Shown: positions 1 through 64,000 of the stretch, piece after piece
How the letters are laid out: each line of letters starts with the position of its first letter
Position numbering within the stretch: the stretch's first letter is position 1
Origin: Pontivivens insulae
Lineage (GTDB): Bacteria > Pseudomonadota > Alphaproteobacteria > Rhodobacterales > Rhodobacteraceae
Assembly: GCF_900302495.1 (NCBI RefSeq)
Contig: NZ_OMKW01000002.1
Span: forward strand, 248,001 to 312,000
Direction: 5' to 3'
Length of the DNA stretch: 64,000 nt
Notes under the pieces: generated by a model
The model's input: the letters and a program-made list of their open reading frames with translations, nothing else
The model's database searches: none
What the model was told of the DNA's origin: nothing
Program-made: the position numbers and the translations under genes

Positions 1-1
1 G

Positions 2-253
2 ACCTCCGATATCTCAAAGCAGGTCTTCCCGATCACGCTCGACATTGATCATCCCCGGTGGCAGCCAACGTTGGAGCGTCTGCAACGGGCCAATGTTGAC
101 CTTGCCGCAGCAGAGAAAAAGACCGGTTTGGCGCGTATCTGGGGCAAGGCGGGCGGCTCGGCCCGCGCGGCACTGGCGTTCATCGGACTGTTCACCATCC
201 CTGTCAAAAGACACACGGTTCCCGTGCAAACCCGGCTGGAGCCTGCCTATTGA
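2..253 (+). CDS. acsF: Mg-protoporphyrin IX monomethyl ester oxidative cyclase, C-terminal fragment
   Basis: The reading frame is open from the window edge and gives the last 83 residues. The stretch with FPITLDIDHPRWQP and the end IPVKRH...RLEPAY match the C-terminus of the aerobic cyclase AcsF, which makes the isocyclic ring of bacteriochlorophyll from Mg-protoporphyrin monomethyl ester using O2 and a di-iron centre. The iron ligands lie upstream, outside the window. The stop codon overlaps the next start (TGATG), so it is co-translated with puhE. Family assignment rests on the tail and on the acsF-puhE-hemA order known from purple phototrophs; the 5' part is not visible. Confidence 0.88.
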   Translation, partial: TSDISKQVFPITLDIDHPRWQPTLERLQRANVDLAAAEKKTGLARIWGKAGGSARAALAFIGLFTIPVKRHTVPVQTRLEPAY

Positions 254-1086
254 TGCTGGGCCCTGTCGGCATAGCCGCCCTTGTGGCCATTTTCGCGTGG
301 TGGTTTTCCACCGGCGCGATTTTGGTGCTCGTGCGGCTGGCCGACCGTCTGGGCGGGCGCGCGCATTTGCGGGCGACGTTGTTGTGCTTGCCTTTTCTGG
401 CCGGTGGGTGGTGGGCGCTGATCGCGGGTTCAGGTGGAACCAGCGTTGCGCACGTCTATGCCGGGTTCCTTGGCGCGTTGGCGGTTTGGGGATGGTTTGA
501 ACTCGCTTTTTTAACCGGGATTATCACCGGACCACATATGCGGCCGTGCCCTCCAAACGTACCAGAATGGGAGCGTTTTATCCGAGCATGGGGCACGATC
601 GCTTATTCGGAGATTGCTCTGCTCGGCTCTCTCCTGCTGCTGGGCGTTCTGGTTTGGAATGAACCGAACAGTTTTGGGCTTTGGACGTTTGCGGTGCTGT
701 TTTTCGCCCGGATCAGCGCAAAGCTGAACGTCTATCTGGGAGTCCCCAACATCAACTTCGAATTTTTGCCCGCGCCAATGCGGCACCTTGGAAGCCATTT
801 CCGCGTGGCTCCGATGAACGCACTCTTCCCCGTCGCGATCACAGTTATGACGCTGGCGACAGGATGTTTCATTGAGCGCGTGATAGCGCTCGAGGGTGCT
901 CATGAGATAGGGTTCACGCTTTTGGCAGCGCTCACCGCGCTGGCTGCTCTCGAACACTGGGCGATGGTTCTGCCGCTGCAGGACGCAAAACTTTGGCGCT
1001 GGATGCTGGCGCTGATGGAAACAACCGGGCGTCAGGACGCCCCCACGACAAGAACACGACCAAGCGAGGACCGACATGGATTTTGA
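253..1086 (+). CDS. puhE: PuhE, photosynthetic complex assembly protein (DUF3623 family)
   Basis: A 277-aa polytopic membrane protein with about seven hydrophobic segments, beginning right after the start ([16 protein letters not shown]) and including [14 protein letters not shown]. It contains the conserved central stretch [17 protein letters not shown] typical of PuhE. PuhE proteins sit between acsF and hemA in purple bacterial photosynthesis clusters and modulate reaction-centre assembly and bacteriochlorophyll formation; the biochemical activity is not established. The start at 253 shares bases with the acsF stop; a TTG at 250 is possible but less likely. The 3' end overlaps hemA by 11 bases, so the three genes form one transcription and translation unit. 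Confidence 0.85.
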
Positions 1087-2290
1087 AGCGCTTTTCCAAG
1101 ACCAGCTCGATGCGTTGAAGCAAGAGGGCAACTATCGCGTCTTCGCCGACCTCGAACGCCATTGCGGCAGTTTCCCCAGGGCGACCAACCGAAATGAGGG
1201 AGAGACGAGGGACGTCACTGTCTGGTGCTCGAACGATTATCTTGGCATGGGGCAGAATGATAAGGTCCTATCAGCGATGGAGCAGACCTTGCGCGAGTGT
1301 GGCGCAGGGGCAGGTGGAACCCGCAACATCTCCGGCACAAATCACCATCATCTGTTGCTGGAGCAGGAGCTTGCTGACTTGCACGGCAAGGATGATGCGT
1401 TGCTTTTCACCTCTGGCTACGTTTCCAACTGGGCAGCCCTTTCAACACTGGGTGCGCGCCTGCCAGGCGCGGTGATCCTCTCAGATGCGCTGAACCACGC
1501 CTCCATGATCGAAGGCATGCGGCATTCGCGGGCTAACAAGAAGATCTGGACCCACAATGATCCCGAAGATCTGCGACGGAAGTTGGCGGAATGTGATCCG
1601 GATGCACCCAAGATTGTCGCCTTTGAGAGCGTCTATTCCATGGATGGCGATATCGCACCGATTGCGGAGATTTGCGACGTCGCGGATGAGTTCGGGGCGA
1701 TGACTTATCTCGATGAGGTCCATGCGGTTGGGCTCTACGGTCCGCGTGGCGGCGGTGTGGCGGAGCAGGAGGGGTTGATGGACCGTATCACCCTGATCGA
1801 AGGCACATTGGGCAAGGCGTTTGGCGTGATGGGCGGCTATATCACGGGCTCGACCGCGCTCTGCGATTTCATTCGGTCTTTTGCGTCGGGCTTTATCTTC
1901 ACAACAGCCCTGCCGCCTGCGGTCGCGGCCGGTGCCACAGCGTCGATCCGCCATCTGAAGGTCAGCCGGTTCGAGCGGGCGCAACAGGCCCGTCGCGTGG
2001 CGCAACTGCGGGCGCAACTGGATGCGGTTGGCATTCCCCACCTGCCCAACCCCTCGCACATCATCCCGGTGATGGTGAAGGACCCGGTGAAGTGCAAGAT
2101 GATCTCGGACATGCTGATGGATGAATGGGGCATCTATGTGCAGCCCATAAACTATCCCACAGTGCCCAAAGGGACGGAGCGTTTGCGTATCACACCATCC
2201 CCATTGCACACCGACGCCGATCTGGAACATTTGGTACGCGCATTGACGGATTTGTGGTCACATTGTGCGCTGTCGCGCGCGGTCGCCTGA
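1076..2290 (+). CDS. hemA: 5-aminolevulinate synthase
   Basis: A 404-aa PLP enzyme that condenses glycine with succinyl-CoA to give 5-aminolevulinate, the first step of heme and bacteriochlorophyll synthesis by the Shemin pathway. Visible marks are the [13 protein letters not shown] substrate region, [12 protein letters not shown] with the PLP-contacting Asp and His, and EGTLGKAFG with the Schiff-base lysine at about residue 247. The length matches alphaproteobacterial HemA (about 400-410 aa). It overlaps puhE, which ties precursor supply to the photosynthesis operon. Many phototrophs carry a second copy (hemT), so this may be the phototrophy-linked isozyme. The next gene, fliG, is convergent, 12 bases away. 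Confidence 0.95.
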
Positions 2291-2302
2291 GGTCGGTAGG
2301 GT

Positions 2303-3367
2303 TCAGGCATGGGGGTCGATCAAAGTGATCTCCCCATCCTGCGCCAGCTTTTGAATCGCGGCGATGACGATGGCCTGCGCCTGTTCGCCGGCCTTTTGAG
2401 GCACCTCCTCCAACTGTTCGATCTGTTCTGCAAACCGTTCTGCCAGCCGCTTCGAAATATTGCCCAGGATGAACGGTGTCGTGGCAAGTCGCATGTCGTC
2501 GGATGTTTTCAGTGCGGTTAGCAACGTGTCCTCATCCACACTGCGCACAATCTGGCTGACGTCACGCTCTGCCACGCGTTTGGCGATATCGGCGAAGGTA
2601 AACATGACCTTTTGAACTTCCGCGGACAGATCCGGAGTCTCATCGGACAGGCGTTCCAGCATCAAGGCGCGGACATTGCTCGAGAGATTGTTCATCATCC
2701 CCGCAATCATATCTGCCGGTTTGGCCACGGATAGCTTGTCTCGCATGTCAGCGAGCAGGTTTTCCTCAAGCGTTTTCGATAATATTGCCGACACGTCGGG
2801 TGAGAGGCGTGGTGGACGCGACAGCCGCAATACAGCGCGCTGACCGATTTCAGGTTCGATATATTCGAGCACGGCAGCTGCTTCCGACGCGCGCAATTCG
2901 CTCAGAATAACTGCAATCGTCTGAGGGTGTTCGACCTGCAAAATCCGGGCCAGATTGGGCGGTGGCATAGCGCCGAGTTGGTCCCAGACCATTCGCTCGG
3001 TCGGCGCGCTCAGACGATCGAGCAGACGCGACACCTCCGCGTCATCCATTACCTGCCCCAGAAGCTGCCGCGCAATCTCTGTACCGGTGGTGAGGTCGCG
3101 TTTGCCGGCCAGTTCCTCCAGAAACTCGGTGATTACATCTTCGAGAACGGCGTTGGGCACCTGTCGCAGACCGGTGATGGCCAAGGCAAACCGCTGCAGT
3201 TGCGCTGCCGTCAGTTCCTTCAGAATGGGTGCTGCGGCATCCGGGCCCAGAACGGCCAGTACAATTGATGCTTTTTGCGTGCGCGAAAGCTCAGCCTGCA
3301 CTGCAGGCGGTCGTGCTCCCAACCGGGTTTCCTGAGGGGGCGGGGCAATTTGGCGGTCAGTTTGCAT
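2303..3367 (-). CDS. fliG: Flagellar motor switch protein FliG
   Basis: A 354-aa C-ring protein that transmits torque from stator to rotor. The middle domain has the EHPQTIA motif (FliM contact) and the C-terminal part is the charged armadillo-like torque domain. The start at 3367 overlaps fliP by 11 bases; a longer frame begins upstream at 3418 but would lie deep inside fliP. It is the last gene of the operon fliF-fliH-fliN-fliP-fliG, whereas in most bacteria fliG follows fliF directly. The N-terminal 25 residues are proline-rich and variable, which is usual for Rhodobacterales FliG. Confidence 0.9.
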   Translation of the reverse strand: MQTDRQIAPPPQETRLGARPPAVQAELSRTQKASIVLAVLGPDAAAPILKELTAAQLQRFALAITGLRQVPNAVLEDVITEFLEELAGKRDLTTGTEIARQLLGQVMDDAEVSRLLDRLSAPTERMVWDQLGAMPPPNLARILQVEHPQTIAVILSELRASEAAAVLEYIEPEIGQRAVLRLSRPPRLSPDVSAILSKTLEENLLADMRDKLSVAKPADMIAGMMNNLSSNVRALMLERLSDETPDLSAEVQKVMFTFADIAKRVAERDVSQIVRSVDEDTLLTALKTSDDMRLATTPFILGNISKRLAERFAEQIEQLEEVPQKAGEQAQAIVIAAIQKLAQDGEITLIDPHA

Positions 3368-4100
3368 AACCACCGACCAAAGCACCCGCCAATAAAGCCC
3401 AGCCATCCGCCAGGACAAAGAAGGCGAGTTTGAAAGGCATGGAGACGATTGCAGGGGGGACCATCATCATGCCCATCGACATCAGGATCGCGGCAATCAC
3501 CAGATCAATCACCAGAAACGGGATGAAGATCAGAAACCCAATCTCGAACCCTCGCTGCACCTCGCCCAACAGGAATGATGGAACCAGCAGATCGAGCGGC
3601 GGATTTGCCAGGTCAGCTATCCCGGCCTCTCCCCTAGCGTCGGCTAAAATACTTAGTGTTCCGGGGTCTACGCGCCCGGACATGAAAACACGGAACGGAT
3701 CCAGCGTTGCGGTGAACGCCTCATCAATCTCGATCTGACCTTCGCTGAAGGGTTGCAGGCCGTTTGCCCAAGCTTTGGCAAAGACAGGTTCCATGACAAA
3801 CCACGTAAGGAACAACGCCAAGCTGACCAGCAACATATTTGGAGGGGCCTGCTGGACCCCAATTGCTTGCCGAAGCATAGACAATACTATGATCATAAAG
3901 GGAAAACATGTGAGCATGATTGCAAGACCCGGCGCCAGGCTGAGCACTGTCACGATCAGGAAAAGCTGGATCGTCCGCATGCTGACGGAACCGCCTTCTC
4001 CCAGATCGAGTGAAAGGCTCTGCGCGTGAGCAGGCGCGGCCATCGAAATTGCCATCAGGCATACGCAAACTGTAAGGACCCGCCGCAGGTCAACCGCCAT
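3357..4100 (-). CDS. fliP: Flagellar type III export gate protein FliP
   Basis: A 247-aa inner-membrane protein of the flagellar export gate (FliPQR). It starts with a cleavable signal peptide (residues 1-26, ending APAHA), followed by hydrophobic segments with the family motifs SLAPGLAIMLTCFPFMIIV and QQAPPNMLLVSLALFLTWF, and ends with two transmembrane segments including PFKLAFFVLADGW. Length is normal for FliP. It overlaps fliN by 11 bases upstream and fliG by 11 bases downstream. fliQ and fliR are not in this window, so the rest of the gate must be encoded elsewhere. Confidence 0.93.
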   Translation of the reverse strand: MAVDLRRVLTVCVCLMAISMAAPAHAQSLSLDLGEGGSVSMRTIQLFLIVTVLSLAPGLAIMLTCFPFMIIVLSMLRQAIGVQQAPPNMLLVSLALFLTWFVMEPVFAKAWANGLQPFSEGQIEIDEAFTATLDPFRVFMSGRVDPGTLSILADARGEAGIADLANPPLDLLVPSFLLGEVQRGFEIGFLIFIPFLVIDLVIAAILMSMGMMMVPPAIVSMPFKLAFFVLADGWALLAGALVGGYAN

Positions 4101-4395
4101 CGCGCATCTCCGCCACTTCAGTAAGGCGCACTGCCAGTCGGCCGGTGCCGTCCTCGCTCTCTTGCAATTCGCCGCGTGCGATGAGCCTGTCCCCGATATA
4201 GAGCTCGACGGGATCGTTCAGACCAGCATCTAGTGCGAGTACCGCGTCCCGGCGCAGCTTTACGAGATCTGAGATCATCGGTCGTGCCTTGCCGACACTG
4301 ACGATGACTTCGATTGGCACACCCTGAAAGGCGCGGGGTGTCCTGTTGGGGGTCGATGCCGTCACATGATCGGATGTATCGTCAAGCGCTGTCAT
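4090..4395 (-). CDS. fliN: Flagellar motor switch protein FliN
   Basis: A 101-aa protein consisting of a SpoA/FliN C-ring domain after a short 25-residue N-terminal tail. Typical elements are VPIEVIVSVGKARPMISDLVKLRRDAVLAL and VELYIGDRLIARGELQ. FliN tetramers form the base of the C-ring and bind the FliH-FliI export complex. It overlaps fliH by 4 bases (ATGA type) and fliP by 11, so translation is probably coupled. No fliM is present nearby. Confidence 0.88.
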   Translation of the reverse strand: MTALDDTSDHVTASTPNRTPRAFQGVPIEVIVSVGKARPMISDLVKLRRDAVLALDAGLNDPVELYIGDRLIARGELQESEDGTGRLAVRLTEVAEMRDGG

Positions 4396-4973
4396 ATATG
4401 TGCCGCCATTCTGTCATTTGTTGCTGCGGGCGCGAGAACGGCGCTGCGCAATTCGGTCATCAGTTCATCCGTATTGATCTGGAAACAACGCTTGTCCGCC
4501 GTGATGCGTACCTCCGCCGGACCAAGTGTATTGTCGGGTGTTGCCGCAATCCCTTCAGGCAGATGCGCGGCGAGACCTTTGAGCTGCTTTGCGTTTGCAT
4601 GGACGGTGATGGAATCGTTGTGGCAGCGCGTCAAAATTTGCTGCGTGGTGGCGCCGATCACTTCCCCATAGTGACGGGCCAGCAAAGGAGGAAATAACGT
4701 GTCCAGCATCGCTTCGAGCAGTTCGAGCATCTGGTTTATATTTTCGGTGCGCTGCGCTGCCAGCAGCAGCGCGTGATCCTGTAAAGCCTCGCTCACACCG
4801 GCCAGGATCTGCTGGGATTGCTGATTTGCGCCCTCGGTTGCGCGGGCGACGCCGTCGCGAAAACCCTCCTCATAGGATTTTTCGGCCACAGTCGTCTTGT
4901 TCGGACTGGGTTCGGGCCTTTGCGCGTCATCAGTGGCTTCAAAGTCGACGAGATGCAGAGTGCGCAAGTTCAT
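4392..4973 (-). CDS. fliH: FliH-like flagellar assembly protein
   Basis: A 193-aa soluble, mostly helical protein between fliF and fliN. Sequence similarity to FliH is weak, as usual for this family, but the size, the YEEGFRDGVARA repeat-like helix at residues 34-45, the long amphipathic helical middle and the ordered C-terminal domain fit FliH, the regulator of the FliI export ATPase. It overlaps fliF by 4 bases and fliN by 4 bases. The assignment rests partly on gene order; the product could also be annotated as a hypothetical flagellar protein. Confidence 0.7.
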   Translation of the reverse strand: MNLRTLHLVDFEATDDAQRPEPSPNKTTVAEKSYEEGFRDGVARATEGANQQSQQILAGVSEALQDHALLLAAQRTENINQMLELLEAMLDTLFPPLLARHYGEVIGATTQQILTRCHNDSITVHANAKQLKGLAAHLPEGIAATPDNTLGPAEVRITADKRCFQINTDELMTELRSAVLAPAATNDRMAAHI

Positions 4974-6514
4974 GTCTTCAACTCCGCAATCATGTCAGAG
5001 TCGATCCATGACTTGACCAGCGCGGTTGCGTCACCGCCCCGTTCCGCAACTTGTTTTTTCAGGGTATCTGTTGGCTGCTCGACCTGTTGATCTTCGGTGG
5101 AGAGCGATGCTGGCGCCGGTTCCGGTGTCGGAAGTACGTTCGGGCCGAGGGTTTCGAGAACATTCACGTCGGCATTGCGCGGCGTAAGGAGGGGGCGCAG
5201 AACAAAGACCCCTAATGCGATGGCCACCAGACCCAGCACGCCAAGCTGTGCGAGAAGCGCGACCGGTAGGGTCGACAAGTAGTCAGGGCTGGTGATTTCA
5301 GTCCCAACATCAGGCGGTTCGGGGAACTGCAGGCTTTGAAGGGTGATGACATCGCCCCGCTCCTCGCTAAAGCCGATTGCAGATTTCACAAGATCTGCCA
5401 GCACTTGAAGCTCTTGCGGGCTTCTGGCCTCCCATACGGAATTGCCGTCGGCCCCAATGCCGCGCACGCCATCGACGAGGACCGCAACTGTCAGCCTGCG
5501 GATATCCCCCGGTGGTCGGACGCGCTCGCGCAGCACCTCGGACACGTCGTAACTCGTCCGTTCGCGGGTACGGGTGAGCTCTCGCCTGTTCTCGCCAGTC
5601 TGCCCGGCTGCGTCTCCATCGGGAAGGTTGCTTGCGACGGTGACCGCCCCCGCGGCACCGCCAGCGCTGTTTTCGAGATCCTCTTCAATATCTGACGAAA
5701 TCGCAACGCGGCTATCGGGATCAATCACACGCTCTGTGATTGTTTCGGCTTCGGTGATGGCCTCTAGTGAAACCTCAACAATTGCGCGTCCCTGGCCAAC
5801 GCGCGCCTCAAGAAGGCGCTCGACATTTTGGCGCATCGCGGATGCACGATGATCCACCATAAAGGTGTCGACCTCGGCATCCCGGGCGACAAGTTGCCCG
5901 GCCTCTGCATCGATGACAGCCACGTTTTCCGGTTCCACACCCGCGATCGCGGAGGCAATCAAATGCCGCACTGCATCCGCATAGCTTCCAGTAACCCTTC
6001 CACTTGCCATGGTGAGTGTAACGGAGGCGCTAGATGTCGCCGCCCGATCAAACGGTCCCTCGGCAAGCTGCGAAATATGCACCCTTGCCGCCCGCACGTC
6101 GGGTGATGACGCGATGGTCCGGGCCAGCTCGCCTTCTTGCGCACGCGCATAAGCTGCATTGAACATTTGCGATGTCGTCCCGAATCCCGAGAGCGAATCG
6201 AGCAGCTCATAGCCAGCGTTTCCCGATGCTGGCAGGCCTTGCCCCGCCAGATTCATGCGCACACGATCCCGTGCTGATGCTGGAACATAGATTGCGCTGC
6301 CACGGACCTCTAACGGTACGCCCTCGACCTCTAGCGCAGTGACGACGCCAGATGCAGCCATTGGGTCAAGGCCCGCATACAAAAGCTCCATCTGCGGTGA
6401 GGATGCGACGCGAAGCATCGTCAAAATCAGTGCAAAAATTGCGACAGCAGCCAGACCACTGGCGATCTGACGATTCCGGTTCAAAGAGGCAAATGAGTTG
6501 ATAAGGCTTTGCAC
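4970..6514 (-). CDS. fliF: Flagellar MS-ring protein FliF
   Basis: A 514-aa protein with an N-terminal transmembrane helix (about residues 18-36), the YscJ/FliF ring-building domains (ELLYAGLDPMAASGVV, GYELLDS, GFGTTSQMFNAAYARAQEGELARTI), a low-complexity periplasmic stretch near residues 270-310, a second membrane helix near residue 430 (PVALLAQLGVLGLVAIALGVFVL) and a cytoplasmic tail that binds FliG. It is the first gene of the leftward flagellar operon and is divergent from fliL across a 105-base regulatory gap. Confidence 0.93.
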   Translation of the reverse strand: MQSLINSFASLNRNRQIASGLAAVAIFALILTMLRVASSPQMELLYAGLDPMAASGVVTALEVEGVPLEVRGSAIYVPASARDRVRMNLAGQGLPASGNAGYELLDSLSGFGTTSQMFNAAYARAQEGELARTIASSPDVRAARVHISQLAEGPFDRAATSSASVTLTMASGRVTGSYADAVRHLIASAIAGVEPENVAVIDAEAGQLVARDAEVDTFMVDHRASAMRQNVERLLEARVGQGRAIVEVSLEAITEAETITERVIDPDSRVAISSDIEEDLENSAGGAAGAVTVASNLPDGDAAGQTGENRRELTRTRERTSYDVSEVLRERVRPPGDIRRLTVAVLVDGVRGIGADGNSVWEARSPQELQVLADLVKSAIGFSEERGDVITLQSLQFPEPPDVGTEITSPDYLSTLPVALLAQLGVLGLVAIALGVFVLRPLLTPRNADVNVLETLGPNVLPTPEPAPASLSTEDQQVEQPTDTLKKQVAERGGDATALVKSWIDSDMIAELKT

Positions 6515-6580
6515 CGGGATTCTCCTAAGCGTAACTGCGCGACATTTTTCTGCGCTGAGGCGAGAGATAGATCGTCCGAC

Positions 6581-6595
6581 TTAACAATTGGTTAG
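6581..6595. promoter_or_regulatory. Candidate CtrA-type box between divergent fliF and fliL
   Basis: TTAA-N7-TTAG (TTAACAATTGGTTAG) lies in the 105-base gap between the two divergent flagellar operons. It differs by one base from the CtrA consensus TTAA-N7-TTAA. CtrA is known to control flagellar genes in several Rhodobacterales. The motif is short and AT-rich, so chance occurrence is possible; its position makes it a plausible shared control site. Confidence 0.45.
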
Positions 6596-6619
6596 TCTGC
6601 AGTCGGTTAGCTGATCGGT

Positions 6620-7129
6620 ATGAGCGATACTGATTCTGAGAATGGCCAAGGTGTCAAAAAGCGTCCAATGCGGGCGATGGTCCCATTGCTGTTTGGGCTC
6701 ATCGGTGGCGTGGGCATAGGGTTCGCGGCAGTCTTCTTCGACCCGTTGGAGTTGTTGGCTGACCCGCCAGAATCGCCGGTGGAAACCGATGTCGAAAGTA
6801 CCGAAGCGGATACTTCCGCTCCGATGACGACTGCAGCATTTCTTCCGATTCCGCCGGTTGTCGTGTCACTGGGGCCAGATGCGCCAAAACCCCATCTAAG
6901 GTTCGCAGCAACGCTCGACATACATCCAGATCGGCTTGCGGAGGCGGAGTATTTGCTGCCGCGCATCAGTGACGTGCTGATCACCTATCTGCGCGCGGTG
7001 CGGCCGACCGACCTTGAAGATCCATCCGCAATGTTCCGCTTACGCGCGCAGATGATGCGCCGGGTTGAGCTGATCTTGGGGCCCGAAAGCGTACGCGACC
7101 TGCTGATAACCGAATTCATCCTCGCATAG
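6620..7129 (+). CDS. fliL: Flagellar basal body-associated protein FliL
   Basis: A 169-aa protein with a short cytoplasmic N-terminus, one transmembrane helix (residues 20-41, AMVPLLFGLIGGVGIGFAAVF), an acidic linker rich in Glu, Asp, Ser and Thr, and a C-terminal FliL domain (FLPIPPVVVSLG ... HLRFAATLDI ... LITEFILA). FliL surrounds the stator units and stabilises motor function. It heads the rightward operon. The stop (7127-7129) shares a base with the GTG start of the next gene. Confidence 0.88.
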   Translation: MSDTDSENGQGVKKRPMRAMVPLLFGLIGGVGIGFAAVFFDPLELLADPPESPVETDVESTEADTSAPMTTAAFLPIPPVVVSLGPDAPKPHLRFAATLDIHPDRLAEAEYLLPRISDVLITYLRAVRPTDLEDPSAMFRLRAQMMRRVELILGPESVRDLLITEFILA

Positions 7130-7503
7130 TGGAGTACAGATTGATGGAGCTTATATTGAATGGTGCAACCGTTCTCGCAGCAACGATTGCTGCAATCTAT
7201 TGCTGTGTCTTGTCCCGAAAATTGTCACGCTTGCAGCGATTGGATGACGGCATGGGCGCATCAATCGCGACCCTGGCCAAACAATGCGGTGCGCTGCAGG
7301 ACACAGTGCGCCAAGCAAAAACCTCTGGCGCGCAGATGCAGGAGGAGCTTGTGGCGCAAACCGCAAGAGCGGAACGTGCGGCAGGCCGCTTGGAACTGCT
7401 TCTGGCCACTGTGCATGACAGCAAATCGGGTGAAAGCCGCCCGGTTGCGGCCAGGCCGCAGGCAGGATCGGACTTGCGAGACATCTATAAGGCGATGCGG
7501 TGA
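7129..7503 (+). CDS. Small membrane-anchored flagellar-locus protein (DUF6468-like)
   Basis: A 124-aa protein with one N-terminal transmembrane helix (about residues 9-27, NGATVLAATIAAIYCCVL) followed by a coiled-coil of about 70 residues and a short C-terminal helix DLRDIYKAMR. Its size, topology and place between fliL and a MotE-like gene fit the uncharacterised DUF6468 proteins of alphaproteobacterial flagellar loci. The start is GTG at 7129, overlapping the fliL stop; an ATG at 7144 is an alternative. It overlaps the next gene by TGATG. Function unknown; a stator or basal-body accessory role is inference from position. Confidence 0.7.
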   Translation: MEYRLMELILNGATVLAATIAAIYCCVLSRKLSRLQRLDDGMGASIATLAKQCGALQDTVRQAKTSGAQMQEELVAQTARAERAAGRLELLLATVHDSKSGESRPVAARPQAGSDLRDIYKAMR

Positions 7504-8057
7504 TGGCACAGTCTCGTGCACTCTTGCTCATCGCACTTGTTCTTGCGGTACCTGCCGGCGCCCGTCTCCCCGATCTTGCGAACAGCCTGTTGCCATTGGC
7601 ACGCGACTGGGTGGCACCTGCGCAGGCCAATGTCAGTGTGGTGGAGGATGGTGAAGAGAGCTCGGCCTTGCTCGAAGCGATCCGCGTGCGCCAGACGGAG
7701 CTGTCGGGTTGGCAGGAGGCTCTCTCCGAGCGGGAGCAGGCGGTTGAATCGGCGCAGGCCCAACTCGAAGCCCGACTGTCAGAACTCGCGGCAGCTGAGG
7801 AGCGGCTTGCGCAGACATTGGCCCGTGTTGACGTCGGCGCTGAGGACGATATTGCCCGGCTGACAGCCGTTTTTGAGAACATGAAGGCGGACACCAGTGC
7901 GGCGCTGTTCGAACAAATGGAGCCACGGTTCGCAGCTGGTTTCTTAGGACGGATGCAACCAGAGGCGGCTGCAGATATTTTGTCAGCCTTGCCGACGGAG
8001 AGCGCGTACGCGATCTCGGTTGTCTTGGCGGGCCGCAATGCAGGAGCAGGCCAATGA
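7503..8057 (+). CDS. MotE-like periplasmic flagellar protein (MgtE N-domain type)
   Basis: A 184-aa protein with an N-terminal signal or anchor helix (RALLLIALVLAVPAGA), a central coiled coil (residues about 55-105, rich in Glu, Ala, Gln) and a C-terminal MgtE-N-like repeat (MEPRFAAGFLGRMQPEAAADILSALP). This is the architecture of MotE, the periplasmic chaperone of the stator partner MotC described in rhizobia. It sits directly before motA, supporting a motor role. The start at 7503 overlaps the previous stop (TGATG); GTG at 7500 is an alternative. It overlaps motA by 4 bases. Confidence 0.72.
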   Translation: MAQSRALLLIALVLAVPAGARLPDLANSLLPLARDWVAPAQANVSVVEDGEESSALLEAIRVRQTELSGWQEALSEREQAVESAQAQLEARLSELAAAEERLAQTLARVDVGAEDDIARLTAVFENMKADTSAALFEQMEPRFAAGFLGRMQPEAAADILSALPTESAYAISVVLAGRNAGAGQ

Positions 8058-8923
8058 CAGGCGTCATCGGCATTGTCGTCGTGCTTGTCATGGTATTCGG
8101 TGGATACCTGTGGAGCGGGGGCAAATTCGGCGTAATTCTAGGGTCGCTTCACTACGAATTGATGATCATCGGTGGGTCCGCGGTTGGCGCGTTCATCATT
8201 GCCAATAGCAGCCAGCTCATCAAGCAGACACTCAGTGATCTTGGGCGCGTTTTCCGTGGCAGTCGCTGGCGGGAGGAGGACTATGCCGACCTGCTCATCT
8301 TGCTCTTTGCTCTTTTGCGGGTGGCCAAGAAAAACCCGGCCGAGCTAGAGGAGCATATCGAGCAACCGCAGGAGAGTTCGATTTTCAACGCCTATCCCCG
8401 CCTGCTGGCAGATGGCGAATTGGTCGAAATTATTTGCGACACGCTCCGCGCCCAGACTCTGAACTACGATGATCCGCATCAGGTGGAAGAAGTTCTGGAA
8501 AAGCGGCTTGAGGCGCGGCTCCATCACTCCTTGGAAAGTGCGCATGCCCTTCAGGTCATGGCGGACGGGCTTCCCGCCCTCGGAATCGTCGCGGCTGTCT
8601 TGGGCGTGATCAAAACGATGTCGTCCATTGATCAACCGCCTGAGGTCCTTGGGAAAATGATCGGTGGAGCGCTTGTCGGGACATTTCTGGGAGTCTTCCT
8701 GTCCTACGCATTTGTCGGTCCGTTTGCGGCAAAGGTGCGAGCAGTGAAGGAGCAGGAAAATTCCCTCTACCTTCTCGTGAAGGAGGTGCTTGTTGCAGCG
8801 CTTCACGGTCACGCACCCAACATCTGCGTGGAAATCGGCCGGCAGAACACCCCGCGAGATCTGCGTCCGTTGTTCGATGAACTCGATGAAGCACTTCGCA
8901 ATGCGCCTGGCAAAGCGGCATGA
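8054..8923 (+). CDS. motA: Flagellar motor stator protein MotA
   Basis: A 289-aa proton-channel stator subunit. Four membrane segments are visible: residues 3-20, 31-50, 170-192 (GLPALGIVAAVLGVIKTM) and 200-225 (MIGGALVGTFLGVFLSYAFVGPF), with the large charged cytoplasmic loop that contacts FliG between segments 2 and 3. Length matches the alphaproteobacterial type (about 290 aa). No motB follows; instead the next gene encodes a secreted protein, overlapping by 4 bases. motB is presumably elsewhere in the flagellar locus. Confidence 0.93.
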   Translation: MTGVIGIVVVLVMVFGGYLWSGGKFGVILGSLHYELMIIGGSAVGAFIIANSSQLIKQTLSDLGRVFRGSRWREEDYADLLILLFALLRVAKKNPAELEEHIEQPQESSIFNAYPRLLADGELVEIICDTLRAQTLNYDDPHQVEEVLEKRLEARLHHSLESAHALQVMADGLPALGIVAAVLGVIKTMSSIDQPPEVLGKMIGGALVGTFLGVFLSYAFVGPFAAKVRAVKEQENSLYLLVKEVLVAALHGHAPNICVEIGRQNTPRDLRPLFDELDEALRNAPGKAA

Positions 8924-10800
8924 AATTCCTATGGATCTTCATGCTGCTATGTGGTTTCGCGTCTGATGCCGCCGCGCAAATCACGCTGGAGGCAGGTGAA
9001 CATGACAGCTTCACTCGGTTGGTCGCAACCGGTCAGACTGCGGGAACGCTTCAAATCGAAAGACGCAATGACGTCGTTTCGATCAGCCCGGTTAATCTGA
9101 CGCAAGCTGACATCGCGAACCTTGTGCGCCGTCTCAATGGTGGACGGGTGGCGGAAATCCGCAGTGTTGGGCGGGAAATAACTTTCCAGGTTGCTTGCGA
9201 CTGTTCGATCTGGACGTCGGATCTAACGAATGCCGTCGTGATCGATATCCTTGACGTTGGAACATCCCCTCCGAGGGTTGCTCTGGCTGTTCCACCATCT
9301 CAGCTTTCTGAGGCTGTTGGGGCATTGGCAGACCCCGGCAACGCCAATGATGGGATGACATTGCAGGAGAGAACGGATCTCTCAAATGCATTGCTCAGTG
9401 AACTCTCAATTGCGGATCGTGCTGGGCGGATAACCCTCCGTGAGCCCGCCACCGCAAGCACAGATGTGACGTTTGACGATGCGCCGCTACGCGTCTTGCC
9501 GCGAACGGATCTGCATTTGCATCAGGAATGTGCCGATCCTGTAGCGATCCCTGAAGAGGTATCCCCCGATCTCCGACTTCTAGATGCTCGTGCCGGGCTC
9601 GCGCAGATCGTTAGGGAATTTGATCGCGTTGATACATCGCGTTTGGTGATGCTTGGGTACGACCTGCTCTACCTCGGCCTGACGGACGAAGTTCGCTTGC
9701 TGCTGGCTAGCTTCGGAGAGCGAGCGGAACAGTTATTGTATCTCGCTGATGTGCTTGATGGCACGACAGTCCGTGGCGACATTGAGGTCAATATTTGCGG
9801 CGACGGCGCACTCCTCTGGCGCCTCGCGGCTGGAGATATGCTGTCCGATACAGAGGTTGATCTGGCAATTGGGTCACTTGGCCAAACGGATCCCTACTTC
9901 AGACGTCTCATTGGCCCAAGGGTGCTTGAGACGTTGCTTGAGCGACGTGAATTTGAGCGATTTGACCGCGTTGCCGCTCAGCTGCAGCGATCAGGCGTGC
10001 AGCAAGCGCCGCTTGCGAAATTGCTAGTTGCTGAGGGGCTTATCCAGCGCGGGGCGGTCGATCAGGCGCTCCCGCTCTTGCATGATCTTGCTGCCGGCCG
10101 ATCCGCTGTGATGCCCGATGCACTTGCCCGTTTGCTGGAAGTCATTTTGCAGATAGGCGCGGTTACTGAGGATCGACTGCTGATCGATGCCCAGGCGGCG
10201 ATGCGGCTTTTGGCAGGATCAGCTGCTGGGAACCGATTGCTGAGACTGGTCATTCATTCCCTCGCGAAGAGCGGCAGAATTGCGCTGGCCTTTGAAACCA
10301 TGGAAGACGCGTTCGAGCAGGGTCATCTGGTCGAAGCCGACCGAGGGGAGATCATCGCGGCCACCCTCACAACCGGCATTGTGAGCGATCCCGACTACGT
10401 TCCGATTGCGCTGAGCTACGCAGCCGAACTCGGCCGGGATGCCAGTGGGGCCGATGCCAGGCTCCATGTTGCGGAAATCCTGTTGCAGGCCGGCCTTCCA
10501 ACACCGGCTATCGTGTTGGTTGAGCCGCTGGCAGATAATCCGCGAAGGGCCGCATTCCTTCAGAGCGCAGCGTCCTTCGGCTTAATTCGTGATCAAACGA
10601 ACGACTTCGATCTGGTGGAGGCGTCCACTCTGCCTGAACCAGAACCAGCACGGGCCACTGTTGCGCCCACCACGCAGAACTCCTCCGGTGCAGCCGTGGA
10701 GCGGGACCTGCTTGCCGCGACCGAAGCGCTGCGCCAGCAGTTGCAGGGGCTAATCTCTGATCAGCGGGAGGTGTCGAGGTCGTTGCGGACAGCTCAATAG
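8920..10800 (+). CDS. Secreted helical-repeat protein of the flagellar locus, function unknown
   Basis: A 626-aa protein that I do not recognise as a named family. It has a signal peptide (residues 1-19, ending DAAAQ), a beta-rich N-terminal part (residues 20-110), a linker, TPR-like helix pairs (residues about 215-550, for example [20 protein letters not shown] and [19 protein letters not shown]), and a charged C-terminal helix that may form a coiled coil. It overlaps motA by 4 bases and is the last gene of the operon. A periplasmic motor role comparable to rhizobial MotC, the client of MotE, is a reasonable inference from the MotE-like neighbour, but the lengths differ (626 against about 430 aa). 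Its 3' end overlaps the convergent betB by 7 bases. Confidence 0.75.
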
Positions 10801-12257
10801 GGAGCGTCCACATCACCCATCTCGACATATATCGCCTTCTCCTGAGTGTAGAACTGGACCGCAGCGGCGCTGTTTTCACGACCGATACCAGACTGACGCA
10901 CACCTCCAAACGGCATCTCAACCGGTGTTAGGTTGTAATTGTTGATCCACAATGTGCCAGCCTTCAATGCGGCAGCGACGCGGTGCCCTCGGGCAAGATC
11001 TTTGGTGAAGACACCAGCGGCCAAGCCGAATTGGGTGTCGTTTGCTCTTGCCACGACCTCGTCCTCTGTCTCGAAAGTTAGAACAGACATCACCGGGCCA
11101 AAGATCTCTTCACGCGCGATGCGCATGTCGTCGGTCACTCCGCTGAACACTGTTGGGGCCACGAACATGCCGTGTTTAAAACCAGCCACAATTGTGCGCG
11201 CACCGCCGGTGATGCAATGCGCACCTTCGGCCCGCGCGATGTCCAGATAGTCCAACACTTTTTCTGCGTGAGCCGTTGAGACGAGGGGGCCCATCTGCGT
11301 GTTTTCGTCGAGTGGGTCGCCCAGCTTGATAGCCTCTGTCCGCTCTTTGAGGCGCTTGAGGAACTGATCCTGAATGGAAGAGTGCACAAAGACCCGCGTG
11401 CCATTTGAGCAGATCTGACCAGACGAATAGAAGTTACCAACCATCGCAGCCCCGATCGCATTCTCGATGTCGGCGTCTTCAAAGACGATGAGCGGCGACT
11501 TTCCGCCAAGCTCGAGCGTGACATGCTTGATCGTCTCGGCTGCCGTCGCCATCACGCGCTTGCCTGTAGGAACCGAGCCGGTGAGCGAAACTTTGTCGAC
11601 ATCATCATGGTTCGTTAAGGCGGCGCCAGTCTCCCCGAACCCTTGCACCACGTTGAAAACGCCGTCCGGCAATCCTGCTTCCTGCAGAATTTCCGCAAAT
11701 TTCAGTGCTGTCAGGGGGGTCGTTTCCGAGGGTTTGAACACCATCGTATTGCCTGTCGCGAGGGCAGGCGCTGCTTTCCAGCAGGCAATTTGAATCGGGT
11801 AGTTCCATGCCCCGATCCCCGCGCAAACGCCCAGCGGTTCGCGACGCGTGTAAGCAAACGAACCGCCCAATTCGATCATTTGCCCTGTCACAGCGGCAGC
11901 CAAACCACCGAAATACTCAAGGCTATCCGCGCCGGACGCGGCATCCGCAACCAGTGTTTCCTGAAGAGGTTTGCCGGTGTCGAGGGTCTCCAGTTCGCTG
12001 AGTTCCCTGTTTCGTTCTCGGATCAGTGCAGCGGCCCGCTGCAGAATTCGTCCCCGTTCCACCGGCAACAGTGCAGCCCAAGCGGGCTGTGCGGCCTTTG
12101 CTGCTTGCACAGCGAGGTCCACGGTTTTTACTGTCGCACCCGTCAAAGAGGCGATTGCCTCTCCCGTCGCCGGATAAACGCTCTCAAAGCGATTTCCGGC
12201 GTCGTCCTCCACAAAGTTTCCGTTGATGAAGTGAGAGCCTCTGGGTTGCGCGCGCAT
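10794..12257 (-). CDS. betB: Betaine-aldehyde dehydrogenase
   Basis: A 487-aa NAD(P)-dependent aldehyde dehydrogenase. It oxidises betaine aldehyde to the osmoprotectant glycine betaine. Visible are the NAD-binding GSVPTGKR, the catalytic Glu in ELGGKSP and the nucleophile Cys near residue 283 in SGQICSNG; the N-terminal FINGNFVED and the C-terminal [14 protein letters not shown] are typical of BetB. The start at 12257 has a Shine-Dalgarno AAGAGG eight bases upstream; a longer frame to 12314 lacks one and exceeds family length. betA, betI and choline transporters are not adjacent. A related aminoaldehyde dehydrogenase specificity cannot be excluded. Confidence 0.85.
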
Positions 12258-12566
12258 GATATGAACCTCTTGAAATCTATTGTTCATTTGCACATCCGGT
12301 TGGCTGAAGGTCAATCGGGAATACGTCGTCTAGACTTCGTTTTGAATTGGTTTCAGCTTCCGAAAAATAAATTCACACGCTGGATTTAATGGCGCGCGAT
12401 TCGCCTAAAATATACGCATCAGAGCGAGATAAGGCGCGCCGACAGCTATATTCAAACCGATTTGGGTGCAATCAGAGTCATTTTAATTTTGACTCGCAAA
12501 CTTATTGATGTCTTACATTGCGAGCCGCTCCGATCCGTTCGAAGAGCGGATCAAAGGGAGATCGTC
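12258..12566. other. 309-base intergenic control region between betB and xylF-like gene
   Basis: An AT-richer gap between two divergent genes. For the rightward gene a sigma70-like promoter TTGACT (12489-12494), 18 bases, TTACAT (12513-12518) can be proposed, followed by a small inverted repeat GATCCG...CGGATC just before the ribosome binding site AAAGGGAG (12553-12560). No coding sequence is evident. Confidence 0.4.
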
Positions 12567-13595
12567 GTGTCAGCAAAACTTGTCTTCGGAGTTACAACCG
12601 CCCTCTGTCTCGCCCTTCCCGCCGCAGCGGAGGAGCTCATCGTGGGGGTGAGCTGGTCGAATTTCCAAGAGGAGCGCTGGCGCACGGACGAGGCGGCCAT
12701 CATCGAAGGATTGATGGCCGCCGGTGCTCAATACATCTCGGCAGATGCCCAATCGTCAGCGTCAAAGCAGCTTTCCGATGTGGAATCCCTGATCGCTCAA
12801 GGTGCTGATGCGCTGATCATTCTTGCACAAGATGCATCCTCGATTGGACCTGCCGTTCAACTGGCCGTTGATGAGGGGATACCTGTCGTCGCATATGACC
12901 GTTTGATCGAAGATCCACGCGCTTTCTATTTAACGTTCGACAATATCGAGGTCGGGCGCATGCAGGCCCGCGCGATACTGGAAGCCCAGCCTGAGGGCAA
13001 TTACGTCATGATCAAAGGATCTCCGACAGATCCGAACGCTGACTTCTTGCGGACCGGTCAGCAAGAAGTTCTTCAGGAGGCGATCAGTTCAGGCGACGTT
13101 AACATAATCGCAGAGGCCTATACTGATGGTTGGCTTCCCGCGAATGCGCAGCGCAACATGGAGCAGATCCTAACAGCAGAGGACAATGCGGTGGATGCCG
13201 TCGTCGCCTCAAATGACGGTACCGCTGGTGGCGTTGTGGCCGCCCTTGCGGCGCAGGGATTGGACGGCTTGCCGGTCTCTGGTCAGGATGGGGACCATGC
13301 TGCACTAAACCGCGTTGCCCTGGGCACGCAGACGGTGTCCGTGTGGAAGGACAGCCGGGATCTGGGCGATGCGGCAGCCAAGATCGCGGTGATCCTGGCG
13401 GATGGGGTCTCCTTGGAAAATATCATCTATGCCGATGACTGGACGTCCCCGTCCGGCACGGTGATGAGTGCGATGTTCCTTGAGCCTGTGCCGATCACGC
13501 GCGACAACCTCGATCGGGTCGTGCGCGCAGGCTGGATCACGCAAGAGGCGCTCTGCCAAAATGTCCCCGCCAACGAGGTGGAGATCTGCGGTTAG
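12567..13595 (+). CDS. xylF: XylF-type sugar ABC transporter substrate-binding protein
   Basis: A 342-aa periplasmic binding protein of the ribose/xylose class. A signal peptide (residues 1-20, ending ALPAAAEE) precedes a mature start [15 protein letters not shown], which is typical of D-xylose binding proteins, with later motifs [19 protein letters not shown] and GQDGD. The start is GTG at 12567 with AAAGGGAG upstream; a longer frame from 12462 has no such site and would hide the signal peptide. No xylG or xylH follows; the next gene is convergent and overlaps by 4 bases, so this is an orphan binding protein here. Ligand specificity is inferred from similarity only. Confidence 0.83.
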
Positions 13596-14014
13596 TCCGT
13601 GTGCACCTCTTGATGCACTTCGACGACGTTGCCTTCGGGGTCTTGAAAGAACACTTGATGCCAGTTCTTGGCAAAGGCCGTTCCATAGTCTGAATATGGG
13701 ATCGAGTGGGCGTCCAGCAGCGCGAGGAAGGCCTGAATGTCATCCGTGCGAAAAGCGATATGCCCACGATCCACTGGATTGATGACCTGACCATTGTCGA
13801 ATGCGACGGTCAGGTTGCGCTCTGCAAGATGCATTTGCATTCCACCGTCTGTTGCAAAGCGGATCTTGCCCTCATATCCCGAATTGCCGCTCTTCTCCGT
13901 TCTGGGAAACTCGCTCATGGGGATGTCTTCGAGGCCCAGCACCCCTGTATAGAAGGTGTGCAACCGCTCCACATCCTCGGAAACGAAATTGATGTGGTGA
14001 AATTCAAGTTTCAT
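13592..14014 (-). CDS. VOC (glyoxalase/dioxygenase superfamily) protein
   Basis: A 140-aa single-domain vicinal oxygen chelate protein. Two beta-alpha-beta-beta-beta modules are visible, starting [23 protein letters not shown] and [17 protein letters not shown], with candidate metal ligands His in FHHINF, His and Glu near MQMHLAERN, His in RGHIAF and Glu in [10 protein letters not shown]. The start at 14014 has GGAGG upstream; an extension to 14038 has none. The substrate cannot be read from the sequence; fosfomycin-resistance-type or glyoxalase I-like activities are both possible. It stands alone, convergent with the xylF-like gene. Confidence 0.75.
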
Positions 14015-14218
14015 TCGCAGCCTCCTCGATTGGCGCAACCTCGCACGCTCACCCGACGGGGATCAATGGCGTGGTTGAGGTGCCGACATATGTGAACGTT
14101 CGATGCGCTTTCGTCTTTTGCCTCGTGGAAAAACATGAGGGTTGTTCAGAATCCGCTGGGCACCGGACCCATCTTCGGGTCAGGTGGGCAAAGGGATGGA
14201 CATCAGGACCGCACGCAG

Positions 14219-14827
14219 ATGCAGGCCAGAATTGCTATTGTCGATGATCACGCGCTGTTCTTGGACGGTGTCGTCGGGCTGTTGCAGGATGTGCCCGAAT
14301 TGGGCGAGGTCGTCCCCTTCCTCTCGGGACTGGATCTGCTCACCGCACTTTCACAAGGCGCGCCATTTGACTTGATTGTCACAGATCTGACGATGAAGGA
14401 CCTGAACGGCTTGGCTTTGATTTCTGCACTGCGATCAAAGGCGCCTGGTGTGCCTGTGCTGGTCTTATCGGCCTCGGCGGATACCGCAATGCGTGCGAAT
14501 GCAGAAAGCGTGGGCGCCGTAGGGTTCCTTCATAAGTCAGTTGGCAAGGCTGAGCTGGTCGAAGCTTTGCAATTGCATCTGACTGAAGGGCAGGCCGACA
14601 AGAAATCGCGCCCCGATGATGCGGTGCTGGCTCAGCCCCAATTGGGTCCAAGACAGCTATCTGTTTTGGCCTTGCTCGCAGAAGGTGCGAGCAATCGTGA
14701 GATCGCTGATCGCCTTTTCATCAGTGAGAACACCGTCAAAACCCATTTGAAAGCAATCTTTCGGGAGCTTGACGCCCACACCCGAACCGCGGTCGTCCAG
14801 CGGGCGCGCGAGTTGGCGCTGATCTAA
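14219..14827 (+). CDS. LuxR/NarL-type response regulator
   Basis: A 202-aa response regulator. Residues 1-120 form a receiver domain with the acidic pocket in IVDDH, the phosphoacceptor Asp at about residue 56 (IVTDLTM) and the conserved Lys in FLHKSVG. Residues 140-202 form a LuxR helix-turn-helix (LGPRQLSVLALLAEGASNREI ... ISENTVKTHLKAIF). The start at 14219 gives a normal NarL length; the frame extends upstream to 14135 without receiver-like sequence. It is convergent with and overlaps by 4 bases the histidine kinase gene 14824-16458, its probable partner. Confidence 0.85.
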   Translation: MQARIAIVDDHALFLDGVVGLLQDVPELGEVVPFLSGLDLLTALSQGAPFDLIVTDLTMKDLNGLALISALRSKAPGVPVLVLSASADTAMRANAESVGAVGFLHKSVGKAELVEALQLHLTEGQADKKSRPDDAVLAQPQLGPRQLSVLALLAEGASNREIADRLFISENTVKTHLKAIFRELDAHTRTAVVQRARELALI

Positions 14828-16458
14828 CGCAAGGCGCGAACAAGCGTCTGTCGGATGGCCTCAGGGTTCAAAGGGGGCAGGAGCCCAGCATCGTCTCCGA
14901 TTTGCAGGACCTTAAATTTTTGAATGCGAGCGTCGGTCGGCAGGTCTTCGTCCAGAATGACAATGTCCGGCGTGAGGCCCGTTTGTTCCACGAGAGCCAG
15001 AGCTTCATCAAGCGACCCGGCGCAAAGAAATTGCCACATCCAGCCCGAAATCAGTTCTGACCAAGACCCGATATCCGGACGATGTACCGGTCCAATGATG
15101 AGTATCAGTGGCGTCGTGCCTGGCATGGCAGAAGGGGCGGCGCGCATCGGAAGGCCAATACGAATTGTTACGCCGTCGCCAGGCGTACTGCTCATCTCGA
15201 TACTACCGTCCATCGCGTCTGCCAGTCGCTGGCTGATGGCGAGGCCAAGACCCAAGCCGGGTTCATCCCCCTTGGACAATCGAACATATTCATCAAAGGC
15301 TCGCGCGGTGTCTGCTGCTGCGATTCCAAGACCGGTATCGCTCACCTCGATCTGAAGTTGATCTTCATTCTGAATGGCGCTCAGCCGGATCGCCGCATCT
15401 GGTCCAGCGTATTTATTCGCATTGGTGATCAAATTTCGAAGGATGCGATGCAGGAAATGGCGATCCGCGAACAACGAAATATCAGTCGGCTCGAATGTAA
15501 GGCTTTGCTGCGCCTGTGCGGTTGGCCTCGCAAACTCCGCGTCCACCTGTTCGAACAGCGCTGATATTTCGAATAGGACCGGGCTGACGGACAGGGATTT
15601 TTGCGACAGGTGGCTGAACCCGATCAAGTCTTGCAGCAAACGCTCTTGCGAGCTTTGCACTGTCTCGATCCGTTCCAACAGGATGTGCTGTTCGGGTGCG
15701 ATCCCCGCGTCGCGCAACTGGCGCAGGAAATGTCGTTGGGCAATGATCGGCTGCGCCATGTCATGAGAGATTGAGGCCATGAATCGGGCGCGCTGTTCGT
15801 TCAGCCGGTCAATCTCTGCTGCTTGTTCGATGATCTGTTCGGCGGCGTCTCGGCCCAGGCTTGATACGATTGTCTCCCGCGTGCGGCGGCTAGCTTGCTC
15901 ATTGGTGATATAGCAGAATGCAATATAGGCCAGCATGAAGCAGCCATAGACTTTTGTGATGACGTCCGGCTGCACCAGCAGCGCAATCGTAAATGGCCCG
16001 ATGGAGCAGAAGAGCAGCGCCAGATATGCTGGGCGATACACGGTTCCCGCCATCGCGCCACCGGTGGTGAGGCCCGTTAGAAACAAGCCTGCGATAAAGG
16101 CGCCCAATAGGCCTTCGGTCATCGCAATGAAAATAGCAAACGAGGACCAGACCAATCCGGTGCATGCCGTCACCAGCGCATGACCATTCAAATACCGGTC
16201 TGCACTTTCCTGTGTGATGCCTTCGGGTTGCACGAAACGGGCATAGAGAAGTGTCACGCCGACCATGGCGCTGGTTCCGGAGAGCCATAGGACGGCCAAG
16301 CTGAACCGTCCGCTCAACAGCAACAACAGCGCAGCGAGCAGAACAACAACCATCAGCATGCGGGCCGACCCACCGGCCCGCGCCTTCAACAGCCGTGCTT
16401 CTTCGGCGCGGATTTCACGCAAACCGACATCATCGAAGGGATTGGCGACGTCGAGCAC
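14824..16458 (-). CDS. Membrane sensor histidine kinase with a degenerate C-terminal receiver-like domain
   Basis: A 544-aa protein. Residues 35-195 contain about six membrane helices (LMVVVLLAALLLLLSG, AIFIAMTEGLLGAFIAGLFL and others) without a large periplasmic sensor. A HisKA domain carries SISHDMAQP with His about residue 232, followed by an HATPase_c domain (NLITNANKYAG, DTGLGI, GLGLGLAIS). The last about 95 residues resemble a receiver fold (LILIIGP, VILDEDLP) but lack the conserved Lys region, so phosphotransfer there is doubtful. The start is GTG, one base after the stop of the upstream transporter gene, suggesting one transcript. It probably signals to the convergent regulator at 14219. 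Confidence 0.82.
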   Translation of the reverse strand: MLDVANPFDDVGLREIRAEEARLLKARAGGSARMLMVVVLLAALLLLLSGRFSLAVLWLSGTSAMVGVTLLYARFVQPEGITQESADRYLNGHALVTACTGLVWSSFAIFIAMTEGLLGAFIAGLFLTGLTTGGAMAGTVYRPAYLALLFCSIGPFTIALLVQPDVITKVYGCFMLAYIAFCYITNEQASRRTRETIVSSLGRDAAEQIIEQAAEIDRLNEQRARFMASISHDMAQPIIAQRHFLRQLRDAGIAPEQHILLERIETVQSSQERLLQDLIGFSHLSQKSLSVSPVLFEISALFEQVDAEFARPTAQAQQSLTFEPTDISLFADRHFLHRILRNLITNANKYAGPDAAIRLSAIQNEDQLQIEVSDTGLGIAAADTARAFDEYVRLSKGDEPGLGLGLAISQRLADAMDGSIEMSSTPGDGVTIRIGLPMRAAPSAMPGTTPLILIIGPVHRPDIGSWSELISGWMWQFLCAGSLDEALALVEQTGLTPDIVILDEDLPTDARIQKFKVLQIGDDAGLLPPLNPEAIRQTLVRALR

Positions 16459-16459
16459 C

Positions 16460-17758
16460 TCAACCCGATCCTGTCAGATGCTGTGTGCTGAGCGGTGCCC
16501 GCCAAACGACAAATGCGGTCAGCAGTCGGATTGCGACAGGAACACCCGCAAAGAAGATCGTTAGAACGCTCAGCGCCATTGGCGTGTTTTCGCCAGCTTC
16601 CTGGAAACCGACCAGATCGAGCAGGGGAAAGGCAATTGCCATTGGGACCACGAAGGTGAGTTTCGAGACTGCGTTTTTGACGGCCAGGGCTGTCGCGCCG
16701 GTCCGTGAGCTGCCGTCGGTCTTGCCAATGATGTCAGCCAGCATAGACGTCGGCATGATGGCATCGCATCCAAACACTCCGCCAAGGATCACGCAAAACA
16801 TCGCAAATCCTGCAATGCCGGTCGCCCCGACAAATGGCACCACCGCCAAAGCGGCGCTACAGACGATGAGGGACGTGATCCATGCGGCGCGCTTCGATTG
16901 CCGCCGGGCAATCCACAACCAAACAGGCAGGCATAGGGCCGTGGACGTGAAGATGATCAGGAAGAACGCGCCAATCAGTTCAGGCGCGCCAATCACATGT
17001 GTGACATAGAGCACGGTCAGCCCGGCGGTCAGCGCATTCGCCGATTGAACCATGAAGAACGCGCCGATCAGGCTGCGATATTGCGGACGCGTCCAAAGCC
17101 ATCTCAAACCGCTCCAAAGTGAAAGGCGGGGCTCCGCATTCGGTTCTCGTATCGCCGGGACGAAGCGGAACAGGGTGAATAGTCCGACGGCGAGCAACAC
17201 GATGACGGTGGCCGCGATGACTTTGAGCGACAGGCCCATTGCTGCTCCCAACACCAGTGGAATAAGCGATGCCGCCAATGCACCGGCAATCTGAAACAGG
17301 GATTTAGAGCTGGCCAACAGCGAGCGTTCATGTGGATCGGGCGAGATTTCCAATCCAATCGATGAGTAGGGGACATCGACAATCGTGTAGGTCAAAAAGA
17401 ACAGACCCGAGACGGCGATGAGGTATATCAATCCCGCGCCTTCGGGTGGTGCAAGGAACAGCCAGACTGCCAGCGCGAATATCGGTGCACCCAGTAAGAT
17501 CCAGGGTGCGCGAGGGCCGGTGCGTCCGCGGGTCTGGTCGCTAAAATGTCCAATCAATGGATCTGTTATGACGTCAAAGACCCGCCCAAGGGCCAGTACC
17601 AACCCCACGGCCGTCAGCCCCAGTCCCATCTCCAGCGCATAGAAATTGGGCAGATAGAAAACCAGAGTGAACCCGGCAAGGGCGAGGGGCGTGGTCAGCA
17701 CGCCAAAGCTCAGAAGCTGCCAGCGCGTGAAAATGGATGTGGTGTCTTTCGTCGTCAT
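16460..17758 (-). CDS. GPH/MelB-type major facilitator transporter
   Basis: A 432-aa protein with about twelve transmembrane segments. The loop GRVFDVITDPLIGHFSDQTRGRTGPRAPWILLGAP is split here as GRVFDVITDPLIG and TRGRTGPRAPW, the signature of the glycoside-pentoside-hexuronide:cation symporters. Such carriers import sugars or related compounds with Na+ or H+. The substrate cannot be told from the sequence. It is directly upstream of the sensor kinase gene with one base between, so the kinase may respond to the transported compound; this is inference. The leftward start is preceded by GGGTGGCGAA. Confidence 0.8.
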   Translation of the reverse strand: MTTKDTTSIFTRWQLLSFGVLTTPLALAGFTLVFYLPNFYALEMGLGLTAVGLVLALGRVFDVITDPLIGHFSDQTRGRTGPRAPWILLGAPIFALAVWLFLAPPEGAGLIYLIAVSGLFFLTYTIVDVPYSSIGLEISPDPHERSLLASSKSLFQIAGALAASLIPLVLGAAMGLSLKVIAATVIVLLAVGLFTLFRFVPAIREPNAEPRLSLWSGLRWLWTRPQYRSLIGAFFMVQSANALTAGLTVLYVTHVIGAPELIGAFFLIIFTSTALCLPVWLWIARRQSKRAAWITSLIVCSAALAVVPFVGATGIAGFAMFCVILGGVFGCDAIMPTSMLADIIGKTDGSSRTGATALAVKNAVSKLTFVVPMAIAFPLLDLVGFQEAGENTPMALSVLTIFFAGVPVAIRLLTAFVVWRAPLSTQHLTGSG

Positions 17759-18137
17759 TTCGCCACCCTAGCGATCAATCGGTTCCCTGCGGTAGCAAAG
17801 AATTCCCACTCTGCGGTTGCCGGGTCCGTTCTGTTTCTCGGCAGCCAAACGCACAATCACCCGTTCGGGTGATTGCGATAGAAAACCTAAAGATTTACCG
17901 ATTGTGACAGGTCACCTGCCACACTACCTCAGCCCCCGTTTGGTGGACGACCTCTTGGAGCACGGTTTCGGTCAAGTCCCTGATGACCGCAGAATACCGC
18001 GCGTCCAGGCGCACATGTCGGGCCGATATCGCCGAGCAAACATAGGCGCGGTCCCGTCAGGGAAGTTAATGCGCCACTGCGCAAGCCCGGTATCCCTCAA
18101 TGTCATGTCCCGACACTTGAACGGATACCGGCACGCG
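17759..18137. other. 379-base intergenic region without a recognisable gene
   Basis: No convincing coding sequence on either strand. The main feature is a perfect 9-bp hairpin CAATCACCC-GTTC-GGGTGATTG at 17854-17875. It lacks a T-run on either side, so it is not a standard intrinsic terminator but could still end transcription from the leftward ABC transporter gene or act as an mRNA end structure. Confidence 0.45.
17854..17875. terminator. Hairpin between ABC exporter and GPH transporter genes
   Basis: Stem CAATCACCC (17854-17862), tetraloop GTTC, stem GGGTGATTG (17867-17875). Stable, but without following uridines; called as terminator-like only. Confidence 0.35.
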
Positions 18138-19883
18138 TCAGTCACCAGATTGAATGTCGTGAAGTTGGCGATAGAGACCATCGCGCGACAGCAATTCTTC
18201 ATGCGTGCCACTTTCGCGCCGCTGGCCGCTTTCGATCACGTGGATCAGATCGGCATTTCGGATGGTCGACAATCGATGCGCAATGACAACGACCGTTCTG
18301 CCTTGCATCAGGCGGTCAATCGCCTCCATCACCTTTTGCTCCGAGGCGGTGTCGAGCGCGGACGTCGCCTCATCCAACAGCAGGATTGGTGCATCACTGA
18401 GCATTGCGCGGGCGATTGCGATGCGCTGGCGTTGACCTCCTGACAGTCGCCCGCCGCCTTCACCCACCCGTGCATCATAGCCGCCGGGCAGGGCCATGAT
18501 GAAATCGTGAGCGTTGGCGTCACGTGCGGCCTGCTCAATCTCTGCCTGCGTCGCTCCCGCTCGCCCCATTGCGATGTTTTCGCTGACGGTCAGATCGAAG
18601 AGAAAGGCATCCTGCCCGACGACCGCGATTTCGGAGCGAAGCTCTGACGCGCTGACCGTGGAAATGTCGGCACCGTCAATTCGAACCGTACCCTCATCGG
18701 GGCGATACAGACGGTCGATCATGGCAAGTACGGTCGATTTTCCACCACCGGACGGACCAACCAGGGCCGTAACCCGTTGCGCTGGCATCTCAAGGGTGAG
18801 CGTATCCAGGACCCGCGTTTCACCATAGGAGAATGAAACGCTGTCGAATGTGATTGCTCCCTCACCCAATGGCAGCGCGCCATTGCCCCGCTCGCTTTCA
18901 TCCGGGATCTGGTCGAGCACTTCATACAGCATGGCCACGCCAACCATCTGCCTGCGGTAGTCTACGTTGAACTTGCCCAATCGTTTGCCCGGTTCATAAG
19001 CCAGCAGGAAAGCGGTCAGGAAGGAGAAGAGCGAACCGGCATCCAGCGTGCCGTTCGAAATGCGGTAGCCGCCATAGAGGATTACGGCAGCGAAAACGAA
19101 GCCACCCAGCATATCCATCACCGGCGAAGTGATATTGGACAAGCGCGCGATCTTGTCGTTGAGCCGCCGGACCGTTCGCACGCTCTCATCGGCCCGGTCC
19201 TGAAGGCTGTCCTGCAGATTGAAGGATCGCACGATGCGGGCGCCCAGATAGCTTTCTTTCACCAGGCCCGTGAGGTGCGAGACGCTCTCGAACTCGCTCT
19301 GCGCCACGCGGGTCATGCGCTTCATGACAGCCATAATGCCCAAGACAACGGGCGGGGCCACGAAAAGCGCGAAGAACGACATAAGCGGATCTTGCAGAAA
19401 CATCACCACGACGAGCGCGATGAGTGAGAGAATATCGCGCCCCGCTGCCATGATCAGTAATTGCAGCGCAGTTCGCGCAGACAACACCCCCTGCTGGAAG
19501 CGGACCATCAGGTCGCCCATCTCCTGCTTGTCGATCCATGCGAGCGATTGCGCCTGGACCTGCGCAAACATCCGCGTTTGCAAGCTGGCGACGATCCTGT
19601 TGCCGATCCGTGCGAGCACGACTTGGGCCGCATAGGTTGTGACGCCACGTACAAAGAAGATGGCCGCAACTGTTGCGGACACGGTGAATACGAGGCCCGG
19701 AACCGGATCAACGAAGACTTCGTTGATCACATCTTCCATGACCCAGGCCGACGCGGCCGTCATCGCGGAGGCGATTGTCAGCAACACGAAACCCAGCAGG
19801 TAGCCACGCCAATACTCGCGCGCATTCTCGGCAAGCAGGCGGCGCGTCAGCGACGGGGTCTGAGATGGATCCGGTGTGGTCAT
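18138..19883 (-). CDS. MsbA-like ABC exporter, fused membrane and ATPase domains
   Basis: A 581-aa half-transporter. Residues 25-320 form a six-helix ABC transmembrane domain; residues 345-575 form the nucleotide-binding domain with Walker A GPSGGGKST, signature LSGGQRQR, Walker B ILLLDEATSALD and H-loop IAHRLST. Such proteins flip or export lipids, lipopolysaccharide precursors or drugs as homodimers. The real msbA is often linked to lipid A genes, which are absent here, so substrate is open. It stands alone, between a transporter gene and guaA, with 59 bases to the guaA stop. Confidence 0.86.
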   Translation of the reverse strand: MTTPDPSQTPSLTRRLLAENAREYWRGYLLGFVLLTIASAMTAASAWVMEDVINEVFVDPVPGLVFTVSATVAAIFFVRGVTTYAAQVVLARIGNRIVASLQTRMFAQVQAQSLAWIDKQEMGDLMVRFQQGVLSARTALQLLIMAAGRDILSLIALVVVMFLQDPLMSFFALFVAPPVVLGIMAVMKRMTRVAQSEFESVSHLTGLVKESYLGARIVRSFNLQDSLQDRADESVRTVRRLNDKIARLSNITSPVMDMLGGFVFAAVILYGGYRISNGTLDAGSLFSFLTAFLLAYEPGKRLGKFNVDYRRQMVGVAMLYEVLDQIPDESERGNGALPLGEGAITFDSVSFSYGETRVLDTLTLEMPAQRVTALVGPSGGGKSTVLAMIDRLYRPDEGTVRIDGADISTVSASELRSEIAVVGQDAFLFDLTVSENIAMGRAGATQAEIEQAARDANAHDFIMALPGGYDARVGEGGGRLSGGQRQRIAIARAMLSDAPILLLDEATSALDTASEQKVMEAIDRLMQGRTVVVIAHRLSTIRNADLIHVIESGQRRESGTHEELLSRDGLYRQLHDIQSGD

Positions 19884-19942
19884 TGGCGCTCCGCTATCAG
19901 CCCAACCGATTTAGTCGGTCAGGCCAGACAATCCAAGCGGCG

Positions 19943-21505
19943 TCACTCCCACTCAATCGTTCCGGGAGGTTTGGACGTGATGTCATAGGTGACACGGTTG
20001 ATGCCCGGAACCTCGTTGATGATCCGGGTCGCCGTCTCCCCGAGGAAGTCATGGCTGAACGGGTAGTAGTCGGCCGTCATCCCGTCTACGCTGGTTACCG
20101 CGCGCAGCGCGCAGGCGAAATCATAGGTGCGCCCGTCGCCCATGACGCCCACCGTGCGGACCGGCAGGATGGCAACGAAAGCCTGCCAGATCTCATCGTA
20201 AAGACCGTGGCGGCGAATCTGGTCGATGTAAACTGCGTCTGCCTTGCGCAGAATGTCGAGCTTTTCGCGGGTAATCTCTCCGGGACAGCGAATGGCGAGG
20301 CCGGGTCCGGGGAAGGGGTGACGCCCGATGAAACTGTCGGGCAGGCCCAACTCACGCCCCAGCGCGCGAACCTCGTCCTTGAACAGCTCGCGCAGCGGCT
20401 CCACCAGTTTCAGGCCCATCTTCTCAGGCAAGCCGCCGACATTGTGGTGGGACTTGATCGTGACGGACGGGCCGCCGGAGAATGACACACTCTCGATCAC
20501 GTCAGGGTACAGCGTGCCTTGCGCAAGGAATTTCGCCCCGCCAACCTCGCCCGCATGCTTTTGGAACACGTCAATGAAGAGTTTGCCGATGGTTTTACGC
20601 TTCGTTTCGGGGTCACTCTCGCCCTCAAGCGCGCCAAGGAACAATTCCTGCTCATCTGCATGGATCAGCGGCATATTGTAGTGATCGCGGAACATGGTCA
20701 CGACTTCTTCCGCCTCGCCCTGCCGCAACAGGCCATGGTCGACGAAGACGCAGGTCAGCTGATCGCCGATTGCTTCATGGATCAGAACCGCCGCAACGGA
20801 GCTGTCGACACCGCCTGAAAGGCCGCAGATCACCTTGGCATCGCCCACCTGCGCGCGGATCTTGCGGATCGCCTCTTCGCGGTAGGCGCCCATTGTCCAG
20901 TCACCGGTGAAGCCCGCCAGCTCAACAAAGTTCTGATACAGCGTCTTGCCATTCGGCGTGTGATGCACCTCCGGATGGAACTGGACCGCAAAAAAGTTCC
21001 GGTCGAGATCGGCCGTGATCGCAAATGGTGCGTTGGGCGAGGTTCCATAGACCTCAAAACCCGGCGCGATGGCAGAGACATGGTCGCCATGGCTCATCCA
21101 GACCTGCTCACGCTCTTCCAGGAACCAGCCCTTCAGCAGATCGATGCGCTGCTCCTCTGGTGTGACGTAGGCGCGCCCGAACTCTGCTGTGCCGTGGCCA
21201 CGCTCCACCTTGCCACCCAGCATGTGCATCATGACCTGCTGGCCGTAGCAAATGCCCAGAACGGGAACCCCTAACTCGAACACCTCTGACGGAGGGCGCG
21301 GTGACCCTTCATCGATGACGCTGGCCGGGCCGCCCGACAGGATCACGGCTTTCGGAGCAAATTCTTGCAGAAAGGCCGAGGTCACATTCTGAAAGGGATG
21401 AATTTCGCAATAGACATCGAGCTCTCGCAGGCGGCGCGCAATCAGCTGAGTGACCTGGCTGCCGAAGTCGATGATGAGGAGGCGGGCATGGAGCGTGTCT
21501 GTCAT
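19943..21505 (-). CDS. guaA: GMP synthase (glutamine-hydrolysing)
   Basis: A 520-aa enzyme that aminates XMP to GMP. The N-terminal class I glutamine amidotransferase has the catalytic Cys in VLGICYGQQ and the His-Glu pair in [10 protein letters not shown]; the ATP pyrophosphatase domain has the P-loop [10 protein letters not shown], and the dimerisation domain ends in [13 protein letters not shown], the universal GuaA C-terminus. The start at 21505 gives the family length; a TTG at 21523 would add six residues. A small membrane protein gene lies 43 bases upstream on the same strand. Confidence 0.96.
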
Positions 21506-21547
21506 GCGCACGCGATAGGCCAAGCCCCGGATTCGGGCAAGCCCTGC

Positions 21548-21724
21548 TCAGATGGCAGATGCGTCTTTTACCTGACGGCGATGCACGCGCATCATCAACC
21601 AGCCACCGGCGGCCACGCAAAACAACGCGAAGGGCAGACCTATAGCGAGGGGACCGGTCCACAGGACAAAGCTGCCCGCAAAGCAGTAGGAGATCATTGT
21701 CAGCAGTGCAGCGAAGTAAGCCAT
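21548..21724 (-). CDS. Small two-helix membrane protein, function unknown
   Basis: A 58-aa protein with two hydrophobic helices (AYFAALLTMISYCFAGSFVLW and LAIGLPFALFCVAAGGWLMM) and a basic C-terminus (RVHRRQVKD), typical of small inner-membrane proteins. The start at 21724 is preceded by GGGGCTGA. It lies 42 bases before guaA on the same strand. Not recognised as a named family; coding is supported by the hydrophobic pattern and the positive-inside tail. Confidence 0.6.
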   Translation of the reverse strand: MAYFAALLTMISYCFAGSFVLWTGPLAIGLPFALFCVAAGGWLMMRVHRRQVKDASAI

Positions 21725-21850
21725 GTTCAGCCCCAAACTGTTTTAGACAGGCGGACAATCTCACGGCTTTGATACTTTTGCAGTGCCCATGGACACATTC
21801 CCGCCATTTTTTTTGATTGGCCCGGAAAAAATTGATGTCCGGGCTTCTCT

Positions 21851-21988
21851 TCAGCGTCGCTGAAACAAACGTTTTAGCAGTGGAATGCGCGCCTCGCGTT
21901 GCAATCTTGCAAAGTACTCCCGTTCTTCTTCAATGCCTGTTCGACCCGGCGGCACAATTCCAGTCTTTCTTCGAATATATTCGTCCAT
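21851..21988 (-). CDS. 45-aa basic small protein, function unknown
   Basis: A short frame starting ATG at 21988 with an excellent ribosome binding site (AAGGAGTTGAGCC before the ATG) and ending TGA at 21851-21853. The product begins MDEYIRRKTG, is highly charged and ends in a basic stretch LLKRLFQRR. No transmembrane helix or cysteine is present; one amphipathic helix covers about residues 19-44. A hairpin GCCCGGA...TCCGGGC (21823-21847 region) follows the stop. I do not recognise a family. Strength of the SD and clean frame favour a real gene. Confidence 0.6.
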   Translation of the reverse strand: MDEYIRRKTGIVPPGRTGIEEEREYFARLQREARIPLLKRLFQRR

Positions 21989-22081
21989 GGCTCAACTCCT
22001 TGTAATATTGTGGTCTGCTTAGCAATATGAGGGCTGAGCATGAATCTCGCTACAGCCAGAAACGTGAGGCGGTTTGCAAAA

Positions 22082-22915
22082 ATGAAAAGCGATCTTGGTT
22101 GGGATGATATCGGTCTGTTTGCCGTGGTCGGACGCCATGCAAGCCTTACTCAAGCGGCGGCTGAGACAGGGATCAGTGTCGCAACCCTCAGCAGGCGACT
22201 TCGCGCATTTGAGGCAAAGACGGGTCGCCGATTGTTTCAGCATGGAGCTGCCGGGTACGCATTAACTGCCGAGGGCCGGTCGCTGTTCGCTAAGGCGGCT
22301 GATATGGAGCGGGCCGCCGCAGAAATTGAGGCCTGGCGAAAGGCCGGGCAGGGACCAATACCGGTGCGGATTTCCGCTGGTATGTGGACCGGCGCCGATC
22401 TGGCCGCGAATCTCAGGCGGTACTGGTCGCCTGATGCAATCTGGCTGCCTGAATTCATCAACACGAACCAAAAGCTCGATATCGCGCGAAGAGAGGTTGA
22501 TATTGGGGTGCGAAACCGAAGGCCCGAGCAGCCTTGGCTTGCCGCACGAAAAATCGGCACGGTGAACTATGCGATCTTTGCCCGCGATCACGATGTCGAG
22601 GGGTGGATCGGCAGTTCTGGGGATGCGGCAGCAACGCGTACTTCGGCCTGGGTTCAGCGACATCATGGCGCAGAAATTGTGACGCGGGCAAATCACACGC
22701 AACTCGGCCTCTCTCTCGCGCAGGCCGGCCTTGGTCGCATCGTTTTGCCGCTTTCGGTCGTGCGGGATAAGGAAAATCTGGTTCAGATCGGGCCGGTAAT
22801 CGATGAATTGCAGACCGAGGAATGGTTGGTCACCCATCATGAAGCCCGACACGAACCCGCAATCAGAGCCGCGTTGGAGGCCCTTGCAGGATATCTGACG
22901 GCGCGTGGGGGTTGA
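22082..22915 (+). CDS. LysR-type transcriptional regulator
   Basis: A 277-aa regulator. The N-terminal winged helix is clear (DDIGLFAVVGRHASLTQAAAETGISVATLSRRL, here quoted in part: SLTQAAAETGISVATLSRRL) and the C-terminal part resembles a short LysR effector domain. The start at 22082 follows GAGGCGG by nine bases; a start at 22040 would add 14 residues. The effector domain is compact, as in regulators of the GcvA/AmpR-like or DsdC groups in Rhodobacterales. It stands alone, divergent from the small-protein gene at 21988, which is the first candidate target. Confidence 0.78.
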   Translation: MKSDLGWDDIGLFAVVGRHASLTQAAAETGISVATLSRRLRAFEAKTGRRLFQHGAAGYALTAEGRSLFAKAADMERAAAEIEAWRKAGQGPIPVRISAGMWTGADLAANLRRYWSPDAIWLPEFINTNQKLDIARREVDIGVRNRRPEQPWLAARKIGTVNYAIFARDHDVEGWIGSSGDAAATRTSAWVQRHHGAEIVTRANHTQLGLSLAQAGLGRIVLPLSVVRDKENLVQIGPVIDELQTEEWLVTHHEARHEPAIRAALEALAGYLTARGG

Positions 22916-22969
22916 GCCGCCCAGATCAACACCTTATCTTTCCACTCAGGTATTGTGAGGAGTAGTCCG

Positions 22970-23320
22970 ATGTTCGCCATCCCCGGCAAACAGGCCGTTA
23001 CCATGACAGACAGCGCCGCCGCGCAGATTCGCCGCCTGATGGAAAGTGGCGACAAATCTGGTCTGCGCATCGGCGTGAAAAAGGGCGGCTGCGCCGGCAT
23101 GGAATACACGATGGACTATGTCAGCGAGATCGATCCCCTCGATGAGATCGTCGAACAGGACGGTGCCCGGGTCATGATCGCGCCGATGGCACAGATGTTT
23201 CTCTTCGGGACAGAGATTGACTATGTCACATCCCTTCTCGAGTCTGGGTTCGAGTTCCGGAATCCGAATGTGACCGAAGCCTGTGGATGTGGAGAGTCGA
23301 TCAAGTTCGCGGGAATGTAA
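22970..23320 (+). CDS. A-type iron-sulfur carrier (HesB/IscA/ErpA family)
   Basis: A 116-aa protein with the three conserved cysteines of A-type carriers: C41 in KKGGCAGME and C105/C107 in EACGCGES. It delivers or stores Fe-S clusters for client enzymes. The start at 22970 has GAGGAG upstream. It is isolated from suf or isc genes, as often in Rhodobacterales where the sufA-like gene is separate. Which of IscA, SufA or ErpA it corresponds to cannot be decided from the sequence; SufA-like is most likely in this lineage. Confidence 0.87.
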   Translation: MFAIPGKQAVTMTDSAAAQIRRLMESGDKSGLRIGVKKGGCAGMEYTMDYVSEIDPLDEIVEQDGARVMIAPMAQMFLFGTEIDYVTSLLESGFEFRNPNVTEACGCGESIKFAGM

Positions 23321-23408
23321 CGCCCGCTCACGATCTACTGTGCGAACGTTATTCGCGCCATTTCATGGTCTTGCATAGGGTCGGCTCATCTTAGGAATGG
23401 AGCCCGAC

Positions 23409-24059
23409 ATGACCTCTTTTAAAACCAGTTTGTCCCCTTTGATGCTTGGCCTGATGGTCAGCGTTGCCCTTCCCGCATATGCTCAGGAAAGTACGGACGC
23501 GTCGACCGACGCAGCCGCGGATCCAGTCTTTGAAGAAGTTGTCAGCGAAACCGTTGAAGCTGCCGAGGAGGTCGCGGACGTGACCGAAGTGGCCGTTGAG
23601 GAGGTTGAGGCGGCGGCGGATGACGCCCCGACCCTCGAAGAAATTGCGGCATCCGACGACAATCTTGAAATGCGTGATGATGAAGAGGGCGAGCCTGACA
23701 CGATGGTCATGCTCTCGGACGTTCTGTTTGGATTTGGGGATGCGACCTTGCAGCCGGAAGCGATTGCGACCTTGTCCTCCATCGCGCCGAGCCTCGCAGA
23801 ACTTGGGGCGTTTACGCTGAACGGTCATACGGACAGCGTGGGCGATGAAGCGTTCAATGTCGCATTGGGAGAGCGTCGCGCGGCGGCTGTTCGCGATTGG
23901 CTCGTCTCTGAGGGGGGGCTTTCTGCGGACGGGATTACGGTGAATGGTGTTGGCGAAGCCGACCCAATCGTTCCAAACCGCGCGGAAGATGGAACGGACC
24001 TGCCGGAAAATCGGGCTCAGAATCGCCGCGTCGAATTCGTCGTTCCCGACGAGGGCTGA
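23409..24059 (+). CDS. OmpA-family envelope protein
   Basis: A 216-aa secreted protein. Residues 1-25 are a signal peptide (ending LPAYA), residues 26-100 form a strongly acidic, Glu/Ala/Val-rich linker of low complexity, and residues 105-216 form an OmpA-like peptidoglycan-binding domain with NGHTDSVGDEAFNVALGERRA and NRRVEFVV. There is no lipobox or beta-barrel, so it is probably periplasmic. The start at 23409 follows GGAATGGAG; an ATG at 23397 lies within that site. It precedes tpiA by 78 bases. Confidence 0.82.
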   Translation: MTSFKTSLSPLMLGLMVSVALPAYAQESTDASTDAAADPVFEEVVSETVEAAEEVADVTEVAVEEVEAAADDAPTLEEIAASDDNLEMRDDEEGEPDTMVMLSDVLFGFGDATLQPEAIATLSSIAPSLAELGAFTLNGHTDSVGDEAFNVALGERRAAAVRDWLVSEGGLSADGITVNGVGEADPIVPNRAEDGTDLPENRAQNRRVEFVVPDEG

Positions 24060-24137
24060 CGCTTCGGGCGCAAGGGGGTGTGAAATGCACGAGGGTGCGG
24101 TATGTGTGCGCAAACACCATACCAGAAGGACTGCTCC

Positions 24138-24887
24138 ATGTCGGATATCCGCCCCCTGATCGCCGGAAACTGGAAGATGAATGGCTCACGCGCCGCGATG
24201 GCAGAGGTTTCCGCGCTGGCGGCAGCCCACCCGGCGCCGGGCTGCGACGTGATGCTTTGCCCGCCCGCGCCCTTGCTGCCGATCATGGTTGAAGCTGCGA
24301 GTGGCACGAAGATCGCCGTTGGCGCACAGGATTGCCACGCGAATGTGTCCGGGGCGCATACTGGTGATACCTCTGCAACACTGATTGCAGAGCTTGGCGC
24401 AACAGCCGTCATCGTTGGCCATAGCGAGCGTCGCGCGGATCACGGGGAAACCGACGCCGCCATCGCAGCAAAAGCGGCAGCAGCCCATCAGGCTGGTCTG
24501 ATTGCGATCATTTGCATTGGAGAGACTGAGGCGGAACGTGATGCGGGTCGCGCCCTTGAGGTGGCGCGCAGCCAGCTTGCAGGCTCACTTCCGGCGGGGG
24601 CGACTGCTGCAAACACGGTGATCGCATATGAACCGGTATGGGCCATCGGGACGGGAAAAGTCGCGTCCGTTGCGGACATCGATGAAGTGCACAGCGCGCT
24701 GCGCACGGCGCTTGCCGATTTGATGAGCGCGGAAGACGCTGCCGCGACGCGCCTCCTTTATGGTGGCTCGGTTAAGCCCGGGAATGCCGCCGAAATCTTC
24801 GCAGTGACCGACGTGAACGGGGCTCTGGTCGGGGGAGCGTCGCTGAAGGCGGCCGATTTCGGCGGCATCATCGCTGCCGCCGAATAG
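24138..24887 (+). CDS. tpiA: Triose-phosphate isomerase
   Basis: A 249-aa TIM-barrel enzyme interconverting dihydroxyacetone phosphate and glyceraldehyde 3-phosphate. Key motifs are GNWKMNG with catalytic Asn and Lys, VGHSERR with the electrophilic His, and [11 protein letters not shown] with the catalytic Glu and the mobile loop 6, followed by [10 protein letters not shown]. Length is standard. The start at 24138 has AGAAGGA upstream; a longer frame from 24102 lacks family similarity. Confidence 0.96.
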
Positions 24888-24900
24888 CCGACAAGTAGGG

Positions 24901-25353
24901 TCAGGCCAGACCCATCAGAGCCTTGGCCTGACCAACCCAATCGTCGCGCACGGGCCGATCGCGAAACGCGGACAACTGCGCACTCAGCTCATCAATCTGG
25001 CGTTCGCCCATCTCGGCAATTTCACGCAGGGTGGTGATGCCCAGTTCGTTGAGCTCATTGGCCATTTTTGGGCCAACGCCCTTAATCTGCGTCAGATCGT
25101 CGATCACGTGTTCAGCGATTTCACTGGCGGCTTTGCTGGTTTTTGCAGCGGACATGGCTGCATCTTCCATGGCGTCGCCCATCTTGGCGCTGGCTTCTGC
25201 CATCACAGGCGTATGTCCGTCCGTTCCGGACATCAGCGAGGCAAAGCGCCACTCAACGCCGAAAAACGGCGCCATCGGGGAAAAACTCATCCAATAGTCG
25301 GTAATCGCCTCGCCAGCGCGAGGACGGATCATCTCTGGCAGGGTCTGAAACAT
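24901..25353 (-). CDS. Phasin-like helix-hairpin-helix protein
   Basis: A 150-aa protein. The N-terminal part has an aromatic segment (DYWMSFSPMAPFFGVEWRFA) resembling granule-associated proteins, a helical Ala/Lys/Glu-rich middle, and a C-terminal helix-hairpin-helix domain (LTQIKGVGPKMANELNELGI) of the kind seen in DUF4332-like proteins. The start at 25353 is preceded by GGGAAG. A PhaR-like TGC palindrome lies just upstream, which together with the N-terminus suggests a link to polyhydroxyalkanoate granules; that is inference. Exact function unknown. Confidence 0.65.
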   Translation of the reverse strand: MFQTLPEMIRPRAGEAITDYWMSFSPMAPFFGVEWRFASLMSGTDGHTPVMAEASAKMGDAMEDAAMSAAKTSKAASEIAEHVIDDLTQIKGVGPKMANELNELGITTLREIAEMGERQIDELSAQLSAFRDRPVRDDWVGQAKALMGLA

Positions 25354-25371
25354 TCTACGCTTCCCATAATG

Positions 25372-25416
25372 TTGCGGTGCAACAATATCAGGAATTGCGC
25401 TGCACCGCAATATCAG
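25372..25416. promoter_or_regulatory. TGC-rich palindromic operator candidate (PhaR-like)
   Basis: TTGC-GGT-GCAA at 25372-25382 has the TGC-N3-GCA arrangement bound by the poly-hydroxyalkanoate regulator PhaR in Paracoccus. A second arm TGCACCGCAA (25401-25410) pairs perfectly with TTGCGGTGCA, and both are followed by CAATATCAG (25383-25391 and 25408-25416). The site lies in the 59-base gap upstream of the leftward phasin-like gene. Confidence 0.45.
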
Positions 25417-25895
25417 CGTCTCGCGCGCAGCGCAGTGACGTCCGCAGACCATTCCAATGTCCCCTGGACGGCGGGCAGATCATTGAAAAGGTAGGTGAAG
25501 CGCACGTCGCGCAACTGACCTGGCGGGATGCGTTGCACGGTCGTGCCACGCTCCTGCCCTATGATGACACATCCGGCATCGGTGCAATCTGAAAGCGTAA
25601 GCTCCATCTCAAGTTCATAGATGCTTTGATCGTCTGACAGGTTGAATGCACGCCCGGTCAACGTCGTCGTACGGACGCCGGGGGTCAGTTCAAGGTCTGT
25701 AATCTCGACCTGGCCGGGCTCAAGTGGTGGCGGCGTGCTGGGATAAAGTAAGTCTCGCCCGGCCAGCGCGATCAACACCACCAGACCGAAGGCTCCGACG
25801 ATTGCGATGCCAATGCGCACCTCGCGCCGTTTTATCACGAGATAGAGCAGGCCAAGTGCGACAAATGGCAGAAGGTAAAGCATGGGTCCCCTCAT
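25413..25895 (-). CDS. Membrane-anchored hypothetical protein
   Basis: A 160-aa protein with two N-terminal membrane helices (LYLLPFVALGLLYLVI and IGIAIVGAFGLVVLIALAG) and a soluble beta-rich domain of about 105 residues carrying two cysteines (LSDCTDAGCVII). The soluble part looks like an immunoglobulin-like or FxLYD-type domain exposed in the periplasm. The start at 25895 overlaps the Lrp-gene stop (ATGA) behind GGAGG; a second ATG at 25883 has AGGGGA upstream. Co-transcribed with the Lrp regulator. Not recognised further. Confidence 0.65.
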   Translation of the reverse strand: MRGPMLYLLPFVALGLLYLVIKRREVRIGIAIVGAFGLVVLIALAGRDLLYPSTPPPLEPGQVEITDLELTPGVRTTTLTGRAFNLSDDQSIYELEMELTLSDCTDAGCVIIGQERGTTVQRIPPGQLRDVRFTYLFNDLPAVQGTLEWSADVTALRARR

Positions 25896-26365
25896 TCAGC
25901 CTCCAGAATCGGGAGGGCGGTGGTGTTCTTGATCTCCTCCATCGAAAGTGTGGAGGTTACGTTGTAAATCGATACTTCCGAGATCAGTGCGCGGTAGAAA
26001 TCATCATATGCGCGCGCCGAAGCGACGCGCACCTTCAGGATATAGTCAATGTCTCCCGCAAGGCGATGGGCCTCCATCACTTCGGCACGACTTTTCACCG
26101 CATTCAAGAAACGGTCCAGCCATCCTGCATCATGCTCACTGGTGCGAATAAGTACAAAAAAGCAAGCTTCTAGGCCAAGTGCTTCCGGGTCGAGCAAAGT
26201 GGTCTGACCTTTGATGATCCCGGCCTCGCGCATTTTGCGGATCCGGTTCCAGACCGGGGTTTTCGACGCGCCGACCCGACGGGCAATTTCATCCAGCGAT
26301 GTCGATGCATCGGCCTGCAATTCGGCAAGGATGTTCCGGTCAATCGCATCAAGACGGATGTTCAT
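25892..26365 (-). CDS. Lrp/AsnC-family transcriptional regulator
   Basis: A 157-aa regulator with an N-terminal winged helix (LDAIDRNILAELQADASTS, KTPVWNRIRKM) and a C-terminal RAM effector domain (LAGDIDYILKVRV). The start at 26365 has GAGGAGAAG upstream. It is divergent from the cysG sulfate-assimilation operon across 154 bases containing a dyad and a spaced direct repeat, so it is the obvious candidate regulator of sulfur assimilation here and of itself. Such a role in Rhodobacterales is inference from position; Lrp proteins usually sense amino acids. Confidence 0.83.
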   Translation of the reverse strand: MNIRLDAIDRNILAELQADASTSLDEIARRVGASKTPVWNRIRKMREAGIIKGQTTLLDPEALGLEACFFVLIRTSEHDAGWLDRFLNAVKSRAEVMEAHRLAGDIDYILKVRVASARAYDDFYRALISEVSIYNVTSTLSMEEIKNTTALPILEAE

Positions 26366-26420
26366 TCCGCTTCTCCTCGTCTTTCGGGAACGATGGCGTT
26401 CCAAGCAGCGCTACACAGTC

Positions 26421-26474
26421 ATAACGTTCTTATTTTTGGCCGTCTATTCCCCAAATCTTGGAATAATGTTCTAA
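26421..26474. promoter_or_regulatory. Operator candidates between the Lrp gene and cysG
   Basis: Two near-identical blocks ATAACGTTCTTA (26421-26432) and ATAATGTTCTAA (26463-26474) start 42 bases apart, close to four helical turns. Between them lies a dyad ATTCC-N9-GGAAT (26446-26464). Lrp proteins bind as octamers to phased sites, so this arrangement fits a control region for the divergent pair. Confidence 0.5.
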
Positions 26475-26519
26475 ACGACCCAAGTGTTTGAGACCCCGCA
26501 ACGGGGCAGGAGTCAAGCG

Positions 26520-27914
26520 ATGCGCCATTTTCCGATCTTCGTGAACCTCGCCGGTCGGCGTGTTGTGGTTTCGGGTGCGGGCGAGTGTGCGCTGGCCAAA
26601 CTGCGCCTCATCCTCAAGACGGAGGCGAACATCGCGGTCTACGGTGCGGAGCCACATGAGAAACTGCGCGAGTTGGCTCGCGACGGAAAGATCACGCTGG
26701 TCGAGCGCCCTATTGAAGAGGGGGACGCGATTTGTGCCGCTCTGCTTTATGGCGCGAATGAAGATGCCCTCGAAGATGCACGGGCGGCTGCGATCGGGCG
26801 TCGTGCAGGGGCAATGACGAATATTGTCGACAATCTTGCGGACAGCCAGTTCATCACACCGGCCATCGTCGACCGTGATCCGGTCACGATCGCCATCGGC
26901 ACGGAAGGGGCGGCCCCGGTTCTTGCCCGCGACATCAAGCGCCGCGTTGAAGAGATGCTTCCCACGTCTCTGGGCGCCCTTGCTCGGATCGGTCAGGCCT
27001 TCCGCCCGGTTGCCGATATTCTTCCCATGGGCCGCATCCGTCGCGCATTCTGGTCGAAATTCTACTTCGAGCGTGGTCCCCGCGCCTTGGCTGAGGGGGA
27101 AGACGTGGCGCGCGAAAGCCTCGACACGCTTCTGAACGAAACGTTGAGCGCCGAGGTTGAGGCAGGCCATGTCGCGTTGATCGGCGCAGGGCCGGGGGAT
27201 CCTGAACTGTTGACCCTCAAGGCACGTCGCCTGCTGCATGAGGCCGATGTTGTCATTACGGACCGTCTGGTCGGGGCAGGGGTGTTGGAGCTTGCCCGTC
27301 GTGAGGCTGAGATCATCGAGGTTGGTAAGATAGGTTTCGGCCCATCCTGGAAGCAGGACGACATAAACGCTCTTATTGTGGAGAAGGCGGCTGAGGGACA
27401 GAAGGTCGCCCGCCTGAAAGGCGGCGACGTGGCGATCTTCGCGCGCTTGGATGAAGAAATTGAAGTATTGGAGCAGGCTGGAATTTCTTGGGAGATCGTC
27501 CCAGGGATCACCACCGCGTCTGCTGCTGCGGCGTCCTTGGGGCAGAGCCTGACCAAGCGGGGTCGCAACAAGTCGTTCCGCATGGTCACGGGCCATGACG
27601 TAGACGGTTTTGCCGAGCAGGACTGGCGTGATCTGGCAAAGCCCGGCGCCACAGCCGCAATCTATATGGGTAAGAAGGCGAGCACCTTCCTGCGTGGCCG
27701 GCTGATGATGCATGGCGCGCTCGATAACACGCCCGTCACCGCGATCGAGAATGTGAGCCGCGCGGATCAGCGCATCCTGCCAACGACATTGATCGATCTG
27801 CCCGACATGCTGGAGCGTGAAGACGTGACCGGCCCCGTGATCCTGATGCTCGGCCTCGCACCACGTGCGGCGGTCGCAGCCCTTCCCGAATTGCAAGCAG
27901 CGGAGGCTCTTTAA
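26520..27914 (+). CDS. cysG: Siroheme synthase (multifunctional)
   Basis: A 464-aa fusion. Residues 1-200 form the precorrin-2 dehydrogenase/ferrochelatase part (FPIFVNLAGRRVVVSGAGECA, quoted in part: NLAGRRVVVSGAGECA; GTEGAAPVLARDIKRRVE), and residues 215-464 the SAM-dependent uroporphyrinogen III methyltransferase (VALIGAGPGDPELLTLKA, RLKGGDVAIFAR, VVPGITTASAAAA-like VPGITTASAAAASLG). It makes siroheme for the sulfite reductase encoded two genes downstream. The start at 26520 follows GGCAGGAG; the GTG at 26484 has no site. It is the first gene of the sulfate-assimilation operon. Confidence 0.93.
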   Translation: MRHFPIFVNLAGRRVVVSGAGECALAKLRLILKTEANIAVYGAEPHEKLRELARDGKITLVERPIEEGDAICAALLYGANEDALEDARAAAIGRRAGAMTNIVDNLADSQFITPAIVDRDPVTIAIGTEGAAPVLARDIKRRVEEMLPTSLGALARIGQAFRPVADILPMGRIRRAFWSKFYFERGPRALAEGEDVARESLDTLLNETLSAEVEAGHVALIGAGPGDPELLTLKARRLLHEADVVITDRLVGAGVLELARREAEIIEVGKIGFGPSWKQDDINALIVEKAAEGQKVARLKGGDVAIFARLDEEIEVLEQAGISWEIVPGITTASAAAASLGQSLTKRGRNKSFRMVTGHDVDGFAEQDWRDLAKPGATAAIYMGKKASTFLRGRLMMHGALDNTPVTAIENVSRADQRILPTTLIDLPDMLEREDVTGPVILMLGLAPRAAVAALPELQAAEAL

Positions 27915-27915
27915 C

Positions 27916-28224
27916 ATGCCCAAGCCGTTCAAATCCCAAATCGTCACTGCCAACGACCTGATGATGGGTGATGTCATCTATCTGACGCCAGAGGGCGGCT
28001 GGTCGCGCGACCACGCCGACGCGATTGTGGCCACCTCGCAGGACGAGGCGGATGAGCTTCTGGCCCAGGCGCAGGCCCAGCAACTGAAGATTGTTGGACC
28101 CTACCTCGCTGAAGCCGTGCTCGATGATGCGGGCCGTCCCGGTCCCGTTCACTTCCGTGAGGCATTCCGCACGCGCGGCCCCAGCAACTATCACCACGGC
28201 AAGCAGGAAACTGCGGCTGTTTAA
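27916..28224 (+). CDS. DUF2849 protein of the sulfate-assimilation operon
   Basis: A 102-aa soluble protein without membrane helix or signal peptide, matching the DUF2849 family by its start FKSQIVTANDLMMGDVIYLTP, quoted in part (TANDLMMGDVIYLTP), and GPYLAEAV. The family is found almost only between cysG and the sulfite/nitrite reductase gene in alphaproteobacteria. Function is unknown; a role in reductase maturation or siroheme delivery is inference from this fixed position. It begins one base after the cysG stop. Confidence 0.82.
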   Translation: MPKPFKSQIVTANDLMMGDVIYLTPEGGWSRDHADAIVATSQDEADELLAQAQAQQLKIVGPYLAEAVLDDAGRPGPVHFREAFRTRGPSNYHHGKQETAAV

Positions 28225-28231
28225 CGCCACT

Positions 28232-28308
28232 CCCCGGCCTTGAGCCGGGGCCCCGCAGACACAGCGCGCAACGACCGCAGCTAGAGAGATCCCGGCGCAA
28301 GGCTGGGA
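28232..28308. repeat. Bipartite palindromic repeat, copy 1
   Basis: First palindrome CCCCGGC-CTTGA-GCCGGGG (28232-28250), second, degenerate palindrome TCCCGGCGCAAGGCTGGGA (28290-28308), with a 39-base spacer. It lies in the gap between the DUF2849 gene and the reductase gene. Related copies are at 31167-31224 and inside valS at 57085-57142. Confidence 0.7.
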
Positions 28309-28322
28309 AGAGGACCGAAAAG

Positions 28323-29978
28323 ATGTACGACTACACAGATTTCGACCGAGAGTTCGTTTATGGCCGCGTCGCGGAGTTCCGTGAGCAGGTCAAACGCCGT
28401 GTGGACGGCTCCATGACGGAGGACGAGTTCAAGCCACTGCGCCTGATGAACGGCCTCTACCTGCAACTCCACGCCTACATGCTGCGCGTCGCGATCCCCT
28501 ACGGCACACTCAACAGCCGTCAGATGGACCAGCTCGCCTATATCGCGGACACGTGGGACAAGGGTTATGGCCATTTCACCACGCGCCAGAACATTCAATA
28601 TAACTGGCCGAAGCTCGCGGATGTGCCCGAGATGCTGGAGGCGCTGGCCGATGTCGGGATGCACGCCATCCAGACCTCCGGCAACACGATCCGCAACGTG
28701 ACCGCAGACCACTTCGCGGGCGCTGCTGCCGATGAGATCGAGGATCCGCGCCCCACGGCCGAGTTGATCCGCCAGTGGTCCACCGATCACCCGGAATTCC
28801 AGTTTCTGCCGCGCAAGTTCAAGGTCGCTGTCACCGGCTCCCCGAATGACCGCGCCGTGACGAAGGCCCACGACATCGGCCTGCGCATGGTCCGCAATGA
28901 AGCGGGCGAGCCGGGCTATGAGGTTATAGTCGGTGGCGGTCTGGGCCGCACCCCGATGATCGGCAAGGTGCTCAAGGACTTCCTGCCCAAGGCGGATCTG
29001 CTGCCTTATCTCGAAGCCGTCATGCAGGTCTACAACCTGCACGGCCGCCGCGATAACAAGTACAAGGCCCGCATCAAGATCCTCGTCCATGAGGAGAGCC
29101 TTGAGACCATGCAAGCGCGTGTCGCCGAGGTGTTCGAGCGCATCCGCGACGATTTCGAGGTGCCGCAGGACCTGATCGATCATATCGAAAGCGGTTTCCA
29201 GCAACCTGCCTACAAGTCCGCTGATATTGCTCCGGTTTTCGACGGCGCATTGCGGTCGTTCATCGACACGAATACGCAGCCGCATAAGAATCCCGACTAC
29301 GCCATTGTCACGATTTCGATCAAAGCGATCGGCCAGACGCCGGGGGATGCGACGTCGGACCAGATGCGCGTAATGGCACAAATTGCGCGCGACTATGGCC
29401 ATGATGAGTTGCGGATCAGCCATGAGCAGAACGTTATCCTGCCCCATGTCCACCGCGCAGACCTGCCTGCAGTCTTTGCCGCGCTGAAGGATGCGGGTCT
29501 GGCAACGGCAAATGTTGGCCTCGTCTCGGACATCATCGCATGCCCGGGGATGGATTACTGCGCGCTCGCCACAGCCCGCTCAATTCCGGTTGCACAGCAG
29601 ATATCTGAGGCTTTCGCCGATCTCGATGCGCAGCGCGATATCGGCCCGCTCAAGATCAAGATCTCCGGCTGCATCAACGCCTGCGGCCACCACCATGTCG
29701 GGCATATCGGCATCCTCGGCCTCGACCGGGCAGGGGTGGAGAACTACCAGATCACCCTTGGCGGCGACGGCACTGAGACGGCGACGGTCGGTGAGCGGGC
29801 CGGGCCGGGCTTTGCCTATGATGAGATCGTGCCAGCGGTTCAGCGTCTGATCACCGCCTATCTCGACCTGCGCACCAGTCCGGAGGAAGAGTTCCTGGCG
29901 GCCTATCGCCGCGTCGGCATGGCCCCGTTCAAAGCGGCCCTCTATCCCGAACAGGCGGAGAAGGCCAATGCGGCCTGA
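28323..29978 (+). CDS. cysI: Siroheme-dependent sulfite (nitrite) reductase
   Basis: A 551-aa hemoprotein of the nitrite/sulfite reductase family. The siroheme/[4Fe-4S] ligands are C407 and C413 in ACPGMDYC and C450 and C454 in SGCINACGHHHVG. The N-terminal half has the ferredoxin-like domains with GHFTTRQNIQYNW. In this operon it most likely reduces sulfite to sulfide using electrons from the ferredoxin-NADP reductase downstream, as cysH is its neighbour. Family members acting on nitrite are similar, so substrate is assigned from context. It overlaps cysH by 11 bases. Confidence 0.9.
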   Translation: MYDYTDFDREFVYGRVAEFREQVKRRVDGSMTEDEFKPLRLMNGLYLQLHAYMLRVAIPYGTLNSRQMDQLAYIADTWDKGYGHFTTRQNIQYNWPKLADVPEMLEALADVGMHAIQTSGNTIRNVTADHFAGAAADEIEDPRPTAELIRQWSTDHPEFQFLPRKFKVAVTGSPNDRAVTKAHDIGLRMVRNEAGEPGYEVIVGGGLGRTPMIGKVLKDFLPKADLLPYLEAVMQVYNLHGRRDNKYKARIKILVHEESLETMQARVAEVFERIRDDFEVPQDLIDHIESGFQQPAYKSADIAPVFDGALRSFIDTNTQPHKNPDYAIVTISIKAIGQTPGDATSDQMRVMAQIARDYGHDELRISHEQNVILPHVHRADLPAVFAALKDAGLATANVGLVSDIIACPGMDYCALATARSIPVAQQISEAFADLDAQRDIGPLKIKISGCINACGHHHVGHIGILGLDRAGVENYQITLGGDGTETATVGERAGPGFAYDEIVPAVQRLITAYLDLRTSPEEEFLAAYRRVGMAPFKAALYPEQAEKANAA

Positions 29979-30723
29979 GGCGACTTTTGCCACAGTGGAT
30001 GAGCGTGTCGCGGCCCTGAACGGCCGCTACCGCCACCATGCCGCGCGCGCCGTTTTCAAAGAGGCGCTGAATGCGCGGGAGACGGGACGCGTGGCCCTCG
30101 TCTCCTCCTTCGGGGCTGAGAGCGTTGTGCTGCTGCATATGGTCTCCGTAGATCGGCCCAGTCTGCCGGTTATCTTTGTGGACACAGAAATGCTGTTCCC
30201 TGAAACCCTGCAATATCAGATCGATGTGGCATCCCAATTGGGATTGACCAATGTGCAGGTTGTCAAGGCCAGCCGCACGCAACTCGCACTTCATGACCCG
30301 AAAAGCGATTTGCACAAACGTGATACGGATGCGTGCTGCAACCTTCGCAAGACCGAACCTCTGGAAGCAGCGCTGACGCCTTATGATGCCTGGATCACCG
30401 GGCGCAAACGGTTCCAGTCGGGGACCCGCGCAAAGCTCGACTTTTTCGAGGCGGAGGGCGACCGGCGCATCAAGATCAATCCGCTGGCCCACTGGGCGCC
30501 TGCCGATGTGCAGGATTACATGTGGAACAACAAGCTGCCCCGGCACCCTTTGGTGGCGCAGGGGTATCCCTCTATCGGATGTGCGCCCTGCACAACCAAG
30601 GTGGCAGAGGGCGAAGATCCAAGGTCGGGCCGCTGGCGCGATCAGGACAAGGAAGAATGCGGCATTCATTTCGTGGACGGCAAGATCGTGCGCGGCCCGC
30701 TGAACAAGGAGGACGCAGCATGA
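29968..30723 (+). CDS. cysH: Adenylyl-sulfate (APS/PAPS) reductase
   Basis: A 251-aa enzyme that reduces activated sulfate to sulfite. The phosphosulfate-binding loop SSFGAES is at residues 46-52. Two cysteine pairs, C123-C124 (DACCNLRK) and C205/C208 (GCAPCTTK), show the [4Fe-4S] type, which points to APS rather than PAPS as substrate. The C-terminal ECGIH carries the catalytic Cys. It overlaps the reductase gene upstream by 11 bases and the DUF934 gene downstream by 4 bases. Confidence 0.92.
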   Translation: MRPEATFATVDERVAALNGRYRHHAARAVFKEALNARETGRVALVSSFGAESVVLLHMVSVDRPSLPVIFVDTEMLFPETLQYQIDVASQLGLTNVQVVKASRTQLALHDPKSDLHKRDTDACCNLRKTEPLEAALTPYDAWITGRKRFQSGTRAKLDFFEAEGDRRIKINPLAHWAPADVQDYMWNNKLPRHPLVAQGYPSIGCAPCTTKVAEGEDPRSGRWRDQDKEECGIHFVDGKIVRGPLNKEDAA

Positions 30724-31121
30724 GCGTCATCGTGACCGATGCGGGCTTCGGCCCGGACAGCTTCAACGCAGGTTTTGCGCCTCTTGGTGAGGCGCGGGCC
30801 GAGCAGGGGATCGACCTGCCGAACACGGCGGATGTTGTCGCCATCTGGGACAGTGTAAAGGCGGCCCCGGCGATCCGCATCCCGTTCCCGTCGAGTGCGG
30901 ATGGGCGGGGTTATTCCATTGCCTCGCGTCTGCGGGATCTTGGCTATCAGGGACGCCTGCGCGCCGAAGGCCATGTCATCGCGGATCAGTACCGCAAAGC
31001 CCGCGGATCCGGGTTTGACGAGGTCGAAATTTCTGAAGAGCTTGCGGCCCGCCAGCCAGAGCCGCAGTGGGATCCGGTCCAGAAGATCAGCTACCAGTCG
31101 AAGTTCCGCCGTTCGGCGTGA
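30720..31121 (+). CDS. DUF934 protein of the sulfate-assimilation operon
   Basis: A 133-aa soluble protein of the DUF934 family, recognised by IPFPSSADGRGYSIASRLRDLGYQGRLRAEG, quoted in part (ADGRGYSIASRLR), and by its fixed place after cysH. The family accompanies sulfite reductase genes in proteobacteria, and its function is not established. The start at 30720 overlaps the cysH stop (ATGA), so translation is coupled. The C-terminal 20 residues are basic. Confidence 0.85.
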   Translation: MSVIVTDAGFGPDSFNAGFAPLGEARAEQGIDLPNTADVVAIWDSVKAAPAIRIPFPSSADGRGYSIASRLRDLGYQGRLRAEGHVIADQYRKARGSGFDEVEISEELAARQPEPQWDPVQKISYQSKFRRSA

Positions 31122-31127
31122 CGGAAA

Positions 31128-31224
31128 CCCTGGCCTTGAGCCGAGGCGCACTCAACACCCGCCGCTCCCCGGGCTTGACCCGGGGCCTCTCTCTGCAGCG
31201 CGAGACCCCGGCTTGAAGCCGGGG
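31128..31224. repeat. Palindromic repeat cluster, copy 2
   Basis: A degenerate palindrome CCCTGGCCTTGAGCCGAGG (31128-31146) is followed by the 58-base bipartite element: CCCCGGGCTTGACCCGGGG (31167-31185), a 20-base spacer beginning CCTCT and ending GCGAGA, and CCCCGGCTTGAAGCCGGGG (31206-31224). It fills the 136-base gap between the DUF934 and reductase genes; the RNA would form two strong hairpins that could separate expression of the last operon gene. Confidence 0.75.
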
Positions 31225-31257
31225 CGTACTGCCCGGAATTGACCGAAAGTTCGCAAG

Positions 31258-32058
31258 ATGACCGTTCAACAACCCATCAAAACACCTGTTCTGCCCGACG
31301 CGCAGACTGTCACTGAAGTCAAACACTGGACCGACACGCTGTTTTCGTTCCGCGTGACGCGGCCCGCGAGCCTGCGCTTTCGCTCGGGGGAATTCGTGAT
31401 GATCGGGCTCCTGAAAGATGACGGCAAGCCGCTTCTGCGCGCCTATTCCATCGCGTCGCCCTCTTGGGATGAGACGCTGGAATTCTATTCGATCAAGGTA
31501 CCGGACGGCCCGCTGACCTCTCGTCTCCAGAAGATCGAAGTGGGGGATCAGGTGATCGTGCGCCCCAAGCCCGTCGGCACGCTGGTGACGGACGCGCTCT
31601 TGCCCGGCAAGCGTCTGTGGATGATTGCGACAGGAACCGGCATCGCACCCTTCGCCTCGCTGATGCGCGACCCGGATGTCTATGCGCGCTACGATCAGGT
31701 GATCCTGACACATACCTGCCGCACGGTGGATGAGCTGGCTTTCGGTCAGGACCTTGTGGATCACATTCCGGAAGACCCGCTGGTGGGCGAGGAGGCGGCA
31801 GAAAAGCTGCACTACTTCCCGACGGTCACGCAGGAAGACTTCGTCAATCGCGGTCGCATCACGGATCTGATGCGCTCGGGCGCGCTTTATGACGCGTTGG
31901 GCACCGACCCGCTGGATCCAGCTCATGACCGCGTCATGATCTGTGGATCCATGGGCCTCAACACCGATGTGAAAGCCATTCTGGAGGAGCGCGGCTTCAA
32001 GGAAGGCTCGAACAGCGCGCCTGCGGATTTCGTGCTGGAAAAAGCCTTCGTGGGGTGA
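31258..32058 (+). CDS. fpr: Ferredoxin-NADP(+) reductase
   Basis: A 266-aa flavoprotein. The FAD-binding domain has RAYSIASPSW and the C-terminal NADP domain MIATGTGIAPFASLMRDP, with the C-terminal end FVLEKAFVG typical of bacterial Fpr of the subclass I/II border. It transfers electrons between NADPH and ferredoxin; in this place it probably feeds the sulfite reductase. The gene is separated from DUF934 by the palindromic repeat cluster but has no own obvious promoter, so it is likely in the same operon. Confidence 0.88.
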   Translation: MTVQQPIKTPVLPDAQTVTEVKHWTDTLFSFRVTRPASLRFRSGEFVMIGLLKDDGKPLLRAYSIASPSWDETLEFYSIKVPDGPLTSRLQKIEVGDQVIVRPKPVGTLVTDALLPGKRLWMIATGTGIAPFASLMRDPDVYARYDQVILTHTCRTVDELAFGQDLVDHIPEDPLVGEEAAEKLHYFPTVTQEDFVNRGRITDLMRSGALYDALGTDPLDPAHDRVMICGSMGLNTDVKAILEERGFKEGSNSAPADFVLEKAFVG

Positions 32059-32079
32059 TCCCGAAACTCTTCTTGGCTC

Positions 32080-32098
32080 AAATATCCCCGCCGGAGGC
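32080..32098. repeat. 19-base repeat, copy 1
   Basis: AAATATCCCCGCCGGAGGC is identical to 37099-37117. Here it forms most of the left arm of the hairpin at 32085-32132. Confidence 0.7.
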
Positions 32099-32132
32099 GC
32101 GCTCGCTTTCAAGCACGCGCCTCGGGCGGGGA
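32085..32132. terminator. Large hairpin between convergent fpr and pepN
   Basis: Left arm 32085-32101 and right arm 32116-32132 pair over 17 positions with a single G-G mismatch, loop of 14 bases. It lies between two convergent genes and is followed by TGTGTTTGATC on the plus strand, so it can end both transcripts; the T-run is imperfect. Confidence 0.6.
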
Positions 32133-32152
32133 CTGTGTTTGATCAATCGAAA

Positions 32153-34669
32153 TTAGCCTGCGCGCAATCGGCCGATCATTTCACTTGTATCCTTTGAAAG
32201 GGTTGGCGCGCTTGCAATCCGCTCCAGCTGAGTTGCGATCAAGGCTTGCCGGTCCTCGGTCACAGTGCGCCAACTGTCAAAGGCCGTACTGGTTCTGGCC
32301 GCGACCATCGGATTAAGCGCATCCATGCGCAACAGCCAATCCGCGAGCAATTGATAGCCCGCCCCATCCTTGCGATGGAATTCGGTTGGGTTTCCGAAAG
32401 CAAAGCTGGCGATCAGGGCACGGAACCGGTTTGGCGTGCGCCACGTGAACTCCGTGTGATCCAGCAGCGCCTCGATATCCGCAATGCTTCCGAAACGGGC
32501 TTGAACCCCGAACCATTTGTCGATGACCAGGCTGACCCCGGACCATCTGTGATGAAAATGCGCAAGAGCATTTTTCCCGGCACCATGCGCGGTTAGGATG
32601 GTGAGGGCCGCCAGACTGTCCGTCATATTGTCAGCCCGGTCGAATGCGGCTTGTGCGAGGTTTAGGCCGTCGCTCTGCAAGGCGATCAGCCCGAGCAATC
32701 CGTTTGCAAGCGCGCGCTTTCCGGGCGCGCTGCCGTCTGGGGAATAGGGGCCGTCGATCTGCTGGGCGTCCCGCAATGGCGCAAGCCTGTCAGAAAGATG
32801 ATGGGCGAGGTTCTGGCGCACCTGCTTGCGACGTGCATGGATCACATCCGGGTCGACGACCCGCCCGGCAAGCGCAGTGGCTTGGGCGATCTCGCCTTCG
32901 CCGGGCACGGACAGGACCATCGCACGAAAAGCGGGGTCCAGCGCTTCATCTTCCAGCACGCGGCCAACGCCGTCGCACCAGTCCTGTGTATCGCCACCGT
33001 CGAGCAGGGCCTCCATCGCAAGGGCGCGCCCGGCATCCCAGCGATTGAACGGGTCGGTGTCGTGGGCCAGCCGATGGGCGCGATCTCCAACCTGTTCGGC
33101 CTGCTTAAGGTGAACAGGCGCGGAAAAGCCGCGCAACAATGACATCACCGGGCGAGCGCTGCAGGGAATGTCCAGCGTCGTGACCGCGGCATCGGCAATA
33201 TGCAGACCGTTCGCAAATTCATGACCCGACGCATCCAATGCACCCCACCGCACCGGGATCGGCATCGGCTGCTTATTGGGCTGCCCCGGGGTCGCGGGCA
33301 CGTTTTGCCGGAAGGTCAGGCGATGAACCGTCCCGTCAAATTGTTCTTCAACATCGAGCTGCGGCGTACCTGCTTGCCTGTACCACAGTTTGAATTGCGA
33401 TAGGTCGCGTCCCGTGGCGTCTTCAAAAACTTGTAGCCAATCCTCAATCGTACAAGCCTGTCCGTCGTGGCGCTCGAAATAGAGGTTGAGTGCCGTTTCA
33501 TACGCTTCGGCGCCCACAATCTCCCGCAACATACGGATGACTTCGGCCCCTTTCTCGTAAACCGTCGCAGTGTAGAAGTTGTTGATCTCGACATATTCTT
33601 CAGGCCGGACAGGATGAGCAAGGGGGCCTGCATCCTCGCGAAACTGAGCGGCCCGCAGTCCCTGCACGTCTTGGATGCGTTTCACCGGGGCAGAGCGCAT
33701 GTCTGCTGTGAAGCACTGATCCCGAAAGACGGTCAGCCCTTCCTTCAGGCTCAACTGGAACCAGTCGCGACAAGTGATGCGGTTACCAGTCCAATTGTGG
33801 AAATACTCATGCGCGATGACGCTCTCAATCCCTTCGAAATCGCCATCTGTCGCCGTTTCAGGGGAGGCGAGCACATATTTGGAGTTGAAGATGTTGAGGC
33901 CCTTATTCTCCATGGCCCCCGCGTTGAAATCATCGACAGCGACGATCTGGAAGAGATCGAGGTCATATTCTCGGCCATAGACCTCTTCATCCCAGCGCAT
34001 CGAGCGTTTCAGGCTGTCCATGGCATAGGCACAGCGATCCTGATCCCCATCGCGGACCCATATGGCCAGATCAACCTTGCGCCCCGACCGGGTGGTGAAG
34101 CTGTCGGTGACACTCTTCAGATCTCCGGCTACGAGGGCGAACAGATAGGCGGGCTTTGGCCACGGATCATGCCACTCGGCCCAACCGGGACCAGAGCCGA
34201 TCCTGTTTCCGTTGGACAGCAATACGGGCAGGTCGCTTTCGATCCTGACGGTGTAGATTGCCATCACATCAGGGCGGTCCGGGAAGTAGGTGATGCGCCG
34301 GAACCCCTCCGCCTCACATTGCGTGCAATACATGCCCTGACTGAGATAGAGCCCCTCAAGGCTGGTATTGCCCTCAGGATCAATCCGCGTCGTGCAGGTC
34401 CATTCGAAGCCATCCTTAGGTAAGTCAGCCGCTGGAACGCTTAGCCCCTGCTTGCCAACTGCCGGTGCAACCGGCTTGCCGTCAATTGCGGCCTCCAACA
34501 GGTCGAGCGCTTGGCCGTCGAGCCACAGATCGCCGCCGCGCCCCGGTTTGAAACGGATCCGCGCGCGCACCTCCGTGGCGTCCGGAGAAAGGCGAAACGT
34601 CAGATGAACCGTGTCCACCTCCCAGGCCGGGCGTGTGTAGTCAGCTAAGCGAATGGTCGGGTCGGTCAT
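32153..34669 (-). CDS. pepN: Aminopeptidase N (M1 family)
   Basis: An 838-aa zinc metallopeptidase that removes N-terminal residues from peptides in the cytoplasm. The exopeptidase motif GAMEN (in [11 protein letters not shown]) and the zinc motif [11 protein letters not shown] with H287, E288 and H291 and a downstream Glu are intact. The N-terminal beta domain, the catalytic thermolysin-like domain and the C-terminal helical domain (residues about 540-838) are in usual order; length is a little below E. coli PepN (870 aa) and fits Rhodobacterales. It is monocistronic and divergent from malate synthase. Confidence 0.94.
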
Positions 34670-34736
34670 GGCTCGTCCTTTTGGTGTTGCGCCTTACATG
34701 GCTCAGCAACACAGCTGCGTCACCCCCATCAACGTC

Positions 34737-34753
34737 ATTCCATAGAGTGGAAT
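34737..34753. promoter_or_regulatory. Dyad in the pepN-glcB control region
   Basis: ATTCCA-TAGAG-TGGAAT, a perfect 6-bp inverted repeat with a 5-base spacer, lies in the 159-base divergent gap between pepN and glcB. It could be an operator for a regulator of malate synthase; the protein is unknown. Confidence 0.35.
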
Positions 34754-34828
34754 CTTATCTCAAAAGTGTTTCGACTGGACGCATTGCCGACTATCTCGGA
34801 ACCAACAACAGCTTCGGGAGAGCATGAA

Positions 34829-37057
34829 ATGACCACTTATGTTGAGCAAAGCGGCCTGAAGGTTGCGGCAGAACTCCATGATTTCATTTCCGAAAAGGCA
34901 TTGCCGGGCACCGGTGTGGCCGCCGAAGCATTCTGGTCGGGGCTGGCTGAACTGATTCACGGCAAAGGTCCGCGCAATCGCGAACTGCTGTCCATTCGCG
35001 AAGATATCCAAGCCAAAATTGACAGCTGGCATCGCGATCATCGCGGTCAAAGCCATGATGCGGACGCCTATACCGCATTCCTGCGCGAGATCGGTTATCT
35101 GGTGCCGGAAGGTGAGCCTTTCGAGATTGAAACGGAAAACGTCGATCCGGAAATCGCATCGACACCCGGCCCCCAACTGGTGGTGCCTGTGATGAATGCG
35201 CGCTATGCGCTCAATGCAGTGAACGCGCGCTGGGGCAGTCTTTATGACGCGCTCTATGGCACGGACGCGATGGGCGATCTTCCTGCGGGTAGAGAATATG
35301 ATGCCGCCCGTGGCGCGCGCGTCATTGACTGGGCGAAGGGTTTCCTTGACGAAGCGGCGCCGCTTTTCTCTGGCTCGCACCGCGATGTCGTTGGGTATCG
35401 TATCGTGCAGGGTGGCCTCGAAGCTGAGATCCTGAACGATCAGGACTTCCGCGCAGCAGATGCGACGCGAAAGGCCACGGACGAGGCGCCGTCCGGCGAG
35501 GCTCCGATCGCGACCCATTCCATCGCGCTGGCTGATCCGACACAGCTTCTGGGTTGGCAGGGGGATGCAGATGCGCCAACGGCGATCCTTCTGCAGAACA
35601 ATGGGTTGAAGATCGAACTGCGCATTGATCGCAATCACCAGATCGGCAGCAGCGACAAAGCCGGCGTTGCAGATGTTGTTCTGGAAAGTGCGGTCTCGAC
35701 GATCATGGATTGCGAGGACAGCGTCGCCGCCGTGGATGCGGAGGATAAGGTGCTCGCTTACTCTAACTGGCTGGGCTTGATGCGCGGCGATCTGGAGGAG
35801 AGTGTCACAAAGAACGGCAAGACCTTCACCCGGGCCATGAACCCGGATCGGGTTTACAACGCCCCGCAGGGGGATGTGACGGTCAAGGGTCGCTCGCTGA
35901 TGTTGGTGCGCAATGTCGGGCATTTGATGACAAACCCGGCCGTGCTTGATCGGGATGGTAATGAAGCGGGTGAAGGCCTGCTCGATGCGATGATCACCAC
36001 GCTCTGCGCGATGCACGATCTTCAGCGCGAGGGTGGCAACTCGGTCCATGGTTCAGTCTATGTCGTAAAGCCGAAAATGCACGGACCCGATGAGGTCGCC
36101 TTTGCCTCGGAAATCTTCGATCACGTCGAGGATGCGCTGGGCCTGCCACGCCACACGGTGAAGCTCGGCATCATGGATGAAGAGCGGCGGACCTCGGCCA
36201 ATCTGATGGAGTGTATCCGGGCGGCGAAACACCGTGTGGCCTTTATCAATACCGGCTTCCTTGACCGGACCGGTGACGAGATGCACACCTCGATGGAGGC
36301 GGGGCCAATGTTGCGCAAGGGCGCGATGAAGTCGACGCTTTGGATCAAGTCCTACGAGGATCGCAACGTCGATATCGGGCTGGCATGTGGTCTGAAGGGG
36401 ACAGCGCAGATCGGCAAGGGGATGTGGGCCATGCCCGACCTTATGGCCGATATGCTGGACCAGAAGATCGGGCATCTGGAACAGGGTGCAACCTGCGCAT
36501 GGGTGCCCTCGCCAACAGCGGCAACCTTGCACGCGACGCATTATCACAAACTCAACGTTCTCGACCGACAGGCGGAGTTGGCCGCAGGAGGTGCTCGCGG
36601 CAAGTTAGGCGACCTGCTGACGATCCCCGTCCATAACGGGGAGAATTGGTCAGACGCAGAGATCACCGCAGAGCTTGAGAATAACGCCCAGGGCATCCTT
36701 GGCTATGTTGTGCGTTGGGTCGATCAGGGCGTTGGATGCTCCAAGGTTCCTGACATCCACGATGTGGGCTTGATGGAAGATCGCGCGACCTGTCGCATCT
36801 CCTCCCAGCATATGGCCAACTGGCTGCACCACGGCGTCGTGACCCGTGATCAGGTCGAGCAGGTCTTGCAGCGCATGGCGATCAAAGTGGATGAGCAAAA
36901 TGCCAACGATCCAGAGTATATCCCGATGGCGCCGGGCTATGACACAATCGCTTATAAGGCCGCGCAGGAACTCGTCTACGAGGGAACCGCCCAGCCGTCA
37001 GGCTACACAGAGCCCGTACTGCACAAGCGTCGGCTTGAGCTGAAAGCCGTCAGCTAG
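34829..37057 (+). CDS. glcB: Malate synthase G
   Basis: A 742-aa enzyme that condenses glyoxylate with acetyl-CoA to malate. It is monomeric type G by length (about 720-740 aa). Signatures are the Mg/glyoxylate site region [21 protein letters not shown], quoted in part ([16 protein letters not shown]), GLMRGDL, the Arg in [11 protein letters not shown] and [13 protein letters not shown]. The start at 34829 follows GGGAGAG; a longer frame from 34766 lacks this. No isocitrate lyase gene is nearby, so glyoxylate may come from the glyoxylate shunt encoded elsewhere or from glycolate. A terminator follows at 37064-37088. Confidence 0.95.
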
Positions 37058-37063
37058 GCAATT

Positions 37064-37088
37064 CGGGGTGGCGCAATCCGCCCCGTTT
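37064..37088 (+). terminator. Intrinsic terminator-like hairpin after glcB
   Basis: CGGGGTGG (37064-37071), loop CGCAAT, CCGCCCCG (37078-37085), then TTT. One G-T wobble. Placed seven bases after the glcB stop. Confidence 0.6.
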
Positions 37089-37098
37089 CACTTCCTGT

Positions 37099-37117
37099 AA
37101 ATATCCCCGCCGGAGGC
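37099..37117. repeat. 19-base repeat, copy 2
   Basis: AAATATCCCCGCCGGAGGC, identical to 32080-32098. Here it stands alone just before the GlcG-like gene, without the pairing right arm. Confidence 0.7.
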
Positions 37118-37134
37118 CGCTACGGTCGCAAGGC

Positions 37135-37587
37135 ATGACAACCGATCGGACCCACCACATGGCTGAAATTTCACATCGCAAAGCACGCACTATCATTGCA
37201 AAGACCCTCGCAAAGGGGCGGGAGATGGAGCTGAAGCCGCTCTCCGTCGTCGTTCTCGACAGCGGCGGCCACGTTAAGGCGTTCGAGCGTGAAGACGGCG
37301 CGGCACCGGGTCGTTTCGACATCGCGCGGGCAAAGGCCTATGGCGCGATCATGCTGGGCATGGGCGGGCAGGCGCAGATGGCGCGGGCCGAGGCGCAGGC
37401 TTACTTCATGAATGCAGTCAACGGTGTCTACGATGGGAAGGTCATTCCGGTGCCCGGCGGCATTCTGGTGCAGGACAAGCGCGGCAACACCATCGGTGCG
37501 GTTGGCGTGACCGGCGACACATCCGACAATGATGCTGAAGCGGGTATGGCAGGGATCGAGGCGGCAGGGCTTGCAGGTCAGCCATGA
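37135..37587 (+). CDS. GlcG/HbpS-like (heme-binding fold) protein
   Basis: A 150-aa protein of the GlcG/HbpS family (Pfam Haem_degrading): LSVVVLDSGGHVKAFEREDGA, quoted in part (VVVLDSGGHVKAFERED), with GAIMLGMGG, VPGGILVQ and GAVGVTGDTSDNDA. Members occur in glycolate-utilisation loci and as extracellular heme-binding proteins; the biochemical role in cells is not settled. Its position behind malate synthase resembles glcG in glc operons. ATG at 37135 has a weak site (AAGG); ATG at 37159 is an alternative. It overlaps the next gene by 4 bases. Confidence 0.78.
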   Translation: MTTDRTHHMAEISHRKARTIIAKTLAKGREMELKPLSVVVLDSGGHVKAFEREDGAAPGRFDIARAKAYGAIMLGMGGQAQMARAEAQAYFMNAVNGVYDGKVIPVPGGILVQDKRGNTIGAVGVTGDTSDNDAEAGMAGIEAAGLAGQP

Positions 37588-37970
37588 GCCGCCAGTTCCA
37601 CAGCCAGGGGTCTGAGTTCGAAAAGACCATCGGCTATTCCCGCGCTGTGCGGGATGGCCGATGGGTCATGGTCGCGGGCACAACGGGGTTCGACTATGCG
37701 ACCATGTCGATCAGTGAGGATCCGGCAGATCAGGCAGAGCAGACGATGCGCAATATTGACGAGGCTTTGCGCGCCGTCGGCGCATCCATGCGAGATGTCA
37801 TTCGAGTGACCTATATTCTGCCGGATGCGGCGGATTTCGAGCCGTGCTGGCCCGCTTTGCGAAAGTGGCTCGGACAGGCAGCCCCCGCCGCGACAATGAT
37901 GGTGGCCGGTCTCTATGATCCAAGGATGAAGATTGAGATCGAGGTGACGGCCCTGATCCGCGAGGATTGA
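37584..37970 (+). CDS. RidA/YjgF-family protein
   Basis: A 128-aa protein of the RidA (reactive intermediate deaminase) superfamily. Visible are IGYSRAVRDGRWVMVAGTTGF, quoted in part (YSRAVRDGRWVMVAGTTG), the trimer interface QTMRNIDEALRAVGASM and the C-terminal IEIEVTALIRED. The conserved Arg of true RidA (in the position before a hydrophobic strand near residue 105) is not clearly present, so it may belong to a Rid subgroup without imine deaminase activity. It overlaps the GlcG-like gene by ATGA. Confidence 0.82.
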   Translation: MSRQFHSQGSEFEKTIGYSRAVRDGRWVMVAGTTGFDYATMSISEDPADQAEQTMRNIDEALRAVGASMRDVIRVTYILPDAADFEPCWPALRKWLGQAAPAATMMVAGLYDPRMKIEIEVTALIRED

Positions 37971-37992
37971 TCGGAGTGACGCGTGCTCGTGC

Positions 37993-38043
37993 GCGCCATC
38001 GTTGACGCAACGATGCGCCTGCACCTCTCGACGCCCAGAGGTG
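37993..38043. promoter_or_regulatory. Two tandem hairpins in the gap before the GATase gene
   Basis: Hairpin one pairs GCGCCATCGTT (37993-38003) with AACGATGCGC (38009-38018), with one bulged base; hairpin two pairs CACCTCT (38022-38028) with AGAGGTG (38037-38043) perfectly. Neither is followed by a T-run. They may mark the end of the RidA transcript or a leader structure. Confidence 0.35.
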
Positions 38044-38088
38044 ACCGCATTATGCTCTATCCGGCATCCTGTAGTTCGGAGTTCGTGC

Positions 38089-38841
38089 ATGTCTCGCCCC
38101 GTGATTGGTATTGTTGGCAACAGCTATCTCATCAACGATGAGTATCCCGCGCAGGCCTGCGGCACCTTCAATCTGGATGCGGTGCGCTACGTCTGTGACG
38201 CAATTCCAGTTATTCTTCCCGCCGATCCGGCTCTGATCTCGGTCGCGGAGGCCCTCGAGACCTGTGCCGGATTCATCTTTCCGGGGGCCCGACCGAATGT
38301 TCATCCCAGCGAATATGGGCATGATGAGACCGAAGCGCATGGCGCCTTTGATCGTGCTCGTGACGGCTTGGCCCTGCCGCTGATCCGCGAGGCGGTTGCG
38401 CGCGGCGTCCCAGTACTGGGGTTGTGCCGAGGTTTTCAGGAACTGGCGGTGGCCTTTGGCTCAACCCTGCATCCAGAAATTCGTGACCTTCCGGGTCGCA
38501 TGAACCATCGCATGCCGCCGGATGGGACATTGGAAGAGAAATTCGAACTGCGTCACGATGTGACGCTCACGCCGGGCGGGCGATTTGCACAGATTTTTGG
38601 CGGTACCACCGTGCGCACCAATACCCTGCACGGACAGGGGATTGATGAGCCGGGCGCACGTGTCGTGATCGAGGGATATGCACCGGACGGCACGCCAGAG
38701 GCGATCCATATTGCCGACGCACCCGGTTTCGCCATGGGCGTGCAATGGCATCCAGAGTGGAATGCCGGTGCTGATCCGGTGTCTCGTCCATTGTTCGAGG
38801 CGTTCGCCCGCGCGGCCCATGGGCTTGCCCGCGCGGCCTGA
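38089..38841 (+). CDS. Class I glutamine amidotransferase-like hydrolase (gamma-glutamyl-GABA hydrolase type)
   Basis: A 250-aa enzyme of peptidase family C26, like PuuD. The nucleophile is C113 in VLGLCRGFQE, and the catalytic His and Glu are in MGVQWHPEW. PuuD hydrolyses gamma-glutamyl-GABA in putrescine degradation; other members act on other gamma-glutamyl amides. No other puu gene is nearby, so the substrate is uncertain. The start at 38089 has GGAG about 10 bases upstream; the longer frame from 38002 covers the hairpin region. Confidence 0.84.
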   Translation: MSRPVIGIVGNSYLINDEYPAQACGTFNLDAVRYVCDAIPVILPADPALISVAEALETCAGFIFPGARPNVHPSEYGHDETEAHGAFDRARDGLALPLIREAVARGVPVLGLCRGFQELAVAFGSTLHPEIRDLPGRMNHRMPPDGTLEEKFELRHDVTLTPGGRFAQIFGGTTVRTNTLHGQGIDEPGARVVIEGYAPDGTPEAIHIADAPGFAMGVQWHPEWNAGADPVSRPLFEAFARAAHGLARAA

Positions 38842-38867
38842 CCCGACTTCCAGATCTGGAGAACACG

Positions 38868-40271
38868 ATGGCGCGACGCGCTTCCAAGGCGACGCCGCCC
38901 TATGGGCTGCTCGCGATCATTGCCGTTGCGGCGATCCTGTTGCCGTTTGCTGGTTTGTGGCAGGAGGCGGTTCCGCTTTCCGTTGACGAGGCGCTGTTAT
39001 GGGACAGCGCGCGGTCAGAGCTCTATCGCTATTACTGGACCGAACCGCTCGCCACGTTCGCGACCCGCGGTGCGCAGGCCGTCTTTGGTGACACGGTGCT
39101 CGCGCTGCGCATCTGCGGCCCAATCGCGACATGCGTGATCCTCGCAGCTATGATCTTCTCCGCGCCGGTAAAGATGCGACGCGCTGCAATCATATCGGGC
39201 ACTCTCGTGATCGGTTCACCGATTGTGTTGTGGCATCTGCTGCGTGACAGCGCCGATATCGCCGGGATGGCGGCAATGACGGGCGCTTTGCTCATCGGAC
39301 TGGAGGCTGCAAAGCCACCCAAACGCAAGAAAGATCCTGAACGCTGGTCTTTCTGGGCGCTCTCAGGACTGTTCGGCGCGGTTGCTGTCATGACCTCGAT
39401 CTGGAGCGCTGGGCCACTGGTTGGGGGGATCGTGGGCTTTCTCTTGAGCGCTGGGCGCAAACGCTGGCGGGCAGGCGCGCTCAGCCTTGGGGTCGCCGGG
39501 TTGATAGTCACGCCCTGGGTGCTGTGGCTGGTGGCGACAGGTTTTGTCCCTGTTGCATTGTTTATAGGCGACATGGCGGCACCGGTTGAACTGTTGTGGG
39601 TACTGGCCCTCGGCCCGCTGCTGCTGGGTGTCCTGACCGTTGGCAGCGCGGGGACGGCAGGTGCGATGATCGGCGGTGTGCTGGGCGCTGGCATCGCCTA
39701 CGCGACCGGCGGAGACTTCGCGGCATGCGTGCTGATGCTCGCACCGGTGCTTGCGCTTTCCATTCCGCGTGAACTGTCGACGTCCAAGGCCGCGCCATTG
39801 CGCGCGCTGGCATTGATCGGTCCGTGTCTTTTGGCCGGTGTCATGGCGCTCGCCTCAGTTCACGCTCGATATGCGGGCGGTTTACCCGCCTATGCTGATC
39901 CTTTCGCACAAGATCGCTTCGAAGCTGCGCGATGCGAAACGGCGCTGATCGCGATGGAGGATTTGGGTGGCAGCGGGTTCGCATCTGCCAGGCTCGAAGA
40001 CCAGATCCTATGCCGCTGGCTGGGGGTGCTGACCGCTGCGCCGGTGATCCTGACCGAATTGCCTGCGGGCAGTGCCCCACCGTTGCGCCAACGGCTGGGC
40101 CCACTCGCGCTTGAGGGGGGGGACGCATTGCTGATCAGCTTTCCTCCGCGAACACCCGAGCAGGTGGCAGGCCCGCTCCTGATGGTGGTAGAACAGGAGA
40201 GGGTTGAGCTGCCTTTGCATCTGGACCGCGTCCAAGAGGTTGATCTGAGCCTTGTGAGATCGCTGCGTTAG
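38868..40271 (+). CDS. Polytopic membrane protein, GT39/ArnT-like glycosyltransferase candidate
   Basis: A 467-aa protein with about ten membrane segments and a C-terminal soluble part. The first periplasmic loop holds SVDEALLWDSARSELYRYYWTEPL, quoted in part (SVDEALLWDSARSEL, YRYYWTEPLA), the acidic DE motif and context of GT39/GT83 glycosyltransferases such as ArnT, which transfer sugars from polyprenyl phosphates. Residues about 350-460 form the soluble domain. Acceptor and donor are unknown. It begins 26 bases after the previous gene and ends 44 bases before dctB. Confidence 0.65.
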   Translation: MARRASKATPPYGLLAIIAVAAILLPFAGLWQEAVPLSVDEALLWDSARSELYRYYWTEPLATFATRGAQAVFGDTVLALRICGPIATCVILAAMIFSAPVKMRRAAIISGTLVIGSPIVLWHLLRDSADIAGMAAMTGALLIGLEAAKPPKRKKDPERWSFWALSGLFGAVAVMTSIWSAGPLVGGIVGFLLSAGRKRWRAGALSLGVAGLIVTPWVLWLVATGFVPVALFIGDMAAPVELLWVLALGPLLLGVLTVGSAGTAGAMIGGVLGAGIAYATGGDFAACVLMLAPVLALSIPRELSTSKAAPLRALALIGPCLLAGVMALASVHARYAGGLPAYADPFAQDRFEAARCETALIAMEDLGGSGFASARLEDQILCRWLGVLTAAPVILTELPAGSAPPLRQRLGPLALEGGDALLISFPPRTPEQVAGPLLMVVEQERVELPLHLDRVQEVDLSLVRSLR

Positions 40272-40315
40272 TGCGGCAGTTGCACCTGCACCTGCCACGC
40301 GCCTAACCTGAGCAC

Positions 40316-42133
40316 ATGTTCCGCTTGCGCCATCTCAAACGCAATCTTCCCCTGACACTTGGGCTGCTCACCCTTGTCGCAGTGCTCTCAATCGCGACGT
40401 TCAAGGCGGCGGAACGCTATTTCTTCGAACGCTTGGCAGAGCGGGCGGAGACATCCATCGCGCTACAACGGGAAAACCTGAACGGCTGGCTGGGCCGGTT
40501 CCGTGCGTTGCCATCCGTTTTCGCACGCCATCCCGATCTGTCCCGTGCGTTGCGTTATCCCGACGATTTCGAGTTGCGCGACCGGGTGAGTTTGCTGCTG
40601 GAGCGTTGGAGCTTTGCGACGGGTGCGCAAGAGAGCTTTTTGGTCAATCTCGACGGGCAGGTCATCGCGTCGTCGGACTGGTCGGACAGGGATACTCTTC
40701 TCAACCGCAATGTCAGTGGTACGCCTCAGCATATGGAGGCGCTACAGGGGCGTCTCGGTCGTCAGTTCGACTATGGCGATGCTGACGGTCAGGGTGAGCG
40801 GGCCTACCAGTTCAGTTTCCCCGTACGTATTGGAACCGGCGTTGCAGGCGTCATCGTCGTGCGTGCCGACATTGATCGCCTGGAAGAGGAGATGCGGCTC
40901 AGCCCCGATGAGGTCTTCGTCACAGATCGCGACGGGGTGGTCGTGCTGTCCGGGCAGCCCGCCTTGCGCCTGACCAGCCTCGCGGACGATGCACGTTTTC
41001 CTGTGACACCGGTGGCGAACCTCTCGGATGGCCCGTTATCCGCGTGGGAGCTGGTGACCGGGCCGGCAGATCGCTCTGACAGCGCGCCACGGGAATTCAT
41101 GCATGTCGCGGTGCCCATCGCGACCGAAGGGTGGCGGCTGCATCTTTTGGCCCAGACTGGAACCGCCCGCACACAAGCTGTGCTTGCCATGATCGGTGCG
41201 GTGCTTGTGATGCTTGTGCTGGGCTTGGTCGTGGCTCTGATCCTGATGCGGCGTCGGACCTTGCTGCAGAGGCTCACCGCGCGGGAGCGTGAAGGCAGGC
41301 TGCTCGAACAGAAGGTATCGGCCCGTACGGCGGCGCTGAAAACAGCAAATCAACGGCTGGAACAGGAGGTGCGTGACAGAACCGCAGCGGAGGCGGAACT
41401 GCGCCGAACCCAAGCCGAGATGGTTCAGGTCGGCAAGATGGCAGTCTTGGGACAGATGAGCACCGCGCTGAGCCATGAGTTCAACCAGCCCCTCACCGCG
41501 ATCCGCTCCTACGCAGAAAACGCCGACGCGTTTATCGAGCGGGACCTGCCCGTAAAAGCGCGGGAAAACCTGTCCAGGATCCAGCGACTGACCGCGCGCA
41601 TGGCGCAGCTTTCGCGCAGCCTTGCAAATTTCGCGCGCAAACCCGGCGAAGGGTTGGAGGATACCAGCGTCGCGAAGGTGGTTGAGGAGGCGCTCGGTCT
41701 TCTCGAAGCGCGTCTGGATCGGGCGGGGGTCACGGTCGAGTTGGGGGGCGATTTTGCAAATGCTGTTGCGCGCGCCGGGGACATTCGATTGCAGCACGTG
41801 CTGATGAACCTGATCGGAAACGCACTGGACGCGACAGAGGGGCAAGACGGTGCACGGATCTGGCTCGATGTTGAGCAGACCGCCCAATCGGTGATCCTGC
41901 GCGTAAGCGACAATGGCCCCGGTGTGCCCGAGCAATTGCGCGCACAGGTCTTTGATCCCTTTTACACCACGAAAGATGTTGGCCGTGGGATTGGGCTGGG
42001 CCTTTCGATTACATTCAACATTGTGACGGATTTCGGGGGCACGATCCGCGTCGATGATGGCCCCGAAGGTGGGGCGATGTTTGTCGTCACTCTTGATCGC
42101 GCTCGGCCGCTCGCCGATGTTGCCGCGCAGTGA
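40316..42133 (+). CDS. dctB: C4-dicarboxylate sensor histidine kinase DctB
   Basis: A 605-aa sensor kinase. Residues 12-30 and 285-310 are membrane helices enclosing a periplasmic double-Cache domain (LVNLDGQVIASSDWSDRDTLLNR, quoted in part: VNLDGQVIASSDWSD). A coiled coil (340-375) leads to the HisKA motif LSHEFNQPLTAIRSYAENA, quoted in part, with H387, and the ATPase domain has NLIGNALDA, DNGPG and GIGLGLSI. It senses succinate, fumarate or malate and phosphorylates DctD. dctD follows 30 bases later. Confidence 0.92.
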   Translation: MFRLRHLKRNLPLTLGLLTLVAVLSIATFKAAERYFFERLAERAETSIALQRENLNGWLGRFRALPSVFARHPDLSRALRYPDDFELRDRVSLLLERWSFATGAQESFLVNLDGQVIASSDWSDRDTLLNRNVSGTPQHMEALQGRLGRQFDYGDADGQGERAYQFSFPVRIGTGVAGVIVVRADIDRLEEEMRLSPDEVFVTDRDGVVVLSGQPALRLTSLADDARFPVTPVANLSDGPLSAWELVTGPADRSDSAPREFMHVAVPIATEGWRLHLLAQTGTARTQAVLAMIGAVLVMLVLGLVVALILMRRRTLLQRLTAREREGRLLEQKVSARTAALKTANQRLEQEVRDRTAAEAELRRTQAEMVQVGKMAVLGQMSTALSHEFNQPLTAIRSYAENADAFIERDLPVKARENLSRIQRLTARMAQLSRSLANFARKPGEGLEDTSVAKVVEEALGLLEARLDRAGVTVELGGDFANAVARAGDIRLQHVLMNLIGNALDATEGQDGARIWLDVEQTAQSVILRVSDNGPGVPEQLRAQVFDPFYTTKDVGRGIGLGLSITFNIVTDFGGTIRVDDGPEGGAMFVVTLDRARPLADVAAQ

Positions 42134-42163
42134 GTGGCGCAGGATGAAGGAGCAGGGCGCATC

Positions 42164-43498
42164 ATGACGGAACGGGTGATTCTGGTCGATGATGAGGCCG
42201 AAGTGCGCGAGGCCGTTTCGCAATCGCTGGAGCTTGCCGGTTTCAGCGTAGAGCCGGTGGCCGGTGCGGCACGTGCTCTGGAACTTGTTGGTCCCGATTT
42301 TGCAGGTGTGATTGTCAGTGACATCCGCATGCCGCGCATGGACGGGATGGAGTTTCTGTCCCGCTTGCAAGAGCGTGATCCCGATTTGCCGGTGATCCTG
42401 ATCACGGGTCACGGGGACGTCCCGCTTGCGGTTGAGGCGATGCGGGCAGGGGCGCTCGATTTCGTTGAGAAACCCTTTGAGACTGCGCGACTTGTCGAGG
42501 CCGTGGAGCGGGGCCTTCACCACCGGCGTCTGGTGCTGGAAAACCGCGAAATGCGCAGGACACTCGAAAATCGTGACCGGCTCGAAAGCCTGATGGTGGG
42601 ACGCGCACCCTCGATTGTCAGTTTGCGCCAGCAGATCAGGACGATTGCGGGCAGCCCCGCAGATGTGCTGATCACCGGGCAGACCGGGACAGGGAAAGAG
42701 ATCGCGGCGCGCGGCCTGCATATGCTGTCAGAACGCGGGGATCGCCCGCTTGTTGCCATCAACATGGCAGCACTTCCCGCGTCTCTGATTGAAAGCGAGC
42801 TTTTTGGACATGAGGCGGGTGCGTTTCCCGGTGCGCTCAAGCAACGCTTTGGCAAGTTTGAACATGCGCGTGGCGGCACGGTATTCCTCGATGAGATCGA
42901 CGCGCTGCCCCTCGATCTGCAAGCGAAGCTGTTGCGCGTGATTGAGGAGCGTTCGGTTGTGCGCGTCGGTTCGAATGATCCGATCCGCCTTGACGTCCGG
43001 TTTATCGCGGCGTCGAAAGCTGATCTTGCCGCACGGGTGGCCGAGGGCACGTTCCGCGCGGATCTCTACTACCGACTGGCCGTGGTGTCCCTGACCATCC
43101 CGCCCTTGGCGGAGCGCATTGAAGATGTGCCGCGCCTGTTTCAGCATCTCGTCAATCAGGCGGCGCTGCGGCACCGGCGACCCGTTGCGGAGGTTCCGAC
43201 GGCTCTGTTCGCTGAGCTTGCGGGGCGGGATTGGCCGGGCAATGTCCGCGAATTGCGAAATGCCGCGGATCGTTTCGTCCTGGGTCTTGCCCCATCGGAT
43301 CCTGCGACAGAACAACCAGCGACAGAGCTGCCCCGCCGCGTGGAACGGTTCGAGCGTGCTGCGATCGCGGCTGAGCTGGCCGGGCAGGGCGGCAATGTAA
43401 AGGCGACCTACGAGGCGTTGGGGATCAGCCGCAAGACGCTCTATGAAAAGATGGTGAAATACGAACTGGACCGCGCGCGTTTCGCGCGGGATGGATAG
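42164..43498 (+). CDS. dctD: C4-dicarboxylate response regulator DctD (sigma54 activator type)
   Basis: A 444-aa regulator. The receiver domain has phosphoacceptor D53 (IVSDIRMPR) and Lys in FVEKPFE; the AAA+ domain has Walker A GQTGTGKE and Walker B TVFLDEID, and the C-terminus a Fis-type helix-turn-helix (NVKATYEALGISRKTLYEKM). The loop that contacts sigma54, normally GAFTGA, reads GAFPGA here (residues 219-224), so the key Thr is replaced by Pro; this may change or abolish sigma54 interaction. The start at 42164 has AAGGAG upstream. It overlaps the dctP region with only 13 bases between genes. Confidence 0.9.
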   Translation: MTERVILVDDEAEVREAVSQSLELAGFSVEPVAGAARALELVGPDFAGVIVSDIRMPRMDGMEFLSRLQERDPDLPVILITGHGDVPLAVEAMRAGALDFVEKPFETARLVEAVERGLHHRRLVLENREMRRTLENRDRLESLMVGRAPSIVSLRQQIRTIAGSPADVLITGQTGTGKEIAARGLHMLSERGDRPLVAINMAALPASLIESELFGHEAGAFPGALKQRFGKFEHARGGTVFLDEIDALPLDLQAKLLRVIEERSVVRVGSNDPIRLDVRFIAASKADLAARVAEGTFRADLYYRLAVVSLTIPPLAERIEDVPRLFQHLVNQAALRHRRPVAEVPTALFAELAGRDWPGNVRELRNAADRFVLGLAPSDPATEQPATELPRRVERFERAAIAAELAGQGGNVKATYEALGISRKTLYEKMVKYELDRARFARDG

Positions 43499-43511
43499 GA
43501 GTTGTGATCGG

Positions 43512-44513
43512 ATGACTGGGTTTCGCTACGCACTGGTGCTTGTACCCACCGTCCTGTTCGCATCGTCTGCCTTGGCCGACTGTGATCCGGGTGAGATGGT
43601 CATCAAGTTCAGCCATGTCACAAATGCGGACAATCACCCCAAGGGCATCGCGGCCGATCTGCTGATGCAGCGCGTCAATGACGAGATGGACGGGCAGGCC
43701 TGTATGGAGGTCTATCCGGCCAGCGCGCTTTACACCGACGATCAGGTGTTTGAGGCGATGTTGCAGGGCGATGTCCAGCTCGCGGCCCCGTCGCTATCGA
43801 AATTCGAGCCATTCACCCGGGTGTTTCGCATCTTCGATCTGCCGTTTCTGTTCGAGGATATAGCCGCCGTAGACGCTTTTCAGATGTCAGAGACTGGTCA
43901 GGCCATGATGACCTCAATGACTGGCCGCGGTCTGCGCGGGCTGGCGTTCTGGCACAATGGGATGAAGCAGATGTCTGCCAATGTCCCTCTGATCACGCCG
44001 GCGGATGCTGAAGGTTTGAAATTTCGCATTCAGGCCTCCGACGTGTTGACCGCGCAGATCGATGCGATGGGCGCGACGTCCCAGCCGACCGCGTTTTCAG
44101 AAGTCTATGGCGCGCTGCAGACCGGCATCGTGGACGGGCAGGAAAACACATGGTCCAATATATACGGGCAGGACATTCTGCAGTTTCAGGATGGCGTCAC
44201 CGAAACCAATCACGGCATCATCGACTATCTCGTGGTCACGTCAGAGGAGTGGTGGCAGGGCCTTGATCCTGAGATGCGCACGCAGTTGGCGACGATCATC
44301 CAAGAGGTAACGGAAACGCGCAACGCGGAGGCATTCGCCGTCAATGAGGAGGCCCGGCAGGCGATCCTCGCGTCAGGCGAGACGATCCGTCAACTCACTC
44401 CGGCTCAGCGTCAAGCTTGGGTCGATACAATGCTGCCGGTCTGGGATCAGTTCGTGGATGACATCGGGCAAGAGAACATCGACGCGGCACAAGCGATCAA
44501 TGCGGGGCGATAG
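43512..44513 (+). CDS. dctP: TRAP transporter substrate-binding protein DctP
   Basis: A 333-aa periplasmic binding protein. A signal peptide (residues 1-22, ending SSALA) precedes VIKFSHVTNADNHPKG; later LRGLAFWHNGMKQMS, LKFRIQ with the ligand-binding Arg, and GALQTGIVDGQENTWSNI are signatures of the DctP family. It delivers C4-dicarboxylates or related organic acids to a TRAP permease. The usual partners dctQ and dctM do not follow; the next gene is convergent. With dctBD directly upstream it may serve transport, sensing or both. The start at 43512 is preceded by AGGAG. Confidence 0.92.
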   Translation: MTGFRYALVLVPTVLFASSALADCDPGEMVIKFSHVTNADNHPKGIAADLLMQRVNDEMDGQACMEVYPASALYTDDQVFEAMLQGDVQLAAPSLSKFEPFTRVFRIFDLPFLFEDIAAVDAFQMSETGQAMMTSMTGRGLRGLAFWHNGMKQMSANVPLITPADAEGLKFRIQASDVLTAQIDAMGATSQPTAFSEVYGALQTGIVDGQENTWSNIYGQDILQFQDGVTETNHGIIDYLVVTSEEWWQGLDPEMRTQLATIIQEVTETRNAEAFAVNEEARQAILASGETIRQLTPAQRQAWVDTMLPVWDQFVDDIGQENIDAAQAINAGR

Positions 44514-44527
44514 CGTCGCTGGAGCCA

Positions 44528-45451
44528 TTACTCCGCAACTCCAAGCGTCGCGATGTCGTCGTCACTGATTTCGTCGAGCGCCGCGCGCACATTGGCCTGA
44601 ATATCCTCTGCCCCCTCCGCAATCCGGGCAAGGCTCTGCCTGAGCCGCGTGGCGAGATCTGCCGGAATATCGTCCCGCAACACTGCCCAAACGGGATAGG
44701 GAAAGACGGGTGCATCCGGGACAAGATGCAAGTCGCCCGCTGCAACACGCCGCTCGACACTGCGCGCGGGAAGATAAGCCGCCAGTCCCCGTCCAAGAAT
44801 GTAGTCCGCCGCAAGCGCGCCGAGGGACAAAACGATACCTGAACCCGAAAGCCGCGGCAGATGCAGTGCATGGGCGTGCACGAACTCGGCCCCCCAATCG
44901 ACCAATACGTAGTTCGTAACCTCCCCCATATCGACGACCGGGAGGTCCGAGACCATGACCAGATCTTCCTCTATCACCTTTTCGACTGAAAGACCTGGCC
45001 GCAGTTGTGGAGTGTACATCAGGGCCGCTTGCACCGTTCCCTCAATCAGAAACCGCGTCAGCCTGTCCGGCATGCCGAGTTCCGCCCGGATCATAAGGTC
45101 GCTGCGATCAGAGCGAAGCGCGTCCATCCAGGCAAATCCCAGTCGTGGCCAGAGCGAGTATTGAGCGCCCAGCGTCACGGATTGTGTGAAGCTTTCGGGA
45201 ATGCCGATTTGTTGCTGCGCTTCCGCCCAGATCTTTGTCAACGACAGCGCGTAGGTTTCAAAGCGTAGACCGGCCGGCGTCAACTCCGCCCCAGCCCGAG
45301 AGCGGATGAACAAAGGCTGGCCAAGGCTTGCCTCGAGGCGTTGCACACGCAGGCTTACAGCCGATTGTGTCACAAACAGACGATCTGCCGCGGCAATGAA
45401 GGAACCTGTTGCAGCAACCTCCAGAAAGGTGCGGATCAGTGCATTATCCAT
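44528..45451 (-). CDS. LysR-type transcriptional regulator
   Basis: A 307-aa regulator of full LysR length. The winged helix is IRTFLEVAATGSFIAAADRLFVTQSAVSLRVQRLE, quoted in part (GSFIAAADRLFVTQSAVSLR), followed by the effector domain with typical RYVLVDW-like beta strands (NYVLVDWGAEF). It is convergent with dctP and divergent from a small lipoprotein gene, which is separated by 133 bases; LysR proteins often control the divergent gene. Effector unknown. Confidence 0.85.
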   Translation of the reverse strand: MDNALIRTFLEVAATGSFIAAADRLFVTQSAVSLRVQRLEASLGQPLFIRSRAGAELTPAGLRFETYALSLTKIWAEAQQQIGIPESFTQSVTLGAQYSLWPRLGFAWMDALRSDRSDLMIRAELGMPDRLTRFLIEGTVQAALMYTPQLRPGLSVEKVIEEDLVMVSDLPVVDMGEVTNYVLVDWGAEFVHAHALHLPRLSGSGIVLSLGALAADYILGRGLAAYLPARSVERRVAAGDLHLVPDAPVFPYPVWAVLRDDIPADLATRLRQSLARIAEGAEDIQANVRAALDEISDDDIATLGVAE

Positions 45452-45528
45452 GAGAAAAACTCGCTTTAAACATATTTCTTATTTGTTTTTCTTGACTAAA
45501 GGAAGCGGCTATCTGTCTCCACATCGAA

Positions 45529-45562
45529 AGGCGGATCGGTTCCGCCTCCGCCGCTGAGGCGG
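45529..45562 (+). promoter_or_regulatory. Mutually exclusive hairpins in the leader of the small lipoprotein gene
   Basis: AGGCGGA (45529-45535) can pair with TCCGCCT (45541-45547), and the overlapping CCGCCTC (45542-45548) can pair with GAGGCGG (45556-45562). Both cannot form together. This is the layout of a switch, located 23-56 bases before the ATG at 45585; it might also be a chance result of GC-rich repeats. Confidence 0.35.
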
Positions 45563-45584
45563 TTCAAAGTGAAGGACTGCTAGG

Positions 45585-45782
45585 ATGATCAAATTTGCCT
45601 CTATGAAGGGTGCCGCACTCGCACTTGTCTTGGCTCTGGGCGCTTGCAGCGCAGAACAGGTCGTGGACAACACGGTCGATGGTACGCTTTTCGTCGGTGA
45701 AACCGCCGTGCGTGGCGCGGTCGGTGTTGGCAAACTGGCAGTGCGTGGAACCGGTGCAGCAATCGGCGCACTGACCGACTAA
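45585..45782 (+). CDS. Small lipoprotein
   Basis: A 65-aa protein with a lipoprotein signal peptide: basic start, hydrophobic core ALALVLALG and lipobox LGAC with Cys at residue 21, so the mature protein has 45 residues (SAEQVVDNTVDGTLFVGETAVRG...), Gly/Val/Ala-rich and without further cysteines. Such small lipoproteins are common in Rhodobacterales; function is unknown. A strong terminator follows at 45811-45840. Confidence 0.75.
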   Translation: MIKFASMKGAALALVLALGACSAEQVVDNTVDGTLFVGETAVRGAVGVGKLAVRGTGAAIGALTD

Positions 45783-45810
45783 GAGATCAGACGACGATGG
45801 AGGGACAGGA

Positions 45811-45840
45811 CAGCGGCGAAGGGAACTTCGCCGCTGTTTT
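45811..45840 (+). terminator. Intrinsic terminator after the small lipoprotein gene
   Basis: Perfect 10-bp stem CAGCGGCGAA (45811-45820) / TTCGCCGCTG (45827-45836), 6-base loop, followed by TTTT. It separates the lipoprotein gene from the VTT membrane protein gene. Confidence 0.85.
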
Positions 45841-45854
45841 CGTGTTGTAGCTTC

Positions 45855-46445
45855 ATGTCAGAAATTGCCACCAAAGCCCTGCACTGGACCCGCCATCTCA
45901 CCGATGAAGGGACCGGTCGGCGCAAGCTGGCGCTGGCCTCGTTCCTCGAAAGCACGATTGTTCCCATCCCGCTGGAAATCTTGGTGGCGCCTTTGATGGT
46001 CGCAAACCCAAAGCGGGCATGGTCTATTGCGGTCGTCATCTGGCTGGGATGCCTCGTCGGAGCAACCCTGTTCTACGCACTGGGTGCTCTGCTCTACGAG
46101 CCATTCATTGCGCCGCTGCTCACGTGGCTAGGGCTGGCCGAGGCACTTGCAGGTATGGAAGCACGGTTGAGCGAGCGGGGGGCCTTCGTGGCGCTGTTTC
46201 TTGTCTCGGTCACGCCCGTGCCATTTCAGATCGCAACACTCGGAGCCGGGGCCTTTGGGGTCAATTTCTTCATATTCATTGCCGCAATCGCGAGCTCACG
46301 CGGCTTGCGCTATTTCGGTCTCGCCCTGCTGGCGCGCCTGCTCGGCGACAGGTTGACTGAAGCACTGTCCAAACCGCTCTGGAAGGTGAGCGCGGCAATT
46401 GGTGGCCTCGCCGTTCTTTGGGCGGCGTGGTATTTCGCCTCTTAA
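45855..46445 (+). CDS. VTT-domain membrane protein (YqaA/DedA-like)
   Basis: A 196-aa protein with about four to five hydrophobic segments. ASFLESTIVPIPLEILVAPLM and LVSVTPVPFQIATLGAGAFGV, quoted in part (FLESTIVPIPLE, SVTPVPFQIATLGAG), are the two re-entrant loops of the VTT/SNARE-associated domain with conserved prolines, Glu and Gly. Family members act in lipid flipping and membrane homeostasis. It ends two bases before the convergent antiporter gene stop. Confidence 0.8.
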   Translation: MSEIATKALHWTRHLTDEGTGRRKLALASFLESTIVPIPLEILVAPLMVANPKRAWSIAVVIWLGCLVGATLFYALGALLYEPFIAPLLTWLGLAEALAGMEARLSERGAFVALFLVSVTPVPFQIATLGAGAFGVNFFIFIAAIASSRGLRYFGLALLARLLGDRLTEALSKPLWKVSAAIGGLAVLWAAWYFAS

Positions 46446-46447
46446 CT

Positions 46448-48385
46448 CTAACTGTCCTCGGTCAATCCTCGGATCGCCGACATCCGCGCATTCAACCGGT
46501 CCTGGATCGGTCCACGCACCTCGCGAACCCGCTCGACATAGGCTGTGTTTTCTGTGGCCGGAATGTCGGGGTCATAGACGTCGGCCACCGAAATCATCAC
46601 CTCGCGATCATGCTCGGTAAAGGCATCGGCCATCTGTTGTGCGTGATGCGGGTCGATGCCCAATGCCTCGAACGCAGAGCGCCCCATGCGGACAGAGCTG
46701 TCGTAGGTCTCGCGAATAATGTCCCGGCAGCCAGCAGCCCAAAGCTCGTAGACGTGATGCCGGTTCACGGCACGTGCCATCACATGAACATGCGGGTGGT
46801 TTGCTTTGACATAGCGCACCAGCTCTGTGATCTGCTCCTGCCCATCAATTGCGATCACCAGCAGTTTGGCGTTGTCGATGCCAGCCGCATGCAGAAGGTC
46901 CGGACGGGTTGCATCTCCGAAATAGGCCTGCACCCCAAAGACCCGCATATTGTCGAGTTGGCGTGACGAATAATCGATCACCGTTGTGGAATATCCCGCG
47001 GCAGACAGCATGCGATCAACGATGCCGCCGATCCGGCCCATCCCGGCAATGATGATCTTGCTGTCTTCGGGCATTTCATCGGCTTCACGCTCTTCGCCCT
47101 GATCGAACCGGGGCGCAATGACCCGGTCATAGAGGATGAAGAGTGCGGGTGTGAGCAGCATGGACAGAGCCACCACGAGCAACAGCCGATCTGCGATCTC
47201 CGTCGGCAACACCGCATTGGCGGTGGCGAATGACAAAAGCACGAAGCCAAATTCACCAGCCTGTGCCAGTCCCAACGCCATCAACCAGCGATCACTGCCA
47301 CGCGGCCCGAACACGATCGAGAGCGCAAAAAGGACGCCTGCCTTCAGCGCGATCAGCCCCAATGTTAGACCGACAATCAACGCGAGGTTCTCGAACAGGA
47401 GCGCAAAGTTGATGCCTGCGCCAACTGTCATGAAGAACAATCCAAGCAGCAGCCCCTTGAACGGATCAATGTCCGATTCCAGTTCGTGGCGATATTCGCT
47501 GTTGGCCAGGACGACCCCGGCCAGGAACGTGCCCAGTGCCGGCGACAGCCCGACCAGTGTCATCAAAAGTGCGATGCCGATGACCATCAGAAGGGCCGCA
47601 GCAGTGAAGAGTTCGCGCAGCTGCGCCCCTGCGATGAAGCGGAACATGGGCCGCGTCAGATAGATCCCGCCCAGCACGACGGCGGCGATTGCAAAGACGT
47701 TCACAAGCGCCACCTGCCAGGTTGCCAGACCTGCGACGAGGCTCATCCCACTTCCGTGGTCGCCTCCACCATGCCCGTCATCATGATGCTCGGCATCACC
47801 ATGGGCGGCCTCGCCGTGACCTCCGGCGCCATGTCCCGCGTCCGCGCCATGGCCGGCTAGATCGGCCAGTTCCGGCATCGCAAGCAGGGGCAGCAGGGCA
47901 AGCATCGGAATGACGGCGATATCCTGTGACAGAAGCACCGAAAAGCTCGACTGCCCCCCATCGCTTTTCATCAGACCCTTTTCATTGAGTGTCTGCAAAA
48001 CGATGGCAGTCGAGGACATGGCCAGCACCAGTCCAATGGCCAACGCGACAGTCCACGGTTGGCCAAATATCATTGCCACACCCATGACGGCGAGCGTTGT
48101 CAGGCCGATCTGTCCGCCCCCTAACCCCATCAGCCGCGCGCGCATTTGCCAAAGCACCTTCGGCTCTAGCTCCAGCCCGACGAGAAACAGCATCATTACC
48201 ACGCCAAATTCGGCAAAATGCTGGATCGAGATCACGTCGACGCCCAACAATGACAGGGCAGGGCTGATGACGATCCCGGCAATCAGATACCCCAGAACTG
48301 ACCCCAGCCCCAGCCGCGTGGCGATGGGAACTGCGATCACCCCGGCCACGAGGAAGATGAAGGCAAGCAATAGAAAGTCGGTCAT
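46448..48385 (-). CDS. Kef-type monovalent cation:proton antiporter (CPA2) with TrkA-N domain
   Basis: A 645-aa protein. Residues 5-410 form the Na/H exchanger domain with about twelve membrane segments (FGVVMMLFLVGLELEPK, SSTAIVLQTL, SLLLSQDIAVIP-like FSVLLSQDIAVIP). Residues about 425-550 form a TrkA-N domain with the NAD-binding GMGRIGGIVDRML. The family includes glutathione-gated K+ efflux proteins KefB and KefC. Between segments 5 and 6 there is a His/Gly/Asp-rich loop (residues 178-211), which could bind metals; it is absent from E. coli KefB/C. Which Kef subtype it is cannot be decided. Confidence 0.88.
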   Translation of the reverse strand: MTDFLLLAFIFLVAGVIAVPIATRLGLGSVLGYLIAGIVISPALSLLGVDVISIQHFAEFGVVMMLFLVGLELEPKVLWQMRARLMGLGGGQIGLTTLAVMGVAMIFGQPWTVALAIGLVLAMSSTAIVLQTLNEKGLMKSDGGQSSFSVLLSQDIAVIPMLALLPLLAMPELADLAGHGADAGHGAGGHGEAAHGDAEHHDDGHGGGDHGSGMSLVAGLATWQVALVNVFAIAAVVLGGIYLTRPMFRFIAGAQLRELFTAAALLMVIGIALLMTLVGLSPALGTFLAGVVLANSEYRHELESDIDPFKGLLLGLFFMTVGAGINFALLFENLALIVGLTLGLIALKAGVLFALSIVFGPRGSDRWLMALGLAQAGEFGFVLLSFATANAVLPTEIADRLLLVVALSMLLTPALFILYDRVIAPRFDQGEEREADEMPEDSKIIIAGMGRIGGIVDRMLSAAGYSTTVIDYSSRQLDNMRVFGVQAYFGDATRPDLLHAAGIDNAKLLVIAIDGQEQITELVRYVKANHPHVHVMARAVNRHHVYELWAAGCRDIIRETYDSSVRMGRSAFEALGIDPHHAQQMADAFTEHDREVMISVADVYDPDIPATENTAYVERVREVRGPIQDRLNARMSAIRGLTEDS

Positions 48386-48606
48386 GGATCGGTCCTGAAG
48401 CGTGGTGCTTTGCCACCATTGCCTGATCCGGGAAGGGGGGAAAGCGAAACTTTAGGACATCTCCCTGCAATGGCTAAGGGGTCCACGCTCACGTCCACCT
48501 GCTGTAACAGTTCCATTGCAACTCAATTAGGGGTGGAGCAGATCGGCTTTCCCTGCATACTGACAAGCTATTAACCAATCTGCATCGTGCTTCGTGGGGG
48601 AGCTTC

Positions 48607-49218
48607 ATGCCAACCATTCTGATCGCCGACGACCATGACCTGGTCCGCGATACACTGGCTGCCTATCTCGCGAACACAGATGGGTTCGAGGTTCTGTCGG
48701 TTGCCTCCATGGGGGCTGCGAGCGATCATTTGCGCAGGGATGGCTCAATCGATTTGGTGCTTCTCGACTATAATATGCCGGGCATGGACGGCCTAAACGG
48801 CTTGCGTGATGCCTGTCGTGCGCATCGGGACACGAAATTTGCAATAATGTCCGGTGCGGCCTCTCCGAAAGTCGCCTCGGATGCGATCAAGATCGGCGCA
48901 CAGGGCTTTTTCCCGAAGTCAGCAGGGGCCGTCGCCTTGCTTGGCGCGATCCGGCAGATGTTAGACGGTGAAACGTTCTTGCCAGATGACTATCGTGTGG
49001 CAGAGCAGGGCGGAACCGCATCCTACAGGGGGCTATCGCCCCGCGAGATGGAAACGCTGGGGCATCTGGCGCAGGGCTTGTCAAACAAGGAGATCGCGCG
49101 GGAGATGGACCTGCGCGAGGTTACCGTCAAGCTTCACGTTAAGAACATTCTCGCAAAGCTCGACTGTGGCAACCGCACACAGGCCGCGCTGTTGGCGAAG
49201 GAAGAAGGCGCGATTTAG
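48607..49218 (+). CDS. Orphan LuxR/NarL-type response regulator
   Basis: A 203-aa regulator: receiver domain with IADDH, phosphoacceptor D54 (VLLDYNMPG) and Lys in FFPKSAG, then a LuxR helix-turn-helix (LSPREMETLGHLAQGLSNKEI, quoted in part: SPREMETLGHLAQGLSNKEI; VKLHVKNILAKLDCGNRTQA). No kinase gene is adjacent. It is preceded by a 221-base gap with TTAACCA-like sequence at about 48571 and the ribosome binding site GGGGGAGC. The 3' end overlaps the convergent znuA by 4 bases. Confidence 0.84.
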   Translation: MPTILIADDHDLVRDTLAAYLANTDGFEVLSVASMGAASDHLRRDGSIDLVLLDYNMPGMDGLNGLRDACRAHRDTKFAIMSGAASPKVASDAIKIGAQGFFPKSAGAVALLGAIRQMLDGETFLPDDYRVAEQGGTASYRGLSPREMETLGHLAQGLSNKEIAREMDLREVTVKLHVKNILAKLDCGNRTQAALLAKEEGAI

Positions 49219-50303
49219 CCGTCTTCGCTGAGGCACTCGACCAGAGCGTTGGCAAGGTCATTCAACATTCCGAGATAGAGCGCACCACCCTCAGCCTGAG
49301 CAGACCCGATTGGATCGAGCACCGCCGTACGCACCTCTGTGCCTTCAATCACTGTATCAACCATCCGCGAGCTGAACTGAGGCTCCGCAAAGGCGCAGAC
49401 GATGTTTTCGGCGCGTACGACGTTCTGGATTTCGTTGATCTGGGCAGGGCCCGGCGGGGTCGCATCACCAATCGCTAGAACCGCACGGGCGCTGATGCCA
49501 AACGTGTCTTCGAAGTACTGGTACGCGTCGTGGAACACGAGATAATCCTGCTCACTGACAGTGGCCACTTGTGAGCGAATGGAAGCTGTTGCGGCCTCAA
49601 TCTCAGTTATCGCAGCAGTAGCGTTCGCTTGGTAGAGCGCGGCATTATCCGGGTCGAGCTCTGACAATTCTGCAGCGATCGCACCAAGCCAATAAACCGC
49701 ATTGTCGGGCGCAAGCCACGCATGCGGATCATTTGGCCCGTGGTCGTGACCCTCATGACCTGCATGGTCATCGTCATGATCATCATGATCGTCGTGACCA
49801 TGCGCGTCGTGGTCATCGTGGCCGTGATTGTCGTGCGCATCGTCTTCATGGGCATGCTCTTCATGATCGTCGTGCCCGTGCCCATCATGCCCGTGCTCAT
49901 CATGAGCATGCTCGTCATGACCGTGTTCCTCGGTCTCGTCGTGACCCGCCTCCGCGAAGTCCTCAAGATCCCGCGCTTCAAGCACACGGGTGCCCGCAAG
50001 ATCGAGTAACGCGACATGATGCGCATTGCCCGCCAGTGCTTCCAAGGGATCCGCAAGCCAAGGTGTCAGACCTTCACCGATCCAAAGGACCAAGTCGGCT
50101 TCCTGCAGCGCCACCGCCTGCGACGGACGCAGTGAGAACGAATGTGGAGAGGCTTCCCCATCAACCAGAACGGCGGGCGCACCGACCCCCTCCATGACCT
50201 GCGATACGAGGCTGTGGACGGGCAGAATGTCCGTAACCACGTTCGGAACATCGGCAGCAGCGGGCAGGGCAGTCAGCGTCATGACGGGCAAATAGCGGAA
50301 CAT
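49215..50303 (-). CDS. znuA: Zinc ABC transporter substrate-binding protein ZnuA
   Basis: A 362-aa periplasmic zinc-binding protein with a short signal peptide (residues 1-17, ending LPAAA). The metal ligands lie in the classic places: His in ASPHSFSL, His in NDPHAWLA, His in VFHDAYQYF and an acidic residue near VLDPIG. The central loop (residues 121-189) is extremely rich in His and Asp, with dozens of HD and GH dipeptides, longer than in E. coli ZnuA. It is divergent from zur-znuC-znuB across a Zur-box candidate. Confidence 0.94.
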   Translation of the reverse strand: MFRYLPVMTLTALPAAADVPNVVTDILPVHSLVSQVMEGVGAPAVLVDGEASPHSFSLRPSQAVALQEADLVLWIGEGLTPWLADPLEALAGNAHHVALLDLAGTRVLEARDLEDFAEAGHDETEEHGHDEHAHDEHGHDGHGHDDHEEHAHEDDAHDNHGHDDHDAHGHDDHDDHDDDHAGHEGHDHGPNDPHAWLAPDNAVYWLGAIAAELSELDPDNAALYQANATAAITEIEAATASIRSQVATVSEQDYLVFHDAYQYFEDTFGISARAVLAIGDATPPGPAQINEIQNVVRAENIVCAFAEPQFSSRMVDTVIEGTEVRTAVLDPIGSAQAEGGALYLGMLNDLANALVECLSEDG

Positions 50304-50343
50304 CGGGCAAGTATACTTGGGGTTAGGTTCGGACGGCTTGATA

Positions 50344-50359
50344 GATGTTATATAATATC
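50344..50359. promoter_or_regulatory. Zur-box candidate between znuA and zur
   Basis: GATGTTATATAATATC is a 16-base palindrome with a single mismatched pair (G/T), centred in the 93-base divergent gap. AT-rich palindromes of this form are known Zur targets in alphaproteobacteria; one site could repress both transcripts. Confidence 0.7.
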
Positions 50360-50396
50360 ATATCAACCCACATTCAGACACAGAGGTTGAGTTCTG

Positions 50397-50873
50397 ATGA
50401 TCGGATTTGAGAGCCACGACCACCATCACTGCCGGGCAGATTGCGTTGCGCGGGCCGAGGCGCATTGCGCCAGCAAGGGTGTGAACTTTACACCTATTCG
50501 GCGTCGTGTCCTTGAGATCCTGCTGGATGGGCACCGTGCAATGGGCGCCTATGACATCCTGGACGTCTTGAGGACAGAGGGCCAACGCGCCCAACCCCCC
50601 GTCGCCTATCGTGCGCTCGAGTTTCTGGTGGCGCATGGGCTGGCGCATAAGATCGAGAAGATGAACGCCTTTGTCGCCTGCAGCCATCCGGGCATCGACC
50701 ACGATCCTGCCTTCCTGATCTGCCGGAAATGCGACTCTGTTGCTGAGGCGACGACGACCCCGGCACAAGGAGAGCTTGACGAGGTGGCGCGAAAGGCGGG
50801 GTTCACGATTGAACGAGCTGTGTTAGAGGCAGAGGGCGTGTGTCCGAATTGCACGGAAGGGACAACTGAATGA
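50397..50873 (+). CDS. zur: Zinc uptake regulator Zur (Fur family)
   Basis: A 158-aa Fur-family repressor. The winged helix has NFTPIRRRVLEILLDGHRAMGAYDIL, quoted in part (FTPIRRRVLEILLDGHRAMGAYD), trimmed here to TPIRRRVLEILLDGHRA. The structural zinc site is CRKC and CPNC. The N-terminus is unusually His/Cys-rich (HDHHHCRADC, residues 7-16), beyond the usual Zur metal ligands. It overlaps znuC by 4 bases, so repressor and uptake genes are co-translated and probably autoregulated by the Zur-box at 50344. Confidence 0.92.
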   Translation: MIGFESHDHHHCRADCVARAEAHCASKGVNFTPIRRRVLEILLDGHRAMGAYDILDVLRTEGQRAQPPVAYRALEFLVAHGLAHKIEKMNAFVACSHPGIDHDPAFLICRKCDSVAEATTTPAQGELDEVARKAGFTIERAVLEAEGVCPNCTEGTTE

Positions 50874-51619
50874 GCCTGATCTCCGTTCGCGATCTGTCAG
50901 TGACGCTGGGACATTCCCGTATTTTGCACGACATCAACCTGACCCTCGATCCCGGAGAGATCGTGACGCTGGTCGGGCCAAATGGCTCGGGTAAGTCCAC
51001 TTTGGTGCGTGCTGTTATCGGCGCAGTTCAGTCGACACGCGGCCAGATCATTCGGCGGCCGGGGCTGCGCATCGGTTATGTTCCGCAAAAACTGCATATC
51101 GATCCGACATTGCCGTTGACTGTCATGCGGTTTCTGAACCTTCCCAAACGGGTGTCCACAGTCCGTGCGGAACAGGCCCTTGCACAAGCAGGTGTCGAAG
51201 CGGTCGCCAGGCGACAGATGGCCGACTTGTCGGGCGGGCAGCTGCAACGGGTTCTTTTGGCGCGTGCGCTGCTTGATGAGCCTGAGCTGTTGATTCTTGA
51301 TGAGGCGACGCAAGGGCTCGATCAACCGGGCTCTGCAGCGTTCTATCAACAGATCGAGACGGTGCGCTCCGAGCTTGGCTGCGGCGTGTTGATGGTCAGC
51401 CATGAGCTGCATGTTGTGATGGCCGCATCTGACCGTGTGATCTGCCTCAACGGTCATGTGTGTTGCGAGGGCGCGCCAGAGCATGTCGCCTCTGCACCAG
51501 CTTACCGCGCGCTTTTCGGCACCGGAACGCAGGGCGCGCTCGCCCTTTATCGCCACCAGCATGACCATGCCCACGATGACGAGTGCGAACATGACCACGC
51601 ACATGAGGCGGCCGAATGA
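50870..51619 (+). CDS. znuC: Zinc ABC transporter ATP-binding protein ZnuC
   Basis: A 249-aa ATPase with Walker A GPNGSGKST, signature LSGGQLQR and Walker B LLILDEATQGLD. The C-terminus (about residues 228-245) is His/Asp/Glu-rich, with HQHDHAHDD and HDHAHE, an extension that could bind zinc and is not essential for the family. It overlaps zur and znuB by 4 bases on each side. Confidence 0.93.
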   Translation: MSLISVRDLSVTLGHSRILHDINLTLDPGEIVTLVGPNGSGKSTLVRAVIGAVQSTRGQIIRRPGLRIGYVPQKLHIDPTLPLTVMRFLNLPKRVSTVRAEQALAQAGVEAVARRQMADLSGGQLQRVLLARALLDEPELLILDEATQGLDQPGSAAFYQQIETVRSELGCGVLMVSHELHVVMAASDRVICLNGHVCCEGAPEHVASAPAYRALFGTGTQGALALYRHQHDHAHDDECEHDHAHEAAE

Positions 51620-52422
51620 GCTTTCTTGACGACTTTCTCGTACGGACGGTGCTGGCCTCTGTCGGGGTGGCGTTGGCCGCGGCGCCGTTGGGATGCTTTG
51701 TGGTCTGGCGCCGCATGGCCTACTTTTCGGACGCGACGGCCCATGCTGCCATTCTTGGCGTGGCGATCGCCCTTGCCTTTGACCTGTCGATCTTTGCGGG
51801 GGTGCTTGCCGTTTCCCTCGCGATGGCTCTCTCGGTCTCAAGCCTGACGGGGCGTGGACAGGCGGTGGATACAGTGCTCGGTGTTGCTGCACATTCCGCC
51901 CTGGCACTTGGTCTCGTCGCAGCCTCGCTACTGACGGACAATCGGTTTGATCTGACCACATATCTCTTTGGCGATGTCCTCGCCGTCTCGAAAGGAGAAC
52001 TGGGCTGGATCTGGGGCGGAGCAGTGCTCGTTTCACTCCTGTTGCTGTGGCGATGGAATGCGCTGCTACTGTCGACGCTGAACCCCGATTTGGCCCATGC
52101 GAGTGGAGTCGACCCCAGACGCGAGCAAATGATCCTGACGCTGGCTCTGGCCGTGACGGTCGCCGTGGCGATCAAGGTCATCGGCGCGCTTTTGATCGGC
52201 GCCATGTTGATCATCCCCGCAGCAACAGCGCGCCCACTTGCCAGAACACCGGAAAGCATGATGGTTATCGCCGCCCTGTTTGGCGTCGCCGCCGCCATCG
52301 GAGGATTCTCGCTGTCATTCGAGCTCGACACTCAAACAGGCCCGACGATCGTATCCGTCGCTGCAATCCTCTTCGCAGCCGTCAGCGTCACAGCGCTCAT
52401 AGGTCGCCGTGTGAAGCGCTGA
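51616..52422 (+). CDS. znuB: Zinc ABC transporter permease ZnuB
   Basis: A 268-aa permease with about eight membrane helices of the ABC-3 family. Signature stretches are RRMAYFSDATAHAAILGVA with the conserved DATAHA, and KVIGALLIGAMLIIPAATAR. It forms the zinc channel with ZnuC and receives metal from ZnuA. It ends 37 bases before the tRNA-Cys gene, which lies on the opposite strand. Confidence 0.93.
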   Translation: MSFLDDFLVRTVLASVGVALAAAPLGCFVVWRRMAYFSDATAHAAILGVAIALAFDLSIFAGVLAVSLAMALSVSSLTGRGQAVDTVLGVAAHSALALGLVAASLLTDNRFDLTTYLFGDVLAVSKGELGWIWGGAVLVSLLLLWRWNALLLSTLNPDLAHASGVDPRREQMILTLALAVTVAVAIKVIGALLIGAMLIIPAATARPLARTPESMMVIAALFGVAAAIGGFSLSFELDTQTGPTIVSVAAILFAAVSVTALIGRRVKR

Positions 52423-52459
52423 CAATGCCATTTTCTCGGATTGAATTGGTTGGGAAGGT

Positions 52460-52533
52460 TGGAGGCGAGTACCGGAATCGAACCGGTGTACACGGATTTG
52501 CAATCCGCTGCGTCACCACTCCGCCAACTCGCC
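52460..52533 (-). tRNA. tRNA-Cys (GCA anticodon)
   Basis: On the minus strand the sequence folds into a cloverleaf: acceptor GGCGAGT paired with ACTCGCC, anticodon loop with GCA inside TTGCAAA, T-arm CCGGTTCGATTCCGG, discriminator T, and an encoded CCA end (52460-52462). Confidence 0.95.
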
Positions 52534-52638
52534 GCCGGTGGTGGTGAGGTGTCGATACCTAAACTCGGCGGGGGCGTCCAGACGTATTCGCAATCTGTTG
52601 CCTGTCCCAATCCCCTGTGGCAATACCAGCGAAAGACA

Positions 52639-52657
52639 AGGGTGCCCCGCGCACCCT
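52639..52657 (+). promoter_or_regulatory. Leader hairpin upstream of pcm
   Basis: AGGGTGC (52639-52645), loop CCCGC, GCACCCT (52651-52657), followed by CTTGCG and the pcm ribosome binding site CAGGAG. A perfect 7-bp stem; role uncertain. Confidence 0.3.
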
Positions 52658-52676
52658 CTTGCGCCAGGAGTAGACC

Positions 52677-53330
52677 ATGACCGATTTCGCCGCTGCCCGC
52701 ACTGCGATGGTGGATTGTCAGATCAGGCCGTCGGACGTGACGCGCTTTCCCATCATCAAAGCGATGCTCAGCATTCCGCGTGAGGAATATTTGCCGTCAT
52801 CCGCCCGCGACGTCGCCTATATGGGCGAGCATGTGGAGATTGCGCGCGGTCGCGTCTGCCTTGACCCACGGGTTTTGGCCAAGATGATTGACGCGCTGGC
52901 GATCCAGTCCACGGATCTGGTGCTCGATATCGGGGCAGGCCTTGGCTACTCGACGGCCGTGCTTGCCGATATTGCACAAGTCGCGATCGGGCTGGAACAG
53001 GATGAGGCGCTGGCCAATGAAGCCTCCGCGACGCTCGCGGCGCAAGGGGTCGACAACGCCGTGATCGAGACCGCCACGATGACGGACGGTGCGCCGGCCC
53101 ACGGGCCATATGACTGCATCATCGTGCAAGGCGCAGTCGAAGAGATGCCCGACACCATCGGAGGTCAGTTGCGCGCCGATGGACGCATCGTCGCGATCTT
53201 TATGGACGGCGCCCTCGGGACCGTGAAAATCGGCACGAAAGGGGCGGCGGGCATCAGCTGGCGGCGTATTTTTGATGCAACGGCACCGATTTTACCGGGT
53301 TTCGCAAAAGAAAAAGCGTTTGTGTTCTGA
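52677..53330 (+). CDS. pcm: Protein-L-isoaspartate O-methyltransferase family protein
   Basis: A 217-aa SAM-dependent methyltransferase. Motif I is VLDIGAGLGYSTAVLA; upstream LSIPREEYLP and CLDPRVLAKMIDAL match the PCMT family. It repairs isoaspartyl residues in damaged proteins, although in Rhodobacterales this divergent group may act on other substrates. The pcm-tolC order is conserved in the class. The start at 52677 has CAGGAG upstream. Confidence 0.85.
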   Translation: MTDFAAARTAMVDCQIRPSDVTRFPIIKAMLSIPREEYLPSSARDVAYMGEHVEIARGRVCLDPRVLAKMIDALAIQSTDLVLDIGAGLGYSTAVLADIAQVAIGLEQDEALANEASATLAAQGVDNAVIETATMTDGAPAHGPYDCIIVQGAVEEMPDTIGGQLRADGRIVAIFMDGALGTVKIGTKGAAGISWRRIFDATAPILPGFAKEKAFVF

Positions 53331-53341
53331 TTATTGATGGG

Positions 53342-53361
53342 GTTCTCTCCTATATGAGAAC
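53342..53361. promoter_or_regulatory. Small hairpin between pcm and tolC
   Basis: GTTCTC-TCCTATAT-GAGAAC, a perfect 6-bp inverted repeat with an 8-base loop in the 64-base gap. May be an operator or a transcript-end structure. Confidence 0.3.
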
Positions 53362-53394
53362 GCGGATCACGTAAACTTTGCATCGAGGCTTCCC

Positions 53395-54801
53395 ATGCGC
53401 GCCCTGAAAGGCCACCTGAAAACGACACTCTCCGCGATTGCTTTGACGATCGGGCTCGGGGGGGCGGCATCCGCTGAAACGCTGACCGATACGCTGGTTA
53501 TGGCCTATAACAACAGCCCGGCGCTCGACGTGGCGCGCGCGGCATTGCGGGCAATTGATGAGGGCGTGCCGCAGGCGCGGTCGGGGTTGCGCCCAAACCT
53601 CAGCGCGTCGGCTTCCGCCACGCTGACCACCTCGAACGACCGTTTTTTTGCCGGATCGCGGGATATTGGTGATCAGGAATCGTTGGGCATTTCGGGCAGC
53701 TGGACAATTTTTGACGGTGGGGCGACGGATGCGTCGGTGAACGCAGCGCTGGCAAACGTAAATGCGCAGCGGGCTCAGCTGCTCGCATCCGAGCAGACGG
53801 TATTGCTCGATGCGGTGACCGCCTATCTCGACGTGCGGCGGGACCTTCGCTTTGTGTCGCTGGGTGCGAACAACGTCCGCGTGATCAATCGACAGCTCGA
53901 CGCGGCTGAAGATCGCTTCGAAGTGGGTGAGGTGACACGGACCGACGTGGCGCAAGCCCGCGCCCGTCTTGCAGCAGCGCGATCCAGCCTCGTAGCGAAC
54001 CAGGGTGCACTGGATCGCTCGCGTGAGGCTTATCTGGCTGCCGTCGGCGTGGCGCCGTCTGATCTTGCACCTCCACCGCCTTTGCCGGAATTGCCGGAGA
54101 GTCAGGCCGCGGCAGAGGCGATGGCGATGAGCACCCATCCGCTGCTGGCGACACGTCAGGCACAGGTGCGCGCCGCGGAATATGCTGTGGATCGTGCACG
54201 GGCTGCGTTCCGCCCGTCAGTTGCCCTGAACGGCGGGGCGACCTTGGGCAACACGTTTGATTCGCGTCAGGGGCAGGGCCAGGTGTCCACCCGTCAGACG
54301 CAGGTTGGGGCGAGTGTCAGCCTGCCGCTCTATCGCGGTGGCGCGCTGAGCAGCGCGGTCCGTCAGGCCGTCGCACAGCAGGAGCAGGCGCAAGCCTCTT
54401 TGCAGGATGCCGGGCGGCAGATTCGTCAGTCGGTTGGTCTGGCCTGGGCAAACTTGCGGGTCGCGCGGGCCTCGATTACGTCCAGCCGTCAGCAGATTAC
54501 GGCCGCGCGCGTCGCCTTTGAAGGCATTGTGGAAGAAGCACGATTGGGCGCCAGAACGACGCTCGACGTCCTGGACACGGAACAGGAACTGCTGAATGCG
54601 CAATCGAGCCTGGTCGCCGCGCAGCGTGACGAGGCGGTCGCAGCCTATTCATTGCTTTCGGCGATGGGGCTGCTGACGGTTGATCATTTGGGACTTCCCG
54701 TGGATCAATATGATCCAGCCGCATATTTCGATGCGGTTGAAGATGGGCCTTTCGCCCGCGACAGGCAGGAAGTGCTCAATCGCATTCTCGGCCGCTACTA
54801 G
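53395..54801 (+). CDS. tolC: TolC-family outer membrane efflux protein
   Basis: A 468-aa outer membrane channel protein. A signal peptide (residues 1-28, ending GAASA) precedes ETLTDTLVMAYNNSPALDVARAALRAID, quoted in part (TLVMAYNNSPALDVAR), the TolC start; two repeats of long coiled-coil helices follow, with VSLPLYRGGALSSAVRQAVAQQE, quoted in part (SLPLYRGGALSSAVRQA), and GARTTLDVLDTEQELLNAQ. Trimers form the exit duct for tripartite and type I secretion pumps. No partner pump genes are adjacent. Confidence 0.93.
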   Translation: MRALKGHLKTTLSAIALTIGLGGAASAETLTDTLVMAYNNSPALDVARAALRAIDEGVPQARSGLRPNLSASASATLTTSNDRFFAGSRDIGDQESLGISGSWTIFDGGATDASVNAALANVNAQRAQLLASEQTVLLDAVTAYLDVRRDLRFVSLGANNVRVINRQLDAAEDRFEVGEVTRTDVAQARARLAAARSSLVANQGALDRSREAYLAAVGVAPSDLAPPPPLPELPESQAAAEAMAMSTHPLLATRQAQVRAAEYAVDRARAAFRPSVALNGGATLGNTFDSRQGQGQVSTRQTQVGASVSLPLYRGGALSSAVRQAVAQQEQAQASLQDAGRQIRQSVGLAWANLRVARASITSSRQQITAARVAFEGIVEEARLGARTTLDVLDTEQELLNAQSSLVAAQRDEAVAAYSLLSAMGLLTVDHLGLPVDQYDPAAYFDAVEDGPFARDRQEVLNRILGRY

Positions 54802-54810
54802 GGAAAACCG

Positions 54811-55815
<1,005 letters not shown>

Positions 55816-55877
55816 GCCTTTCCCTTCGCCCAAAGGCCCGCTAAACCCCTTTTCGTTACCGGATAGGGAATAAAGCC

Positions 55878-58800
55878 ATGGCCATGGAAAAGAACTTCGA
55901 CGCTGCCACCTCCGAAGCTGCGATTGCCCGCGCGTGGGAGGCTGTAGGGGCGTTTCGGGCCGGGGCCAATGCCAAGGATGGGGCCGAGAGCTTCGCCATC
56001 ATGATCCCGCCACCCAATGTGACGGGCTCGCTCCATATGGGGCACGCCTTCAACAACACGTTGCAGGATATTCTGGTGCGTTGGCACCGGATGCGCGGCT
56101 TCGATACACTCTGGCAGCCGGGGCAGGACCATGCGGGCATTGCCACGCAGATGGTTGTTGAGCGCCGTCTGGCCGAGGCTGGGGAGCCGGGCCGCCGCGA
56201 ACTGGGCCGCGAGAAGTTTCTTGAGAAGGTTTGGGAGTGGAAAGCCGAGTCCGGCGGCACCATCATCGAACAGCTCAAGCGCCTTGGCGCCTCCTGCGAT
56301 TGGGAGCGCAATGCCTTCACCATGTCCGGCGCGCCGGGTGCGCCGGAAGGGGAGGAGGGGAATTTCCACGACGCGGTCATCAAGACCTTCGTGAAGCTCT
56401 ACGAGGATGGCCTGATCTATCGCGGCAAGCGCCTCACCAATTGGGACCCGCATTTCGAGACGGCGATCTCTGACCTCGAAGTCGAGAACCGCGAAGTGCC
56501 CGGCCACATGTGGCACTTCAAATACCCGCTCGCAGGTGGTGCGACCTATGAATATGTCGAGAAGGATGAGGACGGAAACGTCACCCTGCGCGAGACGCGC
56601 GACTACATCTCCATCGCCACGACCCGGCCCGAAACGATGCTGGGCGATGGTGCGGTCGCGGTCCATCCCGATGACGCCCGCTATGCGCCCATCGTTGGCA
56701 AGCTCTGCGAAATCCCGGTCGGCCCGAAGGAAACGCGCCGCCTGATCCGGATCATCACCGACGAATACCCGGACATGAATTTCGGCTCCGGTGCGGTGAA
56801 GATCACCGGTGCCCACGACTTCAACGATTACGGCGTCGCCAAGCGCAACAACATCCCGCTCTACCGCCTGATGGATCTGAAGGCCGCGATGCGCGCCGAT
56901 GGCCTGAGCTATGCCGACAGTGCGGCCAAGGCGCAGGCGATCCTCGATGGCGAGACCTTCAGCGAGGCGGAGATCGATCAGATCAACCTCGTGCCCGACG
57001 AATATCGCGGGCTGGACCGGTTCGACGCGCGCAAGAAGATCGTCGCCGCGATCACCGATGAGGGGTTGGCGGTGATGGTGACCTCCCCGGCCCCCGCGCC
57101 GGGGCCTCTGGAGGATGGCGAGATCCCGGATCAAGTCCGGGAAGAGCCCGCTCTCATCCCCCTCGTCGAAAACAAACCGATCATGCAGCCCTTCGGCGAC
57201 CGCTCCGGCGTCGTGATCGAACCGATGCTGACCGATCAGTGGTTCGTGAAGGCTGATGAACTCGCCAAACCGGCCATCGAGGCCGTCCGCTCCGGCGAGA
57301 CCCAAATCCTGCCCGAGCGCGACGCCAAGGTCTATTTCAACTGGATGGAAAACATCGAGCCCTGGTGCATCTCCCGCCAGCTCTGGTGGGGCCACCGCAT
57401 TCCGGTTTGGTATGGGCCGAGGCTTCCAAAGGATGGGGTCATATCGTCGGACTACGATGTAAGCGAGTTCGAGCACTTCTGTGCTGCTTCGGAAGCTGAA
57501 GCTATCGCTCTTGCCCAGAAGCACTATGGGTCCGACGTTCGTGTGACGGCTGACGATGGTGAGCCACTTGGTCGGCAGAGTTCTTGGTATGGTATTAGCG
57601 CAGCCACCGAGAGTGGCGGTGGAAGGGTCGATAGCGTGACCATCCATCGAGATGGCGACGTCCTAGACACCTGGTTCTCCTCTGGCCTCTGGCCGATGGG
57701 CACGCTCGGCTGGCCGGACGAGACCGAGGAACTCGCAAAATACTACCCCACCTCCGTCCTCGTGACGGGCTTCGACATCATCTTCTTCTGGGTCGCCCGG
57801 ATGATGATGATGCAAAAGCAGATGGACCCGGCAGGCCGCGCGCCCTTCCACACCGTCTATGTCCACGCGCTCGTCCGTGACGAGAAGGGGCAGAAGATGT
57901 CGAAGTCGAAGGGCAACGTGCTCGACCCGCTCGAACTGATCGACCAGTTCGGTGCGGACGCGGTGCGCTTCACGCTGACCTCCATGGCCGCCATGGGGCG
58001 GGACTTGAAACTTTCCGTCCCGCGGATCGAGGGCTACCGCAATTTCGGCACGAAGCTGTGGAACGCCACCCGCTTCGCCGAGATGAACGAGTGCAAGCCC
58101 GTGGGCCTGCCGGACGCGAAGGCCAAGGTGAACCGCTGGATCATCGCAGAGACCGCCCGCGCCAAGCTTGCGACCGACGAAGCGCTCGCCGCCTACCGCT
58201 TCAACGATGCGGCGAACGGCCTCTACGCCCATGTCTGGGGCACGGTCTGCGACTGGTATGTCGAGTTCGCAAAGCCCCTGTTGCAAGGCGATGACGAAGC
58301 GCTGAAGGCGGAGACGCAGGCGACCATGGCCTGGGCGCTCGACCAATGCCTGATCCTGCTGCACCCGATCATGCCGTTCATTACTGAAGAGCTGTGGAAG
58401 GGCATTACCGACCGCTCCGAAATGCTCGTCACCACCGATTGGCCGACCTACGGCGCGGAGCTGATCGACGCAGAGGCCGACGCCGAAATCGGCTGGATCC
58501 GCAAACTGATCGAGGAAATCCGCTCCGTCCGGGCGGAGATGAACGTGGCGGGCGGCGCCAAGACCGGCCTCGTGCTCGTGAACGCGGACGCCACCACCCG
58601 CCAACGCTTCGAGGACAACCGTGCGCTGGTCGAACGCCTCGCCCGCGTCGAAACGGTGGACTATGCCGATGCGGTGCCGCAGGGCGCTGTCACCCTCTCC
58701 ATCGAAGGGGCCACGATCTGCCTGCCGCTCGCGGGCCACGTGGACGTAGCCGCTGAGGGCAAACGCCTCGAAAAAGCGCTCGCCAAACTGGAGAAGGAGG

Positions 58801-58952
58801 TTAAGGGCCTCACCTCCAAACTTGGCAACGAGAAGTTCCTTGCCAAAGCTCCGGCAGAGGTGATTGAGGAGCAACGCACCCGCCTCGCCGCTGCGGGCGA
58901 AGAGGCCGACAAGCTGCGTGCAGCGCAAGAGCGCGTCAAATCGCTCGGCTGA
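55878..58952 (+). CDS. valS: Valyl-tRNA synthetase
   Basis: A 1024-aa class I synthetase. The HIGH-type motif is HMGH at residues 53-56 ([11 protein letters not shown]), KMSKS lies at 673-677, and the C-terminal coiled-coil arm contacts tRNA. Two stretches are unusual: residues about 403-422 are encoded by a bipartite palindromic repeat (57085-57142), and residues about 512-596 (57411-57665), before LDTWFSSG, show rare codons (AGG, ATA, GTA, CTA, CGA) unlike the rest of the gene. Both lie in connecting regions, so activity is probably intact. The start at 55878 has GGGAATAAAG upstream; ATG at 55884 is an alternative. Confidence 0.95.
57085..57142. repeat. Bipartite palindromic repeat, copy 3, inside valS
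   Basis: CCCCGGC-N6-GCCGGGG (57085-57104), a 19-base spacer beginning CCTCT and ending GCGAGA, then TCCCGGATCAAGTCCGGGA (57124-57142). Length 58 bases, the same as the intergenic copy at 31167-31224, with the same spacer ends. It is read in frame within valS. Confidence 0.75.
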
Positions 58953-58988
58953 CGCGGACCGCTTGAACGCAGGCCGGTGGCAGGGTAG

Positions 58989-59015
58989 CCGAAGGACAAA
59001 CAGTCCTTCGGAGAG
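58989..59015 (+). promoter_or_regulatory. Hairpin touching the ribosome binding site of hisC
   Basis: CCGAAGGAC (58989-58997), loop AAACA, GTCCTTCGG (59003-59011). The last GG of the stem is also the start of the Shine-Dalgarno GGAGAG (59010-59015) six bases before the hisC ATG, so the fold could limit translation or protect the valS transcript end. Confidence 0.45.
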
Positions 59016-59020
59016 ACCCC

Positions 59021-60136
59021 ATGACCACTGGCCCGCGCTTTACCGATCTTGCCGCCTCGCTTCCCGCAACCGTGCCGTTTGTCGGCCCCGAAACGCAGGA
59101 GCGGGCGCGGGGGGCAGAGTTCGTGGCGCGACTGGGGGCCAACGAAAACGGCTTTGGCCCGTCACCCCGTGCCATCGCCGCGATGGAAAAAGCAGCGACA
59201 GAGATCTGGAAATACGCCGATCCCGAAAGCTATGACCTGCGCCACGCCCTCGCCGCCCATCATGGCATTTCGGCCGAGAACATCGTTGTCGGTGAAGGGA
59301 TTGACGGCCTTCTTGGCTATCTTGTGCGGCTTCTGGTCGCTCCGGGCGATGCTGTCGTGACCAGCGCGGGGGCCTATCCGACCTTCAACTACCATGTGGC
59401 AGGCTTTGGTGGCGTGATCCATGCGGTACCCTACCGCGATGACGCGGAGGATCCCGATGCCCTGATCGCAAAAGCGCGGGAGGTTGATGCAAAGCTGATC
59501 TACTTTGCCAATCCCGACAATCCGATGGGCAGCTGGCACAGCGCAGATCGGGTGCAGGCCATGATTGATGCCCTGCCGGACGGCTGTGTTTTATGCCTGG
59601 ACGAAGCTTATGGGGAGTTCGCCCCCGTGGGGACGCTGCCTGCGCTGAATGTCAGCCATCCGCGTGTGATCCGGATGCGCACCTTCTCAAAGGCCTATGG
59701 CATGGCGGGGGCCCGCGTGGGCTATGCGCTCGCCCAGGAAGGGTTTGCGACGGCCTTTAACAAGGTCAGGAACCACTTCGGGATGAACCGTGCCGCGCAG
59801 GTCGGTGCGCTGGCGGCACTCGAAGATCAGGCGTGGCTTGGTGAGGTCGTCGCGCGGGTTGAGCGGGGGCGGGAACGTATCGCCGCGATTGTCTCTCAGG
59901 CCGGTTTCACGGCGCTGCCTTCGGCCACGAATTTTGTCACGGTGGATTGCGGGGCAGAGGTTGAGCGGGCGAAAGCCGTGCTCGATTCGCTCGTCGCCCG
60001 TGGAATTTTCATCCGCATGCCATTCGTAGCACCGCAAAACCGCTGTGTGCGCATTTCGGTCGGTACTAAAGGTGAACTGGATCAACTGGAAGCTGAAATT
60101 CAAAACCTGTCGTCAACCTTTACTAATCGTTCGTAA
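59021..60136 (+). CDS. hisC: Histidinol-phosphate aminotransferase-type PLP enzyme
   Basis: A 371-aa fold type I aminotransferase of the HisC group. Landmarks are RLGANENGFGPSP, YADPESYDLRHALA, FANPDNPMGSW, CLDEAYGEF, and the PLP lysine in RTFSKAYGMAGARVGYA. It may work in histidine synthesis or as an aromatic aminotransferase, which share this family. No other his gene is nearby, so the assignment to histidine is not certain. It lies 68 bases after valS. Confidence 0.82.
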   Translation: MTTGPRFTDLAASLPATVPFVGPETQERARGAEFVARLGANENGFGPSPRAIAAMEKAATEIWKYADPESYDLRHALAAHHGISAENIVVGEGIDGLLGYLVRLLVAPGDAVVTSAGAYPTFNYHVAGFGGVIHAVPYRDDAEDPDALIAKAREVDAKLIYFANPDNPMGSWHSADRVQAMIDALPDGCVLCLDEAYGEFAPVGTLPALNVSHPRVIRMRTFSKAYGMAGARVGYALAQEGFATAFNKVRNHFGMNRAAQVGALAALEDQAWLGEVVARVERGRERIAAIVSQAGFTALPSATNFVTVDCGAEVERAKAVLDSLVARGIFIRMPFVAPQNRCVRISVGTKGELDQLEAEIQNLSSTFTNRS

Positions 60137-60211
60137 ACGTTTCGGACGGCTATCAATCTCTCGTTAACCAATATTGCCGAGGCTGAACGCATTGATTGAT
60201 ACCAATGCATT

Positions 60212-60239
60212 TTGTCAAAGATCTGTTTTACATTATATT
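60212..60239 (+). promoter_or_regulatory. Sigma70-like promoter candidate upstream of a short terminator
   Basis: TTGTCA (60212-60217), 16 bases, TATATT (60234-60239). It lies directly before the terminator hairpin at 60252, so a transcript from here would be very short, or the match is accidental in an AT-rich stretch. Confidence 0.3.
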
Positions 60240-60251
60240 TTTCAAATCGTT

Positions 60252-60284
60252 GGGGCGCACGCATCTTTGTGTGCGCCCCTTTTT
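60252..60284 (+). terminator. Intrinsic terminator downstream of hisC
   Basis: GGGGCGCAC (60252-60260), 10-base loop, GTGCGCCCC (60271-60279), then TTTTT. A textbook rho-independent terminator, 116 bases after the hisC stop. Confidence 0.88.
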
Positions 60285-60386
60285 GAGGTGTTCGGGTGCA
60301 AAGTCTCAAATTCTATGCGCGCCTGCTGACAGAGGGATCCGAGTTAACGCTCAAGGTTCGAATTGCAGCTATAAGTTGAGAATAAC

Positions 60387-60548
60387 ATGCCGAAAATGCG
60401 TCGAAAATCTGAATTGCCTCGCAAGATCTGTGCACAGTGCGGTCTTCCATTCACATGGCGAAAGAAGTGGGAGCGCGATTGGGACAATGTGAAATTCTGT
60501 TCTGAACGCTGCAGGCGTTCGGCCCGGTCGCAGGATCGCTTGAACTGA
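60387..60548 (+). CDS. DUF2256 zinc-ribbon small protein
   Basis: A 53-aa protein ending 49 bases before argG. It contains the family pattern [21 protein letters not shown], quoted in part ([15 protein letters not shown]), and [12 protein letters not shown], with C15, C18, C38 and C42 as zinc ligands. DUF2256 proteins are widespread in cyanobacteria and proteobacteria, often next to photolyase or cryptochrome genes, and have no known function. Upstream spacing to the ATG has only a weak GAGAA site. The motif match makes the call firm despite the small size. Confidence 0.88.
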
Positions 60549-60597
60549 CCGGTACGATCCGATACCCGATGCGCAACCTGAGCATCGGAGAGCATTG

Positions 60598-61818
60598 ATG
60601 AGCGCGCCCAAAAAAGTCGTCCTGGCCTATTCCGGCGGTCTGGATACCTCGATCATCCTGAAATGGCTTCAGACGGAATATGGTTGTGAGGTCGTGACCT
60701 TTACCGCCGATCTGGGGCAGGGCGAAGAGCTGGAGCCGGCCCGCAAAAAGGCAGAGCTTTTGGGCATCAAGCCCGAAAACATCTTCATCGAGGATGTGCG
60801 CGAAGAATTCGTCAGGGATTTCGTTTTCCCGATGTTCCGCGCGAATGCGGTCTATGAGGGGCTTTATCTGCTTGGCACCTCCATCGCGCGGCCCCTGATC
60901 TCGAAGCGCCTGGTTGAGATTGCTCAGGAGACCGGTGCCGATGCGGTTGCCCATGGGGCCACTGGCAAGGGCAACGATCAGGTTCGCTTTGAGCTGAGCG
61001 CCTATGCGCTGAACCCTGAAATCCAGGTGATTGCACCGTGGCGCGAGTGGGATTTGTCGAGCCGCACGAAGCTGCTTCAATTCGCGGAAGAACATCAGAT
61101 CCCAATCGCGAAGGATAAGCGCGGTGAGGCCCCGTTCTCGGTCGATGCGAACCTTCTCCACACCTCGTCTGAGGGTAAGGTGCTCGAAGATCCGGCAGAG
61201 GCGGCACCGGACTATGTCTATCAGCGCACGGTGCATCCGGAAGACGCACCTGATACGCCAGAATTTGTGGAAATCACCTTCGCGAAGGGCGATCCGGTTG
61301 CCATCAATGGTGAGGCGATGTCGCCCGCTGCGATCCTGACCAAGCTCAATGAGCTTGGCGGAAAACACGGCGTTGGGCGTCTCGATCTGGTCGAAGGGCG
61401 CTATGTCGGCATGAAGTCGCGCGGCATTTACGAGACACCCGGCGGCACCCTGCTTTTGGAAGCACATCGTGGGATTGAGAGTATCACGCTCGACCGTGGT
61501 GCGGCGCATCTGAAAGATGAGTTGATGCCGCGCTATGCGGAGCTGATCTATAACGGATATTGGTTCAGCCCGGAGCGTGAAATGCTTCAGGCTGCAATTG
61601 ACCATTCCCAGACACGTGTGAACGGCACCGTTCGGCTGAAGCTCTATAAAGGGTTGGCGCAAACGGTCGGGCGTTGGTCTGAGGACAGCCTCTATTCCGA
61701 GCAACACGTGACCTTTGAGGATGATGCAGGCGCATATGATCAGAAAGATGCCGCAGGCTTCATCAAGATCAACGCATTGCGCCTGAAGCTATTGGCCGCG
61801 CGCGATCGCCGCGGCTGA
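60598..61818 (+). CDS. argG: Argininosuccinate synthase
   Basis: A 406-aa enzyme that joins citrulline and aspartate in arginine synthesis. The ATP-binding [29 protein letters not shown] and [15 protein letters not shown] are diagnostic. ATG at 60598 has GGAGAG upstream; a TTG three bases before is not needed. A strong terminator lies at 61843-61875, inside the convergent chemoreceptor gene, with which argG overlaps by 30 bases. Confidence 0.96.
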
Positions 61819-63099
61819 TCCAGATTCGCCCATTAAAGCTTTGGCCTCCACGGTTTCGTGGGGGCCTTTGTGTTTGGCGTCCAGATCGACCCTTTTCGAC
61901 AAGATGCCGCGCGATGTCGCGGCGGGCGTGTTCATAGCTGTGTCGAGGCGAGTAACGGCTTCCGCAGAATCCTCGGCAAGTTTTGCTGTTTTGGTGACGC
62001 TGGCCTTCATCGCAAGGATGGATTGCTCGATCTCGCAAACGGATGCGCTTTGCGATTCCCCGCTTTGCGCGACGGCGGTGATCTGTTCGGCAACTTTCGC
62101 GATCTGAACGGTCACGTCGGATAGCAGCGTTCCAGCTTCCTTTACCATGTCCACCCCGCGCGTCGTGTTATCGTGGCTTGCCGCGATCAGAGCACCGATG
62201 TCGCGGGCGGCGTCGCCGGATTTCCTGGCGAGGGAGCGCACCTCTGCTGCCACAACAGCGAACCCGCGGCCAGCTTCCCCGGCGCGCGCCGCCTCGACGG
62301 CCGCATTCAAAGCGAGCAGGTTGGTTTGAAAAGCGATCGAGTCGATCACCTTCAGGATGTCGGTCATCTGGGCCGTGCTGCGCGCAATTTCCGCAACGGC
62401 GTCGATCGCTTCCTTCGTTACGTTCTGGCCGTCACGGGCACGTTTGGCCATTGCGTCCGAACTTTTTGCAGTCGCCTCAAGCCGTTTCCGATTGTCTTCG
62501 ACGGATTCAGAAAATGCCTTGGTCGCGGTTGAGATCTGTTCGACGGCCGCCGCCTGATTGAGGGCGCTGCCACTCACCGCCTCCACCTGTTCGCGCAGCG
62601 AATCGACATAGAGTCTCAGATCATCGGGCAGGGGGGATGGCTGAAGTGTCGGCTGCATGGTGTCTATATGCGAAAGGATCTGGTCTATTGGCGGGCGCTC
62701 ATCCGGCGCGATGCCCAGTTCTTTCAGCAGCGCTCTTTGAGCCAGCTCCGGGGCCGATTGCAGACGGTCCAGCTCCGCGGCCACGGGGCGTAAGATATCT
62801 GGCGGTGTGCCACGCATACCGCCCGTGATCCAATGCTCTATCATCTTGAATTCAGAAGAAAGTTCCGCGATCTGGCGGCGAACTTCACCAATTTCATCCT
62901 CGGCCCTCTGCACGGTTTGATCCAGGTGGTGCGATTGTTCTTGAACCGGGCGCAGCGGCCAAATCAGTGCGAGGCACAAACCTGCGACAGGTGCCACCTG
63001 CCACGGCCCGATCAGAAGGGAGATGATGCAAATGACCGCCACGCAACTTAGCGCGGCAATCCATATCAGGGATTTCGGGTGGTCGGGCACGGGTGGCAT
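61789..63099 (-). CDS. Methyl-accepting chemotaxis-type receptor
   Basis: A 436-aa protein from the ATG at 63099 (a GTG at 63165 would add 22 residues; the ribosome site is weak for both). Two close membrane helices at residues about 10-50 ([21 protein letters not shown], quoted in part) have almost no periplasmic part, so sensing is probably cytoplasmic or membrane-internal. Residues 150-400 form the MCP signalling domain with the hairpin tip [33 protein letters not shown], quoted in part ([19 protein letters not shown]). The last about 27 residues are encoded by sequence antisense to the argG terminator and 3' end. Confidence 0.82.
61843..61875 (+). terminator. Intrinsic terminator of argG, inside the convergent receptor gene
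   Basis: GGCCTCCACG (61843-61852), loop GTTT, CGTGGGGGCC (61857-61866) with one G-T wobble, then TTTGTGTTT. It starts 25 bases after the argG stop and works only on the plus strand, as the other strand has no T-run. Confidence 0.8.
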
Positions 63100-63252
63100 C
63101 CTCAGTCTGTCTGTCGCAGGCCTACCGGAAAAGCTGTTAACAACGCGTTTGCACGCCGTGCACACGGCGCCTCACAATGCAGTCAGGCCATCTTTTGCCC
63201 TCGGCCAATCCCGTTAGATTGGAGACAAGCAAATCACATACGGAGAACCCAA

Positions 63253-63849
63253 ATGCGCCTGAAGACCCTTGCCCTTGCGGCCCTCACCCTCGGATCGGCC
63301 CATGCCGCGCAGGCCGAGGACTTGCAGCGTGCGGTTTTTGCAGGCGGCTGTTTTTGGTGCGTGGAATCGGATTTTGATGCCGTTGAGGGCGTCGTGTCGA
63401 CAATTTCCGGCTATGCGGGCGGCACGGTTGAGAACCCGACCTATCGGCAGGTTGTGGCCGGAGGAACCGGGCATCGCGAGGTTGTCGAAGTGACCTACGA
63501 TGCCGACATCATCGGCTTTACTGAGCTGGTCGATAAGTTCTATCGCTCCGTTGATGTCACCGACCCTGATGGCCAATTCTGTGACCGGGGGTTCAGCTAC
63601 TCCACCGCAGTCTATGCGCAGACCAGCGAACAGTTGGAGATCGCCGCAGAGGTTCGCGATCGGCTGGAGCCGACCATCGACGGCGACATCGTGACGGAGT
63701 TGGTGGACGGCGGAACCTTCTATCCCGCCGAGGAATACCACCAGAATTACTACCAGAAAAACCCGCTGCGCTATCGCTTCTACCGGTCCCGTTGCGGGCG
63801 GGACAATCAGGTGGAGCGCATCTGGGGTGATCGTGCGCTGACGCACTGA
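63253..63849 (+). CDS. msrA: Peptide-methionine (S)-S-oxide reductase, exported
   Basis: A 198-aa enzyme that repairs oxidised methionine. A signal peptide (residues 1-21, ending HAAQA) sends it to the periplasm. The catalytic Cys is C33 in AGGCFWCVE; SGYAGG and EYHQNYYQKN are further MsrA motifs, and resolving cysteines are near RSRCGRD. The start at 63253 has GGAGA upstream. Secreted MsrA is known in bacteria exposed to oxidants; here it is convergent with the next gene. Confidence 0.92.
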   Translation: MRLKTLALAALTLGSAHAAQAEDLQRAVFAGGCFWCVESDFDAVEGVVSTISGYAGGTVENPTYRQVVAGGTGHREVVEVTYDADIIGFTELVDKFYRSVDVTDPDGQFCDRGFSYSTAVYAQTSEQLEIAAEVRDRLEPTIDGDIVTELVDGGTFYPAEEYHQNYYQKNPLRYRFYRSRCGRDNQVERIWGDRALTH

Positions 63850-63855
63850 TCCGCA

Positions 63856-63999
63856 TCAGGCCAACGGTATGTCGTTGCCTGATTTGCTCGCCTGATATGT
63901 CGCCGAAACACTGCCATAGGCCGCCGCGATGGCGGCCTTTCGCATTTCGAGGGCGGACCGCACGTCCTTCGTCGCTTTATTGATCAGGTCATCAACACT
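63856..63999 (-). CDS. 3' end of an unrecognised gene
   Basis: An open frame enters from the right edge and ends at TGA (63856-63858), giving at least 47 residues: VDDLINKATKDVRSALEMRKAA and so on, quoted in part. It is helical, Ala/Lys-rich and ends IPLA. Only the C-terminus is visible; no family can be named. Convergent with msrA, six bases apart. Confidence 0.5.
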   Translation of the reverse strand, partial: SVDDLINKATKDVRSALEMRKAAIAAAYGSVSATYQASKSGNDIPLA

Positions 64000-64000
64000 G

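Follow-up and report, generated by a model that had tools for sequence, protein, structure and literature searches.

Introduction

Short palindromic repeats lie mostly between genes. The closest described systems that also enter coding sequence are the CGTC-tagged REPs and the RPEs of Rickettsia. CGTC-tagged REPs are mostly dimers, occur mainly in Alphaproteobacteria, and have no known dedicated transposase (Di Nocera, De Gregorio, Rocco 2013, PMC3733652). Copies located within genes encode 20–30 residues, and tRNA synthetases are among the genes that carry them, including unnamed tRNA synthetases of E. litoralis and S. alaskensis, which may include ValRS (PMC3733652). Different REPs were reported at about one recB site in two Xanthomonas species, and Rhodobacter is not named in the main text of that paper (PMC3733652). 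RPEs of Rickettsia are found in frame in conserved genes, including those for Ile- and Phe-tRNA synthetases, where they occupy exposed loops; different RPE groups were described at one locus in different Rickettsia species, and the authors leaned towards a single diverged origin without excluding hot spots (PMC3767692). RPE-4, -6 and -7 share the motif ATGAC (PMC3767692), and RPE-4 and RPE-6 were equated with CGTC-4 and CGTC-1 (PMC3733652).

The locus reported here lies in a stretch of 64,000 nucleotides (the window) from a member of the Rhodobacteraceae. An earlier note, made from the letters of the window alone, had claimed that a palindromic repeat sits in frame inside valS, that two relatives of it lie between genes in the same window, and that an alphaproteobacterial counterpart of the Rickettsia elements had entered a tRNA synthetase.

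Results

A REP dimer in frame in valS

The element at 57085–57142 is a 58-base doublet of two hairpins, positioned in frame in valS and corresponding to ValRS residues 403–422 (Table 1). Its repeat nature, as claimed in the earlier note, was confirmed with a covariance model (R1) trained on nine doublets, none of them from valS and three from the window's genome (G000), including the 31167 element. The spacer ends CCTCT and GCGAGA given in the note were too specific, the defining inner motif in the relatives being CCTC...GAGR. When the valS stretch was folded in silico, as DNA or as RNA, the right hairpin was kept and the left one shifted; the RNA fold reached -39.6 kcal/mol (z -2.4), and the DNA fold of the valS copy consisted of separate hairpins (z -2.0). 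No target-site duplication was identified. Directly upstream of valS, the ORF at 54811–55815 contains ten perfect copies of a six-base tandem repeat, GCCTGA (55302–55361), encoding a Pro-Glu run, which is possibly a tract of variable length.

Table 1. Positions of valS and of the type A dimers within the window.
Feature	Position	Strand	Basis
valS, valyl-tRNA synthetase, 1024 aa	55878..58952	+	ORF; PF00133 E 1.7e-141
In-frame REP dimer, type A	57085..57142	+	pattern scan, reading frame, R1 match 58.6 bits, E 4.7e-9
Left hairpin CCCCGG-CCCCCGCG-CCGGGG	57085..57104	+	20 nt, 7-bp arms, 6-nt loop
Spacer CCTC...GAGA, 19 bases	57105..57123	+	sequence, strict pattern, doublet catalogue
Right hairpin TCCCGG-ATCAAGT-CCGGGA	57124..57142	+	19 nt, 7-bp arms, 5-nt loop
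Type A dimer between genes, length and layout as valS copy	31167..31224	+	R1 67.7 bits, copy in training set
Type A dimer between genes, long-spacer form	28232..28308	+	R1 40.6 bits, E 2.8e-5, outside training set

Copies elsewhere in the window and the genome

A mechanical scan detected eight CCGG-type hairpins in the window. The doublets at 57085 and 31167 each contributed their full pair, and the 28232 element contributed its first hairpin. Both proposed relatives of the valS copy were borne out by R1, the one at 28232 as a third, longer form owing to its longer spacer. The element at 31167 shares length and layout with the valS copy as claimed, but it is not the closest copy, which lies at C6:539968-540026, is 80% identical to the valS element and lies in no open frame over 600 nt. 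The DNA fold of the 31167 copy consisted of separate hairpins (z -2.8). Directly upstream of it, at 31131–31148, is a decayed single hairpin, TGGCCTTGAGCCGAGGCG, which may be an older REP unit. An Rfam scan of the window gave a tRNA as its sole match.

The strict gapped pattern CCGGNNCCNCN{6,36}GAGANCCCGG matched five sites in the 3.54 Mb genome (the three window elements, C6:535125 and C6:539984), and a control reading gave none. Across the family, the pattern matched in 52 of 149 genomes and the control reading matched about equally often; R1 was therefore used instead. The genome-wide covariance search, which the earlier note had proposed, revealed at least 21 distinct sites with E values of 1e-3 or below when both strands of a place were counted as one, a lower bound since 150 of 958 first-look candidates were scored. 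Besides valS these comprise 20 other sites, both window relatives among them; the R1 scores of the 31167 copy and of two other elements of this genome are not independent because these are in the training set. Within the genus, R1 matches (E 0.01, both strands counted) ran from 114 in G001 through 2 in G002 to none in G003, indicating that the type A family is gained or lost quickly. A Y1 (RAYT-type) transposase was considered as the mover and rejected for the window's genome, which had no PF01797 (Y1_Tnp) match, 5 of 14 control genomes being positive.

Build of type A

The type A catalogue contained 88 doublets (16 from the window's genome and 72 from ten other genomes), corresponding to 176 units selected as doublets. 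The constant build consists of an outer CG, a stem YCCCGG..., a loop, an inner CCTC and a spacer of 13–50 bases, followed by the mirror image. The two units were inverted throughout the 88 doublets, forming HH dimers with tags outside as in the CGTC superfamily, and the loops, mostly CTTGA (87 of 176) or CCTGA (50), agree with the 4–5 nt of that superfamily. Hairpin length was 19 nt in 166 of the 176 units, with arms of 7–8 bp. A CGTC, TGTC or CCTC tag across the outer flank and stem start was found in 58 units (6 of 32 in the window's genome), CGCC being commoner (81). The inner tail was CCTC in 124 units, in place of the CCA tail of the superfamily, and no stem began with AT (0 of 176), as opposed to the 8–9 bp stem with AT pairs. 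Type A was therefore not filed in the CGTC superfamily, since the defining AT pairs were absent from all 176 stems and the tail differs. By this build, the type A doublets are REP dimers of the Rhodobacteraceae.

Large stocks of type A were present in G112, G117, G099 and G363, with 40–69 R1 matches per genome, both strands counted. Two copies in G112 each formed a single long hairpin when folded as DNA (z -12.2 and -10.4), and the near-perfect palindromes in this genome suggest recent type A activity; the copies in the window are more diverged. Outside valS, R1 matches were found in 10 of 10 A-bearing genomes searched, although those in G073 were weak and G091 and G002 had few. Among five R1-searched genomes with an element-free linker, three (G003, G131 and G084) had no match and two (G001 and G334) had many; type A load does not predict valS occupancy.

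The ValRS linker as a probable insertion site

The roughly 20 residues encoded by the element fall in a connecting region, as the earlier note had stated, namely the hypervariable ValRS linker. The segment from GLDR to GDRS ranged from 37 to 95 residues across relatives in the alignment that the note had suggested. Within the window's genus, G000 carried the full dimer, G002 the right hairpin only, and G001 and G003 neither. The linker was of a short form in class-level relatives, and the corresponding stretch of Thermus ValRS is likewise short. The segment is thus not common to all related ValRS, and other copies exist in the genome, the two findings on which the note had let its reading depend. 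Its claim of an insertion into a tRNA synthetase is supported by the element-free linkers of G001 and G003, but the site was not used once: at least three repeat families have used it. A structure model, poor overall (mean pLDDT 60.7), placed the linker stretch between short strands at 400–402 and 426–428, with pLDDT <50 at 407–421. An in-frame palindrome in a conserved protein, as in Rickettsia, is observed here, and its location in an exposed loop is predicted from this low-confidence model.

The linker search covered 394 genomes of the family, of which 377 had a match and 30 loci were read, together with 80 loci of ValRS relatives. From 140 loci with valS, 125 were parsed, and removal of four duplicates left 121 distinct genes; 15 loci (L007, L038, L101-L113) were left out as unparsed or without this type of linker. 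The sample favours type A, because 26 of the 121 genes were picked, ranked by similarity to the window's linker. The same type A dimer was found in frame in valS of many genera. A REP-type hairpin was present in the linker of 18 of the 121 genes (A 11, B 3, C 4), the remaining 103 linkers matching none of the three patterns; in the subset L004-L083 (78 parsed loci, not chosen by linker), six genes had an element. The hairpins are restricted to the linker: the three patterns found no REP hairpin in the other 367,377 nt of the 121 genes.

Type B, CGTCATCC..., occurs in valS of L005, L014 and L017, the last being counted as B because its A-pattern match comes from the inner portion of that B unit. 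With its CGTC tag, AT pairs, 8–9 bp stem and 5-nt loop, type B (CGTCATCCTCGGGCTTGACCCGAGGAT and variants) belongs with the CGTC superfamily. Its genomic copies numbered 8 in G413 and 14 in G414, with none in the control; the genome of L017 gave two matches, one of which is the valS copy and the other doubtful, G073 gave one, and G000 and the genome of L061 gave none. Type C, GTAGGGTGGG... or GTAGGGCGGG..., is GTAG-tagged and occurs in valS of L006, L095, L097 and L222. Genomic copies were abundant (31 in G014, 72 in G023, 77 in G346 and 63 in G412; none in G000, and 0–2 in the reversed control), and this type shows the GTAG end and many-copy palindrome that characterize the GTAG superfamily. 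The valS hairpins of G014 (C21:140650) and G023 (C20:1517) each recur without change elsewhere in their own genome. Collectively, the family occupying valS was also present elsewhere in the genome in 4 of 4 C, 2 of 3 B and 10 of 10 A genomes searched.

The linker of L204 combines an A dimer with an adjacent B unit, and in that of L061 a decayed B unit neighbours an A-like hairpin, ACCCCAGCCCCCGAGCTGGGGT, with the valS-type loop and one swapped base pair. Mapped onto a ValRS tree computed with the linker cut out, the 18 bearers corresponded to 17 changes (A 11, B 2, C 4), which do not distinguish gain from loss, on a tree with support <80 on 38 of 118 inner branches. Linkers without an element were found in the closest relatives of L195 (five Ruegeria loci, L214). 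The record of L058, titled Nocardioides marinus, is probably mislabelled or contaminated, since its ValRS lies within a clade with Leisingera.

In-frame copies in other genes

Two further in-frame type A dimers lie between protein domains in G117. One, at L319:1021-1075, separates conserved domains in carB, which encodes the large chain of carbamoyl-phosphate synthase, and the other, at L311:997-1059 on the minus strand, lies between the Oxidored_nitro and PCP_red domains of a bchB-like protochlorophyllide reductase subunit. The right hairpin of the bchB-like copy reads APDQVRG, as in carB, and its frame is that of valS. These emerged from the 72 doublets of the other genomes, which gave 44 open frames extending 40 codons to each side of the copy, all submitted to Pfam; domains were found on both sides in 2 (carB and the bchB-like gene), only after the copy in 2, and in none of the other 40. 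For the window's genome, a script tested 20 of the 21 sites and three lower-scoring ones for open frames running across the element, and the 28232 and 31167 copies were tested a second time. Pfam searches of 18 such frames gave domains in 4, all starting after the element, and none in 14; valS is therefore the only in-gene copy with domain evidence among the sites checked in this genome.

Discussion

We consider it probable that the ValRS linker loop tolerates repeated REP insertion and is a recurrent landing site in the Rhodobacteraceae. A REP dimer would be copied into a length-tolerant surface loop of ValRS and translated as about 20 hydrophilic residues, leaving the enzyme unbroken. The element would thereby be mobile, entering new sites by a copying step in which a putative enzyme uses the REP hairpins. 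Dimers resident in each genome would enter the loop now and then; copies in one harmless frame would survive and copies elsewhere in the gene would be lost, nearly all in-gene insertions being purged by selection and those in the ValRS loop tolerated. The inserted peptide probably does nothing useful. Tolerance is also seen beyond this loop, in the G117 dimers that are in frame in carB and the bchB-like gene.

The main competing account is a single ancient type A insertion in the ValRS of early Rhodobacteraceae, mostly lost or eroded since, with paired hairpins kept in a few lineages and types B and C arriving later; we regard it as doubtful, though worth serious attention. A shared origin of most A copies is favoured by the 20-nt form of the left hairpin, seen in 8 of 9 valS left hairpins. 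Among six genomes other than that of the window, it was present in 5 of 6 valS dimers, compared with 1 of 130 hairpins of those genomes and G363 (Fisher p 1e-7); it is less rare in the window's genome (4 of 32 hairpins). The right hairpin is read in one frame in 11 of 11 valS A copies, the spacer peptides are similar (e.g. LEDGE, REDGEE, LAEGNQE), and the L061 hairpin has the same loop. The flanks of the A bearers are no more alike than those of other genes and thus show no sign of local valS transfer between bearers, which also rules against a spread of valS pieces between species. The common frame, however, is likewise used by B units at the valS site and by the carB and bchB-like copies, suggesting that it is selected and that a frame can be common without common descent. 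The A copies are unlikely to reflect simple neutral descent: five genera agree exactly in eight left-hairpin codons (log10 P -5.0, an overstated value, since the genera were chosen for sharing the hairpin), whereas only about one in four of the valS codons for conserved Ala, Pro and Gly shows such identity, and pairwise right-hairpin differences, which tend to pair, comprise 24 synonymous and 96 nonsynonymous changes, as against 13748 and 14645 in the rest of valS. This leaves either re-supply from a subtype of the genomic stock or an old copy held by some constraint. The single insertion would moreover require numerous losses along the tree, together with some cause for maintaining the hairpins that has no hold on most lineages, and it leaves B and C unexplained; these two types are separate events whichever origin holds for type A.

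Another rival reading is that the hairpins are maintained in valS for an action as mRNA or DNA, for example slowing translation between domains or regulating valS. The covariation score of the right hairpin was reached by 3 of 500 shuffles and that of the left by 30 of 500 (with 4 distinct rows only), and the RNA fold energy points the same way. Such a role is nevertheless very improbable, considering that 103 of 121 linkers match no pattern, that the number of right-hairpin pairs with changes on both sides is not unusual (154 of 500 shuffles), that the predicted folds have modest z-scores and do not contain the left hairpin, and that paired changes are equally expected from a genomic stock that varies likewise. 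Somewhat less improbable, but still unlikely, is that transposition is targeted, its machinery responding to some feature of the linker DNA such as an older REP remnant. The nested or adjacent insertions in L204 and L061 would fit such targeting; it is harder to reconcile with three families with different ends at one site, with insertion points that vary by several codons amid differing flanking codons, and with in-frame dimers in two other G117 genes. Chance resemblance in GC-rich Pro/Ala/Gly linker codons can practically be dismissed: PAPAPGP codons are GC-rich and prone to form hairpins, but R1 matched the valS copy at E 4.7e-9 without valS training, the strict pattern gave five matches against none in the window's genome, and the rest of the 121 valS genes gave no match.

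Recurrent landing in a tolerant linker thus remains our preferred reading. The hot spot is well supported for the valS site, since the families show no sequence relationship to one another and, in most cases, correspond to repeats resident in the same genome. We lean, with less assurance, towards the broader statement that this one ValRS loop is a family-wide landing site for at least three unrelated palindromic families from both REP superfamilies, some of them stacked. If true, the site would offer a natural archive of REP insertions, allowing their gain, their choice of frame and their erosion to be dated against the host gene, and the hot-spot question raised by Rickettsia would be settled for free-living bacteria. 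How REPs of the CGTC kind move is an unsolved problem, no transposase being known for them; a single coding site with at least three families provides an outgroup-rooted, frame-checked insertion record in a gene that cannot be lost. It also shows a route by which new peptide segments enter essential enzymes.

In-frame REPs in proteins are already known from the two papers cited above (PMC3733652, PMC3767692), and three families at one site were not found in the published record as consulted. Among the matches listed, the literature searched contained no report of REPs in valS or ValRS, no Rhodobacteraceae REP family with CCTC inner ends and no single coding site shared by three families that together represent the two REP superfamilies.

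As described in PMC3733652, CGTC-tagged REPs resemble type A in being short palindromes, in forming dimers with tags outside, in their 4–5 nt loops and in their alphaproteobacterial home. They differ in having complementary AT first pairs and a CCA end, which type A does not have; its outer tag is CGTC or CGCC and overlaps the stem, and its inner end is CCTC. Type B fits the CGTC consensus given there better than type A does. Compared with the GTAG-tagged REPs (Nunvar 2010, PMC2817692), type A lacks the GTAG end, and no match to a Y1 transposase was found in the window's genome, whereas type C combines GTAG with GGTGGGT...ACCCACC, the build of the Haemophilus REPs described in that paper. The view of the valS element as an alphaproteobacterial counterpart of the Rickettsia elements is supported, with the refinement that it is of a REP-dimer kind already published (PMC3733652). 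Compared by description only, the ends of type B contain the ATGAC of RPE-4, -6 and -7, which is absent from the type A consensus (PMC3767692). The Rickettsia insert is present in all aligned orthologs as presented there, whereas most relatives have no element at the valS site and the families there are unrelated in sequence; both systems nonetheless place in-frame palindromic inserts in tRNA synthetases, with different groups at one locus (PMC3767692).
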